The position numbers were made by a program, and so were the translations under genes. Of a stretch of 64,000 nt of DNA, positions 1 to 64,000 are shown piece after piece; positions within the stretch are counted from its first letter, which is position 1, and each line of letters opens with the position of its first letter. This stretch comes from Williamsia faeni (GTDB lineage: Bacteria > Actinomycetota > Actinomycetes > Mycobacteriales > Mycobacteriaceae). The notes beneath the pieces were generated by a model, which made no database searches, was not told the DNA's origin, and saw nothing but the letters and a program-made list of their open reading frames with translations. Location: NCBI GenBank assembly GCA_003202005.1, contig QJJF01000003.1:186001-250000 (forward strand), given 5' to 3'.

Positions 1-1110
1 CGCATCGATACGTTCGAGCATGAACTTGAAGGCACCCACATCGAGGCCGTCGACGATGTGTGCGGCCACGATGATGTGATCTTCGGAAACGGCGAGTTGG
101 GCGTTGTAGCCCTGGACGTAACCTTTGCGGGTCTTACGCATCCGAGAATCTGGGTCAGTGAGGTTGCAGCGCAGGTTCTTCCGTATCCCACCAGATGCTT
201 CCTTGGCACCGCCAGGACCGTAGTCGACGACCCGCTTGTGGGCCCGTTCGACCCGCTCGCGGGCTCGGTGGACATGGGAATGCTGCTCGGGCGGCAAGCG
301 CTTGTTCCCGGCGACCGGCGTCCCTGCAGCCAGGTCGGCCTCGTACCGCTGGTGACGTTCGGTGACCTCATCGGTGATCGTGCTCAACCTCGCCTCGGCA
401 TCCTCAAGACGGCGAATAGCGTTGTCGTGCGGGGTGATCGGCAAGTCAGCCTTGTCGCCTTCGATCCGATCGAGGAGGCCTTTGAGGTAGGCGCGGCGCG
501 CTGCGCCGGTGCCCAACCCCGGCGGGGCGCTCATCCCATCCGGTTCGTCAGCGAGGTCTTCGGCAGCATCGGTTTCTTCAGCTTCGGCGACGAGCTTGTC
601 GACCATCGACCGGATAGTGGCCTCGGTCTTGTTTTTGTTGATGCTGGCGTTGGCGGCGATAGTGGTCCCGTCGATCGCGACAACCCCGACTTTGACCATC
701 CCGGCCTGGGCGCAGAGCCCCAGGACCTGGGCGAACAGGTCGGCGAACGCGGCGTGGTGGTCTTTGCGGAATCGGGCGATGACGGTGTGATCGGGAATGT
801 CCCCCGCGCACGCGATCCGGAATGCAACGTCGGTGCGGCACAGCTGCTCGATCCGCCGCGAGGACGGGATTCCCACGCAGTAGGCGTAGATCAGCAACGC
901 AGCCAACATCGACGGGTCATACCCACGCTGACCTGCAGTGGAAGTGGCCGTCGACCGCCGCCGGCGGCGTCCTTCAAACACCGACATATCCGCTTGCTCG
1001 ATCACATCGATGACGAACCAGACCACATGATTGTCCGGCAGCCAATCGCGCATGTTCTCCGGCATCAGATACTGCTGATCACGCACCACCGGTCGATACG
1101 ACTTCGCCAT
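1..1110 (-). CDS. IS1182-type transposase, C-terminus beyond window
   Basis: An open frame of 370 codons runs from an ATG at 1110 (first residues MAKSYRPVVRDQQYLMP) to the window edge with no stop. The N-terminal half is the DUF772-like part of IS1182/IS5-type transposases. The DDE core follows, with a first catalytic Asp in AIDGTTI and the family signature DPDSRM...GYVQGYNAQ about 40 residues before the edge. The protein would catalyse cut-and-paste movement of its element. IS1182 transposases usually have 450-550 residues, so the last third and the other terminal repeat lie outside. The frame is intact as far as seen, so the element may be active. A long frame on the opposite strand over the same bases is its shadow. 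Confidence 0.88.
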   Translation of the reverse strand, partial: MAKSYRPVVRDQQYLMPENMRDWLPDNHVVWFVIDVIEQADMSVFEGRRRRRSTATSTAGQRGYDPSMLAALLIYAYCVGIPSSRRIEQLCRTDVAFRIACAGDIPDHTVIARFRKDHHAAFADLFAQVLGLCAQAGMVKVGVVAIDGTTIAANASINKNKTEATIRSMVDKLVAEAEETDAAEDLADEPDGMSAPPGLGTGAARRAYLKGLLDRIEGDKADLPITPHDNAIRRLEDAEARLSTITDEVTERHQRYEADLAAGTPVAGNKRLPPEQHSHVHRARERVERAHKRVVDYGPGGAKEASGGIRKNLRCNLTDPDSRMRKTRKGYVQGYNAQLAVSEDHIIVAAHIVDGLDVGAFKFMLERIDA

Positions 1111-1176
1111 CTCAAGAATTCTTCCGCACCCATCCCCAAAAGCCCAGACGACCCGCCGCGATTCGGCAACAGCCTC

Positions 1177-1290
1177 TCGAGCGTGCCCAACCGTCCGTTG
1201 ACCGTGCCGAAATCGCAAGGGCGATAGCGGTTTCGGCACGCTCGGCGGTCGCAAGGGCACGCTCGGCGGGTGGTTGGGCACGCTCGACGG
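1177..1290. repeat. Nested inverted and direct repeats beside the IS
   Basis: A perfect 16-bp inverted repeat (1177-1192 against 1272-1287) encloses a second perfect 10-bp inverted repeat (1203-1212 against 1231-1240). The 10-mer TCGCAAGGGC occurs at 1213 and 1249. The core GGCACGCTCGGCGG occurs at 1235 and 1256, and a variant at 1277. The block lies between the start of the transposase gene and the 3' end of the PhaZ-like gene. It could be an IS end, a REP-like element or a complex terminator; the sequence alone does not decide. Confidence 0.6.
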
Positions 1291-1305
1291 ATGGGCTGGC
1301 CGACC

Positions 1306-2133
1306 TCAGGCTTTCGTGGCTTCGAGGAACGCCAGGATCCGTGGCACAACTGTGGTCGGATCGTCGAGTAGCAACAAATGGCCGCCATCCGGGACGATGT
1401 GCAGCTGCGCATTCGGCAATGTCGCCGACATCAGTTCCGCGTTGAATACCGGCGACAGCGGATCGGCGCGCCCGTGGACCACCAGTGTGGGGTGTAGAAC
1501 GCTGTGGAGCCACGGCCATGAGCTGAATGTGGAAACCGCAAAGAGCTGATACGTGTAGCCACGCCAGCTGGGCGGGTGCGACTGCCTCAGGGTCAGATCA
1601 GACTTCATCTTCTTGGCATCGCGCGCTGTCCGACCGCCGGCGATCAGCGGGACCATCACCTGCGCCGCGCGACGGTTGTAATACCGCAATGGGTTGAGCA
1701 TCAGCCCGAAGACGATCGGATGCGGCATCATGCTCGGCGTTCCCGGCATCGTGCTGGCGAGCACCAGCCGCCGGACCCGGTCGGGGTACCGATGTGCGAG
1801 TTCCATGGAGACAATTCCGCCGAACGAGTAACCGAGTACGTCCACGCGGGCCAGCCCCAGCACATCGAGAACTCGGACGACCGTGTCGGCGATACCGCGC
1901 ATTCGCAGGGGAATTCGCGGTACCGGAGACAGTCCGCAGCCAGGTAGGTCCAGGCAGATCACCTGCCGGTCAGCGAGTTCGGCGATAAAGGGGTGCCACA
2001 TCTCCAGTGGTGCGCCGACACCATTGATCAAGAGCAGCGGATGTTCAACTCCGGGATTTCGGTGCATCACTCGGATCTTTTGGTCTCCGACCATCACGAA
2101 CGACACGCTGTCGTCCGTGATCGAGCGCGTCAC
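1306..2133 (-). CDS. phaZ: PhaZ-like alpha/beta hydrolase (intracellular PHA depolymerase family)
   Basis: A 275-residue alpha/beta hydrolase. The nucleophile elbow GYSFGG puts the serine near residue 103, an Asp lies in GRADPLSP and the His in DGGHLLLL. Several stretches resemble pseudomonad intracellular PHA depolymerase PhaZ, notably NGVGAPLEMWHPF, the GYTYQLFA region and LPNAQLHI. It would release hydroxy-acids from stored polyester in the cytoplasm. The GTG at 2133 is preferred because it shares four bases (GTGA) with the stop of the acetoacetyl-CoA synthetase and has GAACGAGG just upstream; an in-frame GTG at 2160 would overlap by 31 bases. It is the last gene of phaC-synthetase-phaZ. 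A general esterase is possible, but the gene context favours PHA. Confidence 0.72.
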   Translation of the reverse strand: MTRSITDDSVSFVMVGDQKIRVMHRNPGVEHPLLLINGVGAPLEMWHPFIAELADRQVICLDLPGCGLSPVPRIPLRMRGIADTVVRVLDVLGLARVDVLGYSFGGIVSMELAHRYPDRVRRLVLASTMPGTPSMMPHPIVFGLMLNPLRYYNRRAAQVMVPLIAGGRTARDAKKMKSDLTLRQSHPPSWRGYTYQLFAVSTFSSWPWLHSVLHPTLVVHGRADPLSPVFNAELMSATLPNAQLHIVPDGGHLLLLDDPTTVVPRILAFLEATKA

Positions 2134-4100
2134 GCGACCTCGTTCTGTGATGCGTTCCACTGCGCGAACCAGTCGAGCGCACCAGGGTCGTCGACAGCTC
2201 CGGCGGACGCGACATCGGCCGGAGCCGAGCCCTGAAGGATGCGCTTGACCGGTATCTCGAGTTTCTTACCCGTCAGCGTGCGCGGGATATTGGGCGCGGC
2301 GACGATCGTATCGGGCACGTGCCGCGGCGAAAGTTGCACTTTCAGCTCGGCCGCGAGCCGCCCGCGCAGCGTGTCAGTCAGATCTGCACCGTCCGACAAC
2401 ACCACAAACAATGCCAGCAAATAGTCCCCCTCCTTACGTTCGGTTCCGACGACGAGGCTGTCGACCACCTCCTCGAATTGCTCGACGACGGCGTATATCT
2501 CGGACGATCCGAGGCGGACGCCACCGCGGTTGAGGGTCGCGTCCGACCGACCGGTCACCACGATCCCACCGTCGGCCGAGATCGTGATCCAATCTCCCTG
2601 ACACCACACGCCAGGGTGGTGGTCGAAGTACGTTTCACGATATCGGGCTCCATTCTCATCACCCCAGAGTTGCAACGGCATCGACGGCATCGGCAGTGTC
2701 ACCATCATCTCCCCGACCTCACCGACGTGCGGTCGTCCCGCTTCGTCCCAGGCTTCGGCTTTGACCCCGAGCGACCTTCCTGCGATCTCACCGAGCCGCA
2801 CCGGCGTCAGTGGGTTGCCACAGAAGAAAATCGTGCACACATCGGTCCCACCACAGATGGAATCGATTCGCGCATCGAATCGTTCATCGAGCCAGTGCCA
2901 GCCGATCGGGGGTAGCGGCGACCCGGTCGGCATGATCAGTTTCAGCCCAGAGAAGTCGAATCGCTTCTGCGGTTCGGAACCCGCCTTTGCGAGCGCAGTC
3001 ACATAGGCCGACCCCAATCCGAGCACGGTCGTTCCGGTTTCTGCCGCGACCGCAAACGCGCCGTCAGATTCCGGTTGCCCCGGACTCGCCGAGGACACCA
3101 CAATCGTGGCGCCGTGCAGGAGCCCGCCGATCAGCAGATTCCACGCCATCCAGCTCGTCGAACTGACGAAGAAGAACGTGTCATCGGGGCCGATGTCGAG
3201 ACCTAGGCCGACCACCTTGTAGTGCTCCAACACGATTCCGCCGTGGCTCTGAACGATGCCCTTGGGCAGGCCGGTGGTGCCCGACGAGAACAGAATCCAC
3301 AGCGGATGGTCCGCGGGTAGTGACACGAATACGGGCGGGCGGGCAGTCGCCACGATCTCGTCGAATGCGACCGCTCCCGAGGGGACCGGAGCATCGGCGT
3401 GCAACTTGCGCACCACGATGGTCGCCTCCACCGACGGGAGCCGCCTGCGGAGCTCGGCGATCGTATCGGCGCGGTCGTGGACGCGGCCACCGAAACGGTA
3501 TCCATCAGCCGCGAGCAGGACCTTGGGTCCTATCTGGCTGAATCGGTCCACGACACTTGTCACACCGAACTCCGGGCCACATGCCGACCACACTGCACCG
3601 ATCGCTGTTGTCGCGAGAAGGCCGACAACAGCTTCGGGAATGTTCGGCAAGTACGCCGCCACGCGATCGCCGGGCGCGACACCCAACTCGAGCAGATGGG
3701 CGGACAGCGCGCCGACCATGCCCTCGAGGTCTTCCGCCGACCACGGGCGTGGCGTGGCTTCTTCGGCGACCTCGATCATCGCCGGCCGGTTTCTCGGCAT
3801 CCGAGCGAGGATATTCTGTGCGTAGTTCAGCCTGGCTCCGCCAAACCAACGAGTTCCGGGCATCGACATGTCGGAGATGATCTCGTCTGGACGACGATCG
3901 GCCCGAACATCGTAAAAGTCCCACACCGCACCCCAAAACGATGCGAGATCGCCAACTGACCACTCCCACAACTCATCCCACGAGGACAGTTCGACCCCAC
4001 GGGTCTGCCTGACCCACTTCATGAACGTGCTGGCGTTCGCCTTGGTTGTGTCGTCGGAATCAGGGGACCAGAGAATCTCTGAGAGATTCGGGTTCGTCAT
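2130..4100 (-). CDS. Acetoacetyl-CoA synthetase
   Basis: A 656-residue adenylate-forming enzyme of the acetoacetyl-CoA synthetase subfamily. The ATP-binding signature FSSGTTGLPKG is about midway, and the C-terminal LTGKKLEIPVK carries the catalytic lysine in the form typical of this subfamily. The N-terminal part around WVRQTRGVELSSWDELWEWSV also fits. It would convert acetoacetate, ATP and CoA into acetoacetyl-CoA, the precursor of 3-hydroxybutyryl-CoA. It overlaps phaC upstream by ATGA and the depolymerase downstream by GTGA, so the three are probably translated together. The placement suggests acetoacetate released during polymer breakdown is reactivated for resynthesis or thiolysis. Confidence 0.87.
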   Translation of the reverse strand: MTNPNLSEILWSPDSDDTTKANASTFMKWVRQTRGVELSSWDELWEWSVGDLASFWGAVWDFYDVRADRRPDEIISDMSMPGTRWFGGARLNYAQNILARMPRNRPAMIEVAEEATPRPWSAEDLEGMVGALSAHLLELGVAPGDRVAAYLPNIPEAVVGLLATTAIGAVWSACGPEFGVTSVVDRFSQIGPKVLLAADGYRFGGRVHDRADTIAELRRRLPSVEATIVVRKLHADAPVPSGAVAFDEIVATARPPVFVSLPADHPLWILFSSGTTGLPKGIVQSHGGIVLEHYKVVGLGLDIGPDDTFFFVSSTSWMAWNLLIGGLLHGATIVVSSASPGQPESDGAFAVAAETGTTVLGLGSAYVTALAKAGSEPQKRFDFSGLKLIMPTGSPLPPIGWHWLDERFDARIDSICGGTDVCTIFFCGNPLTPVRLGEIAGRSLGVKAEAWDEAGRPHVGEVGEMMVTLPMPSMPLQLWGDENGARYRETYFDHHPGVWCQGDWITISADGGIVVTGRSDATLNRGGVRLGSSEIYAVVEQFEEVVDSLVVGTERKEGDYLLALFVVLSDGADLTDTLRGRLAAELKVQLSPRHVPDTIVAAPNIPRTLTGKKLEIPVKRILQGSAPADVASAGAVDDPGALDWFAQWNASQNEVA

Positions 4101-5830
4101 ATTGCCTCTGGAATGCGTTCGAGGACATAGGATCCCGGTGCCGCTTCGAGCACCGGATGCGCATCACTGCCGAGCGCGGTCGGTGCGGGGATTTCTTCGC
4201 CGGACCTCTCGAGGACCCAGTCCGCCCAATGTTCCCACCAGGTTCCACGCACTTCCTGTGCTTCCGCTCGCCACGCTTCCGGGTCCGGGCCGGGTTCCGG
4301 ACCTGTCATGTAGTACGCCTTCGGGTTGCCGGGAGGGTTCACCAGGCTCGCGATGTGGCCCGCATTGCTCAAGACAAAAGTGCAATCGCCTGACATGAGC
4401 TGAGTTGTTTTGTAGCAGCCCTTCCAGGGGGTCAGGTGATCGTTCACAGCCCCGGTCGCGTAGACGTCGACGTCGATTTTGCTCAGATCGACGCGACTTC
4501 CGAGAACCTGCAGTTGGCCCTCGGCGAGCACGTTGAGGTTGAAGATCTTGAGGAATTGGTGGTGGAGGGCGGACGGTAACGACGTGCCGTCGGTGCTCCA
4601 CGCGAGTATGTCGAAGGCACTCGGTTGCTTGCCGAGAAGATAGTTGTTGACGAAGTAATTCCAGATGAGATCATTCGGCCGCATCCAATTGAAGATGAGT
4701 GCAAGCGACTTCGCGTCGAGGACCCCGGCCTTGCTGGATCGTCGGCGGGCATACCCGACGAGGAGCGGCTGGTTGAACACCGATACCGGGCTCGGTTCGG
4801 CGAAGTCGAGCAGAGTCACCCCGAAACTCGCGCTGTTGATCCTGTCGTCACCGATATCGGCGAGATGCGCGAGGATCGCCGAGGTGAGGATCCCGCCGGC
4901 GCACATGCCGAGCGTATTGACCTTGTCGCTGCCCGTGATCTCGCGCAGTGCATCTATCGCACGAAGGACGGACGAGGCGTACACATCCATGTTGTAGTCG
5001 CGATCCTCCGGACCGACGTTGCGCCAGCTGATCAGGAAGAAGGGAATGCCGCGGGAGACCGCGTACTCGGCAAAGCTCCGGCCCGGAGCGAGGTCCATGA
5101 AGTAGTACTTGCCGATCTGCGGCGGGATCAACAGGACCGGCCGACGGTGGACTGTTGAGGTCGTCGGTGTGTACTGGATCACTTCACACACCGAGTCCCG
5201 ATAGACGACGGCACCGGGAGTCACGGCGAGGTCCTCGCCCACTCGCAACGAACCCGACTTGAACTGCGACGGCATGCCGTTGTTGTATCGGACGTCGTGT
5301 ACCAGGTTGCGCAATCCGAGCGCCAAACTGGTGCCACCGGTCTCGAATGCCCGCTTCATGGCCGCCGGATTGCCCACCAGAACATTTGTCGGCGCCGTGG
5401 ACGAGGTCAGGACATTCGACAGGAACCGCAGTAACTCACGGTCCTTCCACCTGAGGTCCGGCTCCTCCACCGCGGCTTCGATCTCCGCGGAGAACGCGAG
5501 GTAGCCCTGCATGATCCGACGGTAGATCGCATTGTCGGTGAACGTGGGATCGCTGAACCGCCGATCACCTCTGGCCGGTTCCACCGGTGAGCTTCCCAGT
5601 GCGACAGTCGCCAACTGCCCGACGAGGTGAGCCCCGTGACGCGCCACGCTGAGGACACCGCCCGGAAGTCTCGAACGATCAAACACCGATTTTGGATCCG
5701 CCTTTTGCTCGGCAACAGCAGCAGTCGTTTCACTACCCACGAGCTTCACCGGCGATTGCCCATTCGGCGATTCTGTTTTCTTCGCGGTGCTCGGCGGAGT
5801 CTTGGTCGGTATTTCAGTGGGATTCACCAC
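4097..5830 (-). CDS. phaC: Polyhydroxyalkanoate synthase PhaC
   Basis: A 577-residue PHA polymerase that joins 3-hydroxyacyl-CoA monomers into polyester granules. The catalytic cysteine is in the lipase-like box GMCAGG (Cys310). The other triad residues are Asp464 in AVNDHLTPW and His492 in NAGHIASL. Length and lack of a PhaE partner fit the single-subunit class I/II enzymes. About 90 variable N-terminal residues precede the conserved core. The GTG start at 5830 is supported by AAAGGAG seven bases upstream. It is the first gene of the three-gene cluster; its promoter must lie in the AT-richer divergent gap shared with the proline iminopeptidase gene. Confidence 0.9.
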   Translation of the reverse strand: MVNPTEIPTKTPPSTAKKTESPNGQSPVKLVGSETTAAVAEQKADPKSVFDRSRLPGGVLSVARHGAHLVGQLATVALGSSPVEPARGDRRFSDPTFTDNAIYRRIMQGYLAFSAEIEAAVEEPDLRWKDRELLRFLSNVLTSSTAPTNVLVGNPAAMKRAFETGGTSLALGLRNLVHDVRYNNGMPSQFKSGSLRVGEDLAVTPGAVVYRDSVCEVIQYTPTTSTVHRRPVLLIPPQIGKYYFMDLAPGRSFAEYAVSRGIPFFLISWRNVGPEDRDYNMDVYASSVLRAIDALREITGSDKVNTLGMCAGGILTSAILAHLADIGDDRINSASFGVTLLDFAEPSPVSVFNQPLLVGYARRRSSKAGVLDAKSLALIFNWMRPNDLIWNYFVNNYLLGKQPSAFDILAWSTDGTSLPSALHHQFLKIFNLNVLAEGQLQVLGSRVDLSKIDVDVYATGAVNDHLTPWKGCYKTTQLMSGDCTFVLSNAGHIASLVNPPGNPKAYYMTGPEPGPDPEAWRAEAQEVRGTWWEHWADWVLERSGEEIPAPTALGSDAHPVLEAAPGSYVLERIPEAI

Positions 5831-6187
5831 GTGAACTCTCCTTTGGGAATCTCTTCTTGATAGTCATCAACCCGGTTCATCCAGTGGCGAACTCGCCTTC
5901 TGTGCCATGTCGGACCACCGACTACAGCCGCTCGATTGGCGGGACTTTTTTAATGACGGGCGCTAAATATAACCCTTCGGCGACCGAACTGCCGGATAGA
6001 GGACAAATCGAATCACGCCGCACAAATGGGACGATTACCCTCTCTTTATTTGCCTCGCAAATAACTGAGCTATGCACTTGCACAATCGATTCCGACTTCA
6101 TCACCGGGACTCCCACCGTGCTCGGAGTGAACCGACCTGTGACCGACAATCACGGGCCTGGTCGACAGTTACAGGCATAGTGGACAG
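5831..6187. promoter_or_regulatory. Divergent phaC/pip control region with 19-bp palindrome
   Basis: This 357-base gap holds no convincing gene and is clearly more AT-rich than its surroundings. A perfect palindrome, TTATTTGC-CTC-GCAAATAA, lies at 6046-6064 and has the form of an operator for a dimeric repressor. CATAGT at 6176-6181 sits six bases before the ATG of the iminopeptidase gene, which has no Shine-Dalgarno sequence, suggesting a leaderless message. No regulator gene is adjacent. Confidence 0.5.
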
Positions 6188-7171
6188 ATGCGCGATTTCT
6201 ATCCTCCGATCGAGCCCTACGCCACCGGGCACCTCGATGTCGGTGACGGACAACAGATCTATTGGGAGCAGAGCGGCAACCCAGCCGGTAAGCCGGCGAT
6301 CTTCGTCCACGGCGGCCCGGGTGGTGGCACCGCCCCGATCCAGCGACAGTTCTTCCACCCGGACGCCTACCGCATCATCCTGTTCGACCAGCGCGGCTGC
6401 GGGCAGTCGACCCCGCACATCGCGGACGGCGGCGACCTGTCGGTCAACACCACTGATCACCTGATCGCCGACATGGAGTTGCTGCGCGAAGAGTTCGGGA
6501 TCGAGCAGTGGCAGGTGTTCGGTGGCTCCTGGGGTTCGACGCTGGGTCTGGCCTATGCCCAGCGTCACCCTGAGCGGGTCACCGAGTTGGTATTGCGTGG
6601 CATCTTCCTGCTCCGGCGCAGCGAGATCGACTGGTATTACAACGGCGGTGCAGCGAACATCTATCCGGATCGGTGGGAGGGATACCTCGAGCCGATCCCG
6701 GCCCAGGAACGCGACGGAGATCTGGTTGCCGTCTACCACCGTCTGCTGACCGGCACCGACCGCGAGAAAGCGGTCCGGGCCGCCCTCGCGTGGACGACAT
6801 GGGAACAGGCCACCAGCCATCTCCTTCCCCCAACCGACGATGACAAAGACACTGATCCGGCGAGATATGCGCTCGCGTTCGCCGGCATCGAGAACCACTA
6901 CTTCGTGAACGGTGGATTCCTCGAAGACGGCCAACTGCTCGCGGACGCTCATCTGATCGCGGACATCCCCGGAGTCATCGTGCAGGGCCGCTACGACGTG
7001 GTGTGCCCCGCGCGCAGTGCCTGGGATCTGCACCGCGCCTGGCCGGCCGCGCAGCTACACATCGTCGCAGATGCCGGACATGCCTCATTCGAACCAGGTA
7101 TCCGGCATCATCTGATCGAGGCAACAGATCGTTTTGCCGGAGTCGGCGAGTCAATGGGGAAGGACAAATAG
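6188..7171 (+). CDS. pip: Proline iminopeptidase
   Basis: A 327-residue S33-family alpha/beta hydrolase that removes N-terminal proline from peptides in the cytoplasm. Diagnostic motifs are HGGPGGG (41-47, oxyanion region), DQRGCGQS (67-74) and GGSWGS with nucleophile Ser114. The Asp is in GRYDVVCP and the catalytic His in ADAGHA near the C-terminus. Full length for the family, starting at ATG 6188 with the typical MRDFYPPIEPY opening. Two bases separate its stop from the GTG of the CYTH-CHAD gene, so both are probably co-transcribed. Confidence 0.95.
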   Translation: MRDFYPPIEPYATGHLDVGDGQQIYWEQSGNPAGKPAIFVHGGPGGGTAPIQRQFFHPDAYRIILFDQRGCGQSTPHIADGGDLSVNTTDHLIADMELLREEFGIEQWQVFGGSWGSTLGLAYAQRHPERVTELVLRGIFLLRRSEIDWYYNGGAANIYPDRWEGYLEPIPAQERDGDLVAVYHRLLTGTDREKAVRAALAWTTWEQATSHLLPPTDDDKDTDPARYALAFAGIENHYFVNGGFLEDGQLLADAHLIADIPGVIVQGRYDVVCPARSAWDLHRAWPAAQLHIVADAGHASFEPGIRHHLIEATDRFAGVGESMGKDK

Positions 7172-7173
7172 CG

Positions 7174-8706
7174 GTGAGTGCCCAGGAGACAACAGAGGTC
7201 GAGCTCAAGTACGACCTCGATGCCCATGCGGAGGTCCCTGATCTGACGGTGCTGACCGCGGTGCACTCGGTGTCGGGCCCGGTGATCGAACATCTCGACG
7301 CGACTTACTACGACACCGACGCTCTCGATCTGGCAGGCAACAAGATCACTCTGCGACGGCGCGAAGGCGGCCACGACGAGGGGTGGCACCTCAAGCGGCC
7401 ACCGATCGGCGAGGGTATCGGCCGCCGAGAGATGCACGTGCCGTTGGAGCAGGCCACCGACCCGTTCTCCGAAGTTGTTGTCCCGACCGACCTCACCGAC
7501 CATGTGCAGGTCCACGTCCGCGGACGGAGACTGTCCCCGATCGCGACCATCTCCACGGTTCGCCGCATCACCGAATTGCACGATTCGGACGGGAAGGTGC
7601 TCGCCGTGCTGTGCGAGGACACCGTTACCACCCAATCGCTGTTGTCCCACGGTCACGCGCAGTCGTGGAACGAGTGGGAGCTGGAACTGGTGACCGGCGA
7701 CGTGAAGTTGCTCGAGGCCGCCGATGAGCTGTTGCGGTCGCATGGTGCCCGCACCGCGACGAGCGCGTCGAAGCTCGCCCGGGCGATCGGCCCCACACCC
7801 ACATCCGCCGAGGCGGGGAGCCGGGGCTCACGCCGCGCGAAGAAGTCGTCGCGCAAGAAACTCTCGGCACTCGAGCTCGTGATCGCCGAACTCGCCGTTC
7901 ACCGTGACCATCTCGTCGCGCAGGACCCACTGGTTCGGATCAGCGCTCCGGATTCGGTGCACCAGATGCGTGTGGCGACCCGGCGGGCCCGCAGCGTCCT
8001 GAGGTCGTTTCCCGAGGTGCTGCACGGCGACGTGATAGGCCATCTCGAAGGCGAATTGAGGTATCTGGCAGGCATTCTCGGCGACGCGCGCGACGCAGAG
8101 GTGCAACTCGAGCGGAACCGCGGTCTTCTCTCGGCCGAATCCGCGCCGCCGACCATCGTCACGGTGCTCATCGATGACCAGATCAAAACATGCGAGTCGA
8201 CCGTCGAATTCGTGCTCGAGTACCTGAAATCGGGCCGGTATTTCGAGTTGCTCAACGAGCTCGACCGAACGGTCGCCGAACCGCAACCCGGCCCCGATGC
8301 CGACCTGCCGGCGAGAAAGGCCCTCGATCACGCCGTGGCCCGCAGCGCCAAGCGGGTCCGCAAGGCGCAACGCAAGCTCAAGACCCTGGCGGTCGAATCC
8401 CCCGAGTGGATCGAGCAGTTACACACCATCCGTAAGCGGGCAAAACAACTGCGGTACACCACCGACTCCGCTGATCGGCTCGGTACCAAGAAACACAAGA
8501 AGATCGCGAAGCAGGCCAAACAAGAGCAGGCAGCGCTCGGCGATTTCCACGACGCCGAGGTGAGCCGGCAGCATCTGGCCCAGCTGGCTTCCGGCTCGGG
8601 CATCTCCATCGCGGATGCGTTCGTCTATGGCCGACTCGATGCCCGCGAACAAATTGCCGCGGCCGCCGCCATGCGCGCGTACCGAAAGGCTAAGTCTCTG
8701 CTGTGA
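7174..8706 (+). CDS. CYTH and CHAD domain protein
   Basis: A 510-residue protein with an N-terminal CYTH (triphosphate tunnel) domain. Its ExExK motif is at residues 8-12 (EVELK), followed by basic and acidic strands. A basic linker around 210-230 (RRAKKSSRKK) leads to a C-terminal helical CHAD domain rich in conserved His and Arg/Lys (VHQMRVATRRARS, LHTIRKRAKQLRY). Such proteins bind or hydrolyse polyphosphate or organic triphosphates; CHAD domains bind polyphosphate. The GTG at 7174 is chosen over upstream in-frame codons because those lie inside pip and GGGAAGGA precedes it. Its last 17 bases overlap the end of the convergent RNB gene. Confidence 0.88.
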   Translation: MSAQETTEVELKYDLDAHAEVPDLTVLTAVHSVSGPVIEHLDATYYDTDALDLAGNKITLRRREGGHDEGWHLKRPPIGEGIGRREMHVPLEQATDPFSEVVVPTDLTDHVQVHVRGRRLSPIATISTVRRITELHDSDGKVLAVLCEDTVTTQSLLSHGHAQSWNEWELELVTGDVKLLEAADELLRSHGARTATSASKLARAIGPTPTSAEAGSRGSRRAKKSSRKKLSALELVIAELAVHRDHLVAQDPLVRISAPDSVHQMRVATRRARSVLRSFPEVLHGDVIGHLEGELRYLAGILGDARDAEVQLERNRGLLSAESAPPTIVTVLIDDQIKTCESTVEFVLEYLKSGRYFELLNELDRTVAEPQPGPDADLPARKALDHAVARSAKRVRKAQRKLKTLAVESPEWIEQLHTIRKRAKQLRYTTDSADRLGTKKHKKIAKQAKQEQAALGDFHDAEVSRQHLAQLASGSGISIADAFVYGRLDAREQIAAAAAMRAYRKAKSLL

Positions 8707-10102
8707 ACAAGAGTTTCGGCGCCTGCGCGTCGGCGGCGGTGAGGGTCACGCGCACCTGACGACCCTCGGGCGGATCCCCGGTGCAGGTGGCGAACACCGC
8801 CGGATCGGCGATGAAAATCTGCGCGGGCCGTTTGCCGCGGGCGGCGTGCAGCACGGTCGCCGTGAAGGTCTCCCCCACCCGGTCGGCCAGCAGGATCGCC
8901 TCGGCCATGTCCAGGCTCGACCGATCAGCTTTGCTCGCAACCGAACTCGAACTCTTCATCACCTCGGGAAGGGTGGGCAACGCGTCGCACACCCAGTCGG
9001 GCACTGCCCGCCCAGCTGTCAACGACAGACAGGTCTCGGTGGCAAAGCGGTCTGCGAGCCGTCGGAGCGGCGCGGTGACGTGGGCGTAGACCCCGGCGAT
9101 CCCGCCATGCGTGGTCACCGCGTCGTCCGGGATCTCACCCAGCATCGGCAGGTAGTCGCTCCCCCGCAGCAATGTGGTCGCATCCGACATCACGGCGAGG
9201 GTGAGCGGCGACTGCGGATCCAGGCCGGCCAGGAAGGCACCCGGCGAAACATTCTCCGGCCAGGGAACATTCAGTGCATTCGCGGCAGCCCGGAACACCT
9301 CCACCGCGTCGTCGGTGGCCGACGGCAACGTGCGCAGCAATCCGACCTTGCTGTCCAGCATCATCTGCCCGGCACACATGCCCGTCAGCAACGACACCTG
9401 GGAATTCCACATGTCGGCCCGGGTACGCGGTTGCACCACCAGCTGCCAGGCGCCCTGCGCGTCACGCATCACATCCTGTTCGGGAAGTCCCAATTCGACG
9501 GCGCCCCGCTCGATCGAGAGCCGCTGCCGAAGCTCACCGAAATCCGGGAGTGCCTCGATGGACGGATGCAGTCGCCCCGCATCGGCGTCGGCCTGCACGG
9601 TCTCGTAGTCCAGCCTGGCCACCGACCGCACCAGCGCCCGGTGTACGTCGACCGAGGTCGGGTGTCCTTCGGCGTCGACGGCGATCCGCCACAGGACTGC
9701 CGGACGGACCTGGTCGGGCAGCAAGGATCCGCTGTTCTCCGACAACGCCCGCGGATGGAGCGGGACATTGCCGTCCGGAAAATAGATCGTCTGACCACGC
9801 CGACGGGTCTCGAGGTCGAGTGGTCCGCCGGGCTGTACGAGCGCGGCGACATCGGCGATCGCATAGTGCACCACGAAGCCCTTGCCGTCGCGGGCGATGT
9901 GGACGGCCTGGTCGAGATCCACCGAACCGGGCGGATCGATAGTCACCAGAGGCAGATCGGTCCGGTCGTCGCGATGGGCAGCACAACGATCTGCGGCACG
10001 CTCCGCCTCGGCCGCGGCAGCGGCTCCGAACTCCTCGGACAGACCCAGGTCGGTGCGGATGGCACCAAAATCTATGTCTGCGGCGCGAAGTATCCGTTGC
10101 AC
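8690..10102 (-). CDS. RNB-domain (RNase II family) ribonuclease
   Basis: About 470 residues with the RNB catalytic core. The metal-binding acidic cluster is at residues 56-64 (IDPPGSVDLD), followed by the HYAIADV and DGNVPLHP blocks typical of RNase II/R. It lacks the N-terminal cold-shock and C-terminal S1 domains of classical RNase R, as do mycobacterial homologues of this short type. It would degrade RNA 3' to 5'. The frame stays open far upstream, but that part lies inside rnpB. The GTG at 10102 fits the family N-terminus (VQRILRAADIDFGAI). It starts 22 bases after the predicted 3' end of rnpB on the same strand, with no hairpin between. The 3' end overlaps the CYTH-CHAD gene. Confidence 0.85.
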   Translation of the reverse strand: MQRILRAADIDFGAIRTDLGLSEEFGAAAAAEAERAADRCAAHRDDRTDLPLVTIDPPGSVDLDQAVHIARDGKGFVVHYAIADVAALVQPGGPLDLETRRRGQTIYFPDGNVPLHPRALSENSGSLLPDQVRPAVLWRIAVDAEGHPTSVDVHRALVRSVARLDYETVQADADAGRLHPSIEALPDFGELRQRLSIERGAVELGLPEQDVMRDAQGAWQLVVQPRTRADMWNSQVSLLTGMCAGQMMLDSKVGLLRTLPSATDDAVEVFRAAANALNVPWPENVSPGAFLAGLDPQSPLTLAVMSDATTLLRGSDYLPMLGEIPDDAVTTHGGIAGVYAHVTAPLRRLADRFATETCLSLTAGRAVPDWVCDALPTLPEVMKSSSSVASKADRSSLDMAEAILLADRVGETFTATVLHAARGKRPAQIFIADPAVFATCTGDPPEGRQVRVTLTAADAQAPKLLFTAET

Positions 10103-10124
10103 CGCACCAACACTAGCGTGCGGG

Positions 10125-10536
<412 letters not shown>

Positions 10537-10610
10537 ATCATCACTGTACGTTCTCCGGACCCCGATCCACGCATCGATCGACGATGCCGGATTGGTGCGA
10601 GGTCCGGGGT

Positions 10611-11879
10611 ATGCCGCAACATTGCGCCGTGGATGTTGTCGCGGTGGTTCTGATGGTGGCCGCGCTGGGACTGGCCGTATGGCGTCCGCGAGGCCTGTCA
10701 GAGGCCGCGGTCGCGGTCCCGGCAGCGGTTCTGGCCGTTGCCGTCGGAGTGGTGGAACCTCACCGGGCCTGGGACGAACTCCGGGAGTTGTCGTCCACCG
10801 TGCTGTTCCTGGCGGCGCTGCTGGTGATCTCCTACGCGTGTTCAGCGCTCGGTGTCTTCGACTGGGTGGCCCGGACGATCGCGCACCGTGCGTCGCCGCC
10901 GGGCGGCGGAAACCATCGATCCGGTCACCGACTCTTCGGTCTGGTGTTCGCCGCGGCGGCGATCACCACCGCCGCGCTCAGCCTCGATGCCACCGTCTTG
11001 CTGCTGACCCCGGTGCTGCTGTCGATGACATCGGCGCTGCGGGTACCCGCCCGTCCACACAGCTATGCGACCGTCACACTTGCCAATTCGGCGTCGACGC
11101 TGATGCCGGTCTCCAATCTCACCAACCTGCTCGCCTTTACCGCCACCGGCCTGGGGTTCGTCGAGTTCACCGTCCTGATGGCGCTGCCCTGGGTGGTGAC
11201 GCTCATCGTCGAATTCGGGTTGTTCTGCTGGTACTTTCGCAACGACCTCGAGGTGCCACCGGGGCCCGACGTCCTCGATGAACCCGGCCCCACACCCCGG
11301 GCTCCGCTCATCGTCCTCAGCGCAACGCTGGCCGCTTTCGGGGTGAGCTCACTGATCGGTATCGAACCGGTGTGGTGCGCGGTGGCCGGCGCGCTGGCGA
11401 TGGCGTGCCTGGCCCTGCGAGGCCGGGCGTGCACCGTCGGAAGATTGGCCATGTCGGCGCAACCCGGTTTCCTGCTGTTCGTGTGCGCGCTGGGGGTGCT
11501 GGTGGCCGGCATCTCCGACGGCGAGATAGGAAGCCGGCTCGCCGACCTGCTGCCCGACGACACCGGTCTGGTCGATCTGCTCATCGTCGCCGGCGTCGCG
11601 GCCATTGTCTCGAACGTGATCAACAACATCCCGGCCACCCTGTTGATGCTTGCGGCACTGGGCAGCGGCGCACCCGCCGCGCTGATCCTGGCGATGCTGC
11701 TCGGGGTCAACATCGGCCCGAGCCTGACCTATCTGGGATCTCTGGCAAACCTGTTGTGGCGCAACCTCGTCAACAAACATGGCCACCATGTGAAGGTCGC
11801 CGAATTCACCGCGGTGGGCCTGGTGACCGTCCCGCTGACCCTGGTGTCGTCGGTGGTCGCACTCTGGCTGGTCACATAG
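10611..11879 (+). CDS. ArsB/SLC13-type membrane permease
   Basis: About 422 residues with roughly eleven hydrophobic segments, belonging to the ion transporter superfamily that includes ArsB and SLC13 carriers. Two repeated signatures of ArsB-like proteins are present: NSASTLMPVSNLTNLL near the middle and NIGPSLTYLGSLANLLW near the C-terminus. It probably exports an anion such as arsenite or takes up an organic anion; no arsR or arsC gene is nearby, so the substrate is open. The ATG at 10611 is preferred to one at 10584 because GCGAGG lies upstream at reasonable spacing. Its final eight bases overlap the convergent LysR gene. Confidence 0.75.
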   Translation: MPQHCAVDVVAVVLMVAALGLAVWRPRGLSEAAVAVPAAVLAVAVGVVEPHRAWDELRELSSTVLFLAALLVISYACSALGVFDWVARTIAHRASPPGGGNHRSGHRLFGLVFAAAAITTAALSLDATVLLLTPVLLSMTSALRVPARPHSYATVTLANSASTLMPVSNLTNLLAFTATGLGFVEFTVLMALPWVVTLIVEFGLFCWYFRNDLEVPPGPDVLDEPGPTPRAPLIVLSATLAAFGVSSLIGIEPVWCAVAGALAMACLALRGRACTVGRLAMSAQPGFLLFVCALGVLVAGISDGEIGSRLADLLPDDTGLVDLLIVAGVAAIVSNVINNIPATLLMLAALGSGAPAALILAMLLGVNIGPSLTYLGSLANLLWRNLVNKHGHHVKVAEFTAVGLVTVPLTLVSSVVALWLVT

Positions 11880-12777
11880 CCGGGCCGGCCACGTCATTCT
11901 CCCCCACCAGATCAGCGCGCACCGAGCGCAACGCGGCGATCAGGTCGTTGACGATCTCCGACTGACCGGACGGCGCCCGCACCACCGCCGACACCGGAAC
12001 CCGCAGTGCGCGTTCGGTATCCCGCGTGAAAGCGATACCCGCGAGCGGCGTCCGTTCGTAGAGCACCGTCCACTCCTCGGGGTGGTTGAGCAATTCCATG
12101 GTCGCGGTGTGGTCGACGGGCAGCGGCGGGGCCTGGCGTGGCCGATCGAGCCCATGACGGTCGAATGCATCCCGGATCACGTTGTGCAACAACACCTGAT
12201 CGCGTGCCGACGGCAGCAGCAGCGGATACCTGCCGAGTTCCGCCAGCCCGACCTCCGCGGTGCCGGCCAGTGGGTGCCGCTGCGACATCGCCACCACCAG
12301 GTCGTCGACCCAGAGGTGTTCGATCGCCAGCCCCGGCCGTTCCAGACCACCACGGATCAGTGCGAGGTCGACGTCGCCGCCGAGTACCGCATCGATCCGC
12401 TGATCGAAGCTCTTGATGATGAACTCGATCTCGACGTCGAGGTGTTCGGTGCGCAGCTTGGCGATCGCGGCCAGGGACTGCTGGGCAAACGACATGTTGG
12501 CCGCCATCCGCACCCGCCCACCCGGTGTGCGTGCGGTCGCGGCGATCATCGATTCCAGCCGGATCATCTGCTGGGCCAGCGGCAGCACCTGTGCGCCGAG
12601 GTCGGTCAGGCGCACGGTCCGCGTCGATCTGGCGATCAGTTTCGAGCCCAGTTCGTGTTCGAGCCGGGCCACCTGGTGACTGATCGCCGATTGCGAGATG
12701 AAGCAGCGGGCCGCGGCCCGGCTGAAGCTCAGCTCCTCGGCCACAGCCACGAAGTACGTCAACTGGCGAAGTTCCAT
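11872..12777 (-). CDS. LysR-family transcriptional regulator
   Basis: A 301-residue LysR regulator. The N-terminal winged helix-turn-helix (MELRQLTYFVAVAEELSFSR, ISQSAISHQVARLE) is followed by a substrate-binding domain from about residue 90. It is divergent from the type II NADH dehydrogenase gene and convergent with the permease gene. Regulation of ndh and of itself through the AT-rich gap is the simplest inference. The effector is unknown. Confidence 0.9.
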   Translation of the reverse strand: MELRQLTYFVAVAEELSFSRAAARCFISQSAISHQVARLEHELGSKLIARSTRTVRLTDLGAQVLPLAQQMIRLESMIAATARTPGGRVRMAANMSFAQQSLAAIAKLRTEHLDVEIEFIIKSFDQRIDAVLGGDVDLALIRGGLERPGLAIEHLWVDDLVVAMSQRHPLAGTAEVGLAELGRYPLLLPSARDQVLLHNVIRDAFDRHGLDRPRQAPPLPVDHTATMELLNHPEEWTVLYERTPLAGIAFTRDTERALRVPVSAVVRAPSGQSEIVNDLIAALRSVRADLVGENDVAGPAM

Positions 12778-12911
12778 GCGACCAGCTTATATGAGTGATC
12801 AAGATAAGTTATATCTTTAGAACAGGTTTGATATTGGCCTGAAGAGGGATTATCACTTGAGTTGATTGCGCTATACATGGAAAGCAGTTGTCACCAAGAG
12901 ATAAAAGGATT
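12778..12911. promoter_or_regulatory. LysR/ndh divergent control region
   Basis: A markedly AT-rich 134-base gap between two divergent genes. AGATA-N5-TATCT at about 12805-12819 and TATAT tracts around it form a partial dyad with T-N11-A character, as expected for a LysR operator. No precise promoter can be fixed by eye. Confidence 0.4.
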
Positions 12912-14225
12912 ATGAGCACCATGCCCACACCGCACAGCGTTCCCACCCACCTCGAGGCCGATGTCGCCATCGTGGGTTCGGGATTCGGTGGACTCACCGC
13001 CGCCCAGCGGCTGGCCAAGACCGGACTGCGCGTCGTGTTGATATCCAGCACTCCCGAACACCTCTTCCAGCCGCTGCTCTACCAGGTCGCGACCGGTGTT
13101 CTGTCCAGCGAAGAGATCGCACCCGATATCGCGAACATCCTCAAGAAGCACAAGAACATCGAGGTGCGCCGCGGCACGGTGACCGATGTCGACCCCGACG
13201 CCGGGGTGCTGCATTTCCGGCATGACGGCCCCACCGAGACGGTTCGATTCCGCTATCTGATCGCCGCCACCGGTGCGACCCAGTCCTACTTCGGGCGCAA
13301 CGAGTTCGCGCAGTACTCATACGCACTCAAGACGATCGACGATGCGACCAAGCTGCGCACCCAGATCCGCCAGAACTTCGAAGAGGCCGCCCAGACGACC
13401 GATGAAGATCTCCGTCGCCGCCTGCTGAGTTTTGTGATCGTCGGGGCCGGGCCCACCGGTGTCGAGGTCGCCGGCCAGATCCGGGAACTGGCCACCCGCT
13501 ACTACAAGCGGGACGACGTCTCGGTCTACCTCGTCGAGGGCGCCGGCGACGCACTTCCCGTCTACGGCGGTTCGCTGTCGGCCTACGCCAAGAAGTCCCT
13601 GGAGGCGGGCGGAGTGGAGCTTTTGCTCAATTCGCTTGTCACCGACATGGATTCCGACGGCGTCACCATCAAGATAGGCGCCGGCGCGGCCACCCGCAAG
13701 ATCGCGGCCGACACCATCATCTGGTCCGCAGGCGTGCAGGCCAGCGCATTCACCGCGGTGCTGGCAGAGGCGACCGGGGCAGAGACCGATCGCGCGGGCC
13801 GGATCCTCATCAATCAGGACCTCACGGTCGGCGGCTATGCCAACGTGTACGCGATCGGCGACATGACCTCGCTGAACGGCTACCCGGGTCAGAGCCCGGT
13901 CGCCATGCAGGAGGCCCGCCACGCAGCAGACGTCATCAGCCGAAAGAAGCTGCCGGGCACCGCGTTCACGTACCACGACAAGGGCAGCATGTCGGTGATC
14001 AGCCGTTTCAGCGCGGTGGTGGCCATCAACGAGAAAATCCGCTTCCGCGGCATGCTCGCGTGGATCACATGGCTGGCGGTCCACCTGTTCTACCTGATCG
14101 GTTTCCGAAACCGCTTCGCCGCCATCGCATCGTGGCTCTACGCGTTCGTCGGGAGCAATCGGCCGGGATTCGAGCAGGCCGACCGCGCCACGGTCATCCT
14201 CGAGGAACAATCGCGCGCCAGCTGA
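12912..14225 (+). CDS. ndh: Type II NADH:quinone oxidoreductase
   Basis: About 437 residues of non-proton-pumping NADH dehydrogenase that passes electrons from NADH to menaquinone at the inner face of the membrane. The FAD-binding GSGFGG is at residues 22-27 and the NADH-binding GAGPTGVE near residue 178. The second FAD motif is NVYAIGDM, followed by QSPVAMQEARHAA. Hydrophobic, amphipathic C-terminal stretches (MLAWITWLAVHLFYLIGF) anchor it to the membrane. Start uncertain: ATG 12912 has AAAAGG very close, while ATG 12921 (nine bases on) has better spacing. Divergent from a LysR gene that may control it. Confidence 0.93.
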   Translation: MSTMPTPHSVPTHLEADVAIVGSGFGGLTAAQRLAKTGLRVVLISSTPEHLFQPLLYQVATGVLSSEEIAPDIANILKKHKNIEVRRGTVTDVDPDAGVLHFRHDGPTETVRFRYLIAATGATQSYFGRNEFAQYSYALKTIDDATKLRTQIRQNFEEAAQTTDEDLRRRLLSFVIVGAGPTGVEVAGQIRELATRYYKRDDVSVYLVEGAGDALPVYGGSLSAYAKKSLEAGGVELLLNSLVTDMDSDGVTIKIGAGAATRKIAADTIIWSAGVQASAFTAVLAEATGAETDRAGRILINQDLTVGGYANVYAIGDMTSLNGYPGQSPVAMQEARHAADVISRKKLPGTAFTYHDKGSMSVISRFSAVVAINEKIRFRGMLAWITWLAVHLFYLIGFRNRFAAIASWLYAFVGSNRPGFEQADRATVILEEQSRAS

Positions 14226-14246
14226 CCGCGCACACCAGGTTCGTAC

Positions 14247-14287
14247 CGAACCATCTGGGAGAGATCAGATCTCGCCCAGATGGTTCG
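14247..14287. terminator. Bidirectional hairpin between ndh and rnhA-phosphatase gene
   Basis: A perfect 13-bp inverted repeat (14247-14259 and 14275-14287) with an inner AGATCAGATCT palindrome lies just after the ndh stop. It overlaps the last codons of the convergent RNase H/phosphatase gene. It probably terminates ndh transcription, perhaps both directions. Confidence 0.65.
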
Positions 14288-15383
14288 TGTCGTTGACCAG
14301 CCGTACCGATGCACCGCCGTCGGGATAGAACTCGGCGATACTGAGCGACGCGAGGTCGAGGTGCAACCGATAGAGAATCGACGACCCCGCACCGAGTGCC
14401 GCTCGCAAGAGCACCTTGATGGGTGTCACATGCGACACCACCAGGACTTCCCCGGCGCCATACCGATCGACGATCTCCGCCTGTGCCTTCAGGATTCGCG
14501 CTGTGGCGGTATCAAAACTCTCGCCACCGGGCGGTGCGACACCGGTATCGCCGATCCACGCCTTGTGAAGCTCGGGATCCCGCTGCGCAGCTTCGGAGAA
14601 CGTCAGCCCTTCCCAGTCACCGAAGTCGGTTTCGATGAGACCGTCGTGCACGACGACCGACAAACCGAGCGCCGACGCGGCGGCTTCTGCGGTTTCGCGG
14701 GCCCGTCCCAGCGGCGAACAGATCACCGCCGAGATACCGGGTGCGCCGGATTCCGTGTGCGCGCGGGCCGACAACCGCTTGGCCGCCCGGGCCGCCTGAT
14801 CCCGGCCCAGTTCGGTCAGTTCCGGATTGCCGCGCCCCGAGTACCGTCGTTCGACCGACAACGGGGTTTGCCCGTGTCGCAGCAACAACATTCGGGTCGG
14901 AGCACCCTGCGCGCCGTTCCAGCCCGGTGCCGATGTCGCCGGTTTCGATGGTGTGACAGTCGGTTTCTCGGGTTCCCCGGCGGCCGCCGCATCCATGGCC
15001 TCGTTGGCCAGCCGGTCCGCATGCGAGTTCTGGTTCCGCGGGATCCAGGTGTAGGCGACGTGGGAGAAGCCGGACGCGATCGACTTCGCCTGTGCGGCCA
15101 GCGGAATCATGTCCGGATGCTTGATCTTCCAGCGCCCGGACATCTGCTCGACCACGAGTTTCGAGTCCATCCGCACGGACACCTCGTCGGCGCCGACAGC
15201 CTCGGCCGCCGACAATCCGGCGATCAGCCCGCGGTACTCGGCGACATTGTTGGTCGCGATGCCCAGTGCCTCTTTGCGTTCGGCCAGGACCGAGGACCGG
15301 TCGGCGTCGAACACGACCGCACCGTAACCCGCCGGTCCGGGATTACCCCGACTGCCGCCATCGGCCTCGACAACTACTTTCAC
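14265..15383 (-). CDS. Bifunctional RNase HI / acid phosphatase
   Basis: A 372-residue fusion matching M. tuberculosis Rv2228c. Residues 1 to about 130 are type I RNase H (DGGSRGNPGPAGYG, NNVAEYRGLI, VRMDSKLVVEQM, then HADRLANEAMD), which cuts RNA in RNA-DNA hybrids. After a Pro/Ala-rich linker comes a histidine phosphatase domain with LLLRHGQT, the CobC-type domain linked in this family to alpha-ribazole phosphate hydrolysis. Start GTG 15383 overlaps the stop of the zinc-ribbon gene by GTGA. Last gene of a minus-strand group with zinc-ribbon and Nif3-like genes. Confidence 0.92.
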   Translation of the reverse strand: MKVVVEADGGSRGNPGPAGYGAVVFDADRSSVLAERKEALGIATNNVAEYRGLIAGLSAAEAVGADEVSVRMDSKLVVEQMSGRWKIKHPDMIPLAAQAKSIASGFSHVAYTWIPRNQNSHADRLANEAMDAAAAGEPEKPTVTPSKPATSAPGWNGAQGAPTRMLLLRHGQTPLSVERRYSGRGNPELTELGRDQAARAAKRLSARAHTESGAPGISAVICSPLGRARETAEAAASALGLSVVVHDGLIETDFGDWEGLTFSEAAQRDPELHKAWIGDTGVAPPGGESFDTATARILKAQAEIVDRYGAGEVLVVSHVTPIKVLLRAALGAGSSILYRLHLDLASLSIAEFYPDGGASVRLVNDTNHLGEI

Positions 15384-16126
15384 GAAGAGGCCAGTCCTGA
15401 CTCGTGGGTGCGCACCAGGATGGCGCCGCACTCATCACAGCGGACGACCTCGTCCGTGGGAGTCGAGTTGATCCGGCTGAGCAATCCCCGGTCGAGTTCC
15501 ATCCGGCAGGCACCACAGCGGGCGGCCCGGAGCAGTCCGGCGCCCACGCGGCCGGCCTTGACCTGCTTCTCGTAGATGGCCATCAGATCGGCGTTGACGT
15601 TGGTCAGGATCGCCGCGCGCTTCTCACTGACGTTGGCCGCGTCCTGATCGATCTTCTCCAGCGCCGCATCACGTCGAGCGGTTACCTCGTCGATCTGCCG
15701 CTGGGTGTGGTTGGTCATGGCCGACGCCCGCTGTTCGTCGGCGTCGACGGCCTCTTGCTGTTCCATCACGTCGAGCAGCTCGTCTTCGAGCAGTCCGCGA
15801 CGACGGATCAGCCCGGTGACCTCGTGTGAGAGTTCGCTCAGCTGCTTGGCCGGCAGCGAGCCTGCAGCCAACTGCTGGTTGTCCTTCTCTTCCCGCATCG
15901 TCATCGACGTGATCTCGTTGTCGATGCGTCGAGACTCGCGGAGCAGGTCCTCGGCGGCGATCTGAGCGCGGACGGCCTCGTCCCGCTGGGTGTTCAGTTG
16001 CTCTTCGAGCTGGGCCAGTTCGGCGATCTCGGGCAATGTGGACCGCCGGTGTTCGATTCGATGCAACTCCGCATCGGCATCGGCGATGTCCAACATCAAT
16101 CGCTGGTCGGCCGGATCTGCTTTCAC
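15380..16126 (-). CDS. Coiled-coil protein with C-terminal C4 zinc ribbon (Rv2229c-like)
   Basis: A 248-residue protein of the family represented by Rv2229c. Residues about 15-175 are a long charged coiled coil. The C-terminus carries a zinc ribbon with CGAC near residue 203 and CDEC near 231. The function is not established; the fold suggests nucleic-acid or protein binding. GTG start at 16126 has GAAGGA six bases upstream. It is coupled to the downstream RNase H/phosphatase gene and follows the Nif3-like gene, the same order as in mycobacteria. Confidence 0.88.
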   Translation of the reverse strand: MKADPADQRLMLDIADADAELHRIEHRRSTLPEIAELAQLEEQLNTQRDEAVRAQIAAEDLLRESRRIDNEITSMTMREEKDNQQLAAGSLPAKQLSELSHEVTGLIRRRGLLEDELLDVMEQQEAVDADEQRASAMTNHTQRQIDEVTARRDAALEKIDQDAANVSEKRAAILTNVNADLMAIYEKQVKAGRVGAGLLRAARCGACRMELDRGLLSRINSTPTDEVVRCDECGAILVRTHESGLASS

Positions 16127-16237
16127 CAGTGTTCCTTCATTCCTCTACTGTCCGGTCCCGCGGGCCAGATCAACAAGCCGTTCGGCGCCGTGAAGCGCCG
16201 GTGATGACATTTTTGCAACCGTACGCGGTACTGCGCC

Positions 16238-17377
16238 TCATTGGCCGCTCCGGTGAATTGTCCACGGATCTGTCGGCCGGGAAAACACCGCGGTGACAAG
16301 CCCGGGCACGGCGCCGGCCAACAGGTCCGCGGCCTGCTGACACCACGGGAACTCTGTGCTCCAATGCCCGGCGTCGATCAGCGCCGGACCGCCACCGCGC
16401 AAGTGCTCGTCCACCGGGTGATGCCGCAGGTCGCCGGTGACGTAGACGTCGGCGCCCACGGCTCTCGCGGTGGCCAGCATCGAGTCGCCGGCGCCACCGC
16501 AGACCGCGACGGTCTTGATGGTCGTCTCCGGGTCACCGGCCGCGCGGATCCCCACGGCCGACGTCGGCAGCGCCTGGGCCACCCGAGTCGTGAAGGCGGC
16601 CAGGGTCATCGATTCTCCGAGTTCACCCACTCGCCCCAACCCCTCGTCCCCGCGCGCGGGCGCCAACTCGATCAGGTCGAAGGCGGGCTCCTCGTAGGGG
16701 TGCGCGGTACGCAGCGCCGTCAGGACTCGCGAACGAAACCGGCGGTTCGCGACCATCTCGACGCGATCTTCGGCGACCTCAGTCACTTCGCCCCGCTCCC
16801 CGATCGCCGGATCGGCTGCCGCCCCCGGCAGGAACTGACCGGTGCCGGACGTACTCCAGCAGCAGTGGCTGTAGTCGCCGATCTCACCGGCGCCGGCGCC
16901 GAACATCGTCTCCCGGACGGCCGCGGCGCTGTCGCCCGGAACGAACACCGACCACTTGTCCATCGCTTCGGCGGGCTTGGGGTCGAGCGGTCGCACGTTG
17001 GTCAGACCGAGCAGCCCGGCCAATGCGTCGGAGACGCCCGGGTTGGCCGAGTCGGCGTTGGTGTGCGCGGTATAGAGGGCGCATCCACCCTTGATCAGGC
17101 GGTGGATCAGGCGTCCCTTCGGGGTGTGGGTCCCGACGGTGTCGACACCCCGCAAGAGCAACGGGTGATGGGCGACAACAAGATCGGTTCCTGAGTCGAG
17201 CGCCTGGTCGACAACCGCGTCAGTGACATCGACGCAGCACAGCACCGAGGTCACGGTGTCGTCCGGGTCGCCGCAGACCAGGCCCACCGAGTCCCAGCTC
17301 TCCGCCAGCCGGATCGGATAGGCGCGTTCGAGGATCGCGATCATCTCGGCCAATGTGGTCGTACCGGTACCCGTCAC
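16238..17377 (-). CDS. Nif3-like dinuclear metal centre protein
   Basis: About 379 residues of the Nif3/YbgI/DUF34 family, related to Rv2230c and often labelled GTP cyclohydrolase I type 2. Metal-ligand motifs are DLVVAHHPLLLRG in the N-terminal half and DAGHWSTEFP near the C-terminus. The middle contains the PII-like insertion of the longer form (MVANRRFRSRVLTALRTAHP). The precise biochemical role is unsettled. GTG 17377 overlaps the preceding aminotransferase stop by GTGA; longer frames upstream belong to that gene's shadow. A 111-base gap separates it from the zinc-ribbon gene. Confidence 0.88.
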   Translation of the reverse strand: MTGTGTTTLAEMIAILERAYPIRLAESWDSVGLVCGDPDDTVTSVLCCVDVTDAVVDQALDSGTDLVVAHHPLLLRGVDTVGTHTPKGRLIHRLIKGGCALYTAHTNADSANPGVSDALAGLLGLTNVRPLDPKPAEAMDKWSVFVPGDSAAAVRETMFGAGAGEIGDYSHCCWSTSGTGQFLPGAAADPAIGERGEVTEVAEDRVEMVANRRFRSRVLTALRTAHPYEEPAFDLIELAPARGDEGLGRVGELGESMTLAAFTTRVAQALPTSAVGIRAAGDPETTIKTVAVCGGAGDSMLATARAVGADVYVTGDLRHHPVDEHLRGGGPALIDAGHWSTEFPWCQQAADLLAGAVPGLVTAVFSRPTDPWTIHRSGQ

Positions 17378-18462
17378 CCCAATACCTTTCTGATCGTGTC
17401 GACCAATCCGTCGACGGTCTGGCGGTCCCGGACCGCAAGCCGTAGATGGTCTGCGTCCATCCCGACGAAGTTGGCGCAACTGCGGACCGCATAACCATGC
17501 TCGCGCAGCGCCGCTTTGACGCCGGTGCCGTCGGCCACCGCGATCGTCACAAACGATGCCGCCGGCTGTCCGACCACCTCGATGCCTGCGGCGGTCAAGG
17601 CATCGATCATCCAATCACGTTGCTCGACAACCGATACCGCCTCGGCATGGGCATACGCCGTGGCCACCTCACCCGCGCAGACCTCGAGCGCAGCGAGTTG
17701 CAGTGTGCCCAGCGGCCAATGTGGCCGCCGGTGGCCGAGTCGATTCAGGAGGTCCGGGGACCCGAGGAAATAACCGGCCCGCAGACCTGCCAGCGCAAAG
17801 GTTTTGGTGATGCTGCGCAGCACCAGGATGTCGTCGGCGCGGTGGCCGGCCAGACTTTCCGGCTCCCCCGGCACCACGTCGGCAAACGCCTCATCGACAA
17901 CGATCACGCGGCCGGGACGACGCAAGGCCTCGATGACCTGCCGCGGATGCAGCACCGACGTCGGGTTGGTGGGATTACCGAGGACGACGAGATCAGCATC
18001 CTCGGGCACCAGATCCGGATCCAGTGTCCAGGGTGATGGCAACACCACCTGATCGATGGCGATCCCGGCGGCGCGCAAGGCCCGTTCGGGTTCGGTGAAC
18101 GACGGCTGGATGAGCGCGGCGCGGCGAGGTGCGAGTTCGGGAAGCAGTGCAAAACCTTCGGCCGCTCCGGCCAGCAACAGCACTTCGGACGGGTCACGGT
18201 GGTGGCGCCGCGCGATCGCCTCCACTGCACGCCGTTGATCAGCGGTGCCGGGATAGGCGGCCAGGTCAGCGAGTCGACCGGCGAGAGCATCGAGAACAAA
18301 CGCCGGGGTGGCGCCGCGGACGTTGACCGCAAAATCGATCAAACCGGGTTCGGCGTCGGCATCGCCGTGACGGCCCAGGTCGGTCAGTGATTCCTGCAGT
18401 GCTGTCGAATCACGCAGCGTTGTCGCTGCACCCGTGGTGTTCGCGCTGTTCTTCGATTTCAC
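17374..18462 (-). CDS. cobC: CobC-like PLP-dependent aminotransferase (Rv2231c type)
   Basis: A 362-residue fold-type I PLP enzyme. The PLP lysine is in SITKTFALAGLRAGY, with VLGNPTNPTS and VVDEAFADV as cofactor-binding blocks. Mycobacterial Rv2231c is annotated CobC, a threonine-phosphate decarboxylase/histidinol-phosphate aminotransferase-like enzyme tied to the lower-loop aminopropanol of cobalamin. The nearby cobD (21681-22646) supports that role. The start is GTG 18462, 30 bases from the divergent HAD gene. Histidinol-phosphate-type activity on another substrate is the alternative. Confidence 0.82.
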   Translation of the reverse strand: MKSKNSANTTGAATTLRDSTALQESLTDLGRHGDADAEPGLIDFAVNVRGATPAFVLDALAGRLADLAAYPGTADQRRAVEAIARRHHRDPSEVLLLAGAAEGFALLPELAPRRAALIQPSFTEPERALRAAGIAIDQVVLPSPWTLDPDLVPEDADLVVLGNPTNPTSVLHPRQVIEALRRPGRVIVVDEAFADVVPGEPESLAGHRADDILVLRSITKTFALAGLRAGYFLGSPDLLNRLGHRRPHWPLGTLQLAALEVCAGEVATAYAHAEAVSVVEQRDWMIDALTAAGIEVVGQPAASFVTIAVADGTGVKAALREHGYAVRSCANFVGMDADHLRLAVRDRQTVDGLVDTIRKVLG

Positions 18463-18492
18463 AGTTGTCGAGCCTACGGGCAGGATGGAGAT

Positions 18493-19179
18493 GTGAGTTC
18501 GATCAACAGACCAGACCTTCCCAACCCCGCCGACCCCGCGACCATTCTGCTGTTCGACCTCGACGGAACCATCACCGATTCGTTCGATGGCATCGAGAAG
18601 AGCTTCCGGCATGCGCTCGCCGCGGTCGGAGCCCCCGAGCCCGATCCGGCGCTGGTCGCCGGACTGGCCGGCCCACCGATGATCGACAGCCTGCGTGGGC
18701 TGAGCCTCGACGACGCGGACGTCGAGGCCGCGATGACCGCCTACCGGGAGCGCTACGTCGACCTCGGCTGGCTGGAGAACTCGGTTTTCGACGGCATGGC
18801 CGACCTGCTGGCAGACCTGAGGCGCGCCGGTCGTCCGATGGCGGTGGCTACGTCGAAGAACCAGACCACGGCCCGCCGGATCCTCGAACACTTCGGCCTC
18901 GACTCGCATTTCCGGTACATCGCCGGCGCCTCCGACGACAGCAGCAGGCGCAGCAAGTCCGACGTGATCGCCCACGCCCTGAGCTCGCTGGGGATCACCG
19001 ATGTCGCCGACCACCCGGTGGTCATGATCGGCGACCGGTCCCACGACGTCCACGGCTCGGCACAGTTCGGGATCCCGGCGATCTTCGTCGACTGGGGCTA
19101 TGCCGTCGGCGACGAGGGTGCCGACGCCGCCTGGACCGCGGACTCCGTCGCGCGACTGCGGGAACTGGTCCATGGCTGA
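18493..19179 (+). CDS. HAD hydrolase, PtkA-like
   Basis: A 228-residue HAD-superfamily phosphohydrolase. The nucleophile motif FDLDGTITDS has Asp22 and Asp24; the Thr/Ser motif is ATSKN, and the acidic motif is VMIGDRSHDV. The order HAD-ptpA matches M. tuberculosis Rv2232 (ptkA, reported as a protein tyrosine kinase) and Rv2234 (ptpA), so this is the positional homologue. Whether it acts as kinase or phosphoglycolate-type phosphatase cannot be told from sequence. Starts at GTG 18493 and overlaps ptpA by eight bases. Confidence 0.85.
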   Translation: MSSINRPDLPNPADPATILLFDLDGTITDSFDGIEKSFRHALAAVGAPEPDPALVAGLAGPPMIDSLRGLSLDDADVEAAMTAYRERYVDLGWLENSVFDGMADLLADLRRAGRPMAVATSKNQTTARRILEHFGLDSHFRYIAGASDDSSRRSKSDVIAHALSSLGITDVADHPVVMIGDRSHDVHGSAQFGIPAIFVDWGYAVGDEGADAAWTADSVARLRELVHG

Positions 19180-19636
19180 GCCCCTGCACGTCACATTTGT
19201 CTGCACCGGCAACATCTGTCGTTCACCGATGGGCCAGAACATCTTTCGGCGGGCACTCGAGGACGCCGGACTCGACGGAGCCGTTCGGGTGACCAGTGCG
19301 GGTACCGGTGGCTGGCACATCGGCGATCCCGCCGACACTCGCGCCCGCACCGCGCTGACGTCCGCCGGTTACGACGACGAACACACCGCCGCCAAGCTCG
19401 GACCCGACCATCTCGCGGCCGATCTGCTGATCGCGATGGACAGCGGTCACGAGGCCGCGCTCCGCAAGCTCGGTGTCGGCGACCGGACCCGGTTGCTACG
19501 TAGCTTCGATCCCGATGCCGACGGAGACGACGTCGCCGATCCGTACTACGGATCCGACGACGGCTTCCGCGAGGTGCGCACCCAGATCGAGGCCGCGATG
19601 CCCGAACTCCTCGACTGGGTGCGCAGCCGTATCTGA
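19172..19636 (+). CDS. ptpA: Low-molecular-weight protein tyrosine phosphatase
   Basis: A 154-residue LMW-PTP. The P-loop CTGNICRS gives catalytic Cys11 and Arg17, and the general acid is Asp123 in DPYYG. Full length for the family. In M. tuberculosis PtpA dephosphorylates PtkA and host targets; in a free-living organism it is more likely a partner of the adjacent HAD/PtkA-like protein, with which it overlaps by eight bases (ATG 19172). Convergent with the metallopeptidase gene two bases after its stop. Confidence 0.94.
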   Translation: MAEPLHVTFVCTGNICRSPMGQNIFRRALEDAGLDGAVRVTSAGTGGWHIGDPADTRARTALTSAGYDDEHTAAKLGPDHLAADLLIAMDSGHEAALRKLGVGDRTRLLRSFDPDADGDDVADPYYGSDDGFREVRTQIEAAMPELLDWVRSRI

Positions 19637-19638
19637 TG

Positions 19639-20682
19639 TCAGAGGGCGGCTGGTGAGATCAGTCCGTGAATGAACCGCATCTTCTCCAGCACCTTTTCCG
19701 GCAGCACAAACGGATACAGATCCTGATGTCCCATCGACCGGTTGATCTGGTTCAGCGCCCAGGTCAGCGGTAGCCACAGATCGATGATCTGGTCGAATCC
19801 GACGTCCCCGACCAGCACGCTGTCGAGCGTCGCGCCCGACGGTGCCATCGCGAATGCGGCCGCGGTGTCGAGGGTGTCCCGGATGTGGAGATAATGGGCA
19901 AAAGTCTCGGCCCAGTCCTCTGCCGGATGCATCGTTGCATAGGACGAGACGTAGTCCTGCTTCCAGTCGCCGGGTGGGCCTTCGCTGTAGTGCCGGTCCA
20001 AGGCCGCCTGGTAGTCGTCGTCGGGGTTGCCGAACAGTTCTTCGAACCGCGGCCGGGATTCGCCGGTACCGACCAGCACCATTTGGTAATAGTGCCCAAT
20101 CTCGTGCCGGAAGTGCCCGATCAGGGTCCGATACGGCTCGTCCATCGATACCCGCAACTGTTCGCGGTGGACGTCGTCGCCCTCGGCCAGATCCAGGGTG
20201 ACCACACCGTCGGCGTGCCCGGTGATCACCGACTCCTTTGCGCTGGAGAGCAGATCGAAGGCCAGTCCGGTCTGCGGGTCGACATCGCGGCCTTCGATGG
20301 GCAGACCCAGTTCACTCAGCTCGAGGATCACCCGGCGCTTGTCGGTTTCGGCGGCCCCGAACACCGCAATCGCATCGGTGTCCTTGTCGGCCGGACGGGT
20401 TCGGGTGAGGCGACACGATTCACACAGCGTCGACGGATTCGGTTCTCCGTCAGGTGTGGTCGCGCCCGGCTCCACCGGCGGGACCAACCAGTTGCACGAG
20501 ATCAGCTGGAAGTTTGCACACCGGACCAGAACGTTGCCGTCGGTTTCGGTGCTGCCGGTCTCGTCGAGCGTGTACATCGTGCGCGACGGCAAATGAAAAC
20601 CGAGCGGGCTACTGCAGCTCAGACACAGCGTGTTCTCGAAGGACAATTTCTGCCCACATTTACGGCAGACCAGATCACGCAT
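19639..20682 (-). CDS. Putative zinc-binding metallopeptidase
   Basis: A 347-residue protein of the DUF2248/putative zinc-binding peptidase type. N-terminal zinc-ribbon cysteines are at 6, 9, 20 and 23, with further pairs near 63, 87 and 90. A HEIGH motif at 193-197 supplies the HExxH zinc site, followed by EDWAETFAHYLHI as probable third-ligand region. Cytoplasmic; no signal peptide. The substrate is unknown. It interrupts the otherwise mycobacterial order between ptpA and the SURF1 gene and is the only gene here on the minus strand. Confidence 0.85.
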   Translation of the reverse strand: MRDLVCRKCGQKLSFENTLCLSCSSPLGFHLPSRTMYTLDETGSTETDGNVLVRCANFQLISCNWLVPPVEPGATTPDGEPNPSTLCESCRLTRTRPADKDTDAIAVFGAAETDKRRVILELSELGLPIEGRDVDPQTGLAFDLLSSAKESVITGHADGVVTLDLAEGDDVHREQLRVSMDEPYRTLIGHFRHEIGHYYQMVLVGTGESRPRFEELFGNPDDDYQAALDRHYSEGPPGDWKQDYVSSYATMHPAEDWAETFAHYLHIRDTLDTAAAFAMAPSGATLDSVLVGDVGFDQIIDLWLPLTWALNQINRSMGHQDLYPFVLPEKVLEKMRFIHGLISPAAL

Positions 20683-20855
20683 CGCGCCTTCCCAAAGCTT
20701 TCGATGATGCCGATGGCATCACGCCCAACGCCAAATGTGGGGTGTCATCCGGGCACCCCACCCAGGCCAGAGTAACCAGCCGAGCCGATTCGAAACCCGA
20801 TCACGGACCGGTGGGGAGTCGAGGACCACATCGACCCGCTCGGTACCGTATAGGC

Positions 20856-21767
20856 GTGCGCACAATCCGTGGTTTCCTCCGGCCGGGCTGGCTTCTGCTG
20901 GCCGTTGTGGTGGTCGGTTTCGCGGTGGCGTGCTTCTGGGTTCTGGCCCCGTGGCAGTTGGGCAAGAACTCGAACACAGAACATCAGAACGATCTGCTCC
21001 GCAAAGCGGAGACAACGCAGCCGGTGGCGATCGCCGCGCTCTACGCCGATGGGCAGCCGGTCAAGGATTCGGACTGGCGCAAAGTCCTGGTGACCGGCAC
21101 CTACCTGCCGGACAAGCAGGCCGTGGTGCGTTTGCGCCACGTCGATGAAGGTTCTCCCGCGTACGAGGTGCTGACGCCGTTCGCCGCCACCGACGGAACG
21201 ACCTATCTCGTCAATCGTGGATTCGTGAAGCCCGTCCAGGGCACGGCGCTTCCTCCCGTGCCACCGCCCCCGGCCGGTGAGGTCACGGTCGAAGCCCGTA
21301 TCCGCGCCGCAGAGGGCACCAGTCCCGGACGCGAGCCGGTGGTCGACGCCGGGGCGCTGCAGGTGTATTCCATCGATCCGGTGGTCCTGGGCGACACCGT
21401 CGATCTCCCGCTGGCCGGTGGTTATCTGCAGCTCGACGAGGATCAGCCCGGAGGCCTCGGGGCGATGAACCTCCCCCAACTCGATTCAGGCCCCTACTTG
21501 TCGTATGGACTGCAGTGGATCGCGTTCGGTGTGATGGCCCCGCTGGGGCTGGGCTACTTCGCGTGGTCGGAGTACAAGCAGCGCCGTGCCGCCAAGGATG
21601 GGGCGCCACCCAAGAAGCCTCGCGAGCGCGGGCGCGAGACCCGCGACGCACTGGCCGCGTCGTCGACCGGTGGCGCCGGTTCAGATGTCCGCGGCGGTGT
21701 GATCGGTTCGGGACCGTCGGCCGACCAGGACGGCGGCGACAAGCTGTCCGACCGTTACGGCCGCTAG
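20856..21767 (+). CDS. SURF1-family cytochrome oxidase assembly protein
   Basis: A 303-residue protein of the SURF1/Shy1 family (positional homologue of Rv2235). One membrane segment lies near residues 9-30 (WLLLAVVVVGFAVACFWVLA), then WQLGKN, the conserved VLTPF and LVNRGFV blocks of the periplasmic domain. A second membrane segment is near 215-238. The last about 60 residues are a hydrophilic, low-complexity tail. It would aid haem a/cytochrome oxidase assembly. TACCGT at 20844-20849, six bases before the GTG, suggests a leaderless message. The 3' end overlaps the convergent cobD gene by 87 bases. Confidence 0.88.
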   Translation: MRTIRGFLRPGWLLLAVVVVGFAVACFWVLAPWQLGKNSNTEHQNDLLRKAETTQPVAIAALYADGQPVKDSDWRKVLVTGTYLPDKQAVVRLRHVDEGSPAYEVLTPFAATDGTTYLVNRGFVKPVQGTALPPVPPPPAGEVTVEARIRAAEGTSPGREPVVDAGALQVYSIDPVVLGDTVDLPLAGGYLQLDEDQPGGLGAMNLPQLDSGPYLSYGLQWIAFGVMAPLGLGYFAWSEYKQRRAAKDGAPPKKPRERGRETRDALAASSTGGAGSDVRGGVIGSGPSADQDGGDKLSDRYGR

Positions 21768-22646
21768 CGCCCCCACCTGCACTCGCCGCGACAGCTGCGA
21801 CGCCCGATGGACGTCCGCCGCGGTGGGCACCGGGCCCCGCCCGAGTACCGGTCGTTCCTCGGTGCGATGACGGTAGACCGTCACACCACCGAGGGACACG
21901 CCGAGCGCACCGGCAAACGAGGCCTCCACAACACCCGCGTTGGGGCTCGGATGAGCAGATGCATCACGCCGGATGGCGGTCACCGCACGGTGCCGATTCG
22001 GTCCGATCGCGATCACCAGTGCGGCGGTCAGACGCGCCGGCAGCAGGTTGGCGACATCGTCGAGCCGGGCGCTCGCCCATCCGAAGTTCTCGTATCGATC
22101 GTTTCGATATCCGACCATCGCGTCGAGCGTGTTGATCATCCGGTACGCCAGCAGGCCGGGAACGCCCGCCACCGCGCCCCACACGAGCGGTGCCACTGCC
22201 GAGTCGGATGTGTTCTCCGCCACCGACTCCAGGGCCGCGCGCGCCATGCCGGATGCGTCCAGGCTGTTCGGATCGCGGCCGCACAGGCTCGGGATCAGTG
22301 CGCGTGCGCCATCGGTGTCACCTGCCTCGAGGGCATCCGCCAGTCGATCTCCGACGGCCGCCAACGACGTTCCGCCCAGTGCCACCCAGGTGGCCCACGC
22401 CACCCCGACGACGCCACTGCGCCGGCCGACGATCCCGGCGCCGATCGCCGTCCCCACGCAGACCGCGGTGAAGGCTGTACCGGCCGGCCGCGAATCGCGA
22501 TAGAAGAGCTGCTCGAGCTTGCCCGCGGATATCCCCATCCCCGCCACCGGATGCAACCGCGCGGGATCGCCGAACCTACGATCGAGGAGATAGCCGATCG
22601 CCAACCCTGCTGCCCGGTGCGCTCCCGATGACTTCACCGGCCACAT
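21681..22646 (-). CDS. cobD: Adenosylcobinamide-phosphate synthase CobD/CbiB
   Basis: About 321 residues of the integral membrane CobD/CbiB family, which attaches the aminopropanol arm to cobyric acid in cobalamin synthesis. Characteristic blocks are DRRFGDPARLHPVAGMG near the N-terminus, ESVAENTSDSAVAPL and RMINTLDAMVGYRNDRY in the middle, and ASAHPSPNAGVVEASFAGAL. ATG 22646 has GGTGGA upstream; GTG 22637 is the alternative. With the CobC-like enzyme it forms a small B12 side-chain module. Its last 29 codons are antisense to the SURF1 tail. Confidence 0.92.
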   Translation of the reverse strand: MWPVKSSGAHRAAGLAIGYLLDRRFGDPARLHPVAGMGISAGKLEQLFYRDSRPAGTAFTAVCVGTAIGAGIVGRRSGVVGVAWATWVALGGTSLAAVGDRLADALEAGDTDGARALIPSLCGRDPNSLDASGMARAALESVAENTSDSAVAPLVWGAVAGVPGLLAYRMINTLDAMVGYRNDRYENFGWASARLDDVANLLPARLTAALVIAIGPNRHRAVTAIRRDASAHPSPNAGVVEASFAGALGVSLGGVTVYRHRTEERPVLGRGPVPTAADVHRASQLSRRVQVGALAAVTVGQLVAAVLVGRRSRTDHTAADI

Positions 22647-22780
22647 CCTAGATCCACCGGTTCGGCCGGCAACAACCACTGAGTACGCTTGGCGAGCCCG
22701 GTGCCGCTTCAACGGAGCAGCGGCGCCTGGCGTTCGTAAAGCACCGCACGCGCGCCGACTTCGGAGAGCACAGCCAGGCC

Positions 22781-24163
22781 ATGAAAACTTCCAATCTGCC
22801 CGATGACATCCAGTTCACCGGTGACGAGCGGCTGTGGTTGTCCGGCTTTCTCGCCGGGTACGACACCGGATCGACATCCGGGACCGCCGTCGCGACCCGC
22901 GAGGACATCCTCGCCCGCGCGCTGACCGCACTACGTGAACTCGACACGACCACTGACGCACCCGAGATCCTGCACGCGCACACCGCGACCAGCAGCACCG
23001 AGGCCCCCGGTACCGCTTCGGCACGCAAGCCGAAACGCTCGCCCTGGACCCGAAAGAACCCGTACGGCGCGACACTGGTCGCGAATCGTCCACTGCGCGG
23101 TGCAGATTCCCGCAAAGACGTCCGCCACGTGGTTTTCGACCTCGGCGACAGCGACATCGACTACGAAGCCGGTGATGGCCTCGGCATCAAGCCGGTCAAC
23201 GACCCGGATCTCGTCGCAGCGATCATCGAACGGATCGGCGCCGACCCCGACGAGATGATCACGACCCGGGCCGGCGAGTCGACACTGATCGACCTGCTCA
23301 CCCACGAGTACGAGATCTCGCTGCCGACGCGGGAATTGATCAACCACATGGCCGATCACTCGGGGGACGCCGAACTCGTCCACATCCTGTCGACGGAGGA
23401 ACGCGAAGCTCTCGAAGGCTGGCTGTGGGGCAAGGACGTCCTCGACCTCCTCGATCTCGAACCGACCCTGCGGATCTCCGCCGCCGAACTCATCGACCTG
23501 TTGCGGCCTCTCACCCACCGCGTCTACTCGATCTCGTCGAGTCCGCTGACCCATCGCGGAATGGTCCACCTCACCGTCGCCGCGGTGCGCCATCGTTCGG
23601 CACAACGCGATCGGCGCGGACAGTGCTCGACCTTCCTGGCCGACCGGATCAGCGCCGGCGGCACCGCAGGTGTCTTCCTGTCGAAGAACAAGTCGTTCCG
23701 ATTGCCTACCGACGATTCGACTCCGGTGATCATGATCGGACCCGGTACCGGCGTGGCACCCTTCCGGTCATTTCTCTACGAGCGCAAAGCCCGCGGCGCG
23801 ACCGGCCGCAACTGGCTGTTCTACGGTGACCATCACCGGGCCACCGATTTCATGTACGAGGACGAGATCGTCCAGTTCCAGCGGGACGGCATCCTCACCC
23901 GCGTCGACCTCGCGTTCTCCCGCGACCAGGACCACAAGATCTACGTGCAGGACCGCATGCGCGAACACGGCGACGAGCTGCTGCGCTGGCTATCCGGGGG
24001 CGCTCACCTCTACGTCTGCGGCGACGCGTCACAGATGGCCAAGGACGTCGACGCCGCATTGCACGACGTGGTGGCCGAACACGGTGGTCTCGATGCCGAC
24101 GCCGCCGAGGACTACGTGAACACACTCAAACGCGAAAAGCGTTATCTGCGTGACGTGTACTGA
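22781..24163 (+). CDS. Sulfite-reductase-type flavoprotein lacking a flavodoxin domain
   Basis: A 460-residue FAD/NADPH reductase resembling the C-terminal two domains of CysJ. FAD-binding RVYS is at 247-250 with SISSSP after it, the FAD phosphate motif GQCSTF near 280, NADPH-binding GPGTGVAPFRSFL from 320, and the CysJ-type C-terminus KRYLRDVY. The FMN-binding flavodoxin domain of CysJ is absent; instead there are about 95 residues of unfamiliar sequence with a basic RKPKRSPWTRKN patch. It would pass electrons from NADPH to an unidentified acceptor, perhaps a separate flavodoxin or a nitrite/sulfite reductase. Five bases separate it from the spermidine-synthase-like gene. Confidence 0.82.
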   Translation: MKTSNLPDDIQFTGDERLWLSGFLAGYDTGSTSGTAVATREDILARALTALRELDTTTDAPEILHAHTATSSTEAPGTASARKPKRSPWTRKNPYGATLVANRPLRGADSRKDVRHVVFDLGDSDIDYEAGDGLGIKPVNDPDLVAAIIERIGADPDEMITTRAGESTLIDLLTHEYEISLPTRELINHMADHSGDAELVHILSTEEREALEGWLWGKDVLDLLDLEPTLRISAAELIDLLRPLTHRVYSISSSPLTHRGMVHLTVAAVRHRSAQRDRRGQCSTFLADRISAGGTAGVFLSKNKSFRLPTDDSTPVIMIGPGTGVAPFRSFLYERKARGATGRNWLFYGDHHRATDFMYEDEIVQFQRDGILTRVDLAFSRDQDHKIYVQDRMREHGDELLRWLSGGAHLYVCGDASQMAKDVDAALHDVVAEHGGLDADAAEDYVNTLKREKRYLRDVY

Positions 24164-24168
24164 CGCCG

Positions 24169-25053
24169 ATGGCCAAATCGCGCAAGAACTCCCGGTCGAA
24201 CGCCCACAGGGCGGCCCCGGCTCGCGAGGATTCCGGGCCGAAGCCCGGTATCTATCCGATCGACACCGGGACCTGTGAACTCGTCCGCGATCACCTGACC
24301 GACGGCTGGATGATCACGGTCAACGGCGCGCAGAGTTCACACATCAACCTCGCCGATCCGACGGTCCTCGATTTCGAGTACATGCAGTGGATGGCCGAAT
24401 TGATCGGCGACCACTGGCCGGCGACCGAGCGACTCCGGGCGCTGCACCTGGGCGCCGGAGCCTGCTCGATGGCCCGCTACCTCGCGGCCACCTACCCCGA
24501 CGCCCGGCAGGTCGCCGTCGATATCGACAAGAGACTCACCGAACTGGTCCGCGAGTGGTTCAACCTGCCCCGTGCCCCACTCCTGCGTCTGCGCGCGGGC
24601 GACGCCCGCGAGGTCACCGAATCACTCACCGACAGCACTCGGGACCTGATCATCCGGGACGTGTTCTCCGGGGTGCTCACCCCGTCGGCGCTGACCACCC
24701 TGGAGTTCGTGACGCAGGTACGGCGCGTCCTGGCACCCGGTGGTATCTACGTCGTGAACTGCGGCGACACCCGCGACCTGACCCTGGCCCGGGCCGAAGC
24801 AGCCACGATCGGCACCGTCTTCGAGCACCTGGTCATCATCGCCGATCCCGCCATGCTCAAGGGCCGCCGCTACGGGAACATCGTCATCGCCGGCAGCGAC
24901 GTGCCGATCGGTGGGTCCCCGGCGCTGACCCGTGCGCTCCTCGGTGGCGGGGTTCCGGCACAGATCTGGGACAGCGCACGGGTCCGCGAGTTCGCGGCGG
25001 CCGGCAAGGTACTGCGCGACCCGTTACCGCCGAGTGGCACTGGGATCGAGTAG
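24169..25053 (+). CDS. Spermidine synthase-like protein
   Basis: A 294-residue protein with the Rossmann fold of the polyamine synthase/SAM methyltransferase family. The nucleotide-binding loop is ALHLGAGACSMARYL, followed by VAVDIDKRLTELV and a GDAREV acidic motif. A basic, disordered N-terminus of about 25 residues precedes it. The canonical spermidine synthase YDVI motif is replaced by DLIIRDVFSG, so activity as a true polyamine synthase is uncertain. Almost certainly co-transcribed with the upstream flavoprotein. Confidence 0.72.
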   Translation: MAKSRKNSRSNAHRAAPAREDSGPKPGIYPIDTGTCELVRDHLTDGWMITVNGAQSSHINLADPTVLDFEYMQWMAELIGDHWPATERLRALHLGAGACSMARYLAATYPDARQVAVDIDKRLTELVREWFNLPRAPLLRLRAGDAREVTESLTDSTRDLIIRDVFSGVLTPSALTTLEFVTQVRRVLAPGGIYVVNCGDTRDLTLARAEAATIGTVFEHLVIIADPAMLKGRRYGNIVIAGSDVPIGGSPALTRALLGGGVPAQIWDSARVREFAAAGKVLRDPLPPSGTGIE

Positions 25054-25115
25054 CGCTCGGATCACGCTGACTCCATCGGGTGTCCGCTCCGGCGCGGAGG
25101 TCTACCGTTGTTGGT

Positions 25116-26114
25116 GTGCTTCCCGTGATCGACCTGGCCGAACTCGATACGCCCGAGGGCCGCAGCCAACTTCGGGCCGTCACCCACGAAGTCGGTTTCT
25201 TCTATCTCATGGGTCACGGAGTCGAACCACAACTCATCAACCGGGTGGAGGCCGCCGCGCATGCATTCTTTGCGCTGCCCGATGAGGACAAGCTCTCGAT
25301 CGCCATGATCAACAGCCCGCATTTTCGTGGCTACAACCGCCTCGGCGGTGAGTTCACCAACGGTGAGATCGACTGGCGCGAGCAGATCGACATCGGGCCC
25401 GACCGCGCGCCGGTTCAGGGGGCCACCGACTACATGCGCCTGCAGGGACCTAATCAATGGCCCACCGCCCTGCCCGAATTACGTTCGGCGATCACCGATT
25501 ACGCCGCCGCCCTCTCGCAGGTCTCATTACGGCTCCTGCGCAACTGGGCGGCCGGCCTGTCTGCCGATCCACACCATTTCGACGACACCTTCGCACACGC
25601 GCCGGCCACCCTGATCAAGCTGGTGCGTTATCCGGCCCGGCCCGCCGCCGGGGTCGCCGGTGATCAAGGTGTTGGCGCACACAAGGATTCAGGTGTCCTG
25701 ACTTTGCTGCTGATCGAGGAGGGATCATCGGGGTTGCAGGTCGAGGCGTCCGACGGAAGCTGGATCGACGCGCCGCCGCTGCCCGGAGCGTTTGTGGTCA
25801 ACATCGGCGAGATGCTCGAAGTGGCCACCCACGGCTACCTGCGGGCAACAAGACATCGGGTCCTGACGCCACCGGGCGCGCAAGAGCGACTGTCGATCCC
25901 CTACTTCTTCAGTCCTGCCCTCGACGCGGTCATCCCCACCATCGACCTGCCCGCCGAACTCGCCGCCAATGCGCGTGGCGTCGAACAGGATCCAGCAAAT
26001 CCGCTCTATTCGACCTACGGCGAGAATACCTGGAAGAGCCGCACCCGCGCCCACCCTGACGTGCATGCGCGGTGGTATCCCGATGAGGCTGCCCAGATCG
26101 GCCATTCCCGCTGA
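25116..26114 (+). CDS. 2-oxoglutarate/Fe(II)-dependent oxygenase, isopenicillin N synthase family
   Basis: About 332 residues. The DIOX_N-type N-terminus (LPVIDLAEL, GFFYLMGHGV) precedes a 2OG-Fe(II) core with iron ligands in GAHKDSG (HxD) and RATRHRVL (second His), and the 2OG-binding RLSIPYF. It would hydroxylate or desaturate a small molecule that cannot be named. The GTG at 25116 is preferred: it places the conserved LPVIDL at the N-terminus, and TACCGT at 25103-25108 fits a -10 box of a leaderless message. GTG 25080 is the longer alternative. Confidence 0.85.
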   Translation: MLPVIDLAELDTPEGRSQLRAVTHEVGFFYLMGHGVEPQLINRVEAAAHAFFALPDEDKLSIAMINSPHFRGYNRLGGEFTNGEIDWREQIDIGPDRAPVQGATDYMRLQGPNQWPTALPELRSAITDYAAALSQVSLRLLRNWAAGLSADPHHFDDTFAHAPATLIKLVRYPARPAAGVAGDQGVGAHKDSGVLTLLLIEEGSSGLQVEASDGSWIDAPPLPGAFVVNIGEMLEVATHGYLRATRHRVLTPPGAQERLSIPYFFSPALDAVIPTIDLPAELAANARGVEQDPANPLYSTYGENTWKSRTRAHPDVHARWYPDEAAQIGHSR

Positions 26115-26124
26115 AGCGTCCTGG

Positions 26125-26880
26125 TCAGGACAGTTGCCAGGCCAATGCGGCACCGAGCGCCCCGGTTGCGTTGACAGCCCAGTGAAAGGCCATCGGCGCC
26201 AAAAGGCTGTCGCTGCGCCGGCGTAGCCAGATGAAGATCAATCCGGAGGTGCCGGTGACAATGACCGCGCCCAGGACCCCGGCGATCTGAGCGGCCACTC
26301 CCGTGCCCAACAGGTCGGTGAGGCCTTTATTGCTCTCGGAGAGCCCCAGAGACGACGAGACGTGCCACAGCCCGAACAACCCGGCGCCGGCCAGATAGAC
26401 AACCCGCACCGACGCCACCCGGGTCAGCGCCGCGTTGAGGACGCCCCGGAACATGATCTCCTCGGGGATCACCGTCTGCAGTGGGATGATCACGAACGCG
26501 CCCCACAATGCCACCGACACCGTGTCGTAGTGGTCGGACAAGTACAGCGACCGCGTCAACGGCAACAACGCGCCGCCGATCGCGATGACCGCCACGGGAA
26601 GCATGATCGCCGCGGCCCATTTGAGGCCCCGGCGATGCTGACTACGGGCCAAACCCAGTTCGTTCCAGGTGAAGCCCCGCCACCGGGCGTAGGCGAGCAA
26701 CGCGAGAGCGCCGGCGGGAACAAAAAGCGTGGTCGCGTGGTCGAAGGTGAAGTGGGCGAGCACATTGATCAGCGCGAGTACACCGATCACCACCGCTACG
26801 TCACGCATCTGGGGAACTCTATCCGGCCGGGCCGGTGGTGGTTCGACTGCTTTGTGGATTCGATTGTCGGAGCCGGGCAT
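26125..26880 (-). CDS. CPBP-family intramembrane glutamic endopeptidase
   Basis: About 251 residues with six or seven membrane segments. The CPBP (CAAX protease/bacteriocin-processing) motifs are EEIMFRG (Glu140, Glu141, Arg145), LWHVSS (His173) and FHWAVN near the C-terminus. Members cleave peptides within the membrane or are linked to bacteriocin immunity and protein sorting. The start is not fixed: ATG codons at 26895, 26880 and 26808 are in frame and all lack a strong ribosome site. It is divergent from the DUF4262 gene and convergent with the oxygenase gene. Confidence 0.83.
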   Translation of the reverse strand: MPGSDNRIHKAVEPPPARPDRVPQMRDVAVVIGVLALINVLAHFTFDHATTLFVPAGALALLAYARWRGFTWNELGLARSQHRRGLKWAAAIMLPVAVIAIGGALLPLTRSLYLSDHYDTVSVALWGAFVIIPLQTVIPEEIMFRGVLNAALTRVASVRVVYLAGAGLFGLWHVSSSLGLSESNKGLTDLLGTGVAAQIAGVLGAVIVTGTSGLIFIWLRRRSDSLLAPMAFHWAVNATGALGAALAWQLS

Positions 26881-26974
26881 TAGGCTGCCCGGCATAGCCG
26901 ATCTGCTCGGGAACAGAGCAGCGACCGCACGACAAAGCCGGCCCGACAAGGCCCGCCCGACAAAGGAGGACACG

Positions 26975-27421
26975 ATGCGCCTGCAGTCCGATCCCGTCGA
27001 CTTCGCCCATCGCGCCATCGCCAAACGGTACTGGACCGTCACCGCGGTCCGCGCCAACGCCGGCTTTCCGTCTCTCGCGTACACCACCGGGCTGACCTCG
27101 CTCGGCCATCCGGAGTTGATCGTCTACGGACTCGATCCGGGCATCGCGGGATCGATCCTCAACACCGTCGGTCACCGGATCTCGCGGGGCGGCGGCTCAC
27201 TCACCGCGGGGGAACGCCTCGCCGGTTTCATCGGCGACGATCTCGATCTCATGGTGATCGAAGCGCTGACCACTTCCGATCTGAGAGTGGCGCGGGCGGT
27301 GTACGGCGAGGTCTCGGCGTGGCAGCTGGTGTGGCCCGACGCCACCGGTGAATACCCCTGGAGCACCCACTACGGAATGGCCAGAACCGCGCAACCGCTC
27401 GCCGGTCTACCTGCTGCCTGA
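26975..27421 (+). CDS. DUF4262 domain protein
   Basis: A 148-residue cytoplasmic protein of the DUF4262 family. Recognisable features are YWTVTAVRANAGFPSLAYT, GLTSLGHPELIVYGL and a C-terminal WPDATGEYPW. No catalytic signature or known function. AAAGGAGGA four bases before ATG 26975 is an almost ideal ribosome site, implying strong translation. The TerD-VWA gene starts 45 bases after its stop. Confidence 0.85.
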   Translation: MRLQSDPVDFAHRAIAKRYWTVTAVRANAGFPSLAYTTGLTSLGHPELIVYGLDPGIAGSILNTVGHRISRGGGSLTAGERLAGFIGDDLDLMVIEALTTSDLRVARAVYGEVSAWQLVWPDATGEYPWSTHYGMARTAQPLAGLPAA

Positions 27422-27466
27422 GAGCGGGTCGCCGCGGGATCGGCGGTGACTGTAGATAATGGGCCG

Positions 27467-28723
27467 ATGGTTTCCCTGACGCGCGGCGCCAACACCCCGA
27501 TCGATGCCGGCCCCCTGACCGTCGTCGTGTCGGGGGCGCGGCCCGGCATGGTCGACGTGATGGCCTTCCAGCTGGCGGGCAATCACAAGACCCGCAACGA
27601 CAACGACTTCGTCTTCTTCAACCAGCCGACGTCGCCCGAAGGCGCGGTGGCGCTGTCGGGTGCGACCACACTCTCGATCGACCTGTCGCGGATCCCCGCC
27701 GACATCGACACCATCGCCATCGCGGTCGCGTGTGATGAAGGCTTTGCCGCGGGGCTGTCGTCCCTGCCCGGGCTCGGCGCCGCCATCAGTGGCACCGGCG
27801 TCACGGTGGATTTGCCTGCCGGCGGGCTCACCACCGAGCGTGCGGCGGTACTCGGCGAGGTCTATCGGCGCAACGGGCAATGGAAGGTCCGGAACGTCAG
27901 CGCCGGATGGGACCGCGGTTTCGCCGACCTCGTCCGCGAACACGGCGTGAGCGTCGACGACGAGCCAGCGACACCGGAACCGACAACAACCGAACCGGCC
28001 GTCAGAAGTGTTGCGGGAGAAGAAAAACTCTCCCTCGAGAAGCGGCAGCGCCTCGATATGCGCAAACGCGAAGTCCACAAGGTGTTGCTCACCAAGAATG
28101 CCGCCGGAGTGCGCGCCCGGGTCATCATCGTCATCGACAAGACCGGCAGCATGGCCAAGCAGTATTCGAAGAAAGTGATCCACCGTGTGGTGGAACGAAT
28201 GCTGGCGGTGGCCACCCAGATCGACGACGACGGGCAACTAGAGCCCTATATGTATGCCAAGTCCTATCTGCGCGTGCCTGACATCAGTGTCGGCAACATC
28301 GAGACCTGGACCGAGGAATACCTTCACATCTACGGCAAACACGGCGGGTTCGACTACGCCTCGATCGGCGCCATCAACGACGAACTCCCGATCATGAACG
28401 AGATCCTGAGCTCGGTGACCCCGGGTCACCCGGTCCTGGTTCTGTTCTTCACCGACGGTGGATTCCGGCAGAAGCGTCCGATCAGCGAACTGATGCGCAC
28501 GGCATCGAGCGCTCCGGTCTTCTGGCAGTTCGTCGGTATCGGCAAAGCGAACTACGGCCTGCTCGAACAACTCGACGAGATGGACGGACGACTTGTCGAC
28601 AACGCCGGCTTCTTTGCCCTCGACGACATCGACAAGGTTTCCGACGACGAGCTCTACCAGCGTCTGCTCTCCGAGTTCCCTGACTGGCTCCGCGCCGCAA
28701 AAGCCGCTCGAGTCCTCACGTAG
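27467..28723 (+). CDS. TerD domain fused to von Willebrand factor A domain
   Basis: A 418-residue protein. Residues about 1-160 are a TerD (tellurium-resistance/stress) domain, with the calcium-binding NDNDFVFFNQP region and an EVYRRNGQWK strand. An acidic Pro/Thr linker follows, then a charged coil at 185-210. Residues about 215-400 form a VWA domain: MIDAS DKTGS at 224-228 (Thr replaces the first Ser) and FFTDGG further on. TerD and VWA proteins make the core of the Ter chemical-stress system, but no terB, terC, terZ or terF is adjacent. GATAAT at 27455-27460 six bases before the ATG suggests a leaderless message. Confidence 0.88.
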   Translation: MVSLTRGANTPIDAGPLTVVVSGARPGMVDVMAFQLAGNHKTRNDNDFVFFNQPTSPEGAVALSGATTLSIDLSRIPADIDTIAIAVACDEGFAAGLSSLPGLGAAISGTGVTVDLPAGGLTTERAAVLGEVYRRNGQWKVRNVSAGWDRGFADLVREHGVSVDDEPATPEPTTTEPAVRSVAGEEKLSLEKRQRLDMRKREVHKVLLTKNAAGVRARVIIVIDKTGSMAKQYSKKVIHRVVERMLAVATQIDDDGQLEPYMYAKSYLRVPDISVGNIETWTEEYLHIYGKHGGFDYASIGAINDELPIMNEILSSVTPGHPVLVLFFTDGGFRQKRPISELMRTASSAPVFWQFVGIGKANYGLLEQLDEMDGRLVDNAGFFALDDIDKVSDDELYQRLLSEFPDWLRAAKAARVLT

Positions 28724-28746
28724 CCGGCCCGCCCTGCCCACCCAAC

Positions 28747-28813
28747 CCCGAAACTGTGCCCTTTTGGCGGAGCCCACCTGGGGTTTTGTTCGCCAAAAGG
28801 GCACAGTTTCGGG
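28747..28813. terminator. 23-bp perfect inverted repeat between convergent genes
   Basis: Arms 28747-28769 and 28791-28813 are perfect 23-bp complements separated by a 21-base spacer. The hairpin sits between the converging TerD-VWA and ABC permease genes and would end transcription from both sides. It lacks a classical T tract, and the length and perfection are more than a terminator needs. Confidence 0.7.
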
Positions 28814-28825
28814 TGTGCCGGGGGA

Positions 28826-29593
28826 TCAGGCGCGAGTCGCGGCGCCCATCGCCCTGATGCCCACGGCCAGTCCTGCCGCTGCCGTCAGGACGGCAGCCAG
28901 TGCGCCGGCGCCGATCACCGAGAAGTCGAAATCGCCCACGAACAGCGCACGTTCGGCTTCGACGACATAGTGCAGCGGGTTGATGTTCACCAGGAACTGC
29001 ATCCATCCGGGCGCATCTTCGAGTGGCAGCATCGTTCCCGACAGGATCAGCAGCGGGAACATCAGCGTCTGCTGCACCGTCCAGAACACCCAATCCTGTT
29101 CGCGGACAGCCAATGCCAGGCTGTAGGACAGAGAACCCAATCCGACGCCGAAGACGGCGAGGATCAGGATCCCGATCGCCGCTCCACCGATGTTGATGTC
29201 GAATCCCAGCGGCAACCCGATCAGCAAGATGATCACCGACTGCGCGGCGAGCGGGACCATCTCTTTCAACGCCCGGCCGAGCAACAAGGAACTACGCCTC
29301 AGCGGAGTCACCAGCATCCGCTCATGGCTGCCGGTGTGCATTTCATCCATCAGGTTCGCCCCGGTCATCGACGTGCCGAATATCGCGATCATCGCGAGGA
29401 CGCCGGGTATGAACCAATTCCAGACGTTGCCCGAATCTGCCGCGCCAGGAACACCTTTGAGAAGCGGACCGAACAGTGCGAGCAAGATCAGTGGTTGCAC
29501 CAGGCTGAAGATCACCGTGAACGGATCTCGGACGGTGGGCCGCAGTTCGCGGACCAGGACGATGGAGCTGTCTCGAACAATCGTGGAAGTCAT
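28826..29593 (-). CDS. ABC-2 type transporter permease
   Basis: A 255-residue membrane protein with six segments in the DrrB-like ABC-2 family. The family motif is around HYVVEAERALFVGDF near the end. It would form the membrane channel of a drug or lipid exporter with the ATPase encoded 41 bases upstream. It ends near the large inverted repeat at 28747-28813. Confidence 0.92.
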   Translation of the reverse strand: MTSTIVRDSSIVLVRELRPTVRDPFTVIFSLVQPLILLALFGPLLKGVPGAADSGNVWNWFIPGVLAMIAIFGTSMTGANLMDEMHTGSHERMLVTPLRRSSLLLGRALKEMVPLAAQSVIILLIGLPLGFDINIGGAAIGILILAVFGVGLGSLSYSLALAVREQDWVFWTVQQTLMFPLLILSGTMLPLEDAPGWMQFLVNINPLHYVVEAERALFVGDFDFSVIGAGALAAVLTAAAGLAVGIRAMGAATRA

Positions 29594-29634
29594 CGTGAAT
29601 CTCCTTGGGTGGCAGTAGGTCGGGAGGCCGGGGG

Positions 29635-30624
29635 TCAGGCGGCCGCGGATTCGCGCAGGCTGCGCCCGGTGAGGGACAGAAAGACGTCGTCCAATGTCGG
29701 ACGCGAGGCCTGCGCCGTCCGGATGGTGATCGCTCGCTCCGTTGCCGCCGCGATCAGTGTCGGCAGCATCACATCAGCGCGCTCCACCTGCAGACCAACG
29801 GTCAGAGCGTCAACGGTCACGTCCCGGGTCTGGGCAAAACCTGTTGCCAGGCGGGCCAATTCGTCGGCATCCGCGGCTCGTTCGACGGTGAGGTCGATGC
29901 GGTCGCCGGCGAGTTTGTCTTTCAGTGCGGCCGCGGAATCGTCGGCGATCACGGTGCCCTTGTCGATGACAACCACCCGTTCGGCCATCGCATCGGCTTC
30001 GTCGAGATAGTGGGTGGTGAGCACGATGGTGGCTCCGGTTTCGGCGCGCAATCGCGAAATGTGCGTCCACAGGTTGGCGCGACTCTGCGGGTCCATGCCG
30101 GTGGTGGGTTCATCGAGGAAGATCACCGGCGGCCGATGGACGATTCCGAGGGCGATATCGAGACGGCGACGTTGTCCACCGGAGAGCGTGCTGACCTTCC
30201 GATTCTCCATACCCGTCAGGTCCAGCGCCGCGATCAATTCATCTGCACGGGAAGCGCTTTCGGACCTCTTGCGGCCATAGCACAGTCCCTGCGTCACGAG
30301 TTCCTCGCGGACGCGCTGGTTGTTGCCGCCGCCGTTGCCCTGACCCACGTAGCCGATCTTCCGGCGGACGGCGTCGGGTTCGTCGGCGATGTTGTGGCCC
30401 TCCAGCCAGGCCGAGCCCGACGTCGGGCGCAGCAGTGTGGTGATCATGCGCAGAGTCGTAGATTTTCCGGCGCCATTCGGCCCCAGGAGGGCCAGTAACT
30501 CCCCTTTGGCCACGGTCAGGTCGATGCCCTTGACCGCCTCGACCGTGTTCTTGCCCTGTTTGAACGTCTTCGTGAGCGCCGCGACCTCGATCGCCGGTGC
30601 AGTCGTGATTGTGCCTGTGGTCAT
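29635..30624 (-). CDS. ABC transporter ATP-binding protein, DrrA-like
   Basis: About 329 residues. Walker A is GPNGAGKST, the signature LSGGQRRRLD, Walker B VIFLDEPTTGMD and the switch His in TTHYLDEA. The C-terminal extension ending in RPTLDDVFLSLTGRSL is typical of daunorubicin-resistance-type ATPases. Energises export by the downstream permease. Of two adjacent ATGs, 30624 has GGAGG five bases upstream. Divergent from a WYL regulator across 98 bases. Confidence 0.92.
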   Translation of the reverse strand: MTTGTITTAPAIEVAALTKTFKQGKNTVEAVKGIDLTVAKGELLALLGPNGAGKSTTLRMITTLLRPTSGSAWLEGHNIADEPDAVRRKIGYVGQGNGGGNNQRVREELVTQGLCYGRKRSESASRADELIAALDLTGMENRKVSTLSGGQRRRLDIALGIVHRPPVIFLDEPTTGMDPQSRANLWTHISRLRAETGATIVLTTHYLDEADAMAERVVVIDKGTVIADDSAAALKDKLAGDRIDLTVERAADADELARLATGFAQTRDVTVDALTVGLQVERADVMLPTLIAAATERAITIRTAQASRPTLDDVFLSLTGRSLRESAAA

Positions 30625-30722
30625 CATGTCCTCCAGAAGAAGTTGCCCCTGAACTGCAGTGACACAAAGCTACGACCCAATGAGGACAGAATCGGTCCGC
30701 AATTTCTGGCATGGTTGAAATC

Positions 30723-31691
30723 ATGTTGGATACGTCAGCGCGACTGCTCCGCCTCCTGAGCCTGTTGCAAACCCGGAAGGAATGGTCAGGTGCCGATCTG
30801 GCAGAGCGCCTGAACATCACCACCCGCACAGTGCGGCGCGATGTCGACCGGCTCCGCGAGCTCGGCTATCCGGTGGACGGCACCGTAGGCGTCGGCGGTG
30901 GCTATCAACTCGGTGCCGGCGCCGAGATGCCCCCGCTACTCCTCGACGACCAGGAGGTCCTGGCGGTGGCGCTCGGTCTCGGAGCCGGTGCCACGGCGTC
31001 GGTCACCGGCCTGGATGAAGCGAGTGTCCGGGCACTGTCGAAGTTGCGGCAGGTGATGCCATCTCGGCTTCGTCACCGCCTGGATTCGCTCCAGGTCGAT
31101 GCCACCCCGATGCGGGCACCGGCATCGCAGGTCGACGCGACCGTGCTGTCCGACGTGGCAGCGGTGTGCCATCGCCATGAACGTTTGCGATTCGACTACC
31201 GCGCCCGCGACGGTGCCGAGAGTCGTCGCGACGTCGAGCCATATCGATTGGTTCGCAGCGGTTTACGCTGGTATCTACTCGCCTGGGATCTCGGTCGCGA
31301 CGACTGGCGCTCATTCCGCGTCGACCGCCTCACCCCGAAAATCCCGACCGGCCCCAGGTTCACCCCGCGAGAGCTGCCCGAGGGTGGCGCAGCGGCGTTC
31401 ATCGCCCGCAGCATCGGTTCGGTGTACCGGCAGGCCACTGCCCGCGTGCGGATCCACAGCCCGCTCGAACAGGTCGCGGAGATGGTCGACGCCGCGTGGG
31501 GTGAAGTCGAATCGGCTGACGTGAACAGCTGCGAGGTAGCGCTCTTCGGCAAGTCGCTGACGTCGATCGCGCGGTGGCTCTACGCATTCGACGCCGACTT
31601 CACCGTTGTCTCACCCGCCGAATTGCGCACCGAATGCCACGAAGTCGCCGACTTCCACGTCAAGGTCGCCGAGCGCTACCGCAATGCCTGA
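30723..31691 (+). CDS. WYL-domain transcriptional regulator (YafY type)
   Basis: A 322-residue regulator. A DeoR-like winged helix occupies the first 65 residues (RLLRLLSLLQTRKEW, TTRTVRRDVDRLRELGY). A WYL ligand-sensing domain starts near 140 (RFDYRARDG, RLVRSGLRWYLLAWD) and a WCX C-terminal domain follows. Its position divergent to the drug-type ABC operon makes it the likely regulator of that operon. ATG 30723 preferred over the GTG/ATG codons just before it. Its stop abuts the channel gene stop. Confidence 0.88.
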   Translation: MLDTSARLLRLLSLLQTRKEWSGADLAERLNITTRTVRRDVDRLRELGYPVDGTVGVGGGYQLGAGAEMPPLLLDDQEVLAVALGLGAGATASVTGLDEASVRALSKLRQVMPSRLRHRLDSLQVDATPMRAPASQVDATVLSDVAAVCHRHERLRFDYRARDGAESRRDVEPYRLVRSGLRWYLLAWDLGRDDWRSFRVDRLTPKIPTGPRFTPRELPEGGAAAFIARSIGSVYRQATARVRIHSPLEQVAEMVDAAWGEVESADVNSCEVALFGKSLTSIARWLYAFDADFTVVSPAELRTECHEVADFHVKVAERYRNA

Positions 31692-32543
31692 TCACCGCTC
31701 GCGTGTGTTCTCGTCCGCCTGGTCTTCGCCCGCCTGGTCGTCGTCCGACCGGTGAGTTTCCGACGACGGCACCGAGATTACCGCCGCCAGCATCCCTTTC
31801 AGTTCTTCGACCTCACTCCGCAGCAGGTCCAGATGCGCCGCGGTCGCCACCTGATTCGCCGCTTGATTCGCCGCGTGTTCTTCGGCAACCCGCTGGCCAA
31901 TCCAGGATGCCAGTGTCGCGGTGACCACACCGATCAGGCTGATGCCGGCGAGCATCAGAAGCGCCGCGACCACGCGTCCGGTTCCCGATACCGGCGCGTA
32001 GTCGCCGTATCCGACCGTTGTCACCGTGGTCATCGACCACCACACTGCTTCGCCGAAGGTCTTGATTCCCGAGTCGGGGTGCGGCCGTTCGACTTCCAGG
32101 ATCGCCAGCGACGCAACATAGAGGAGCAGGGCAGTGCTGGCGACCGTGTAGATGATCACGCGTCCTCGTGTGAAACCGCCGACCATCTTCTGGAGCACAC
32201 CGACCAAGATGAGCACGCGTAGGAGTCGCAGCGGCCGAAGAATCGGTAGCGCAACAATTGCGAGGTCCAACAGGTGCATGTAAAACCACCGGAACCGCCG
32301 TGGGGCCAGCAGCAACCGGCACACGTAGTCGACCACAAACGCGAGCCATGCCGCCGCGACCACAACCAACAGCACGAATTCGGCAACACCCTCCGGACGC
32401 GCGAGGACCTGGAACGAGTAGGAGATGAGGAAGATCACCGCGACCACTGCCAGCGGCCATTCGGTGCGCTTCTCCCACAAGCCGAGCTTGTCGACCGGCT
32501 CTTCCACAAACTTGTTCACGTCACAGAAGTTACGGTGTGTCAT
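31692..32543 (-). CDS. Voltage-gated-type potassium channel
   Basis: A 283-residue channel subunit with six membrane segments. An S4-like segment RPLRLLRVL is at 103-111 and the selectivity filter TVGYGD at 176-181 after the pore helix WWSMTTVT. A C-terminal cytoplasmic coil (about 215-250) could assemble tetramers; there is no RCK domain. The ATG at 32543 overlaps the ATG of the divergent OsmC gene (CATG at 32541-32544). GTG 32519 is an alternative start with no better ribosome site. Confidence 0.88.
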   Translation of the reverse strand: MTHRNFCDVNKFVEEPVDKLGLWEKRTEWPLAVVAVIFLISYSFQVLARPEGVAEFVLLVVVAAAWLAFVVDYVCRLLLAPRRFRWFYMHLLDLAIVALPILRPLRLLRVLILVGVLQKMVGGFTRGRVIIYTVASTALLLYVASLAILEVERPHPDSGIKTFGEAVWWSMTTVTTVGYGDYAPVSGTGRVVAALLMLAGISLIGVVTATLASWIGQRVAEEHAANQAANQVATAAHLDLLRSEVEELKGMLAAVISVPSSETHRSDDDQAGEDQADENTRER

Positions 32544-33000
32544 GGCGACTCACGTGTATTCATCGCATCTCGTGTGGCACGGGTCGACCGGAGTCGGATA
32601 TCGGGCATATTCGCGAGACCACCGGGCGGTGACACCACCGGCCGCCGACGAGATCGCCTTGAGTGCCGATCCGCACTTCCGCGGCAACGAGCAACTGATG
32701 AATCCTGAACAACTTGTCGTGCTGGCGGCAAGCTCCTGCCAATTGTTGTCGTTCCTCGCCGTTGCCGCTCGTGCCGGCATCGATGTCCTTGCCTACGAAG
32801 ACGATGCATCCGGAGCGATGGATGAGGCCGGCACACCGATTCGCATCGGAACCATCGAACTCTTCCCCACTGTCCGGGTGGCCACAGGTACGGACCCTGA
32901 TGAAGTTCTGGCGCTCGTCGAGCAGGCCCATCACGAGTGCTACATCGCCAATTCGCTGAATTCGGTTGTCACGGTCACCGCCACAATTCACCTCGAGTGA
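32542..33000 (+). CDS. OsmC family peroxiredoxin-like protein
   Basis: A 152-residue OsmC/Ohr-superfamily protein with the two redox cysteines at Cys66 (AASSCQ) and Cys133 (HECYIANS), consistent with reduction of organic peroxides in the cytoplasm. MNPEQLVVLAASSC is the OsmC-like signature. TACGGT at 32531-32536 is positioned as the -10 box of a leaderless transcript starting at the ATG, which overlaps the start codon of the divergent channel gene. Confidence 0.88.
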   Translation: MATHVYSSHLVWHGSTGVGYRAYSRDHRAVTPPAADEIALSADPHFRGNEQLMNPEQLVVLAASSCQLLSFLAVAARAGIDVLAYEDDASGAMDEAGTPIRIGTIELFPTVRVATGTDPDEVLALVEQAHHECYIANSLNSVVTVTATIHLE

Positions 33001-33001
33001 G

Positions 33002-33238
33002 GTGACCGACCCGGCTATATTCGATCAGGTGACCAACACCGGCTCTTCGAAGAACGACGCTCTCACCAGAAATCTCCTTGTAGTTGTCGAGATCGCCGCA
33101 ATTCTCTTGACCGCCGTCGCAATTTACGACATCGCCAACGGCGAACACAGCTTGAGCGTCTGGGTGGCCATCGTCTGCTGGCCCATCGTCGCAATCTTCA
33201 ACGGGGTCAAACTCTTCAAGTTGCTCCAGAACCACTGA
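33002..33238 (+). CDS. Small two-segment membrane protein
   Basis: About 78 residues starting at GTG 33002, one base after the OsmC stop. Two hydrophobic segments (NLLVVVEIAAILLTAVAIYD and VWVAIVCWPIVAIFNGVKLF) are separated by a short polar loop. No family recognised. Likely translated with osmC. GTG 33029 would shorten it by nine residues. Confidence 0.6.
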   Translation: MTDPAIFDQVTNTGSSKNDALTRNLLVVVEIAAILLTAVAIYDIANGEHSLSVWVAIVCWPIVAIFNGVKLFKLLQNH

Positions 33239-33306
33239 CCGACGCCGGCGGCCGCGGACCTGATCATGGTCCGCGGCCGCCGTGCGTGTCAGCTATTTCT
33301 CACCGG

Positions 33307-34713
33307 TCAGACTGCGACCGGCTTCTTGTCTTCGGTTTCCACCGCGTCGGTTTCCACCTTGTCCCAGCGGTCATGTCCGTCGTCGATCATCTTCAGCTCG
33401 TCGAACGGATCGGTACCGGCAAGCACTCCGGCCACCTTCTTGTTGTCGACCGTATTGGTCCACGACCCGACCAGCAGCGTGGCGACGGCATTTCCGGAGA
33501 AGTTGGTCACCGCGCGGGCTTCGGACATGAACCGGTCGATTCCGACAATCAGTCCGACTCCGTCGAGAAGTTCGGGACGGTGGCTCTGCAGGCCGCCGGC
33601 CAGGGTGGCCAAGCCGGCACCACTGACACCGGCCGCGCCCTTGGAGGCGACGATCATGAACACCAGCAGCGAGATCTGCTCACCCAGCGACAGCGGGTCA
33701 CCCATGGCGTCGGCGACGAACAGCGACGCCATCGTGAGGTAGATCGCGGTGCCATCGAGGTTGAACGAATACCCGGTCGGGACAACAATTCCGACGGTGC
33801 TGCGTTCCACACCGAGGTGCTCCATCTTGGCGATCAGTCGCGGCAGGGCGGATTCGGAGGACGACGTGGCGAAGATGAGCAGGTACTCGCGGGCCAGGTA
33901 CCGGACCAGTTTGAAGATCGAGATTCCGGCCACCAAGCGCAGGAGTGATCCCAGGACCACGAAGACGAAGATCGCGCAGGTGATGTAGAAGCCGAGCATC
34001 AGCGTGAGCAGTTCGGTGATCGCGCTCCAGCCGGTCTGTCCGACGACGTTGGCGATGGCGCCGAAGGCACCGATCGGGGCTAGCCACAAGATCATGCCGA
34101 GGACTTTGAAGACCACTTTCTGAAGCAACTCGACCGCTCGCAGAACCGGATCGCCCGATTTGGTCGGCAGGCTCTGGATCGCGAAACCGACCAGAAGTGC
34201 GATGAACAGGGTCTGCAGGACACTGCCCTCGGTGAGCGCCGACAACATCGACGTCGGGATGATCCCCTGCAGGAAGTCCATCGTGCCGCCGGATTCGTGC
34301 GCCTTCTCCGCCAGGCTGGCGCCTGTTCCCATTTTGCTCGGGTCGATCGTGAGGCCGCTCCCCGGGCTCAGCAGGTTACCGACCACGAGGCCGATCGCCA
34401 GCGCCACCGTGGACATGGCGAGGAAGTATGCGAAGGCGAGTCCGCCGACCTTTCCGACCGTCGCCGCGGCCCGGACCGAGCCGATACCGAGCACGATGGT
34501 GCAGAAGATGACCGGACTGATCATCATCTTGATCAAGCTGACGAACATGGTGCCGAGGACACCGAACTCCTGGCCCACCTCGGGGGCGACGAGTCCGACG
34601 ACGACACCTGCGACCACCGCGACGATCACGGCGATGTACAGCCAGTGTGTGCGGTCGCGTTGCTTGCGGGCCGGCGGATCACCGGCTGTTGATCGATCTT
34701 GTGTGGTTGTCAT
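33307..34713 (-). CDS. dctA: C4-dicarboxylate:cation symporter DctA
   Basis: A 468-residue SLC1-type secondary transporter with eight membrane segments and two re-entrant loops. The serine-rich loop is TSSSESALPRLI, and the substrate-binding region is NLDGTAIYLT and KGAAGVSGAG. It imports succinate, fumarate or malate. ATG 34713 has AAGGAAG eight bases upstream. Divergent from a CitA/DcuS-type kinase gene, a classical arrangement in which the two-component system controls the carrier. A perfect CRP-type site lies in the shared gap. Confidence 0.92.
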   Translation of the reverse strand: MTTTQDRSTAGDPPARKQRDRTHWLYIAVIVAVVAGVVVGLVAPEVGQEFGVLGTMFVSLIKMMISPVIFCTIVLGIGSVRAAATVGKVGGLAFAYFLAMSTVALAIGLVVGNLLSPGSGLTIDPSKMGTGASLAEKAHESGGTMDFLQGIIPTSMLSALTEGSVLQTLFIALLVGFAIQSLPTKSGDPVLRAVELLQKVVFKVLGMILWLAPIGAFGAIANVVGQTGWSAITELLTLMLGFYITCAIFVFVVLGSLLRLVAGISIFKLVRYLAREYLLIFATSSSESALPRLIAKMEHLGVERSTVGIVVPTGYSFNLDGTAIYLTMASLFVADAMGDPLSLGEQISLLVFMIVASKGAAGVSGAGLATLAGGLQSHRPELLDGVGLIVGIDRFMSEARAVTNFSGNAVATLLVGSWTNTVDNKKVAGVLAGTDPFDELKMIDDGHDRWDKVETDAVETEDKKPVAV

Positions 34714-34772
34714 GACGGCAACTTCCTTTGTGGAGTCGGCGAGAAGTGATCTGCAAGAATGGTGTTCCACAA

Positions 34773-34788
34773 CGTGAGCCAGGTCACG
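34773..34788. promoter_or_regulatory. CRP/GlxR-type site between dctA and its sensor kinase
   Basis: CGTGAGCCAGGTCACG is a perfect CGTGA-N6-TCACG dyad, the known binding consensus of mycobacterial CRP and corynebacterial GlxR. It lies 60 bases upstream of dctA and 35 upstream of the kinase gene, so it could regulate both. Confidence 0.65.
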
Positions 34789-34822
34789 ATTAAGTTCATT
34801 ACGTTCAGGGTCGGAGAGGTTC

Positions 34823-36388
34823 ATGCCCAGGTTGGTGCCGCGTTCCCTGGCCGGACAGGCATTCGCGCTGCAGCTCGTCGTCATCGCGCTGATGGTGTTG
34901 GCCGGTGGCACGCTGGCTCTGATCGATGCCCGGCGCGATGGCGATGCCGCGGCCCGCCAGCAGGTCACCGGTATCGCCAGTTCGCTCGCGGAATCACCGT
35001 CCACCGCCGCGGCGATCGAATCCGGAACTGCATCCGCGGTACTGCAACCGGTGACCGAGCAGGTTCGCGAGGACACCAACATCGCATTCATCACGATCAT
35101 GGCGCCCGATCGGACCCGATTCACCCACACCAATCCCGCACTCATCGGTGCGCCGTACCTCGGCACCATCGAGCCGGCGTTGGAGGGCAAGACGTTCACC
35201 GAGGTGTACACCGGCACCCTCGGTCCCTCGATCCGGGCAGTCGCACCGGTCAAGTCGAATTCGGGCGAGGTCATCGGCCTGGTGTCTGCGGGTATCACCC
35301 AGCAGACGCTCGCCGGGAGATGGCAGGATCAATGGCCGCAGATCTTGGCCATTGCCGTTGCCGCGCTGGGTGTTTCACTCGTCGGGATCTGGGCGATCCG
35401 GCGTCGTCTGCTGCGGCAGACGCATGGGCTCGGGCCGGCCGAATTGCAGGTGATGTACGAACATCACGACGCCATACTGCATTCGGTCTCCGAAGGGCTC
35501 ATCGTGCTCGATCGGAACGGGGTGGCACTGGCCAACGACGAAGCCCGCCGACTGTTGTCGCTACCCGCCGGTGACGTCGACAGAGATTCTCTGCCACCAT
35601 TTTTGCGGTCATACTCACCCGGCGCCCGCGACGAGGTCCACGTGACCGGCGACCGTGTTCTGGTCGTCAACCGGTCGCACGTCCCCGGGGACCGCTCCCC
35701 CGACACCGAGGTGGTCACCATCCGCGATCGCACCGAATTACAGGGCGCCCTGGGCGAACTCAACTCGATGCGCGTGTTCGCCGAATCGTTGCGGTCGCAG
35801 GCGCACGAGTCGGCAAACCGGCTGCACACCATCGTCACACTCGTCGAGATGGGTCGCAGCAGCGAAGCCGTGCGGTTTGCCACCGACGAGTTGCAACTGT
35901 CGCAGCAATTGGTCGACCGGCTGTCGAACACGGTCGGCGAACCGGCGCTGGCGGCCCTGCTACTCGGCAAGAGTGCCCAAGCCGACGAACGCGCCATCAG
36001 TCTGACGATCACCGATGACACCGAATTGCCCTCGGACGCCGACGAAGTCCCGTTGTCGGGACAGGAGCTGATCACGGTCGTGGGCAATCTGATCGACAAT
36101 GCGCTCGACGCCTGCGACCGCGACGATCCATGGGTGGAGGTGACGGTGCGCCAAGATGCCGACCAACTGCTGATCCAGGTCGCCGACAGTGGCCCCGGCA
36201 TGGATCCCGCTGAATTCTCCAGAGCGATGCAGCGCGGATACTCCACCAAGTCGGACACCGAAGCCGGGCGGCGGGGGCTCGGCCTGGCGTTGGTCGCGCA
36301 GGTCGTCGCACGGCACCACGGCACGCTTGATGCCGAAATGACCTACGGCTCCGTGGTCACGGTGCGCATCGGGGTCGATCGCCGATGA
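34823..36388 (+). CDS. Sensor histidine kinase, CitA/DcuS family
   Basis: A 521-residue membrane kinase. Membrane segments are at about 12-34 and 172-192, enclosing an extracytoplasmic PDC sensor domain. A PAS-like domain follows at 215-310 and the dimerisation helix has the phospho-accepting His328 (SQAHESANRLHTI). The ATPase domain carries NLIDNALDA and DSGPGMDP. Such kinases sense citrate or C4-dicarboxylates, which fits the divergent dctA. It overlaps the response regulator by ATGA. Confidence 0.92.
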   Translation: MPRLVPRSLAGQAFALQLVVIALMVLAGGTLALIDARRDGDAAARQQVTGIASSLAESPSTAAAIESGTASAVLQPVTEQVREDTNIAFITIMAPDRTRFTHTNPALIGAPYLGTIEPALEGKTFTEVYTGTLGPSIRAVAPVKSNSGEVIGLVSAGITQQTLAGRWQDQWPQILAIAVAALGVSLVGIWAIRRRLLRQTHGLGPAELQVMYEHHDAILHSVSEGLIVLDRNGVALANDEARRLLSLPAGDVDRDSLPPFLRSYSPGARDEVHVTGDRVLVVNRSHVPGDRSPDTEVVTIRDRTELQGALGELNSMRVFAESLRSQAHESANRLHTIVTLVEMGRSSEAVRFATDELQLSQQLVDRLSNTVGEPALAALLLGKSAQADERAISLTITDDTELPSDADEVPLSGQELITVVGNLIDNALDACDRDDPWVEVTVRQDADQLLIQVADSGPGMDPAEFSRAMQRGYSTKSDTEAGRRGLGLALVAQVVARHHGTLDAEMTYGSVVTVRIGVDRR

Positions 36389-37077
36389 TCAACGTGCTGA
36401 TCGTTGAAGACGAGCCACTGATCGCCGAGGCCCACCGCGCCTACCTCGGACGACTGCCCGGGTTCGCGGTGGCGGCGAGCGCCAACACCGCCCAGGATGC
36501 GATGCGGGCGGCTGCCGAATCCGCCGCCGGCGGCAACCCGATCGATCTGGTCCTACTCGACATCGGACTCCCCGACGCCAGCGGCATCGATCTCGCCTCG
36601 GCGTTGTCCGGGCTTCGACCGGCCCCCGACATCATCGCGATCACGTCCGAACGCAACCTCGAGGTGGTGCGGGCGGCCGTTGCCAATGGCGCGCTGGCGT
36701 ACCTCCTCAAACCGTTCACGTTCGCCGCCTTCCGTGATCGGCTCCAGCGGTACCAGCGGTACCGCGAAGCCCTCCCGGCCGGCACCGACGCCGCCAGCCA
36801 GGCCGAGGTCGACCGGGCGATTGCCGAATTACGAAGTAGCAGTGACAAATCCACTGCCCCGAAGGGCGCGGCACCAGGAACCACCGACGAGATCGCACGG
36901 ATCGTCCGCGACAACGCCGAGGGTCTCACGGCAGCCGATGCCGCCAAGATCGTCGGGGTGTCACGGGTGACCGCTTGGCGCTATCTCGAACGCCTCGCCG
37001 ACGACGGCACGCTCCTGCGTCACACCGACTACGGCAGCGCCGGCCGGCCCAAGATCCGCTATCAGTGGAAGCGCTGA
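36385..37077 (+). CDS. Response regulator, CitB/DcuR family
   Basis: A 230-residue regulator. The receiver domain has EDEP acidic residues at 8-11, phospho-acceptor Asp59 in LLDIGLPD and Lys in YLLKPF. The C-terminal domain has a helix-turn-helix (LTAADAAKIVGVSRVTAWRY) of the CitB class. Partner of the preceding kinase (four-base overlap) and probable activator of dctA. Confidence 0.93.
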   Translation: MINVLIVEDEPLIAEAHRAYLGRLPGFAVAASANTAQDAMRAAAESAAGGNPIDLVLLDIGLPDASGIDLASALSGLRPAPDIIAITSERNLEVVRAAVANGALAYLLKPFTFAAFRDRLQRYQRYREALPAGTDAASQAEVDRAIAELRSSSDKSTAPKGAAPGTTDEIARIVRDNAEGLTAADAAKIVGVSRVTAWRYLERLADDGTLLRHTDYGSAGRPKIRYQWKR

Positions 37078-37105
37078 CACGCGCGACGATCTCAGGGAAC
37101 AAAAC

Positions 37106-37180
37106 TGGTGCGCGCAGAGGGATTTGAACCCCCGACCGCTGGTGTGTAAGACCAGAGCTCTACCGCTGAGCTATACGCGC
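37106..37180 (-). tRNA. tRNA-Val (anticodon UAC)
   Basis: A cloverleaf read on the minus strand. Acceptor GCGCGTA pairs with TGCGCGC, the D arm has GCTCAGCGGTAGAGC, and the anticodon stem-loop CTGGT-CTTACAC-ACCAG gives anticodon TAC. The T arm is GGGGGTTCAAATCCCTC, and CCA is encoded at 37106-37108. Located just downstream of ahpE on the same strand. Confidence 0.96.
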
Positions 37181-37275
37181 GAGGCGACTGAACGAAGGCG
37201 AGTTCGCCAGTCGCGACGGCGAGAGAAAACATCGGACTCGCCGCCCATCCGGTCACCCGAAGGTGCCGGACACAT

Positions 37276-37758
37276 TCAAGAATTTAGCGTGGCCAGAGCT
37301 TTCTCCCAAAGCGACTGGTCACGGACCTGCCCGGGATCCATCAGTTCCGAAAAAGTGATGATTCCGTTCTTGTCGATGACAAACGTTCCGCGGTTCGGAT
37401 AGCCCTTGTCGTTGTTGAAGACGCCATAGGCCTGCGACACCTCGCCGTGTGGCCAGAAGTCCGCCAGGATCGGGAACAGGTAGCCCTGCGCCGACGACCA
37501 CACCTTGTGTGTGGGCGAACTCCCCACGGACACTGCGATGAACTCGGAGTTCTCATTCGAGAACGCCGGCAACCGATCCCGGACCATGCTCAGTTCGCCT
37601 TCGCAGGTTCCGGTGAATGCCAGTGGAAAGAACACCAGCAACACGTTTTTTTCTCCGCGGTAGTCGGAGAGACTGACCACCTGATTGTTTTGATCGCGCA
37701 GGCTGAAGTCGGGAGCCTCGGTTCCCACCTGCAGCTCCCGACCGAGAGAAGAGGTCAT
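37276..37758 (-). CDS. ahpE: One-cysteine peroxiredoxin AhpE
   Basis: A 160-residue peroxiredoxin very similar to M. tuberculosis AhpE (Rv2238c). The peroxidatic Cys52 lies in PLAFTGTCEGEL, and shared blocks include DFWPHGEVSQAYGVFN and NRGTFVID. It reduces hydroperoxides and peroxynitrite in the cytoplasm. ATG 37758 overlaps the DUF3052 stop by ATGA, so the pair is coupled, the order seen in mycobacteria. Confidence 0.95.
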   Translation of the reverse strand: MTSSLGRELQVGTEAPDFSLRDQNNQVVSLSDYRGEKNVLLVFFPLAFTGTCEGELSMVRDRLPAFSNENSEFIAVSVGSSPTHKVWSSAQGYLFPILADFWPHGEVSQAYGVFNNDKGYPNRGTFVIDKNGIITFSELMDPGQVRDQSLWEKALATLNS

Positions 37759-38177
37759 GCTCTCTTGCCGGCCCGGGTTTTCGGTTGGACCAAACGAGAT
37801 CCCAGCCATTCACCGAAGCTCACGGCGCTGGTTTGGGTGAGACCTGCCGTGGGTGCGGCTTCGGCGACCTCGGTCGGGTCGACGTAACCATCGTTTCCGG
37901 TTTTCGGCGACAACACCCAGACGAATCCGTCGTCGGCAAGTGGTCCGATTGCATCCATCAGCGCATCGACCAGATCTCCGTCACCGTCGCGCCACCACAG
38001 CACGACCATGTCGATGACCTCAAGGGAATCCTCGTCGACCATCTCAGCGTCGATGGTGTCTTCGATAAGGCCGCGCAGGTCGTCGTCGGTGTCCTCATCC
38101 CACCCCAGCTCCTGCACGATCATGCCCGCTGTCACTCCCAGCTTCTGGGCGCGATCACCATCTGAAGCGGCAACCAA
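37755..38177 (-). CDS. DUF3052 protein (Rv2239c-like)
   Basis: About 140 residues, acidic, with the family blocks LGVTAGMIVQELGWDED, VVLWWRDGDGDLVDALMD and AEAAPTAGL. Function unknown. TTG 38177 is chosen because GGAGG lies eight bases upstream and the resulting MVAASDGDRAQ matches the mycobacterial N-terminus; the frame stays open further upstream without a convincing start. Coupled to ahpE. Confidence 0.85.
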   Translation of the reverse strand: MVAASDGDRAQKLGVTAGMIVQELGWDEDTDDDLRGLIEDTIDAEMVDEDSLEVIDMVVLWWRDGDGDLVDALMDAIGPLADDGFVWVLSPKTGNDGYVDPTEVAEAAPTAGLTQTSAVSFGEWLGSRLVQPKTRAGKRA

Positions 38178-38284
38178 CGCGACGACCTCCTGTTTCAAAG
38201 AATGGGTGAGCTCGGTTCCGAGCCCACTTAGATCACTCAAGCGAACAGGGTAAACCCCCAAGTTGCAAGCCGAATGCCGCTTTT

Positions 38285-38860
38285 TCAACCGGCGAGTTGT
38301 CCGCACGCCTCCACGGCCTTGTTCCTGGCGTCGATCCAGAGCCCTGCCGGTTCGTTGAGTCCGGACCGATTCTGGCCGTCCACGGCCTTCACCAACGCCT
38401 GATTCCGGACCAGGAAATCGCCGACGAGTTGGTCCACCGGCGCCTCGACATCGGGTACGAGTTTGGCCTTGATCGCCTGCTCACCGGCATTTAGCTGGTC
38501 GATCGCGATTTGTCCGGCGTCGCCGAGTGCCGAATAGGACTGCACTTCATTGAGTTTCGTGACGAACTGGTTGTAGCTGTTCAGCATGGTCACCACGGTG
38601 GTGGTGAACTGCGAACACAACTCGAGCGTGAGATTTCTGGCGGCTTGCGCGCGTCGCGACGATTCGGCGGCCTCCGACCGTTCCGCGGCCACCGACATCT
38701 CGCTCTGATAGGCCGACACCTGGCCCCCGTCGACCGAGCTCGAGCCCTCGATCGTCGTGGCGCAACCCGTCACGCCCAACCCCAACCCCAACCCCGTCAC
38801 CGCGATGACTGCCACAGCCCAAACTTTCACAGTGCCGATACTGCACGACGTGCGTGCCAT
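38285..38860 (-). CDS. Putative lipoprotein
   Basis: About 191 residues. A signal peptide with hydrophobic core VWAVAVIAVTGLGLGLG ends in lipobox GVTGC, predicting a membrane-anchored lipoprotein. The mature part is helical and hydrophilic, with no recognised domain. It occupies the place of Rv2240c, upstream and divergent of aceE. ATG 38860 is the likely start; GTG 38830 is an alternative. Confidence 0.7.
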   Translation of the reverse strand: MARTSCSIGTVKVWAVAVIAVTGLGLGLGVTGCATTIEGSSSVDGGQVSAYQSEMSVAAERSEAAESSRRAQAARNLTLELCSQFTTTVVTMLNSYNQFVTKLNEVQSYSALGDAGQIAIDQLNAGEQAIKAKLVPDVEAPVDQLVGDFLVRNQALVKAVDGQNRSGLNEPAGLWIDARNKAVEACGQLAG

Positions 38861-39029
38861 CCGACCACTGAAACGCTCGTGGGTAGGGTTACTTTGCCGC
38901 GGACCGATGCCAACACTCATCTCTTGCGGCACGATTAGGACAACGCCCGGACCACACCCCGGTCCCGGCGGGTCGATCCCGTTTACGGCAGCCACCGTTG
39001 CCGAGTGACTCGAGGAGAAAGAGCACGCA

Positions 39030-41801
<2,772 letters not shown>

Positions 41802-41820
41802 TCTTCCCCCATCCCCCGAT

Positions 41821-41848
41821 CGCCCATCCGTTGCACAACGGGTGGGCG
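41821..41848 (+). terminator. aceE terminator hairpin
   Basis: A 13-bp near-perfect inverted repeat (41821-41833 and 41836-41848, one G-T pair) starts 19 bases after the aceE stop. It lacks a T tract, as usual in actinobacteria. Confidence 0.6.
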
Positions 41849-41939
41849 GCCGGCGTTTGTGGCCACAGCAAGGAGGCCACGCCTTCGGTCGTGGTCGCAG
41901 TGCTCCCCCGCGGGCACCGGACTGGCATAGATTGATGCC

Positions 41940-43238
41940 ATGACTGAGTCCCGTACGGGTGACCAGCCCGTAGGCGACCTCTTCGGTCCACGGGGTGCCC
42001 ACGTCCCGGCTCCGGCGAATGTTCACGACGCCCTGCCGGACACCCTGCTCCGCCGCGTGAAGCAGTACAGCGGCCGATTGGCCACCGAGGCCGTCCATTC
42101 GATGCAGGAGCAGTTGCCCTACTTCGAGGATCTCGAAGCGGGTCAGCGGGCCAGTGTGCAGCTGGTGGTCCAGACCGCGGTGGTGAACTTCGTCGAATGG
42201 CTGCAGGATCCCGAGGGCAACGTCAAGTTCACGGTGCAGGCCTTCCAGGTCGTACCCCAGGACCTCGCCCGCCGGATCAGCCTTCTGCAGACCGTCGAGA
42301 TGGTCCGGGTGGCGATGGAATTCTTCGAGAAATGGCTGCCACTTCTCGCCCGCAACGACGCCCAGCTCCGCGCGCTCACCGAAGCGGTTCTGCGCTACGG
42401 CCGTGAAATCGGGTTCGCTGCGGCCTCTATATACGCATCCGCCGCCGAATCCCGCGGCGCCTGGGACTCACGACTCGAAGCGCTGGTCGTCGATGCGGTC
42501 GTCCGCGGCGACTCGGGCCCGACTCTGCTGTCCCGCGCCGCCGCGCTCAACTGGGACACCGCGGCCACGGCCACAGTCCTCGTGGGGATGCCGCCGCCGG
42601 AGCGCAACGTCTCCGTACCCCTTGCCGTGCACAACACCGCACGTCAACACGACCGGGCAGCACTCTCCGTGGTGCAGGGCAGCCTCCTGGTCGCGATCGT
42701 CAGTGGCCCGGTGACGATGGGTGACCCGTTCATCACCGATCTACTGGTCCTTTTTGCCGACGGACCAGTGGTGATCGGGCCCACGACCCCCAACCTCGGT
42801 GCCGCCCACGCAAGCGCAGTCGATGCCCTGTCAGGCATCGAGGCCGTCGTCGGCTGGCCGAGCGCACCCCGTCCAGTTCACTCACTTGAACTTTTGCCCG
42901 AGCGCGCGCTGCTCGGCGATCAGGCCGCAATGACCACGCTGAACGATTCACTGGTCAAGCCACTGGCAAAGGGTGGCGAGACCCTGACCTCGACCCTTGA
43001 CGCATATCTCGATTCCGGAGGGTCCGTGGAATCGTGCGCCCGACAGCTTTTCGTTCATCCAAATACTGTGAGATATCGACTAAAGAGAATTTCGGACATT
43101 ACCGGTCGCGATCCAATGAACCCACGTGATGCGTACGTACTGCGAGTGGCAACAACCGTAGGCAGACTGGCACAGGTAAGACACGACATGCGCACAATTT
43201 TCCCTACAATCACTTCCTTCACAGGCTTAAAGGAGTGA
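41940..43238 (+). CDS. mabR: PucR/CdaR-type regulator MabR
   Basis: A 432-residue regulator matching Rv2242 (MabR), which controls the FAS-II operon in mycobacteria. The middle resembles the GGDEF-like regulatory region of CdaR proteins; the C-terminal HTH is at about 362-388 (ARQLFVHPNTVRYRLKRI). TAGATT at 41928-41933 six bases before the ATG suggests a leaderless message. It lies directly upstream of fabD-acpM-kasA-accD6, and a candidate operator is in the gap before fabD. Confidence 0.9.
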   Translation: MTESRTGDQPVGDLFGPRGAHVPAPANVHDALPDTLLRRVKQYSGRLATEAVHSMQEQLPYFEDLEAGQRASVQLVVQTAVVNFVEWLQDPEGNVKFTVQAFQVVPQDLARRISLLQTVEMVRVAMEFFEKWLPLLARNDAQLRALTEAVLRYGREIGFAAASIYASAAESRGAWDSRLEALVVDAVVRGDSGPTLLSRAAALNWDTAATATVLVGMPPPERNVSVPLAVHNTARQHDRAALSVVQGSLLVAIVSGPVTMGDPFITDLLVLFADGPVVIGPTTPNLGAAHASAVDALSGIEAVVGWPSAPRPVHSLELLPERALLGDQAAMTTLNDSLVKPLAKGGETLTSTLDAYLDSGGSVESCARQLFVHPNTVRYRLKRISDITGRDPMNPRDAYVLRVATTVGRLAQVRHDMRTIFPTITSFTGLKE

Positions 43239-43401
43239 AAGCAACAATTGTGCATCAATTCACAACGGTGTAACGGATATCGGGGAGGTGACGATGCAGG
43301 CACGCTGTAGTGCAATTTTGTAGGGATCCCACAAAGGCGTCGCCCAAGGTTCATTGCGTACAACACCCTCGCCGACAGTCATATGGGTGTTCTCTTGTCA
43401 G
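43239..43401 (+). promoter_or_regulatory. FAS-II operon control region
   Basis: The gap between mabR and fabD holds two dyads. TGTGCATCAATTCACA at 43249-43264 matches the CRP/GlxR consensus with one mismatch. At 43316-43336, TTTGT-AGGGATCCC-ACAAA is a perfect dyad around GGGATCCC; TTTTGT/ACAAAA half-sites are the type reported for MabR, though with longer spacing in mycobacteria. Both could control the operon. Confidence 0.55.
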
Positions 43402-44310
43402 GTGCTCACCTTGCTTGCGCCCGGACAGGGCTCCCAGACCGTCGGAATGCTCACGCCTTGGCTTGAGCTCCCCGGCGTACGCGACCAGGTCGCCACGTGG
43501 TCGAAGCTGACCAATCTCGACATCGAACGCTTGGGTACCACTGCCACGGCAGACGAGATCACCGATACCGCGGTCACTCAGCCGCTGGTGGTCGTCTCGG
43601 CACTCCTTGCCTACGACGAGATCAACAAGCGCTCTCCGTTGCCCTCAGACACCCTCATCGCCGGCCATTCCGTCGGCGAGTTGGCGGCCGCCGCCATCGC
43701 CGGTGTGCTGACCGCCGATGAGGCCGTGTCACTCGCCGCGATCCGTGGCGCCGAGATGGCAAAAGCCTGCGCACTCGAACCCACCACGATGGCGGCAGTG
43801 CTCGGTGGTGACGAAGCCGCAGTGCTCGCCCGCCTCGAAGAACTCGACCTGATCGCGGCCAACCGCAACGCTGCCGGCCAGATCGTGGCCGCCGGTGCGG
43901 TCGCCGCCATCGACGAGCTGATCGCCAACCCGCCGGAGAAGGCACGGATCCGCAAGCTCGCCGTCGCCGGCGCGTTCCACACGCGGTACATGGCCCCGGC
44001 GCAGGACGCCGTGGCACGTGCGGCAGCCGATATCACCCCGCAACAGCCGACGGGGCCGTTGCTCTCCAACTCCGACGGACAGCTGGTCACCTCCGGACGT
44101 GACGCACTCGACAAAATCGTCGCCCAGGTGACCCGGCCCGTACGGTGGGACCTGTGCTCGCAGACGATGCGCGAGCACGCGACCACCGGATTGGTCGAGC
44201 TCCCGCCGGCCGGCACCCTTGCCGGAATCGCGAAACGCGAGCTCAAGGGAACACCGACCCGTGCGCTCAAGACCCCCGACGACCTCGCGGGCCTCACAGA
44301 ACTTGGATAG
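43402..44310 (+). CDS. fabD: Malonyl-CoA:ACP transacylase
   Basis: A 302-residue transacylase that loads malonate onto AcpM. The opening LLAPGQGSQ, nucleophile Ser90 in GHSVGE, and catalytic His in GAFHTRYM (about 194) are present. The GTG at 43402 reproduces the mycobacterial N-terminus; an earlier ATG at 43354 would add an unrelated leader. First gene of the FAS-II operon. Confidence 0.95.
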   Translation: MLTLLAPGQGSQTVGMLTPWLELPGVRDQVATWSKLTNLDIERLGTTATADEITDTAVTQPLVVVSALLAYDEINKRSPLPSDTLIAGHSVGELAAAAIAGVLTADEAVSLAAIRGAEMAKACALEPTTMAAVLGGDEAAVLARLEELDLIAANRNAAGQIVAAGAVAAIDELIANPPEKARIRKLAVAGAFHTRYMAPAQDAVARAAADITPQQPTGPLLSNSDGQLVTSGRDALDKIVAQVTRPVRWDLCSQTMREHATTGLVELPPAGTLAGIAKRELKGTPTRALKTPDDLAGLTELG

Positions 44311-44444
44311 CGACGATGGCACGCCTGTGCCGTCGTCCCCGGGAGATGTCCAGAGCAGAGTTGCTCTGGCATCCGTCCATTGCAGTGCGTGAGCACTGTT
44401 CCTCCGGAAACACACGAATACACGAACATGAAGGGAGCCACACA

Positions 44445-44756
44445 GTGGCCGCCGCCCAGGAAGAAATCATTGCCGGACTCGCTGAGATCATCGAGGAGGT
44501 CACCGGCATTGAACCCTCTGAGGTGACTGTAGAGAAGTCGTTCGTCGACGATCTCGACATCGATTCCCTGTCGATGGTTGAAATCGCAGTGCAGACCGAA
44601 GACAAGTACGGCGTGAAGATCCCCGATGAGGATCTCGCCGGACTGCGCACCGTCGGTGACGCCGTCAACTACATCCAGAAGCTCGAAGCCGAGAACGCGG
44701 ACGCCGCTGACGCCATCCGCGCCAAGCTCGACGCCGACAAGAACACCGGTGAGTGA
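44445..44756 (+). CDS. acpM: Meromycolate extension acyl carrier protein AcpM
   Basis: A 103-residue acyl carrier protein. Ser41 in DIDSLSMVE is the phosphopantetheine site. The C-terminal extension of about 20 residues (ENADAADAIRAKLDADKN) beyond ordinary ACP length is the AcpM hallmark. GTG 44445 has AAGGGAG seven bases upstream. Six bases before kasA. Confidence 0.96.
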   Translation: MAAAQEEIIAGLAEIIEEVTGIEPSEVTVEKSFVDDLDIDSLSMVEIAVQTEDKYGVKIPDEDLAGLRTVGDAVNYIQKLEAENADAADAIRAKLDADKNTGE

Positions 44757-44762
44757 CCAACT

Positions 44763-46028
44763 GTGACTAACTCTCTTCGCGAATACTCGACCCTCGGCGG
44801 AAATTTTCCGAACGTGGTGGTGACCTCGATGGTTGCGACCACATCAATCGGCGAAGACCTCGATTCCACGTGGAAGGGTCTTCTCGCCGGAGAGAGCGGT
44901 ATCAAGACTCTCACCGATGACTGGGTCGAGGAGTACGACCTCCCGGTCCGGTTCGGTGGGCGTCTCGTGAAAGATCCGTCGACGGAGGTCACCCGGGTTC
45001 AGGCCCGTCGCATGGCCTACGTCGAGCGGGTCGCCTATGTCATGGGCAAGCGTCTGTGGGCAATCGCAGGCGAACCCGATATCGAGAAAGAGCGCCTCGG
45101 CGTTGTCATCGGTACCGGTCAGGGTGGTGGCGATGCGCTCATCGAGGCCTACAACTCGATGCACAACACCGGCAACTACCGCAAGGTTTCCCCGCTTGCC
45201 GTACCGATGGCCATGCCAAACGGTCCGGCAGCGGTGGTCGGACTCGAGATCGGCGCCAAGGCCGGTGTGATCACACCTGTCTCCGCCTGCTCTTCGGGTT
45301 CGGAGGCGATCGCGCACGCGTGGCGTCAGATCGTCATGGGTGACGCCGACATGGTTGTCACAGGTGGCGTGGAGGGCCATATCGACTCGGTCCCCATCGC
45401 CAGCTTCGCGATGATGCGTGCGATGAGCACGCGCAACGAGGATCCCGCGGCCGCGTCTCGTCCGTTCGACAAAGACCGTGATGGTTTTGTCTTCGGTGAG
45501 GCCGCCGCCCTGCTGGTCATCGAGCGTGAGGATCACGCCCTCGCCCGGGGTGCGCACATTCATGCGCGTCTCCTCGGCAGTGGTATCACGTCCGATGGCT
45601 ACCACCTGGTTGCACCTGACCCGGAGGGCACCGGCGCCGCGCGCGCCATGACCCGTGCACTGCAGACCTCGGGACTCACCAAGTCCGACATCACCCACGT
45701 GAACGCGCACGCCACGTCGACCTCGGTCGGCGACACCGCCGAGGCGCTGGCGATCAACATCGCGGTGGGCAACCATGCCGCGGTCTACGCACCGAAGTCT
45801 GCCCTCGGGCATTCGATCGGCGCGGTGGGTGCACTGGAGTCGGTACTGACAATCAAGGCCATCGAAGAGGGAGTCATTCCTCCGACGCTAAATCTCGACA
45901 ATCAGGATCCCGAGTGTGAACTCGACGTGGTTCACGGAGAACCGCGTTACGGACAGATCGACTACGCCATCAACAACTCATTCGGATTCGGTGGGCACAA
46001 CGTTGCGCTCGCCTTTGGGCGCTACTGA
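44763..46028 (+). CDS. kasA: Beta-ketoacyl-ACP synthase KasA
   Basis: A 421-residue condensing enzyme of FAS-II elongation. Catalytic Cys176 is in [10 protein letters not shown], the two active His in VNAHATSTS and [11 protein letters not shown]. Closely parallels M. tuberculosis KasA throughout ([24 protein letters not shown]). Only one kas gene is present: accD6 follows directly, where mycobacteria have kasB. Confidence 0.95.
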
Positions 46029-46086
46029 CCCGCTGCCCCGGAGCCAGTCTCACCGGGCGCTTGACGATCTACCTCTAAGGAGATTC

Positions 46087-47538
46087 ATGACCACCATGGC
46101 CCCGATCACACAGCAAGAGGAATCCATCGATCCTCGGGATCCTTTGCTGCGCTTGACCAATTTCTTCGACGAAGCATCCATGTCGTTGCTGCACCCCCGC
46201 GACAAGTCTGGTGTACAGGCTGCTGTCGGCCGGGTGAACGGTGTCCGCACCGTCGCCTACTGCACCGACGGCACAGTGATGGGCGGGGCCATGGGGGTGG
46301 TGGGTTGTAAGCACATCGTCAACTCCATCGACACCGCCATCGCCGAGCAGGCCCCGGTTGTCGGTATCTGGCATTCCGGTGGTGCCCGGCTGGCAGAGGG
46401 CGTCGAAGCCCTCCATGCCGTCGGCGAGGTTTTCGAGGCGATGGTCCGGGCCTCCGGATACATCCCCCAGATCTCGATCGTCGTCGGCTTCGCCGCCGGC
46501 GGCGCGGCGTATGGACCCGCCCTGACCGACGTCGTCATCATGGCGCCGGCCGGCCGCGTGTTCGTCACCGGACCGGACGTCGTCAAGAGCGTCACCGGTG
46601 AGGTCGTCGACATGGAGTCGCTCGGTGGACCGCTGACCCACGGCAAGAAGTCGGGTGTCTCGCACATCACCGCCGATTCCGAGGCCGACGCCTACTGGCG
46701 TGGCCGCCGCCTGATCGGAACCTTCGGTCAGCAGGGCCACTTCAGCCGGCAGAAGGCCGAGGCGGGCGATATGGATCTGCGGGCTCTGATGCCCGAGTCC
46801 AACCGCCGCGCGTACGACGTCCACCCGATCGTGCGGGCGCTGCTCGACACCGATGTGGCCGCGGACGGCGTAACCGAGATCTCGAGTTTCGAAGAGCTGC
46901 AGGCAAAGTGGGCGCCGAACATCACGATCGGTTTCGGTCGGCTGTCCGGTCGCAGTGTCGGCGTGATCGCCAACAACCCGCTGCGCATGGGTGGTTGCCT
47001 CAATTCCGAGAGCGCTGAGAAGGCGGCTCGCTTCGTCCGTCTCTGCGACGCGTTCGGCGTCCCGCTGATCGTGATGACCGACGTCCCGGGTTACCTGCCC
47101 GGTGTCGGCCAGGAATGGGACGGCGTGGTGCGCCGCGGCGCCAAGTTGCTGCACGCGTTCGCCGAATGCTCGGTCCCCCGCGTGACCTTGGTGACCCGCA
47201 AGATCTACGGCGGTGCCTACATCGCGATGAACTCGCGGGCACTCGGTGCCACCGCGGTCTACGCGTGGCCCGGTTCCGAGGTGGCCGTGATGGGCGCCAA
47301 GGCAGCGGTCGGCATCCTGCACAAGAAGGCACTGGCTGCCGCACCCGACGACGAGCGCGAAGCACTGCATGAGCGTCTCGCCGTCGAGCACGAAGCCATC
47401 GCCGGCGGTGTGGGCCGCGCTCAGTCCATCGGTGTGGTCGACGAGATCATCGACCCGGCCAAGACCCGCAGCATCATCGCGCAGGCACTGGCCTCGGCAC
47501 CGGCTCGCCGTGGACGCCACAAGAACATCCCGTTGTGA
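46087..47538 (+). CDS. accD6: Acyl-CoA carboxylase beta subunit AccD6
   Basis: A 483-residue carboxyltransferase that produces malonyl-CoA for FAS-II. Oxyanion-forming glycine blocks IWHSGGARLAEG and GFAAGGAAYGPAL in the N-terminal half, and RKIYGGAYIAMNS in the C-terminal half, are typical. ATG 46087 has AAGGAG upstream. Last gene of the operon, followed by a strong hairpin. The alpha (biotin) subunit is elsewhere. Confidence 0.94.
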   Translation: MTTMAPITQQEESIDPRDPLLRLTNFFDEASMSLLHPRDKSGVQAAVGRVNGVRTVAYCTDGTVMGGAMGVVGCKHIVNSIDTAIAEQAPVVGIWHSGGARLAEGVEALHAVGEVFEAMVRASGYIPQISIVVGFAAGGAAYGPALTDVVIMAPAGRVFVTGPDVVKSVTGEVVDMESLGGPLTHGKKSGVSHITADSEADAYWRGRRLIGTFGQQGHFSRQKAEAGDMDLRALMPESNRRAYDVHPIVRALLDTDVAADGVTEISSFEELQAKWAPNITIGFGRLSGRSVGVIANNPLRMGGCLNSESAEKAARFVRLCDAFGVPLIVMTDVPGYLPGVGQEWDGVVRRGAKLLHAFAECSVPRVTLVTRKIYGGAYIAMNSRALGATAVYAWPGSEVAVMGAKAAVGILHKKALAAAPDDEREALHERLAVEHEAIAGGVGRAQSIGVVDEIIDPAKTRSIIAQALASAPARRGRHKNIPL

Positions 47539-47561
47539 TCTGACGAGAGTGTTCTGACAAG

Positions 47562-47610
47562 ACACAAAAGCGGGCCCGGACTTTTCAGAAGTCCGGGCCC
47601 GCTTTTGTGT
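47562..47610. terminator. 22-bp perfect hairpin after accD6
   Basis: Arms 47562-47583 and 47589-47610 are perfect complements with a five-base loop; the arm ends in TTTTGTGT. It lies between convergent accD6 and the DUF3145 gene and should stop both. Confidence 0.88.
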
Positions 47611-47641
47611 TCGCGTGTTTGTGTTCAGGTGGTCGGGGTGC

Positions 47642-48160
47642 TCAGCCCACGCGCTGGTGCAGCCAGGTGACCTCGGCACCGGCACCGCCCATGCGGAACG
47701 ACTCGAGGGCCTCGTCCCAGGCCGTGCCGAGCGCGGCATCGAGCGCACCCGCGAGTTCCATGCCATCGGCATGCGATTCCATCAGGGAACGCAGCTGCAC
47801 CTCGCCGACGATGACGTCACCGTTGGCGCTCATCGACCCCCGCCACAGACCTAGTCCTGGGACGAAACAGAAGCGTTCACCGTCCACGCCTTCACTGGCG
47901 TTCTCGGTGATCTCGAACCGCAGGGCAGACCACTCACGCAGGGCATTGGCCAGGCGCGCACCGGTCCCGACGGGTCCGACCCAGTCGACGGTGGCGCGCT
48001 GCAGGCCAGGGCTGACCTCTTGTGCCGACCACTTCAGATTCGCGCGGGCATCAAGGGTCGACGACAGTGCCCACTCGACATGCGGGCACAACGCGACCGG
48101 TGCGGAATGTACGAAAACCACACCTGTCGTAACGTCCGCAAACTGATTCAGGTTGCGCAC
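47642..48160 (-). CDS. DUF3145 protein
   Basis: A 172-residue protein of the actinobacterial DUF3145 family, recognised by GVVFVHSAPVALCPHVEWAL near the N-terminus and WDEALESFRMGGAGAEVTWL at the end. Function unknown. GTG 48160 has GGAGG six bases upstream. Upstream, a gap of 164 bases carries its promoter; I see no other feature there. Confidence 0.85.
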   Translation of the reverse strand: MRNLNQFADVTTGVVFVHSAPVALCPHVEWALSSTLDARANLKWSAQEVSPGLQRATVDWVGPVGTGARLANALREWSALRFEITENASEGVDGERFCFVPGLGLWRGSMSANGDVIVGEVQLRSLMESHADGMELAGALDAALGTAWDEALESFRMGGAGAEVTWLHQRVG

Positions 48161-48324
48161 TTTCCACCTCCGGTTTCGACGAGGAACGTCTTCCCCAACG
48201 GCCTGGCGAAACCACGGTGATACCACACTTGTTGCCTATTGTGCCTCAAGTTACCTGTGTTGCGCTAGTGGCACGTGTTCAACGTCTCTTGCTTGTATCC
48301 GGTGGAGCGAAGTGGAAATTGTTG

Positions 48325-49140
48325 TCAGCGTGAAAGAGCCTCCACGATGGAATCGTTGAACTCGCTCCAGAGCGGCTTCGCCCACGCACCGAAAGGCCGG
48401 TCCGTGAGCACCACGCAGGCTGCGGACAACGCCGGATCCACCCAGAGGAACGTCCCGGACTGACCGAAGTGACCGAAGGTTCCCGGGCTGTTCCGGCTCC
48501 CGGTCCAATGCGGATTCTTGTGCGACCGGATCTCGTACCCGAGTCCCCAGTCACAGGGCCGGTGTTTGCCATAGCCGGGGACGAACCCGTCCAGCCCCGG
48601 GAACTGCACCGATGTCGCCTCGGCGAACAACTCGGTGGAGACCAGGGCCGGTGCGAGAAGCTCGCCGGCGAACGCCGCGAGATCGGCGACCGTCGAGTGC
48701 GCCCCGTGCCCGGCCGAGCCCTGCAGCGCCGTCGACGTCATCCCGAGCGGCTCACAGACGGCCTGCGCGAGGTACTCGTCGAACACGATGTCGGCCTCTG
48801 TTCCGATCAGCTCGGCCAGCACCTCGAATCCGGCGCTCGAATAGACGCGCTGCTCCCCCGGCCCGGCGACCGTTTCGAGACTGCCAAAATCCAGACCTGA
48901 GGCGTGGGCCAACAGATGCCGCACCGTGGCACCGGGTGGACCGGCCGGCTGATCGAGTTCGATGGCTCCCTCCTCGATCGCGACCAGCACCGCATGTGCC
49001 GCGAGCAACTTGGTCACCGACGCGAGCGCGAACACCTGATCGGTGTCACCACTCGTTTCGATCACCTGTCCGTCGGACACCACCGCCGCCGAGACCGCGC
49101 CCACGGGCCAGCTGTCGAGTTGCTTGAGCATGACGCCCAT
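48325..49140 (-). CDS. Serine hydrolase, beta-lactamase/class C family
   Basis: A 271-residue penicillin-binding/beta-lactamase-like hydrolase without signal peptide, so probably cytoplasmic. The nucleophile motif is SVTK (41-44), with YSS at 100-102 and a GHFGQSGTF motif in the place of the third box. May act as an esterase or peptidase. Start ATG 49140 or ATG 49131. Confidence 0.85.
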   Translation of the reverse strand: MGVMLKQLDSWPVGAVSAAVVSDGQVIETSGDTDQVFALASVTKLLAAHAVLVAIEEGAIELDQPAGPPGATVRHLLAHASGLDFGSLETVAGPGEQRVYSSAGFEVLAELIGTEADIVFDEYLAQAVCEPLGMTSTALQGSAGHGAHSTVADLAAFAGELLAPALVSTELFAEATSVQFPGLDGFVPGYGKHRPCDWGLGYEIRSHKNPHWTGSRNSPGTFGHFGQSGTFLWVDPALSAACVVLTDRPFGAWAKPLWSEFNDSIVEALSR

Positions 49141-49202
49141 GCCATCACGCGGAGTGTGTGCGCGGCAACTGACAGGGCCCGCGGCCGTGGCCGGGCCGGC
49201 GA

Positions 49203-50339
49203 TCAGACAGCGCGGTCCTCGTCGGTGAAACGAATCACCCCGCGGATGTTCTTGCCGTCCAACATGTCCTGGTAGCCCTCGTTGATCTGGTCGAGGCGGT
49301 ATTGCCGGGTGACCATGTCATCGAGGTTGAGCTTGCCCATCTTGTACATCGAGAGCAGTTGCGGGATATCGATCTTGGGGCTGGCGCCACCGAAGATGGT
49401 CCCCTGCAGATTCTTCTGGAGCAGGGTCAGCATCGCGAGGTTGAGCGTGACCTGGTTCTCCATCATGTTGCCCATACCGGTCAGGACGCAGGTGCCGGCC
49501 TTGGCGGTGATGCCCATCCAGAGGTCGACGTCCTTGCCGTGCACCTCACCGACTGTGACGATGACCTTCTTCGCCATACCTCCGGCGGTCACCTCGGCAA
49601 TGGTCATCGCAGCTTCTTCGACGCTGGCAAACGCGTGGGTCGCACCGAACTTCAGCGCTTGTTCGCGCTTCCACTCCACCGGATCGATCGCAAACACGTT
49701 GCGGGCACCGGAGATCACCGAGCCCTGCAGCGCCGCGATCCCGACACCACCGCAGCCGATGATCGCCACGTCTTCACCCGGGCTGACCTTGGCGCTGTGA
49801 GTCGCCGATCCGTAACCCGTCGGGACACCGCAGCCCACCAGACAGGCGACCTCGAACGGGATCGTCGGGTCGATCTTCACCACGGACGTTTCATGAACGA
49901 CCATGTACGGGGAAAACGTACCGAGCAGCGTCATCGGGTAGACGTTTTCACCGGCCGCGGTGTGGATGCGGAATGTGTGGTCCGACACGGCTTCACCCTG
50001 CAGGAGCATGGCGCCGAAGTCGCACAGGTTGCTCAGGCCCGATCGACACGACGGACACTTGCCACACGACGGGATGAATGACAACACCACATGGTCCCCG
50101 ACCTCGAAATCGCTGACCCCTTCACCGACCTGCTCGATCACCCCGGCGCCCTCATGTCCGCCGAGCACGGGGAAGCCACCCATCGGGATCCCTCCGGTCA
50201 CCAGATGGTGGTCGGAGTGGCACATACCCGCGGCTTCCATCCGGATCTTGACCTCACTCGGCCGCGGGTCGCCGATCTCGATCTCCTCGATCGCCCACTT
50301 CTCGTTGAAGTTCCTGAGCAATGCGCCTTTTGTCTTCAT
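49203..50339 (-). CDS. Zinc alcohol dehydrogenase, NDMA-dependent type
   Basis: A 378-residue medium-chain dehydrogenase. Catalytic zinc ligands are in GMCHSDHH and LGGHEGAG; the structural zinc site is CGKCPSC...LSNLC; the nucleotide fold is IIGCGGVGIAA. Sequence style fits the NDMA-dependent, mycofactocin-associated group that holds its nicotinamide tightly. Mycofactocin genes are not in the window. GGGAGG precedes ATG 50339. A CRP-type site lies 80 bases upstream. Confidence 0.87.
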   Translation of the reverse strand: MKTKGALLRNFNEKWAIEEIEIGDPRPSEVKIRMEAAGMCHSDHHLVTGGIPMGGFPVLGGHEGAGVIEQVGEGVSDFEVGDHVVLSFIPSCGKCPSCRSGLSNLCDFGAMLLQGEAVSDHTFRIHTAAGENVYPMTLLGTFSPYMVVHETSVVKIDPTIPFEVACLVGCGVPTGYGSATHSAKVSPGEDVAIIGCGGVGIAALQGSVISGARNVFAIDPVEWKREQALKFGATHAFASVEEAAMTIAEVTAGGMAKKVIVTVGEVHGKDVDLWMGITAKAGTCVLTGMGNMMENQVTLNLAMLTLLQKNLQGTIFGGASPKIDIPQLLSMYKMGKLNLDDMVTRQYRLDQINEGYQDMLDGKNIRGVIRFTDEDRAV

Positions 50340-50417
50340 CGAACCTCCCAATTCGCGGCACAGGGGTGCCTACCAAGAGCCGTCCGGCTGTGGCCGGAGC
50401 GCAACTTCTATCCCGAC

Positions 50418-50433
50418 AGTGACCGCAGTCACC
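50418..50433. promoter_or_regulatory. CRP/GlxR-type site upstream of alcohol dehydrogenase
   Basis: GTGA-CCGCAG-TCAC at 50419-50432 is a perfect inner CRP consensus, about 80 bases before the dehydrogenase start. Flanking bases A and C weaken the outer symmetry. Confidence 0.45.
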
Positions 50434-50510
50434 GTGTTGAGAAAATTGTAACGTGTTTCAGTTTTGCCGCCAGTGCCAGTTTCCTGCGAGTTCTCCACCA
50501 ACGCGAAAAC

Positions 50511-50548
50511 AACCGTGGCCGACCGCTGTGAAGCGGCCGGCCACGGTT
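50511..50548 (-). terminator. Terminator of acyl-CoA synthetase gene
   Basis: A 17-bp inverted repeat (50511-50527 and 50532-50548) with one mismatch and a four-base loop starts 32 bases beyond the synthetase stop on the minus strand. Confidence 0.75.
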
Positions 50549-50579
50549 ATCGCGTTCGCTGGAGTTGCAGGTCGCAGAC

Positions 50580-52181
50580 CTAGTGCAGTCCGGCGTCCTT
50601 GCCGCCGTACTCCTGGCGGAGTGATGGCTTGATCACCTTGCCGGAGGCATTGCGCGGCAGCTCGTCGATGACGATCATTTCCTTCGGCTGCTTGAAACGA
50701 GCCAGGTGCTCGTTGAGGAACTCGATGAGCTCTTCGAACGTCAACTGCTCGCCGGGGTGGAGGACGACGATCGCGACCGGAACCTCACCCCAGCGGTCGT
50801 CGGCCCTGCCCACCACAGCTGCTTCGAGGATCTTCGGATGCGCGAAGAGCGCATTCTCGACCTCGGCGCAGTAGATGTTCTCGCCGCCGGAGATGATCAT
50901 GTCTTTCTTGCGATCGACGACGTAGACGAACCCCTCGTCATCCATTCGCACCAGATCTCCGGAATGGAACCAGCCGCCGGCAAACGCATCCGCGGTCCCC
51001 TGCGGGTTCTGCCAGTAGCCCTCCATCATGTTCGGCCCGCGGTAGACGATCTCCCCCACGTCACCGGTTTTCACATCGTTCATCTCCGCGTCGACGACCC
51101 TCGCCTGCACCGAGGGGATGACCTGCCCCACCGATCCGAGCTTGCGCAAGGCATCTTTGCCTTCGAGCACACAGGTGATCGGCGACATCTCGGTCTGTCC
51201 GAACACCGCGACGTTGATGGCGTCCGGGAACACCTCGGCCATGGCCCGCAACACGGTGTCCGACGCCGGTGCCGCACCCCACGAGATCACCCGCAACTTG
51301 ACGTTGCGCGGCTTGACCTTCTGCACCGCACACACCACCTGCCACTGCGCCGGAACGAGGAAGATCGAGGTGATGCCTTCCGCCTCGAGTACATCCAGCA
51401 ACGCCTCAGGGTCGAAAGCACCCAGCGGATGGATCACGGTCGGCACACCGAGGTAGAACAGCGGGGCCATCGCACCCATCGCCGCGATGTGGAACATCGG
51501 TGCCACACACGAGCCGACGTCGTCATTGCGGATCTGCAGCGCCGAGATACAGGTGACGGCCTGCGCCTGCATGTTGGTGTGAGAGAGCATGGAGCCCTTG
51601 GGATTACCAGTGGTTCCCGAGGTGTACATGATCATCGCGATCGAGTTCTCCGGCACGTCGATGGCCGGCAGGTCCGACGGGTCCTCGGCGATCAGGGTGT
51701 CGTAATCGAGTGCATCCCCGACATCGGAAGGACCGACGATGATCAGGTTCTCGACACCCTCGGTGGTCTTGCGGACCGCATCGGCGAGCGGGGCGAGAAG
51801 CGACTCGGTGACGATGACCTTGGCACCGCTGTCGGCGACGAGATAGCCGACTTCGGGAGGCGTCATCCGGATGTTGACCGGCACCGCGATCGCGCCGATC
51901 AGATTGGCGCCGAAGATGACCTCGACGTACTCGCTGCGGTTGAGCATGAGCACCAGCACGCGATCACCGAAACGAACACCGCGGTTGTACAGCGCTGCGG
52001 CGAATGCGGTGGAACGGTCGTTGAGCTGCTTCCAAGAGGTGTCCTGTCCCAAGAAGCGCAAGGCGACCTGGTCGGGCTTCATCTCTGCGTGACGGCGGAT
52101 GTGGGTGTTCCAGTTGTTGCGCCGAGACCGGAACGGCTCCTCGACGAGGTGGTCGGACTGAGGCAATGTGGAGCTCGTCAT
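50580..52181 (-). CDS. Acyl-CoA synthetase (FadD type)
   Basis: A 533-residue adenylate-forming ligase. Motifs: MYTSGTTGNPKGS (ATP), GQTEMSP (adenine), GWFHSGDL and the hinge DRKKDMIISGGENIY; the catalytic lysine is in NASGKVIK. It activates a carboxylic acid, most likely a fatty acid or aromatic/steroid acid, to its CoA ester. Precedes the enoyl-CoA hydratase gene in a head-to-tail pair (63-base gap; hydratase first). Confidence 0.9.
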   Translation of the reverse strand: MTSSTLPQSDHLVEEPFRSRRNNWNTHIRRHAEMKPDQVALRFLGQDTSWKQLNDRSTAFAAALYNRGVRFGDRVLVLMLNRSEYVEVIFGANLIGAIAVPVNIRMTPPEVGYLVADSGAKVIVTESLLAPLADAVRKTTEGVENLIIVGPSDVGDALDYDTLIAEDPSDLPAIDVPENSIAMIMYTSGTTGNPKGSMLSHTNMQAQAVTCISALQIRNDDVGSCVAPMFHIAAMGAMAPLFYLGVPTVIHPLGAFDPEALLDVLEAEGITSIFLVPAQWQVVCAVQKVKPRNVKLRVISWGAAPASDTVLRAMAEVFPDAINVAVFGQTEMSPITCVLEGKDALRKLGSVGQVIPSVQARVVDAEMNDVKTGDVGEIVYRGPNMMEGYWQNPQGTADAFAGGWFHSGDLVRMDDEGFVYVVDRKKDMIISGGENIYCAEVENALFAHPKILEAAVVGRADDRWGEVPVAIVVLHPGEQLTFEELIEFLNEHLARFKQPKEMIVIDELPRNASGKVIKPSLRQEYGGKDAGLH

Positions 52182-52244
52182 TTTCCGCTTCCTTGTTGTG
52201 TGACCAACGCCGAGATCGACCTCAAGCGTTGATGTTTCCGAATG

Positions 52245-53057
52245 CTAATTGGATGCAACTGTCTGGTTTTTGCTCTTGCTTGCGAATGCGGCGATCAATG
52301 CCACGAATTCGGGTGATTGCAGGAGTTCGGTCTGGCCCTGTGTCTCCAGTTGCAACGCCAATTCGAAACCGGCCATCGTCTGGGCGTCGATCGCCTTCTT
52401 GGTCAGCGTCAGAGCCCGGGGTGAAGCCGCCAGCAGTTTGTTCACCACTTGATCGACCTTGTCCGCCAACGCTTCCGACGGCAGCACTGCGGTCACCAAA
52501 CCGTCGGCGTATGCCTGCGTCGCCGGCAGGCGTTCACCGAGCAACGCCAACTCGTTCGCGCGAGCACGGCCGACCGCCGCAGCCACCGTCGAGGTGGCGG
52601 CGCCGTCGGGCATCAAACCGATGTTGACGAACGCGAGCAGGAAGTAGGCCGATTCGGAGGCATAGATGAGATCGGACGCGAAAGCGACCGATGCGCCGAT
52701 ACCGACTGCCGCCCCGTCGACCACCGCGACGACCGGGACTTCGAGCGCCCGGATCGCGCGGACGACATCGGATCCGGTGTTGATGGTCCGCTCCGCGCGC
52801 TGCCGCGCCTCCTCTTCGGACGCCGGCGGTTCCGCAGTGGCCATCTCGATGAGATCGGCACCAGTGCAGAAGTCCCGGCCGGGAGCACCGATGACCACAA
52901 CCCTCACCGCGGGGTCTGCCGCCCACTCACCGAGCGTCTCGATCAGCGCCGAGCTCGTCGCCGAGTCCATCGAATTCTTCCGGGCAGGCCGATCAACCAG
53001 AACGCGCGCAACGCCCCGGTCGTCGACAGCCACAGAAAGCCCATTGTTCGCCGGCAT
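52245..53057 (-). CDS. Enoyl-CoA hydratase/isomerase
   Basis: A 270-residue crotonase-fold protein. Oxyanion-hole blocks are GRDFCTGADLIEM and AAVGIGASVAFASDL. The usual catalytic Glu segment reads NIGLMPDGAAT, with Asp rather than Glu, a pattern also seen in isomerase-like members. ATG 53057 follows GGTGG at good spacing. First gene of the hydratase-synthetase unit; divergent from the double-TetR regulator. Confidence 0.88.
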   Translation of the reverse strand: MPANNGLSVAVDDRGVARVLVDRPARKNSMDSATSSALIETLGEWAADPAVRVVVIGAPGRDFCTGADLIEMATAEPPASEEEARQRAERTINTGSDVVRAIRALEVPVVAVVDGAAVGIGASVAFASDLIYASESAYFLLAFVNIGLMPDGAATSTVAAAVGRARANELALLGERLPATQAYADGLVTAVLPSEALADKVDQVVNKLLAASPRALTLTKKAIDAQTMAGFELALQLETQGQTELLQSPEFVALIAAFASKSKNQTVASN

Positions 53058-53094
53058 GCTCGCCACCCTAACCCTCAGATTCTCACAATTGCGA

Positions 53095-53115
53095 TGTAGA
53101 TCACGTGAATCCACA
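53095..53115. promoter_or_regulatory. Candidate TetR operator between hydratase and regulator genes
   Basis: TGTAGAT-CACGTGA-ATCCACA is a 7-bp inverted repeat with one mismatch in a 176-base divergent gap, close to the hydratase start. Form and place suit the adjacent TetR-type regulator. Confidence 0.4.
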
Positions 53116-53232
53116 TTAACTTGTCAGATTTCTGCCGGACGCGTCAAGTGTTCGCGAGCGGTTGTCCTCGCTGGTCGACGGGATACGCCCCCTCCGCTGC
53201 AGATAGTCGCCGCCTGCGGCTAACATTGATAA

Positions 53233-54504
53233 ATGGCTTCAGCCAACGGACGCGTCAACGACGCCCCCACACCCGCTTCTGCCGCACCGAGAACCCGTCA
53301 GCGACCGAAGGACCGCCGCGAACAGATAATTCGCGTCGCCGCCGAATCCTTCAGCGAACACGGCTATTTCGCGACCGGTGTCGATCAGATCGCCGGTCAG
53401 GTCGGAATCAGCGGCCCGGCCCTGTACCGGCACTTTCCCAACAAGTACGCACTCTTCTCCGAGACGGTCCGCACACTCGGCGCCGACCTGGATCGCGCGA
53501 TCGCACAGGTGCCCACCCTACCCGGTGAACCCGAACGCGAGTTGAACCTGCTGATCACCGAACTCACCCGGACCACGATCGAGAATCGCTCACGCGGTGC
53601 CCTCTACCGATGGGAGGCGCGATACCTGAATCCAGAGGACCGCCGGCAACTCGGCGAGTTCGTGGGTCGGATGCACGCCCGATTCGCGTCCATTCTGGAC
53701 CAGATCCGCCCAGAACTGTCGACCGGAGGTGTGCCGGCGCCGGGACGCCTGGCGACGGACGCGCAGTACCTCAGCGGAGCAGTGCTCAGCGTCATCGGAT
53801 CGATCACGACGCATCGGGCCTCATTGCCCCGCAAGCGGATCGAGGCAGTCATCCTCGCCGCCGCGATGGACGTGGCCCGGACCGATCTCCCGCCGAACGA
53901 TCCGACGGCGGTGCCCGCACGCCCGGCCGCATCGGTCGGTCTTCCGATGGCATCGAAGCGGGAAGCCCTGCTCACCGAGGCGATCCGATTGATGAGTGCC
54001 CGCGGATTCCATGACGTGACGATGGAGGAGATCGGCGCCGCGGTCGGCATGAACCAGTCGGGCGTCTACCGCCACTTCGACACCAAGGTCGCCATGTTGT
54101 CGACCGCGTTCTCCCGGGCCAGTGAGCGCATCACCGCGGGGATCAGCGATGCCCTCGCCGAGTCTGCGACGCCGGACGAAGCCGTTGAGAAGCTGGTCAC
54201 CAAGTACGTCGACCTCTCGTTCGCGAACAGCGAACTACTCAATCTGTACCTGTCAGAGATCGGCAGCGTGCCCGAACCGCAGCGGATCGAACTCCGCGAC
54301 CAACAGCGCCGCAACGTCGAAGAATGGGCACAACTCGTCGGCCAGGTCCGCCCAGGCGTGAACCCGGTCGAAGCCCGGTACCTGGTGCATGCCGCCTTCA
54401 ACACCGTGCTCGACCTCGGCAACTGGGTACGCTACGACCCCCGACCGGCGACCCGGCTTCGCATCGAGGCCGTCATGACCGCGATCCTGCTTCCGAAGCA
54501 GTAG
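53233..54504 (+). CDS. Regulator with two tandem TetR domains
   Basis: A 423-residue protein, about twice normal TetR length. The first TetR DNA-binding domain is at about 26-73 (VDQIAGQVGISGPALYRHF) with its own ligand-type helical region. A second, unrelated-by-copy TetR domain begins at about 242 (MEEIGAAVGMNQSGVYRHF) and is again followed by a helical C-terminal domain. Each half has the full TetR layout. Likely represses the divergent enoyl-CoA hydratase/acyl-CoA synthetase unit in response to acyl-CoA. Confidence 0.88.
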   Translation: MASANGRVNDAPTPASAAPRTRQRPKDRREQIIRVAAESFSEHGYFATGVDQIAGQVGISGPALYRHFPNKYALFSETVRTLGADLDRAIAQVPTLPGEPERELNLLITELTRTTIENRSRGALYRWEARYLNPEDRRQLGEFVGRMHARFASILDQIRPELSTGGVPAPGRLATDAQYLSGAVLSVIGSITTHRASLPRKRIEAVILAAAMDVARTDLPPNDPTAVPARPAASVGLPMASKREALLTEAIRLMSARGFHDVTMEEIGAAVGMNQSGVYRHFDTKVAMLSTAFSRASERITAGISDALAESATPDEAVEKLVTKYVDLSFANSELLNLYLSEIGSVPEPQRIELRDQQRRNVEEWAQLVGQVRPGVNPVEARYLVHAAFNTVLDLGNWVRYDPRPATRLRIEAVMTAILLPKQ

Positions 54505-54525
54505 ACCGGACAGCGGTTCGGCCCG

Positions 54526-55338
54526 TCACACGACCTTGAAGTCAGAGATCAGCCACTTGCCGTTCACCCGTTCGAGTGTCACCTTGACCATGGATTGATA
54601 CGGGATCCCCTCCGGCAGTTCGGCGTCCGTCTGTGGCGACTTCACCGTTTGATCCATCGCCACCAGGACCACCGCATCTGTCGATGAAATCGATTGCAGT
54701 GCGGCCTCTTTCGGCTTCGCCGACGCAACGGCCTGCGCATTGGCGCTACCTTCGCGGGCCTGCCGGGATCCTTCGATGAAGTCCTTGGCGAACGCCGGCG
54801 TGGAGATCTCGGTGATCCGGGCATCCAGCTCCGCAAAGTTCGCGGAATCGTAGGTCAGCAGGTCCGCGGCATACCGGCCGGCGTCCTCGACAGCACTGGG
54901 ACGAAGGTCGTTGACCTGGTCATCGCCCGCAGCCCGGTTGTCGGCTTCGCGGTACAGGTACGCGAAGACCCCGGCGGCAACCAGTGCCGCGATCAACAGA
55001 ATCGAGAGCACCGGGACGGTCCACCGGCCACCTCGCCGGCCCGGACGATCAGCGGCCTGCCCATCCGACGTCGCCACCGCACCGCGGCCCGCCCGACGCT
55101 CTTCGCGCGCCGCCTCTTTGGCCCGCTTTGCCTCGGCAGCGGCACGCATCTTGTCGCGGTTACGGCGATTCGCCTCGAGAAACGCCTCCGAGTCGAAGGG
55201 CGACGGATCCGACTGAACGGTGGAATCGACCGCGGATTCTTCGGGCTCGGCCGTCACCGGCCGGGTCGCCACAGGCTCGGTCGTCACCGGCTCATCGCCG
55301 GACTCCCCGTTTCGATCAACCTTCGCTTTCGGACTCAT
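54526..55338 (-). CDS. Mce-associated-type membrane protein
   Basis: A 270-residue protein: acidic disordered N-terminus, charged helical stretch (RNRDKMRAAAEAKRAKEAAREERR), one membrane segment near 110-130, then an extracytoplasmic NTF2-like domain ending LERVNGKWLISDFKVV. This is the layout of Mce-associated proteins encoded with mce lipid-import operons, but no mce genes are here. Confidence 0.78.
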   Translation of the reverse strand: MSPKAKVDRNGESGDEPVTTEPVATRPVTAEPEESAVDSTVQSDPSPFDSEAFLEANRRNRDKMRAAAEAKRAKEAAREERRAGRGAVATSDGQAADRPGRRGGRWTVPVLSILLIAALVAAGVFAYLYREADNRAAGDDQVNDLRPSAVEDAGRYAADLLTYDSANFAELDARITEISTPAFAKDFIEGSRQAREGSANAQAVASAKPKEAALQSISSTDAVVLVAMDQTVKSPQTDAELPEGIPYQSMVKVTLERVNGKWLISDFKVV

Positions 55339-55478
55339 GCCGCCAATGTAGGCCCTCCGAAGACCGGCGCCACACCACTTTCGAGCTCGCCGATCGGCCA
55401 CCTGCAGGTATTCGATCAAATATATGTGATGTGATACTTTGGCGCCGCGAGCCCGACCGACGATCCAGGAGCACCTTC

Positions 55479-56618
55479 ATGACCACTTTCACGCCCGAAC
55501 AGGCCGACTTCGCCAAGTCGGTCGCGGACTTCTGCGCCCGAGAGGCCGGCACCCGTGAGCAGCGCGACGCACTCACCGCAGGCGGTACCGAACTGCACTC
55601 GGTGGAGCTGTACAAGAAGATGGCCGAACTCGGCTGGGCCGGAATCCTGGTACCCGAGGAATACGGCGGCGCAGGCGCCGGAAACATGGAGATGTGCATC
55701 CTCCTGGAAGAGGCCATGCGCGGGAATGCCCCGATCGGTGGCATCGGCCCGACCCTGATCACCGCCGCGGCCTACCAGAAGTTCGCGAACGAGCAGATGA
55801 AGAAGGAAGTCCTCGCCGATGTTGTTGCGGGCGAGTCACTCTCGATCTCGATGTCCGAGCCCGAAGCGGGTTCCGACGTCGCCGCACTCACCTGTCGCGC
55901 CGAGAAGGTCGACGGCGGCTGGGTCATCAACGGTCAGAAGACGTGGTGCTCCAACGCCCACTTCGCCAAGAGCATCCTGCTCATCGCGCGAACCGATCGC
56001 AACGGCAAGAAGCACGAGGGCATCACCCAATTCCATATCCCGGCGGGCACCGAAGGACTGGAGATCAGCGGCATCGACACCCTCGGCGGACGGGAGGTCA
56101 ACGACCTCTACTTCACGAACGTCCGGGTTCCCGACAGCGCAGTGGTGGGCGAGGTCGGCAACGGCTGGAACCAGCTCATGAGCGGTCTGAACACCGAACG
56201 CCTGATCCTGGCGGCCATGCAGCTCGGTGTCGCCGAACGCGCCTTTGCCAACACCCTCGAATTCGTCAGTGAGCGCAAACAATTCGGACGCCCGGTCGGT
56301 ACCTTCCAGGCGCTGCGGCATCGTCTGGCCGATCACGCCACCGAGATCGAATGCACCAAGCTGCTCGTCTACAGCGTCGCCGCACAATCGGATGCCAATC
56401 CCAAGAAGATGCTGCCGCGCGAGGCATCGATGGCCAAGCTCAAGGCCACCGAGGTCTCCAAGGCGATGACCATCGACGGTATGCAGATGATGGGCGGATA
56501 CGGCTATGCAACCGAGTTCGATGCAGAGCGCCTGATGCGGGGTGCGATCATTTCTACTGTGTATGGCGGAACCAACGAGATCCAGCGCGACATCATCGGC
56601 AAGACCTACGGTCTGTAA
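55479..56618 (+). CDS. Acyl-CoA dehydrogenase
   Basis: A 379-residue flavoenzyme that introduces the 2,3-double bond in acyl-CoAs. Conserved signatures: SEPEAGSD, the ERKQFGRPVG block, and the C-terminal MQMMGGYGYATEFDAERLMR with YGGTNEIQR. AGGAG seven bases before ATG 55479. Followed by a GntR regulator five bases on. Confidence 0.93.
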   Translation: MTTFTPEQADFAKSVADFCAREAGTREQRDALTAGGTELHSVELYKKMAELGWAGILVPEEYGGAGAGNMEMCILLEEAMRGNAPIGGIGPTLITAAAYQKFANEQMKKEVLADVVAGESLSISMSEPEAGSDVAALTCRAEKVDGGWVINGQKTWCSNAHFAKSILLIARTDRNGKKHEGITQFHIPAGTEGLEISGIDTLGGREVNDLYFTNVRVPDSAVVGEVGNGWNQLMSGLNTERLILAAMQLGVAERAFANTLEFVSERKQFGRPVGTFQALRHRLADHATEIECTKLLVYSVAAQSDANPKKMLPREASMAKLKATEVSKAMTIDGMQMMGGYGYATEFDAERLMRGAIISTVYGGTNEIQRDIIGKTYGL

Positions 56619-56623
56619 GTGCC

Positions 56624-57334
56624 TTGACGTCATCTTCACGCGCGGTGCTGCGCCGGCGGCCTCAACTCTCCGAGGAGGTCGCCGGCCATCTTCGTCATCT
56701 CATCATGACCGGCGCCATCCGCCCCGGTGAGTTCATCAGGATGGACGAGACCGCGGTTGACCTGCAGGTGAGCGTCACCCCGGTGCGCGAGGCATTGCTC
56801 ACTCTGCGGGGTGAAGGGATGGTCAACCTGGCACCGCACCGCGGATATGTGGTCGCCGAGCTCACTCGACAAGACGTCGAGGACATCTTCTGGCTCCAGG
56901 GCGTCCTTGCCGTCGAACTCGCCGTCCGGATCTCGAAAACGGTGACACCGGAGCAACTCGACGAGCTGTCCGAGCTGAACAACCAGCTGAAGGCCACCAT
57001 CGCTTCGGGTCGTCCCGCCGACGTCGCCGCTGCCGAGTTCGAGTTCCATCGCGTCCACAACCGCATCGCCGACGGCGGAAAATTGGCATGGTTCCTGCTC
57101 AACGCCACCCGCTACACGCCGCAGGATCTCTACGCCAGTGATCCACAGTGGGGCGAGGTCGCCTGCGAGAGTCACGCGAAATTGATCGAGGCCTATCGCA
57201 ACGGTGACCGCGACGAGGTCGTGACCCAGACCCGCCGCCAGTTCACCGATGGCGCCGAGCGCCTGACCCGCCACCTCGAATCCGTCGGACTGTGGGCAGA
57301 CGACACCATCGCCGAGGCGTCGACCGAGAGCTGA
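56624..57334 (+). CDS. GntR/FadR-family transcriptional regulator
   Basis: About 236 residues. An N-terminal winged helix (LRHLIMTGAIRPGE, VSVTPVREALLTLRGEGMV) precedes the FCD helical ligand-binding domain (from about 85). Probably regulates the co-transcribed acyl-CoA dehydrogenase. Start TTG 56624 or GTG 56645; neither has a clear ribosome site. Confidence 0.87.
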   Translation: MTSSSRAVLRRRPQLSEEVAGHLRHLIMTGAIRPGEFIRMDETAVDLQVSVTPVREALLTLRGEGMVNLAPHRGYVVAELTRQDVEDIFWLQGVLAVELAVRISKTVTPEQLDELSELNNQLKATIASGRPADVAAAEFEFHRVHNRIADGGKLAWFLLNATRYTPQDLYASDPQWGEVACESHAKLIEAYRNGDRDEVVTQTRRQFTDGAERLTRHLESVGLWADDTIAEASTES

Positions 57335-57365
57335 GAATCCGGCCGCGATTCTCTATTCTCGGTGC

Positions 57366-60194
57366 ATGCCAGACATATCGGTGCGCGTCCTGGGCGCACT
57401 CACCGTCATTCGCGACGGTGAACCGGTTGCACTCGGCGGTCCGCTTCCCCGGGCACTACTCGCACGATTGGTGATGGCCCGCGGTCACATGGTGCCCGAT
57501 GCGACGTTGATCGACGACCTCTGGAGCGACAGTCCCCCGCGGTCGGCTCAATTGACCCTCCAGGGTTACGTGGCCTCTTTGCGCAAGGCGCTCGAACCGG
57601 AGCGGGGACGATCAGCGCCTGCAGTTCTGGTCAGACAAGGCACCGGGTACGCGCTCGCCATCGACCCGCAACAGGTGGATGCCGGCAGATTCGAGACACT
57701 CGCCGAGGCCGGCCGGGATCAGCTTGCCGCCGGACACGTCGATGCGGCCCGGACCACGCTCGCCGAGGCTCTCGAATTATGGTGGGGCCCAGCCTATGCC
57801 GATGCCGCCAAGTGGGACTTCGCCGCCAACGAAACCGTCCGCCTCGAACGCCTCCGCGACGATGCCCTGGAAGATCATCTTGCGGCGAGGTCGGAATGCG
57901 GCGAGCACGCCGCGGTCATCGCCCAACTCGAAGCCATCGTGGCTGCCGACCCGCTCCGGGAACGTGCATGGGAACTGCTGGCGCTGGCGCAGTACCGCGC
58001 GGGCAAGCAGGGCGACGCGCTCGCGTCACTGCGGACTGCCCGCGAACGAGTCGCCGACGAACTCGGCGCCGACCCCCGCCAGAGCCTGCTCGACCTGCAG
58101 AGCGCCATCTTGAACCAGGATTCGTTCCTGATGTCCGGAGCGCCCGCCACACGCGCTCCAGCCGAAACCCGACCGGCGGACAACCCCGAGCGACCTACCG
58201 GGAACATCCCGCTGGCACTGACCTCGCTGGTCGGTCGCGTCGAGCAGATCAACGACATCACCGATCTCGTCGCCGAACACCGGTTGGTGACGCTCATCGG
58301 CCCCGGCGGGATGGGCAAGACCCGCGCCGCACTCGAAGTCGCCCGGGAACGCAAAGACGCCGACGGCCCCTGGCTCGCCGAACTTGCCGGCGCGCAGAAC
58401 GCCGACGCCGTACTCGACACGGTGGTGTCCGCGCTCGGTCTGACACTCAACGGCGGAATTCCGGTCCTCACGTCGATTCTGCACGACCGCGATTTTCTTC
58501 TTGTACTCGACAATTGCGAACACCTCCTCGATGAGGTCTCGGCACTGGCAACCGCAATCCTGCGCACCTGCCCCCGGGTGCGGATCTTGGCGACGAGCCG
58601 CGAAGCGTTGGGCGTCGACGGAGAAGTGGTCTTCGACATGCCGCCCCTGGCCGACTCGGCCGAACTGTTCCTCGAACGGGCCGGTTCCGCCGCAACGGAT
58701 GCCACCCGCGATGAAGTCGAAAACCTCTGCAGCGCACTCGATCACATCCCACTGGCGATCGAGCTCGCGGCCGGACAGTCCGCCACGCTCTCGGTCCGGC
58801 AGATCATCGACATGCTCGACGACCGGTTCGCGATCCTCCGCGGCGGACCCCGGACCAACAAACGGCATGCCACCATGCAGGCGGCCATCGACGGCTCGTA
58901 CCAGTCGTTGACCGAGCGCGAGCAGCAGTTGTTCTGCGACCTCGCGGTGTTCAACGGCGGATTCGACCTGGATGCCGCCAAGGCGGTCACCGGCCACCGC
59001 GGGCTCCTGTCGGACCTGAGCGCTCTCATCGACAAGTCGATGCTCAAGGCCATGGGGGGTGATCCCCGCCGGTATCTGATGCTCGAAACTCTTCGCAGTT
59101 ACGCACGGGTTCAACAAGATCCGGACCGGGCCGCCTCACTGCGGCGGGCTCACATCACATGGGTGCTCGCCACGGCCACCGACGCATATCTGGGACTTCG
59201 TGGACCCCGGTGTCTGCAATGGACCCGCCGGCTCGACGCCGAGATGGCCGACGTGCGTGCCGCCCTCGACCTCGTCGATCCCCACTCGCAGACCTATCTC
59301 GAGATCGTCGGCAACGTCTACTGGTTCTGGTTTCGGCGTGGATTCGCCGACGAGGGCATGCGAATGCTCGAGCCCGCCGTCGACGCCCCGGCCGACGTCC
59401 CCATCGCCACCCGGACTCGGGCCCTCGCCGGTCGCGCGATCATGAGCTACCTGGGCGCAGATCTCCCGTCGCTGTTCGCGGCACTGACCCGCCTCGGTGA
59501 GGTGTACTCCGAGTTCGACCTCACCTCGGAGGACCGGGTGGAACAGGTCGCGCGCGGTGACGCGGCGGTGACGCTGGCATTTTTCGAAGCCGGGTCAGGC
59601 CTCATCGATCCCGCCCGGGTCCACGCCAACGTGGCACTCACACTCGGCCGCCGGTATGACTCACCCTGGACTGTCGCCGAAGCGTTGATGTCTTTGGGCA
59701 CGGCCGACTTCCGGGCGGGAGATCACAGTTCGGCGGGCACGCATCTCGAGGCCGCAGTCGTCGCCGGACGCGACTGCGGATACGACTGGCTCGCCGCCTC
59801 CGCACTCTGGATTCACGCCAAAAGTGATATCGCACAAGAGAAATGGGATGGACCCGCCGAACGCAAGCTCGCCCAGATGGTCGGGTACTGCGAACGTGCC
59901 TACGACCTGACATCATGGATGGTTGCACTGTTCACGCTGGCATATGCGTTGTTTCGGCGAGGCCTCCATGAACACGCCGGCCGCCTCATCGGGGTTGTCG
60001 ACAACATGACCGACCTCACCGGATATTCCCCGGAAAAGATGGATGTTGTCGAACTCGCCGCTTTCGGTTCGACCATGCGATCGCAGATCAATCCCGAAAT
60101 CCTCGCCCGAGAATCATTGACCGGCAGTACGTTGACCCGCGACGAGGTCCGGGACCTGGTTCACGAGTGGGCTGGATCGACCGTCATCTCTTGA
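57366..60194 (+). CDS. AfsR/SARP-type regulator with BTAD and NTPase domains
   Basis: A 942-residue protein. Residues 1-95 form an OmpR-type winged helix (VRVLGALTVIRDGEPVALGG), about 100-245 a bacterial transcriptional activation (BTAD) domain, and from 290 an NB-ARC/STAND NTPase with Walker A GPGGMGKT (312-319) and Walker B FLLVLDNCEHLLD. The rest is helical TPR-like. Such proteins switch on secondary metabolism or stress genes, but no biosynthetic cluster is adjacent. TATTCT at 57354-57359 six bases before the ATG suggests a leaderless message. Confidence 0.9.
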   Translation: MPDISVRVLGALTVIRDGEPVALGGPLPRALLARLVMARGHMVPDATLIDDLWSDSPPRSAQLTLQGYVASLRKALEPERGRSAPAVLVRQGTGYALAIDPQQVDAGRFETLAEAGRDQLAAGHVDAARTTLAEALELWWGPAYADAAKWDFAANETVRLERLRDDALEDHLAARSECGEHAAVIAQLEAIVAADPLRERAWELLALAQYRAGKQGDALASLRTARERVADELGADPRQSLLDLQSAILNQDSFLMSGAPATRAPAETRPADNPERPTGNIPLALTSLVGRVEQINDITDLVAEHRLVTLIGPGGMGKTRAALEVARERKDADGPWLAELAGAQNADAVLDTVVSALGLTLNGGIPVLTSILHDRDFLLVLDNCEHLLDEVSALATAILRTCPRVRILATSREALGVDGEVVFDMPPLADSAELFLERAGSAATDATRDEVENLCSALDHIPLAIELAAGQSATLSVRQIIDMLDDRFAILRGGPRTNKRHATMQAAIDGSYQSLTEREQQLFCDLAVFNGGFDLDAAKAVTGHRGLLSDLSALIDKSMLKAMGGDPRRYLMLETLRSYARVQQDPDRAASLRRAHITWVLATATDAYLGLRGPRCLQWTRRLDAEMADVRAALDLVDPHSQTYLEIVGNVYWFWFRRGFADEGMRMLEPAVDAPADVPIATRTRALAGRAIMSYLGADLPSLFAALTRLGEVYSEFDLTSEDRVEQVARGDAAVTLAFFEAGSGLIDPARVHANVALTLGRRYDSPWTVAEALMSLGTADFRAGDHSSAGTHLEAAVVAGRDCGYDWLAASALWIHAKSDIAQEKWDGPAERKLAQMVGYCERAYDLTSWMVALFTLAYALFRRGLHEHAGRLIGVVDNMTDLTGYSPEKMDVVELAAFGSTMRSQINPEILARESLTGSTLTRDEVRDLVHEWAGSTVIS

Positions 60195-60273
60195 CTGTTT
60201 TCAATGCGATTCGGTTCACCACAATTCGGACAGGCGCCGGGTTTCGTAGCTGATACCGGACTATTGCTATCTT

Positions 60274-60309
60274 TTGCCTTCTTCACAGGTCAGGTTGATA
60301 TGATCGACC
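60274..60309 (+). promoter_or_regulatory. lsr2 promoter with overlapping dyad
   Basis: TTGCCT (60274-60279) and TATGAT (60299-60304) resemble -35 and -10 boxes with 19-base spacing. GGTTGAT-ATG-ATCGACC at 60293-60309 is a dyad with one mismatch lying across the -10 box, an ideal place for a repressor. No terminator was seen between the large regulator gene and this site. Confidence 0.45.
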
Positions 60310-60364
60310 TACATAAGAGTTGAGTTCGTGATCGTCGGTCGCACAATGAGTGGAGAGTCCAGAA

Positions 60365-60694
60365 GTGGCGAAGAAGCAAGTAGTGGAGTTCATTGACGAC
60401 CTCGACGGGAAGGTTCTCGAAGAATTCGAGACCGTTCGATGGGGACTCGACGGCAAGCAATACGAGTTCGACACGTCCCCCAAACACGCTGAGCAATTCC
60501 GCCGCGTACTCGCCAAGTACCTGACCGCATCACGACGCGTCAACGCATCCCGCCAGGGTGGACGCGCAGCGGAGAAGGTCGAAAAAGCCCCGACGCAAGC
60601 GATTCGGGAATGGGCCAAGGACGAGGGATACGAGATCAGCGACCGGGGCCGCATCCCTGCCGCAATCATCGAAGCCTACGACGAAGCACACTAG
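60365..60694 (+). CDS. lsr2: Lsr2-family nucleoid protein
   Basis: A 109-residue homologue of Lsr2, which binds AT-rich DNA through an RGR minor-groove clamp and bridges it via N-terminal oligomers. RGR is at 94-96 in SDRGRIPAA, preceded by AIREWAKDEGYEI. The N-terminal domain VEFIDDLDGKVLEEFETVRWGLDG is family-like but divergent. The linker (NASRQGGRAAEKVEKAPTQ) lacks the Gly/Arg-rich tract of M. tuberculosis Lsr2, so this may be a paralogue. GTG 60365. Confidence 0.88.
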   Translation: MAKKQVVEFIDDLDGKVLEEFETVRWGLDGKQYEFDTSPKHAEQFRRVLAKYLTASRRVNASRQGGRAAEKVEKAPTQAIREWAKDEGYEISDRGRIPAAIIEAYDEAH

Positions 60695-60761
60695 AAAGCG
60701 CTGCTCCAGATCTGCCTAATCGCGTGAAATCCGATTCGGATGAACCGCTATCCAAGCCAGA

Positions 60762-60803
60762 AGATGCCTGCCCCAGCCCAGCCAAGGGTTGGGGCAGGCA
60801 TCT
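60762..60803 (+). terminator. lsr2 terminator
   Basis: An 18-bp inverted repeat (60762-60779 and 60786-60803) with one mismatch and a six-base loop, followed by TTCTG, starts 67 bases after the lsr2 stop. Confidence 0.8.
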
Positions 60804-61099
60804 TTCTGAGCACATTTACCGCCATGCATCGGCCATGTCACACGTCACAATTTCCGGCCATTCCCATGAGCTGCCCACCTGAATCGCCCACACATTCACA
60901 GAGCTTGATACCTATACTGAAATCACTACCGTAATCGACTGCAGCACAATCGAAATTGACGTTCTCCGAACAGCAGATGTGTCAAATATTCTGGTGCCCA
61001 GTGGTTTTCACCAAATTTTTGAGAGATTATCTCGACGCGCGGACTGACACGCATCCTCGAATGCCCGCCACCAGAGGCCGCCAAATGCTCCACTAACAC
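60804..61099. other. AT-rich stretch without recognised gene
   Basis: About 300 bases clearly poorer in GC than the rest. I see no credible coding frame, RNA or repeat, only a short near-palindrome GAGATTATCTC near 61025. Possibly a decayed import or an Lsr2-bound region. Confidence 0.5.
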
Positions 61100-61129
61100 A
61101 AGACGCTCCGCGTACTTGCGGAGCGTCTT
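61100..61129 (-). terminator. Terminator of tRNA-Met gene
   Basis: A perfect 12-bp hairpin (61100-61111 and 61118-61129, loop of six) lies 37 bases beyond the 3' end of the tRNA on the minus strand. Confidence 0.75.
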
Positions 61130-61165
61130 CGTGTAGGTGGAGCGTTTGCGTCGGCCAGGCCGACG

Positions 61166-61242
61166 TGGTGGGGCGGGCGGGGCTCGAACCCGCGACCTAT
61201 GGATTATGAGTCCACGGCTCTAACCAACTGAGCTACCGCCCC
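61166..61242 (-). tRNA. tRNA-Met (anticodon CAU)
   Basis: Minus-strand cloverleaf: acceptor GGGGCGG with CCGCCCC, D arm GCTCAGTTGGTTAGAGC, anticodon loop CTCATAA giving CAU, T arm CGCGGGTTCGAGCCCCG, CCA encoded at 61166-61168. The paired first base argues against the initiator. A tRNA-Ile whose C34 becomes lysidine also has CAU and cannot be fully excluded. Confidence 0.92.
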
Positions 61243-61390
61243 AGATGTGGCGAAACAATCGCCACAAACCTCGATGATGCTACCGAGTGACCGTCCCCGG
61301 TGCGCAACCGCCCCATCGCGCGGGCATTGGCCGCGGACCCGCACGGGTAAGGCCCGGACATCTTGAGTGAGCCCTGGACGAGGACAGCGG

Positions 61391-61534
61391 TTATCGGCGT
61401 CGCCGCGGAAAGAGCTTTGCCAGACTCAGCGCAGCATAGACAAGGGTGTTGACGGCCACGAAGGCGGCGAGGACCTGGAACCAGCCCGAACCGAGTACGT
61501 CTGTCGGAAGCAGAATTCCGGCCAGGTCCGTCAT
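61391..61534 (-). CDS. 47-residue membrane protein coupled to glycosyltransferase
   Basis: Starts at ATG 61534, overlapping the glycosyltransferase stop by ATGA. One membrane segment (WFQVLAAFVAVNTLVYAALS) and a basic tail LFPRRRR. No family recognised. The coupling suggests a subunit or stabiliser of the glycosyltransferase. Confidence 0.72.
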   Translation of the reverse strand: MTDLAGILLPTDVLGSGWFQVLAAFVAVNTLVYAALSLAKLFPRRRR

Positions 61535-63039
61535 TGGGCCACCGCCTCTCGGGGAACGTAGTTCCAGCCGGCCTCGCGTCCGGCTGCGATGGCGAAGAGG
61601 GACGTGACATAGACCGCCTGCAGCACAAGGTCGTACGCGATTTCCACCACCAGTGGGACCGCGACGAGCCTGCCCCGCCAGCCGGCCGACCATACCGTGA
61701 CCACACGTTCGACCAAGAAAATCGAGCCCACGGAAATCCAGAACACAGGCAGTTCGATGCTGCTCGCCGAGAGCAGCGTGATCAGCATGAGGAGCAGGTA
61801 CGCGTTGAGCGCGATGGTGCCGTATCCGATGCCCAACTGCTGCAACCAGTACCGGAGCGTCGCGCGGGTCAGTCCGTAGGCACCGATGTTTTCCAACGCG
61901 CCACGTTGCCACCGCATCCGTTGACGCCACAACGATCGCCATGTCGGCATCAGCTCGGTCGTGACGCGGCACTGCATCGGCGACACCATCTTCGCCCCCA
62001 GCGACTTCAACGCCAGGGTCAGCTCGTTGTCCTCCGTCATCGCCGACGTGTCGTACACCTTGCCGGTATCGCCCGGAATGAGCGACCCACGGGAGTCGGC
62101 GACGGCCTTGAGTGCATACGCGCGGAACAGGGACGCGGTGCCCGTCAGGACGAACACCTTGCCGTGCCGACGGCCGATGGCGCGCCCGTAACGAGCGTAT
62201 TCGTTGCGCTGCAGCTGCCCGACCAACCCGCTACCGGATTCGCCGTAGAAGACCCCTCCGACCGCGATGAGGTCGGTGTCGGCCTCCAGCCGAGCCATTG
62301 CCGTGTCGAGAAACTCGGGCACGATGACCGAGTCGGCGTCCATCACCATCACGATGTCGCGGACATCGATGTCGGAGAACATCTCCGACAGTGCCTGATT
62401 GAGTCCGCCTGCCTTCTTGTCCGTGTTGGCAACCGTGGTGAAGACTTCGGCCCCATGATGCCTGGCGATGTCGGCGGTGTTGTCGTTGCAGTTGTCGGCA
62501 ACGACCACCACTCGGTCCGGTGGGCGGGTCTGCGTCCACAACGACTCCAACGTCGCTCCGATGGTGAGCCGCTCGTTGTGGGCAGGCACCAGCACGGTCA
62601 GATGCAGTGCGGCCACGGACGCAACGGAGGGTTCGGGAAGTTGGCTGGGCGGTAGGTCCGGCTCGGCCGTCACAAGGCGCATCGCCGACGGACCAAGCGG
62701 AGTCAACATGATGCGGCGCATCCGGCGCATCTCAGCGGGGAGCGGCGCGGGAATCCGCCGGTCGCGGGCCAGGACCCGGATCGTGGCGGCCGCATGCAGT
62801 GCTGTCAGACCGAAGAAGCAACCGGTCACCACCGCGCCGGCCCCGAAGATTACCGAAGCCGGAGGCACGCTGGCAGCCACACCGACCGGTACGTACCCGA
62901 CATCGTCGTGTGTCGGCTGGGCTTGCCAGGCGAACCACGCACCGACCGCCATCAGTGCCAGTGCCAACCCGAAAAGCACGAGGGTGAGCAGCCACAACCG
63001 GGCCAACCGCACGCCTTGGGGAATTCTGCTGTCTGCCAC
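61531..63039 (-). CDS. Membrane glycosyltransferase, family 2 processive type
   Basis: A 502-residue protein. Two N-terminal membrane segments (about 13-36 and 62-88) precede a GT2 catalytic domain: VPAHNE (151-156), DADS (234-237), TEDNEL (335-340) and QRMRW (373-377), the D,D,D,Q/RxxRW pattern of cellulose/hyaluronan-type synthases. Several more membrane segments follow. It would polymerise a sugar and push it across the membrane; the sugar is unknown. No PilZ domain. GTG 63039. Confidence 0.9.
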   Translation of the reverse strand: MADSRIPQGVRLARLWLLTLVLFGLALALMAVGAWFAWQAQPTHDDVGYVPVGVAASVPPASVIFGAGAVVTGCFFGLTALHAAATIRVLARDRRIPAPLPAEMRRMRRIMLTPLGPSAMRLVTAEPDLPPSQLPEPSVASVAALHLTVLVPAHNERLTIGATLESLWTQTRPPDRVVVVADNCNDNTADIARHHGAEVFTTVANTDKKAGGLNQALSEMFSDIDVRDIVMVMDADSVIVPEFLDTAMARLEADTDLIAVGGVFYGESGSGLVGQLQRNEYARYGRAIGRRHGKVFVLTGTASLFRAYALKAVADSRGSLIPGDTGKVYDTSAMTEDNELTLALKSLGAKMVSPMQCRVTTELMPTWRSLWRQRMRWQRGALENIGAYGLTRATLRYWLQQLGIGYGTIALNAYLLLMLITLLSASSIELPVFWISVGSIFLVERVVTVWSAGWRGRLVAVPLVVEIAYDLVLQAVYVTSLFAIAAGREAGWNYVPREAVAQ

Positions 63040-63128
63040 AGTCGGTTCCTAGAGTTCGCTGGGCCGCGATCCAGCACAACCTAACACCGAATCGATCTGC
63101 GAACCCCGGTTATCCGGGGCCAACGAGA

Positions 63129-63163
63129 ATCGGCACCTTCCGCCTGAGGCGGAAAGTGCCGAT
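63129..63163 (-). terminator. Terminator of tRNA-Asn gene
   Basis: A 16-bp inverted repeat (63129-63144 and 63148-63163) with one mismatch and a three-base loop begins 17 bases after the tRNA 3' end on the minus strand. Confidence 0.8.
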
Positions 63164-63179
63164 GACCTGTTGTTTCCTG

Positions 63180-63252
63180 CTCCCCCAACTGGACTTGAAC
63201 CAGTAACCCTTCGATTAACAGTCGAATGCTCTGCCAATTGAGCTATGGGGGA
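63180..63252 (-). tRNA. tRNA-Asn (anticodon GUU)
   Basis: Minus-strand cloverleaf: acceptor TCCCCCA with TGGGGGA, D arm GCTCAATTGGCAGAGC, anticodon stem-loop TTCGA-CTGTTAA-TCGAA giving GTT, T arm CTGGTTCAAGTCCAG. CCA is not encoded. Its neighbourhood with dnaG recalls mycobacteria. Confidence 0.96.
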
Positions 63253-63440
63253 ATATCTTGGCCCTGGGGCCGAAAAAGACTTTAGCGCATTGGGGTGGCC
63301 TGATGCCAAATCGTGCTGGTGACGGGCCTTTCGACGGCCAGATCCCCCACTTCGGACTCGATCAGGCAGGATGGGGAGACCACCATGCGGACGCGCCGGA
63401 CGCGCTCGCTTCGCACAGCACCACGGAGGCCTGGCTACTA

Positions 63441-63686
63441 ATGGTTCGATTTCTCGCTGCACTCGGCATCGGCTACGTCCTCGGGGCCAAGGCCGGTCGG
63501 AAGCGCTACGAGCAGATCAACCGCGCGTACCGCTCCATCGCCGAGTCGCCGGCCACCAAGAAGGCCGTGGACGTCGGCAGGCAGAAGCTCTCCGAGAAGC
63601 TCAGCACGCAGCCGAAGCTGACGGAATTGCGTGCCATCGACGACGACACGACCGTGCTCGGGCCCGACGAGAACCGGAACAACTGA
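63441..63686 (+). CDS. Small YtxH-like membrane-associated protein
   Basis: An 81-residue protein: short hydrophobic N-terminus with glycine zipper (FLAALGIGYVLGAKAGRKRYEQI), then a basic amphipathic helix and an acidic tail. This resembles YtxH-type envelope proteins and the small protein next to dnaG in mycobacteria (Rv2342). GGAGG lies 12 bases before ATG 63441. Function unknown. Confidence 0.7.
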   Translation: MVRFLAALGIGYVLGAKAGRKRYEQINRAYRSIAESPATKKAVDVGRQKLSEKLSTQPKLTELRAIDDDTTVLGPDENRNN

Positions 63687-63721
63687 GAACGAACACTGAG
63701 GGTGCCAACTCCCCCACCGAA

Positions 63722-64000
63722 CTAGGCGGTGTTCTCGTCCGGTCCCACGGCCAGCTCCAGCAGACTCCGGCGATAGGCCTCGAGAGCCACCAGATCGCCG
63801 AACAAGGCGTTGTAGGCGTCCGGGTCATCCCCGGGTGACATCCGACGCAGTTTCGACTTCAGATCGGCGATCTGAGAGCCGACCCAGACTTCCTGGAGTC
63901 TGGCGAGCACGCTGCCGATGTACTTCGGGATCATGTTCTCCGACACCGACATCGACTCGACCGCGAGTTCTGTGACCAACGACTCGAGAACCGTGCCGTC
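63722..64000 (-). CDS. dnaG: DNA primase C-terminus, gene continues beyond window
   Basis: The last 92 codons of a frame open to the window edge. Sequence SVLARLQEVWVGSQIADLKS and YNALFGDLVALEAYRRSL match the C-terminal helicase-binding helices of mycobacterial DnaG. Catalytic toprim and zinc domains lie outside. The tRNA-Asn and small protein next to it support the assignment. Confidence 0.82.
   Translation of the reverse strand, partial: DGTVLESLVTELAVESMSVSENMIPKYIGSVLARLQEVWVGSQIADLKSKLRRMSPGDDPDAYNALFGDLVALEAYRRSLLELAVGPDENTA

Follow-up and report, generated by a model that had tools for sequence, protein, structure and literature searches.

Double and single TetR repressors described so far

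Mce3R (Rv1963c) of M. tuberculosis carries two TetR units, M1 and M2, in one chain, and its structure (9b7y) is termed the first of the double TetR kind in a 2024 paper (Panagoda et al. 2024, PMC11667970). As described there, cryo-EM presents the single chain as an asymmetric intramolecular M1-M2 unit, a pseudo-dimer, in which both halves build one ligand-binding domain, and the authors allow for two ligands in the single cavity. The operator is non-palindromic, about 25 bp long, and distinct from those of Fad35R (BkaR) and KstR2. The substitution R53A abolishes binding, and the chains pair as a C2 homodimer holding two DNA duplexes (PMC11667970). The same paper cites a predicted 204 double TFRs in Actinomycetes. 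A literature search for double or tandem TetR proteins found no reported structure with operator besides Mce3R. The chcpca cluster, as reported, has two separate TetR-like genes (PMC5906575). For BkaR, which has one TetR unit and binds DNA as a dimer, the reported site is GTTA(N)T(N4)A(N)TAAC (PMC3920632; Balhana et al. 2013).

The regulator described here lies in a window of 64,000 nucleotides from Williamsia faeni, and the features of its locus are collected in Table 1. It is a new member of the known, rarely studied double-TetR kind and not a new kind of protein. It is likely to be an Mce3R-type single-chain TetR repressor that sets two different HTHs on one asymmetric operator, contains one composite pocket and controls divergent hydratase-fadD genes. 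The locus adds a candidate operator that is well conserved and can be related to the BkaR palindrome, together with a likely target operon.

Table 1. Features of the regulator locus, with positions counted within the window
Feature	Position	Strand	Remarks
Double TetR regulator (Mce3R-type)	53233..54504	+	ORF with ATG start, 423 aa
First TetR_N / HTH unit	53326..53463	+	Residues 32-77; recognition helix SGPALYRHF
Second TetR_N / HTH unit	53968..54099	+	Residues 246-289
Predicted asymmetric operator ACGTGAATCCACATTAACTTGTCA	53103..53126	+	24-bp motif, 19.6 bits
16-bp core GTGAATCCACATTAAC	53105..53120	+	Same frame as the palindromic BkaR site GTTA(N)T(N4)A(N)TAAC
TAACAT, -10-like box just before the regulator ATG	53221..53226	+	TAnCAT in 9/9 aligned Williamsia loci
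Enoyl-CoA hydratase/isomerase family gene, divergent, likely target	52245..53057	-	Start inferred from an ATG kept in 9 aligned loci
Fatty-acid--CoA ligase (fadD), likely target	50580..52181	-	FadD5 model NF005857, 791.8 bits, cut-off 733

Two TetR units in one chain

The original prediction of two complete TetR halves in a single chain of 423 residues is confirmed, and so is the clear difference between them. Pfam finds TetR_N (PF00440) in two stretches of the protein, with 101 bits in total against a cut-off of 24 bits, and also matches TetR_C_24. The halves, residues 1-221 and 222-423, are 25% identical over 186 positions (E 5e-11). The AlphaFold single-chain model, made from 59 aligned proteins, has a mean pLDDT of 85.5 and a pTM of 0.84, and its 18 helices, nine in each half, form the all-helical TetR fold. 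The pLDDT falls below 50 at residues 1-23, 168-170, in the linker 232-238 and in some shorter stretches.

The best solved relative of the regulator is Mce3R (9b7y), matched over residues 15-397 with E 8.6e-38. Mce3R residues 2-195 align with the N half (102.6 bits) and residues 215-374 with the C half (81.5 bits), and the units thus stand in the same order in both proteins. Foldseek aligns the model with 9b7y over 402 columns at TM 0.78/0.85. VIA aligns 384 residues at Z 39.6 and rmsd 3.3, and its next-ranked chain, BkaR, reaches Z 21.7 and covers one half only.

The alignment of 59 proteins comprises the window and 58 of 80 loci, the rest, mostly near-copies, being left out by hand, and its proteins are cut at the start of the tblastn match and not at the start codon. 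Residues S60, G61, P62, A63, Y65, R66 and H67 of the first HTH are invariant in it, as are S276, Y279, R280 and K285 of the second, and the recognition helix of the N-terminal HTH is less variable than that of the C-terminal one. The DNA contacts R53 and K262 of Mce3R correspond to R66 and K285, as read by eye from the alignment and the published numbering. As both are invariant, neither HTH appears by sequence to have lost its DNA contacts.

In the same genome, two TetR_N stretches occur in only two ORFs among the 115 TetR_N matches listed, as judged by coordinates. One is the regulator and the other is a paralog of 412 aa at C1:772301 (L002 1468-2706) that is 29% identical to it. The paralog is divergent from a thiolase gene, and its upstream block GGCTAACGCGCTGTAACTTATTTGACCATACC is common to nine Williamsia loci. 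Every one of the nine Williamsia genomes searched contains a full-length match to the regulator with at least 75% identity, and all nine also contain a second, paralogous match at about 30%. With 8 or 9 candidates scored per genome and any paralog counted, 158 of the 201 genomes in the family draw contain a match with an E value of 1e-30 or lower. In the phylum draw, with 8 or 9 candidates again scored per genome, seven of 198 genomes reach an E value of 1e-40 or lower; five of these, one being the window genome, belong to the regulator's own family and the other two to a different family in the class. The group is found in Williamsia, Rhodococcus, Nocardia and Mycolicibacter. A record titled Kitasatospora arboriphila (L071) has a regulator of 77% identity together with the full Williamsia gene order, and its name therefore looks wrong.

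The upstream element and the neighbouring genes

The annotated neighbours in the window are an alcohol dehydrogenase (ADH), the FadD5-type ligase, the hydratase, an acyl-CoA dehydrogenase and a GntR protein. A divergent enoyl-CoA hydratase gene is present in 73 of the 80 loci and a divergent ortholog of the neighbouring fadD in 40, with both genes in 37. The regulator transcript may be leaderless and start from the TAnCAT box. Three Rhodococcus loci (L050, L057, L067) and one of Skermania (L062) have an extra divergent frame between regulator and hydratase that contains RTRFTE.FGV.HPIVQGGMMWVGRAELVA and that we take to resemble nitronate monooxygenases. On the other side of the regulator, 54526-55338 (minus strand) encodes a putative membrane protein with one hydrophobic segment, for which no Pfam or NCBIfam match was found. 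Its matches among the 80 loci, as far as listed, are limited to L047-L049 and L071.

The nine Williamsia loci share one long conserved intergenic block, AGATCACGTGAATsCACATTAACTTnTCAGAT. An unseeded two-strand motif search in 51 dereplicated upstream regions (of 81, the window included, with near-copies removed by shared 10-mers) yields TTGCGAATTGTGGTTAACTTAGGT at 30.6 bits. All 81 upstream regions contain a site of at least 12 bits, 80 of them on the plus strand, and the lowest real best site has 13.4 bits, compared to a maximum of 7.5 in shuffled regions scored with the finished matrix. All 51 dereplicated sites retain the AAT of the left half-site. In the window, only the predicted operator exceeds 8 bits; it is among the weaker copies (the best reaches 41.7 bits), and the window and its relatives are themselves in the set from which the motif was derived. 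The predicted operator is upstream of both genes, at 46-69 bp from the hydratase ATG and 107-130 bp from that of the regulator. A scan of 1.31 Mb gives 129 sites of more than 12 bits: 110 upstream of the regulator, 17 upstream of fadD (one each in 17 of 80 loci) and two elsewhere.

A dyad at 53095-53115 had been proposed as the binding site, and this proposal does not hold: its left arm differs in the other eight of nine aligned Williamsia loci. In the window the dyad has only imperfect 7-nt arms, and it is absent from the inverted repeats listed by a search seeded with exact 6-nt matches. The conserved element at 53103-53126 is offset from it by about 8-11 bp.

A pattern search with one mismatch found further copies in seven of the nine Williamsia genomes and none in the window genome, and the pattern read backwards had no match with one mismatch in the nine genomes. 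One motif-like copy, GCGAATnTGGATTAACTT, is found at position 1501 of four loci from other Williamsia genomes (L197, L203, L205, L207) and in L203 separates an acyl-CoA dehydrogenase gene from a divergently transcribed enoyl-CoA hydratase gene. Another, GTGAATGCTCGTTAACTT or GTGAATYACGGTTAACTT, is found at 1501 in seven (L196, L198, L199, L201, L202, L204, L206), likewise from other Williamsia genomes, with no confidently identified gene nearby. A second copy on the same strand, 19-20 bp upstream of the best one, is present in 30 of 81 upstream regions, such as that of Nocardia L080 (7930 and 7949). A scan with the Williamsia 31-mer outside the genus gave mostly chance-level matches and showed only shared half-sites.

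The element is not palindromic. Its log-odds palindromy has a z of 1.39, and 8.4% of column shuffles score as high. The KstR control motif TAGAACGTGTTCTA, obtained from family relatives with the same procedure, has a z of 5.97, reached by 0 of 2000 shuffles. An earlier score, the mean cosine, was too blunt and missed the KstR palindrome too (about 17-21% of shuffles as high); the log-odds score was adopted after this failure, and the KstR matrix was rebuilt from the seed of the earlier result. Enough flank was present in 28 of 30 KstR loci, of which 25 were used after near-copy removal for the first score and 28 for the log-odds score. Within the 16-bp frame, mirror pairs 5/16, 8/13 and 4/17 are complementary in 0, 5 and 8 of the 51 sites, and pairs 3/18, 6/15 and 7/14 in 46, 50 and 41, respectively. 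The asymmetry is therefore fixed at particular positions over a partly symmetric frame.

This frame is that of the BkaR palindrome. The five listed BkaR sites fit the motif best in one common frame, with a summed score of -1.2, compared to a mean of -121 (sd 16, maximum -62) for shuffled sites. The right half TAAC is common to the BkaR sites and the motif, and the left half is changed. The Williamsia copy is closer to the palindrome than the Nocardia copies and is one core position off the BkaR consensus. At a guess, the N-terminal HTH may read the TTAAC half and the C-terminal HTH the GYGAAT half, because the recognition helix of the N-terminal HTH, SGPALYRHF, almost matches the SGPAIYRHF of BkaR and varies less than its C-terminal counterpart. 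Residue S277 occurs with the left half-site GCGAAT in 36 of 59 cases, G277 with C at site position 4 in 0 of 15, and G275/A278 of Mycolicibacter with GTAAAT in 7 of 59. This covariation of the C-terminal HTH with the left half-site is striking by eye but was discarded as evidence: it is confounded by descent, with residue 277 changing twice and site position 4 four times on the tree, and the sign test gives p = 1. A tentative extension, on which we lean slightly towards doubt, is that the fusion of the TetR units went together with symmetry breaking of an ancestral BkaR-type palindrome. TTAAC would have been kept for the N-terminal HTH and GTTA re-specified to GYGA for the C-terminal one, giving a directional operator of unchanged spacing.

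Proposed action and comparison with known repressors

Two chains might instead swap so that the N halves pair with each other and the C halves likewise, forming two symmetric TetR dimers that each have their own palindrome and ligand. An AlphaFold model of one chain is compatible with a swapped assembly, and M1 of Mce3R, when isolated, assembles into dimers and tetramers (PMC11667970). However, the swapped model was tested and rejected for Mce3R; its cryo-EM structure has the intramolecular M1-M2 arrangement, and M1 alone is described as not binding the operator (PMC11667970). The single-chain model superposes on Mce3R over 384 residues and the conserved element lacks the palindrome, and swapped dimers are thus quite improbable. 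Even less credible, to the point of being highly improbable, is a C-terminal unit that serves merely as a dimerisation or ligand module and leaves the reading of DNA to the N-terminal HTH. The greater conservation of the N-terminal recognition helix across the 59 proteins would suit it, but the C-half counterparts of Mce3R DNA contacts (Y279, R280 and K285) do not vary, and AAT is retained in the left half of every dereplicated site.

The element could also be the site of another regulator, for example a BkaR-type TetR, or a divergent promoter element, as its core lies in the BkaR 16-bp frame and a one-mismatch copy lies away from the regulator in four other Williamsia genomes. We consider this unlikely, since the element follows the double-TetR gene in all 81 regions, and fadD besides, with two other sites in 1.31 Mb. 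Moreover, a fixed asymmetry is not expected under selection by a homodimer such as BkaR.

In the favoured Mce3R-type arrangement, the N and C halves would pair within the chain as a pseudo-dimer that has a single composite pocket for the ligand, and the two different HTHs would grip the differing half-sites of the single asymmetric operator. The bound regulator would repress the divergent enoyl-CoA hydratase-fadD genes, and binding of an acyl-CoA-type ligand would end the repression. The neighbouring genes suggest this control of acyl-CoA catabolism with an acyl-CoA-like inducer. Operator binding by one chain, the single shared pocket and a possible pairing of chains are predicted by analogy with Mce3R. 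The original prediction that the fusion binds an asymmetric operator as a monomer agrees with the asymmetric fold, predicted to be that of Mce3R, the two conserved HTHs and the non-palindromic element, while binding itself is expected by analogy. The idea that the protein senses two ligands is not supported, as the halves of Mce3R are reported to build one ligand-binding domain (PMC11667970). Bridging of distant sites, also suggested for the fusion, is possible because Mce3R forms a C2 homodimer that holds two DNA duplexes.

The locus provides a setting outside M. tuberculosis for how a fused TetR divides the reading of two half-sites. The system is also suited to asking how an operator loses symmetry alongside its repressor.

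Among known families, SACE_7040 (NF050111) is the best NCBIfam match to the regulator, with 187.7 bits over two stretches. However, this is under the 250-bit cut-off, and the model describes one TetR unit of 186 positions. BkaR (Fad35R, Rv2506; 4g12, 6yj2) is the nearest single TetR to the C half (E 7.9e-24), and its operator has the identical frame and one half-site in common with the predicted Williamsia operator. In contrast to the regulator, BkaR has a single TetR unit and acts as a homodimer on a palindrome (PMC3920632). Mce3R is only about 28% identical to the Williamsia regulator, whose neighbours are the hydratase, the FadD5-type ligase and the alcohol dehydrogenase; inspection by eye of the window's ORF listing revealed no mce/yrbE operon close to it. 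The predicted Williamsia operator also lies in the BkaR frame, whereas that of Mce3R is reported as distinct from the BkaR operator (PMC11667970). Nevertheless, the two regulators are alike in having two TetR units per chain in the same order, a near-full-length match in sequence and predicted fold, a lipid-metabolism neighbourhood, and a non-palindromic operator of about 25 bp, which is predicted in Williamsia.
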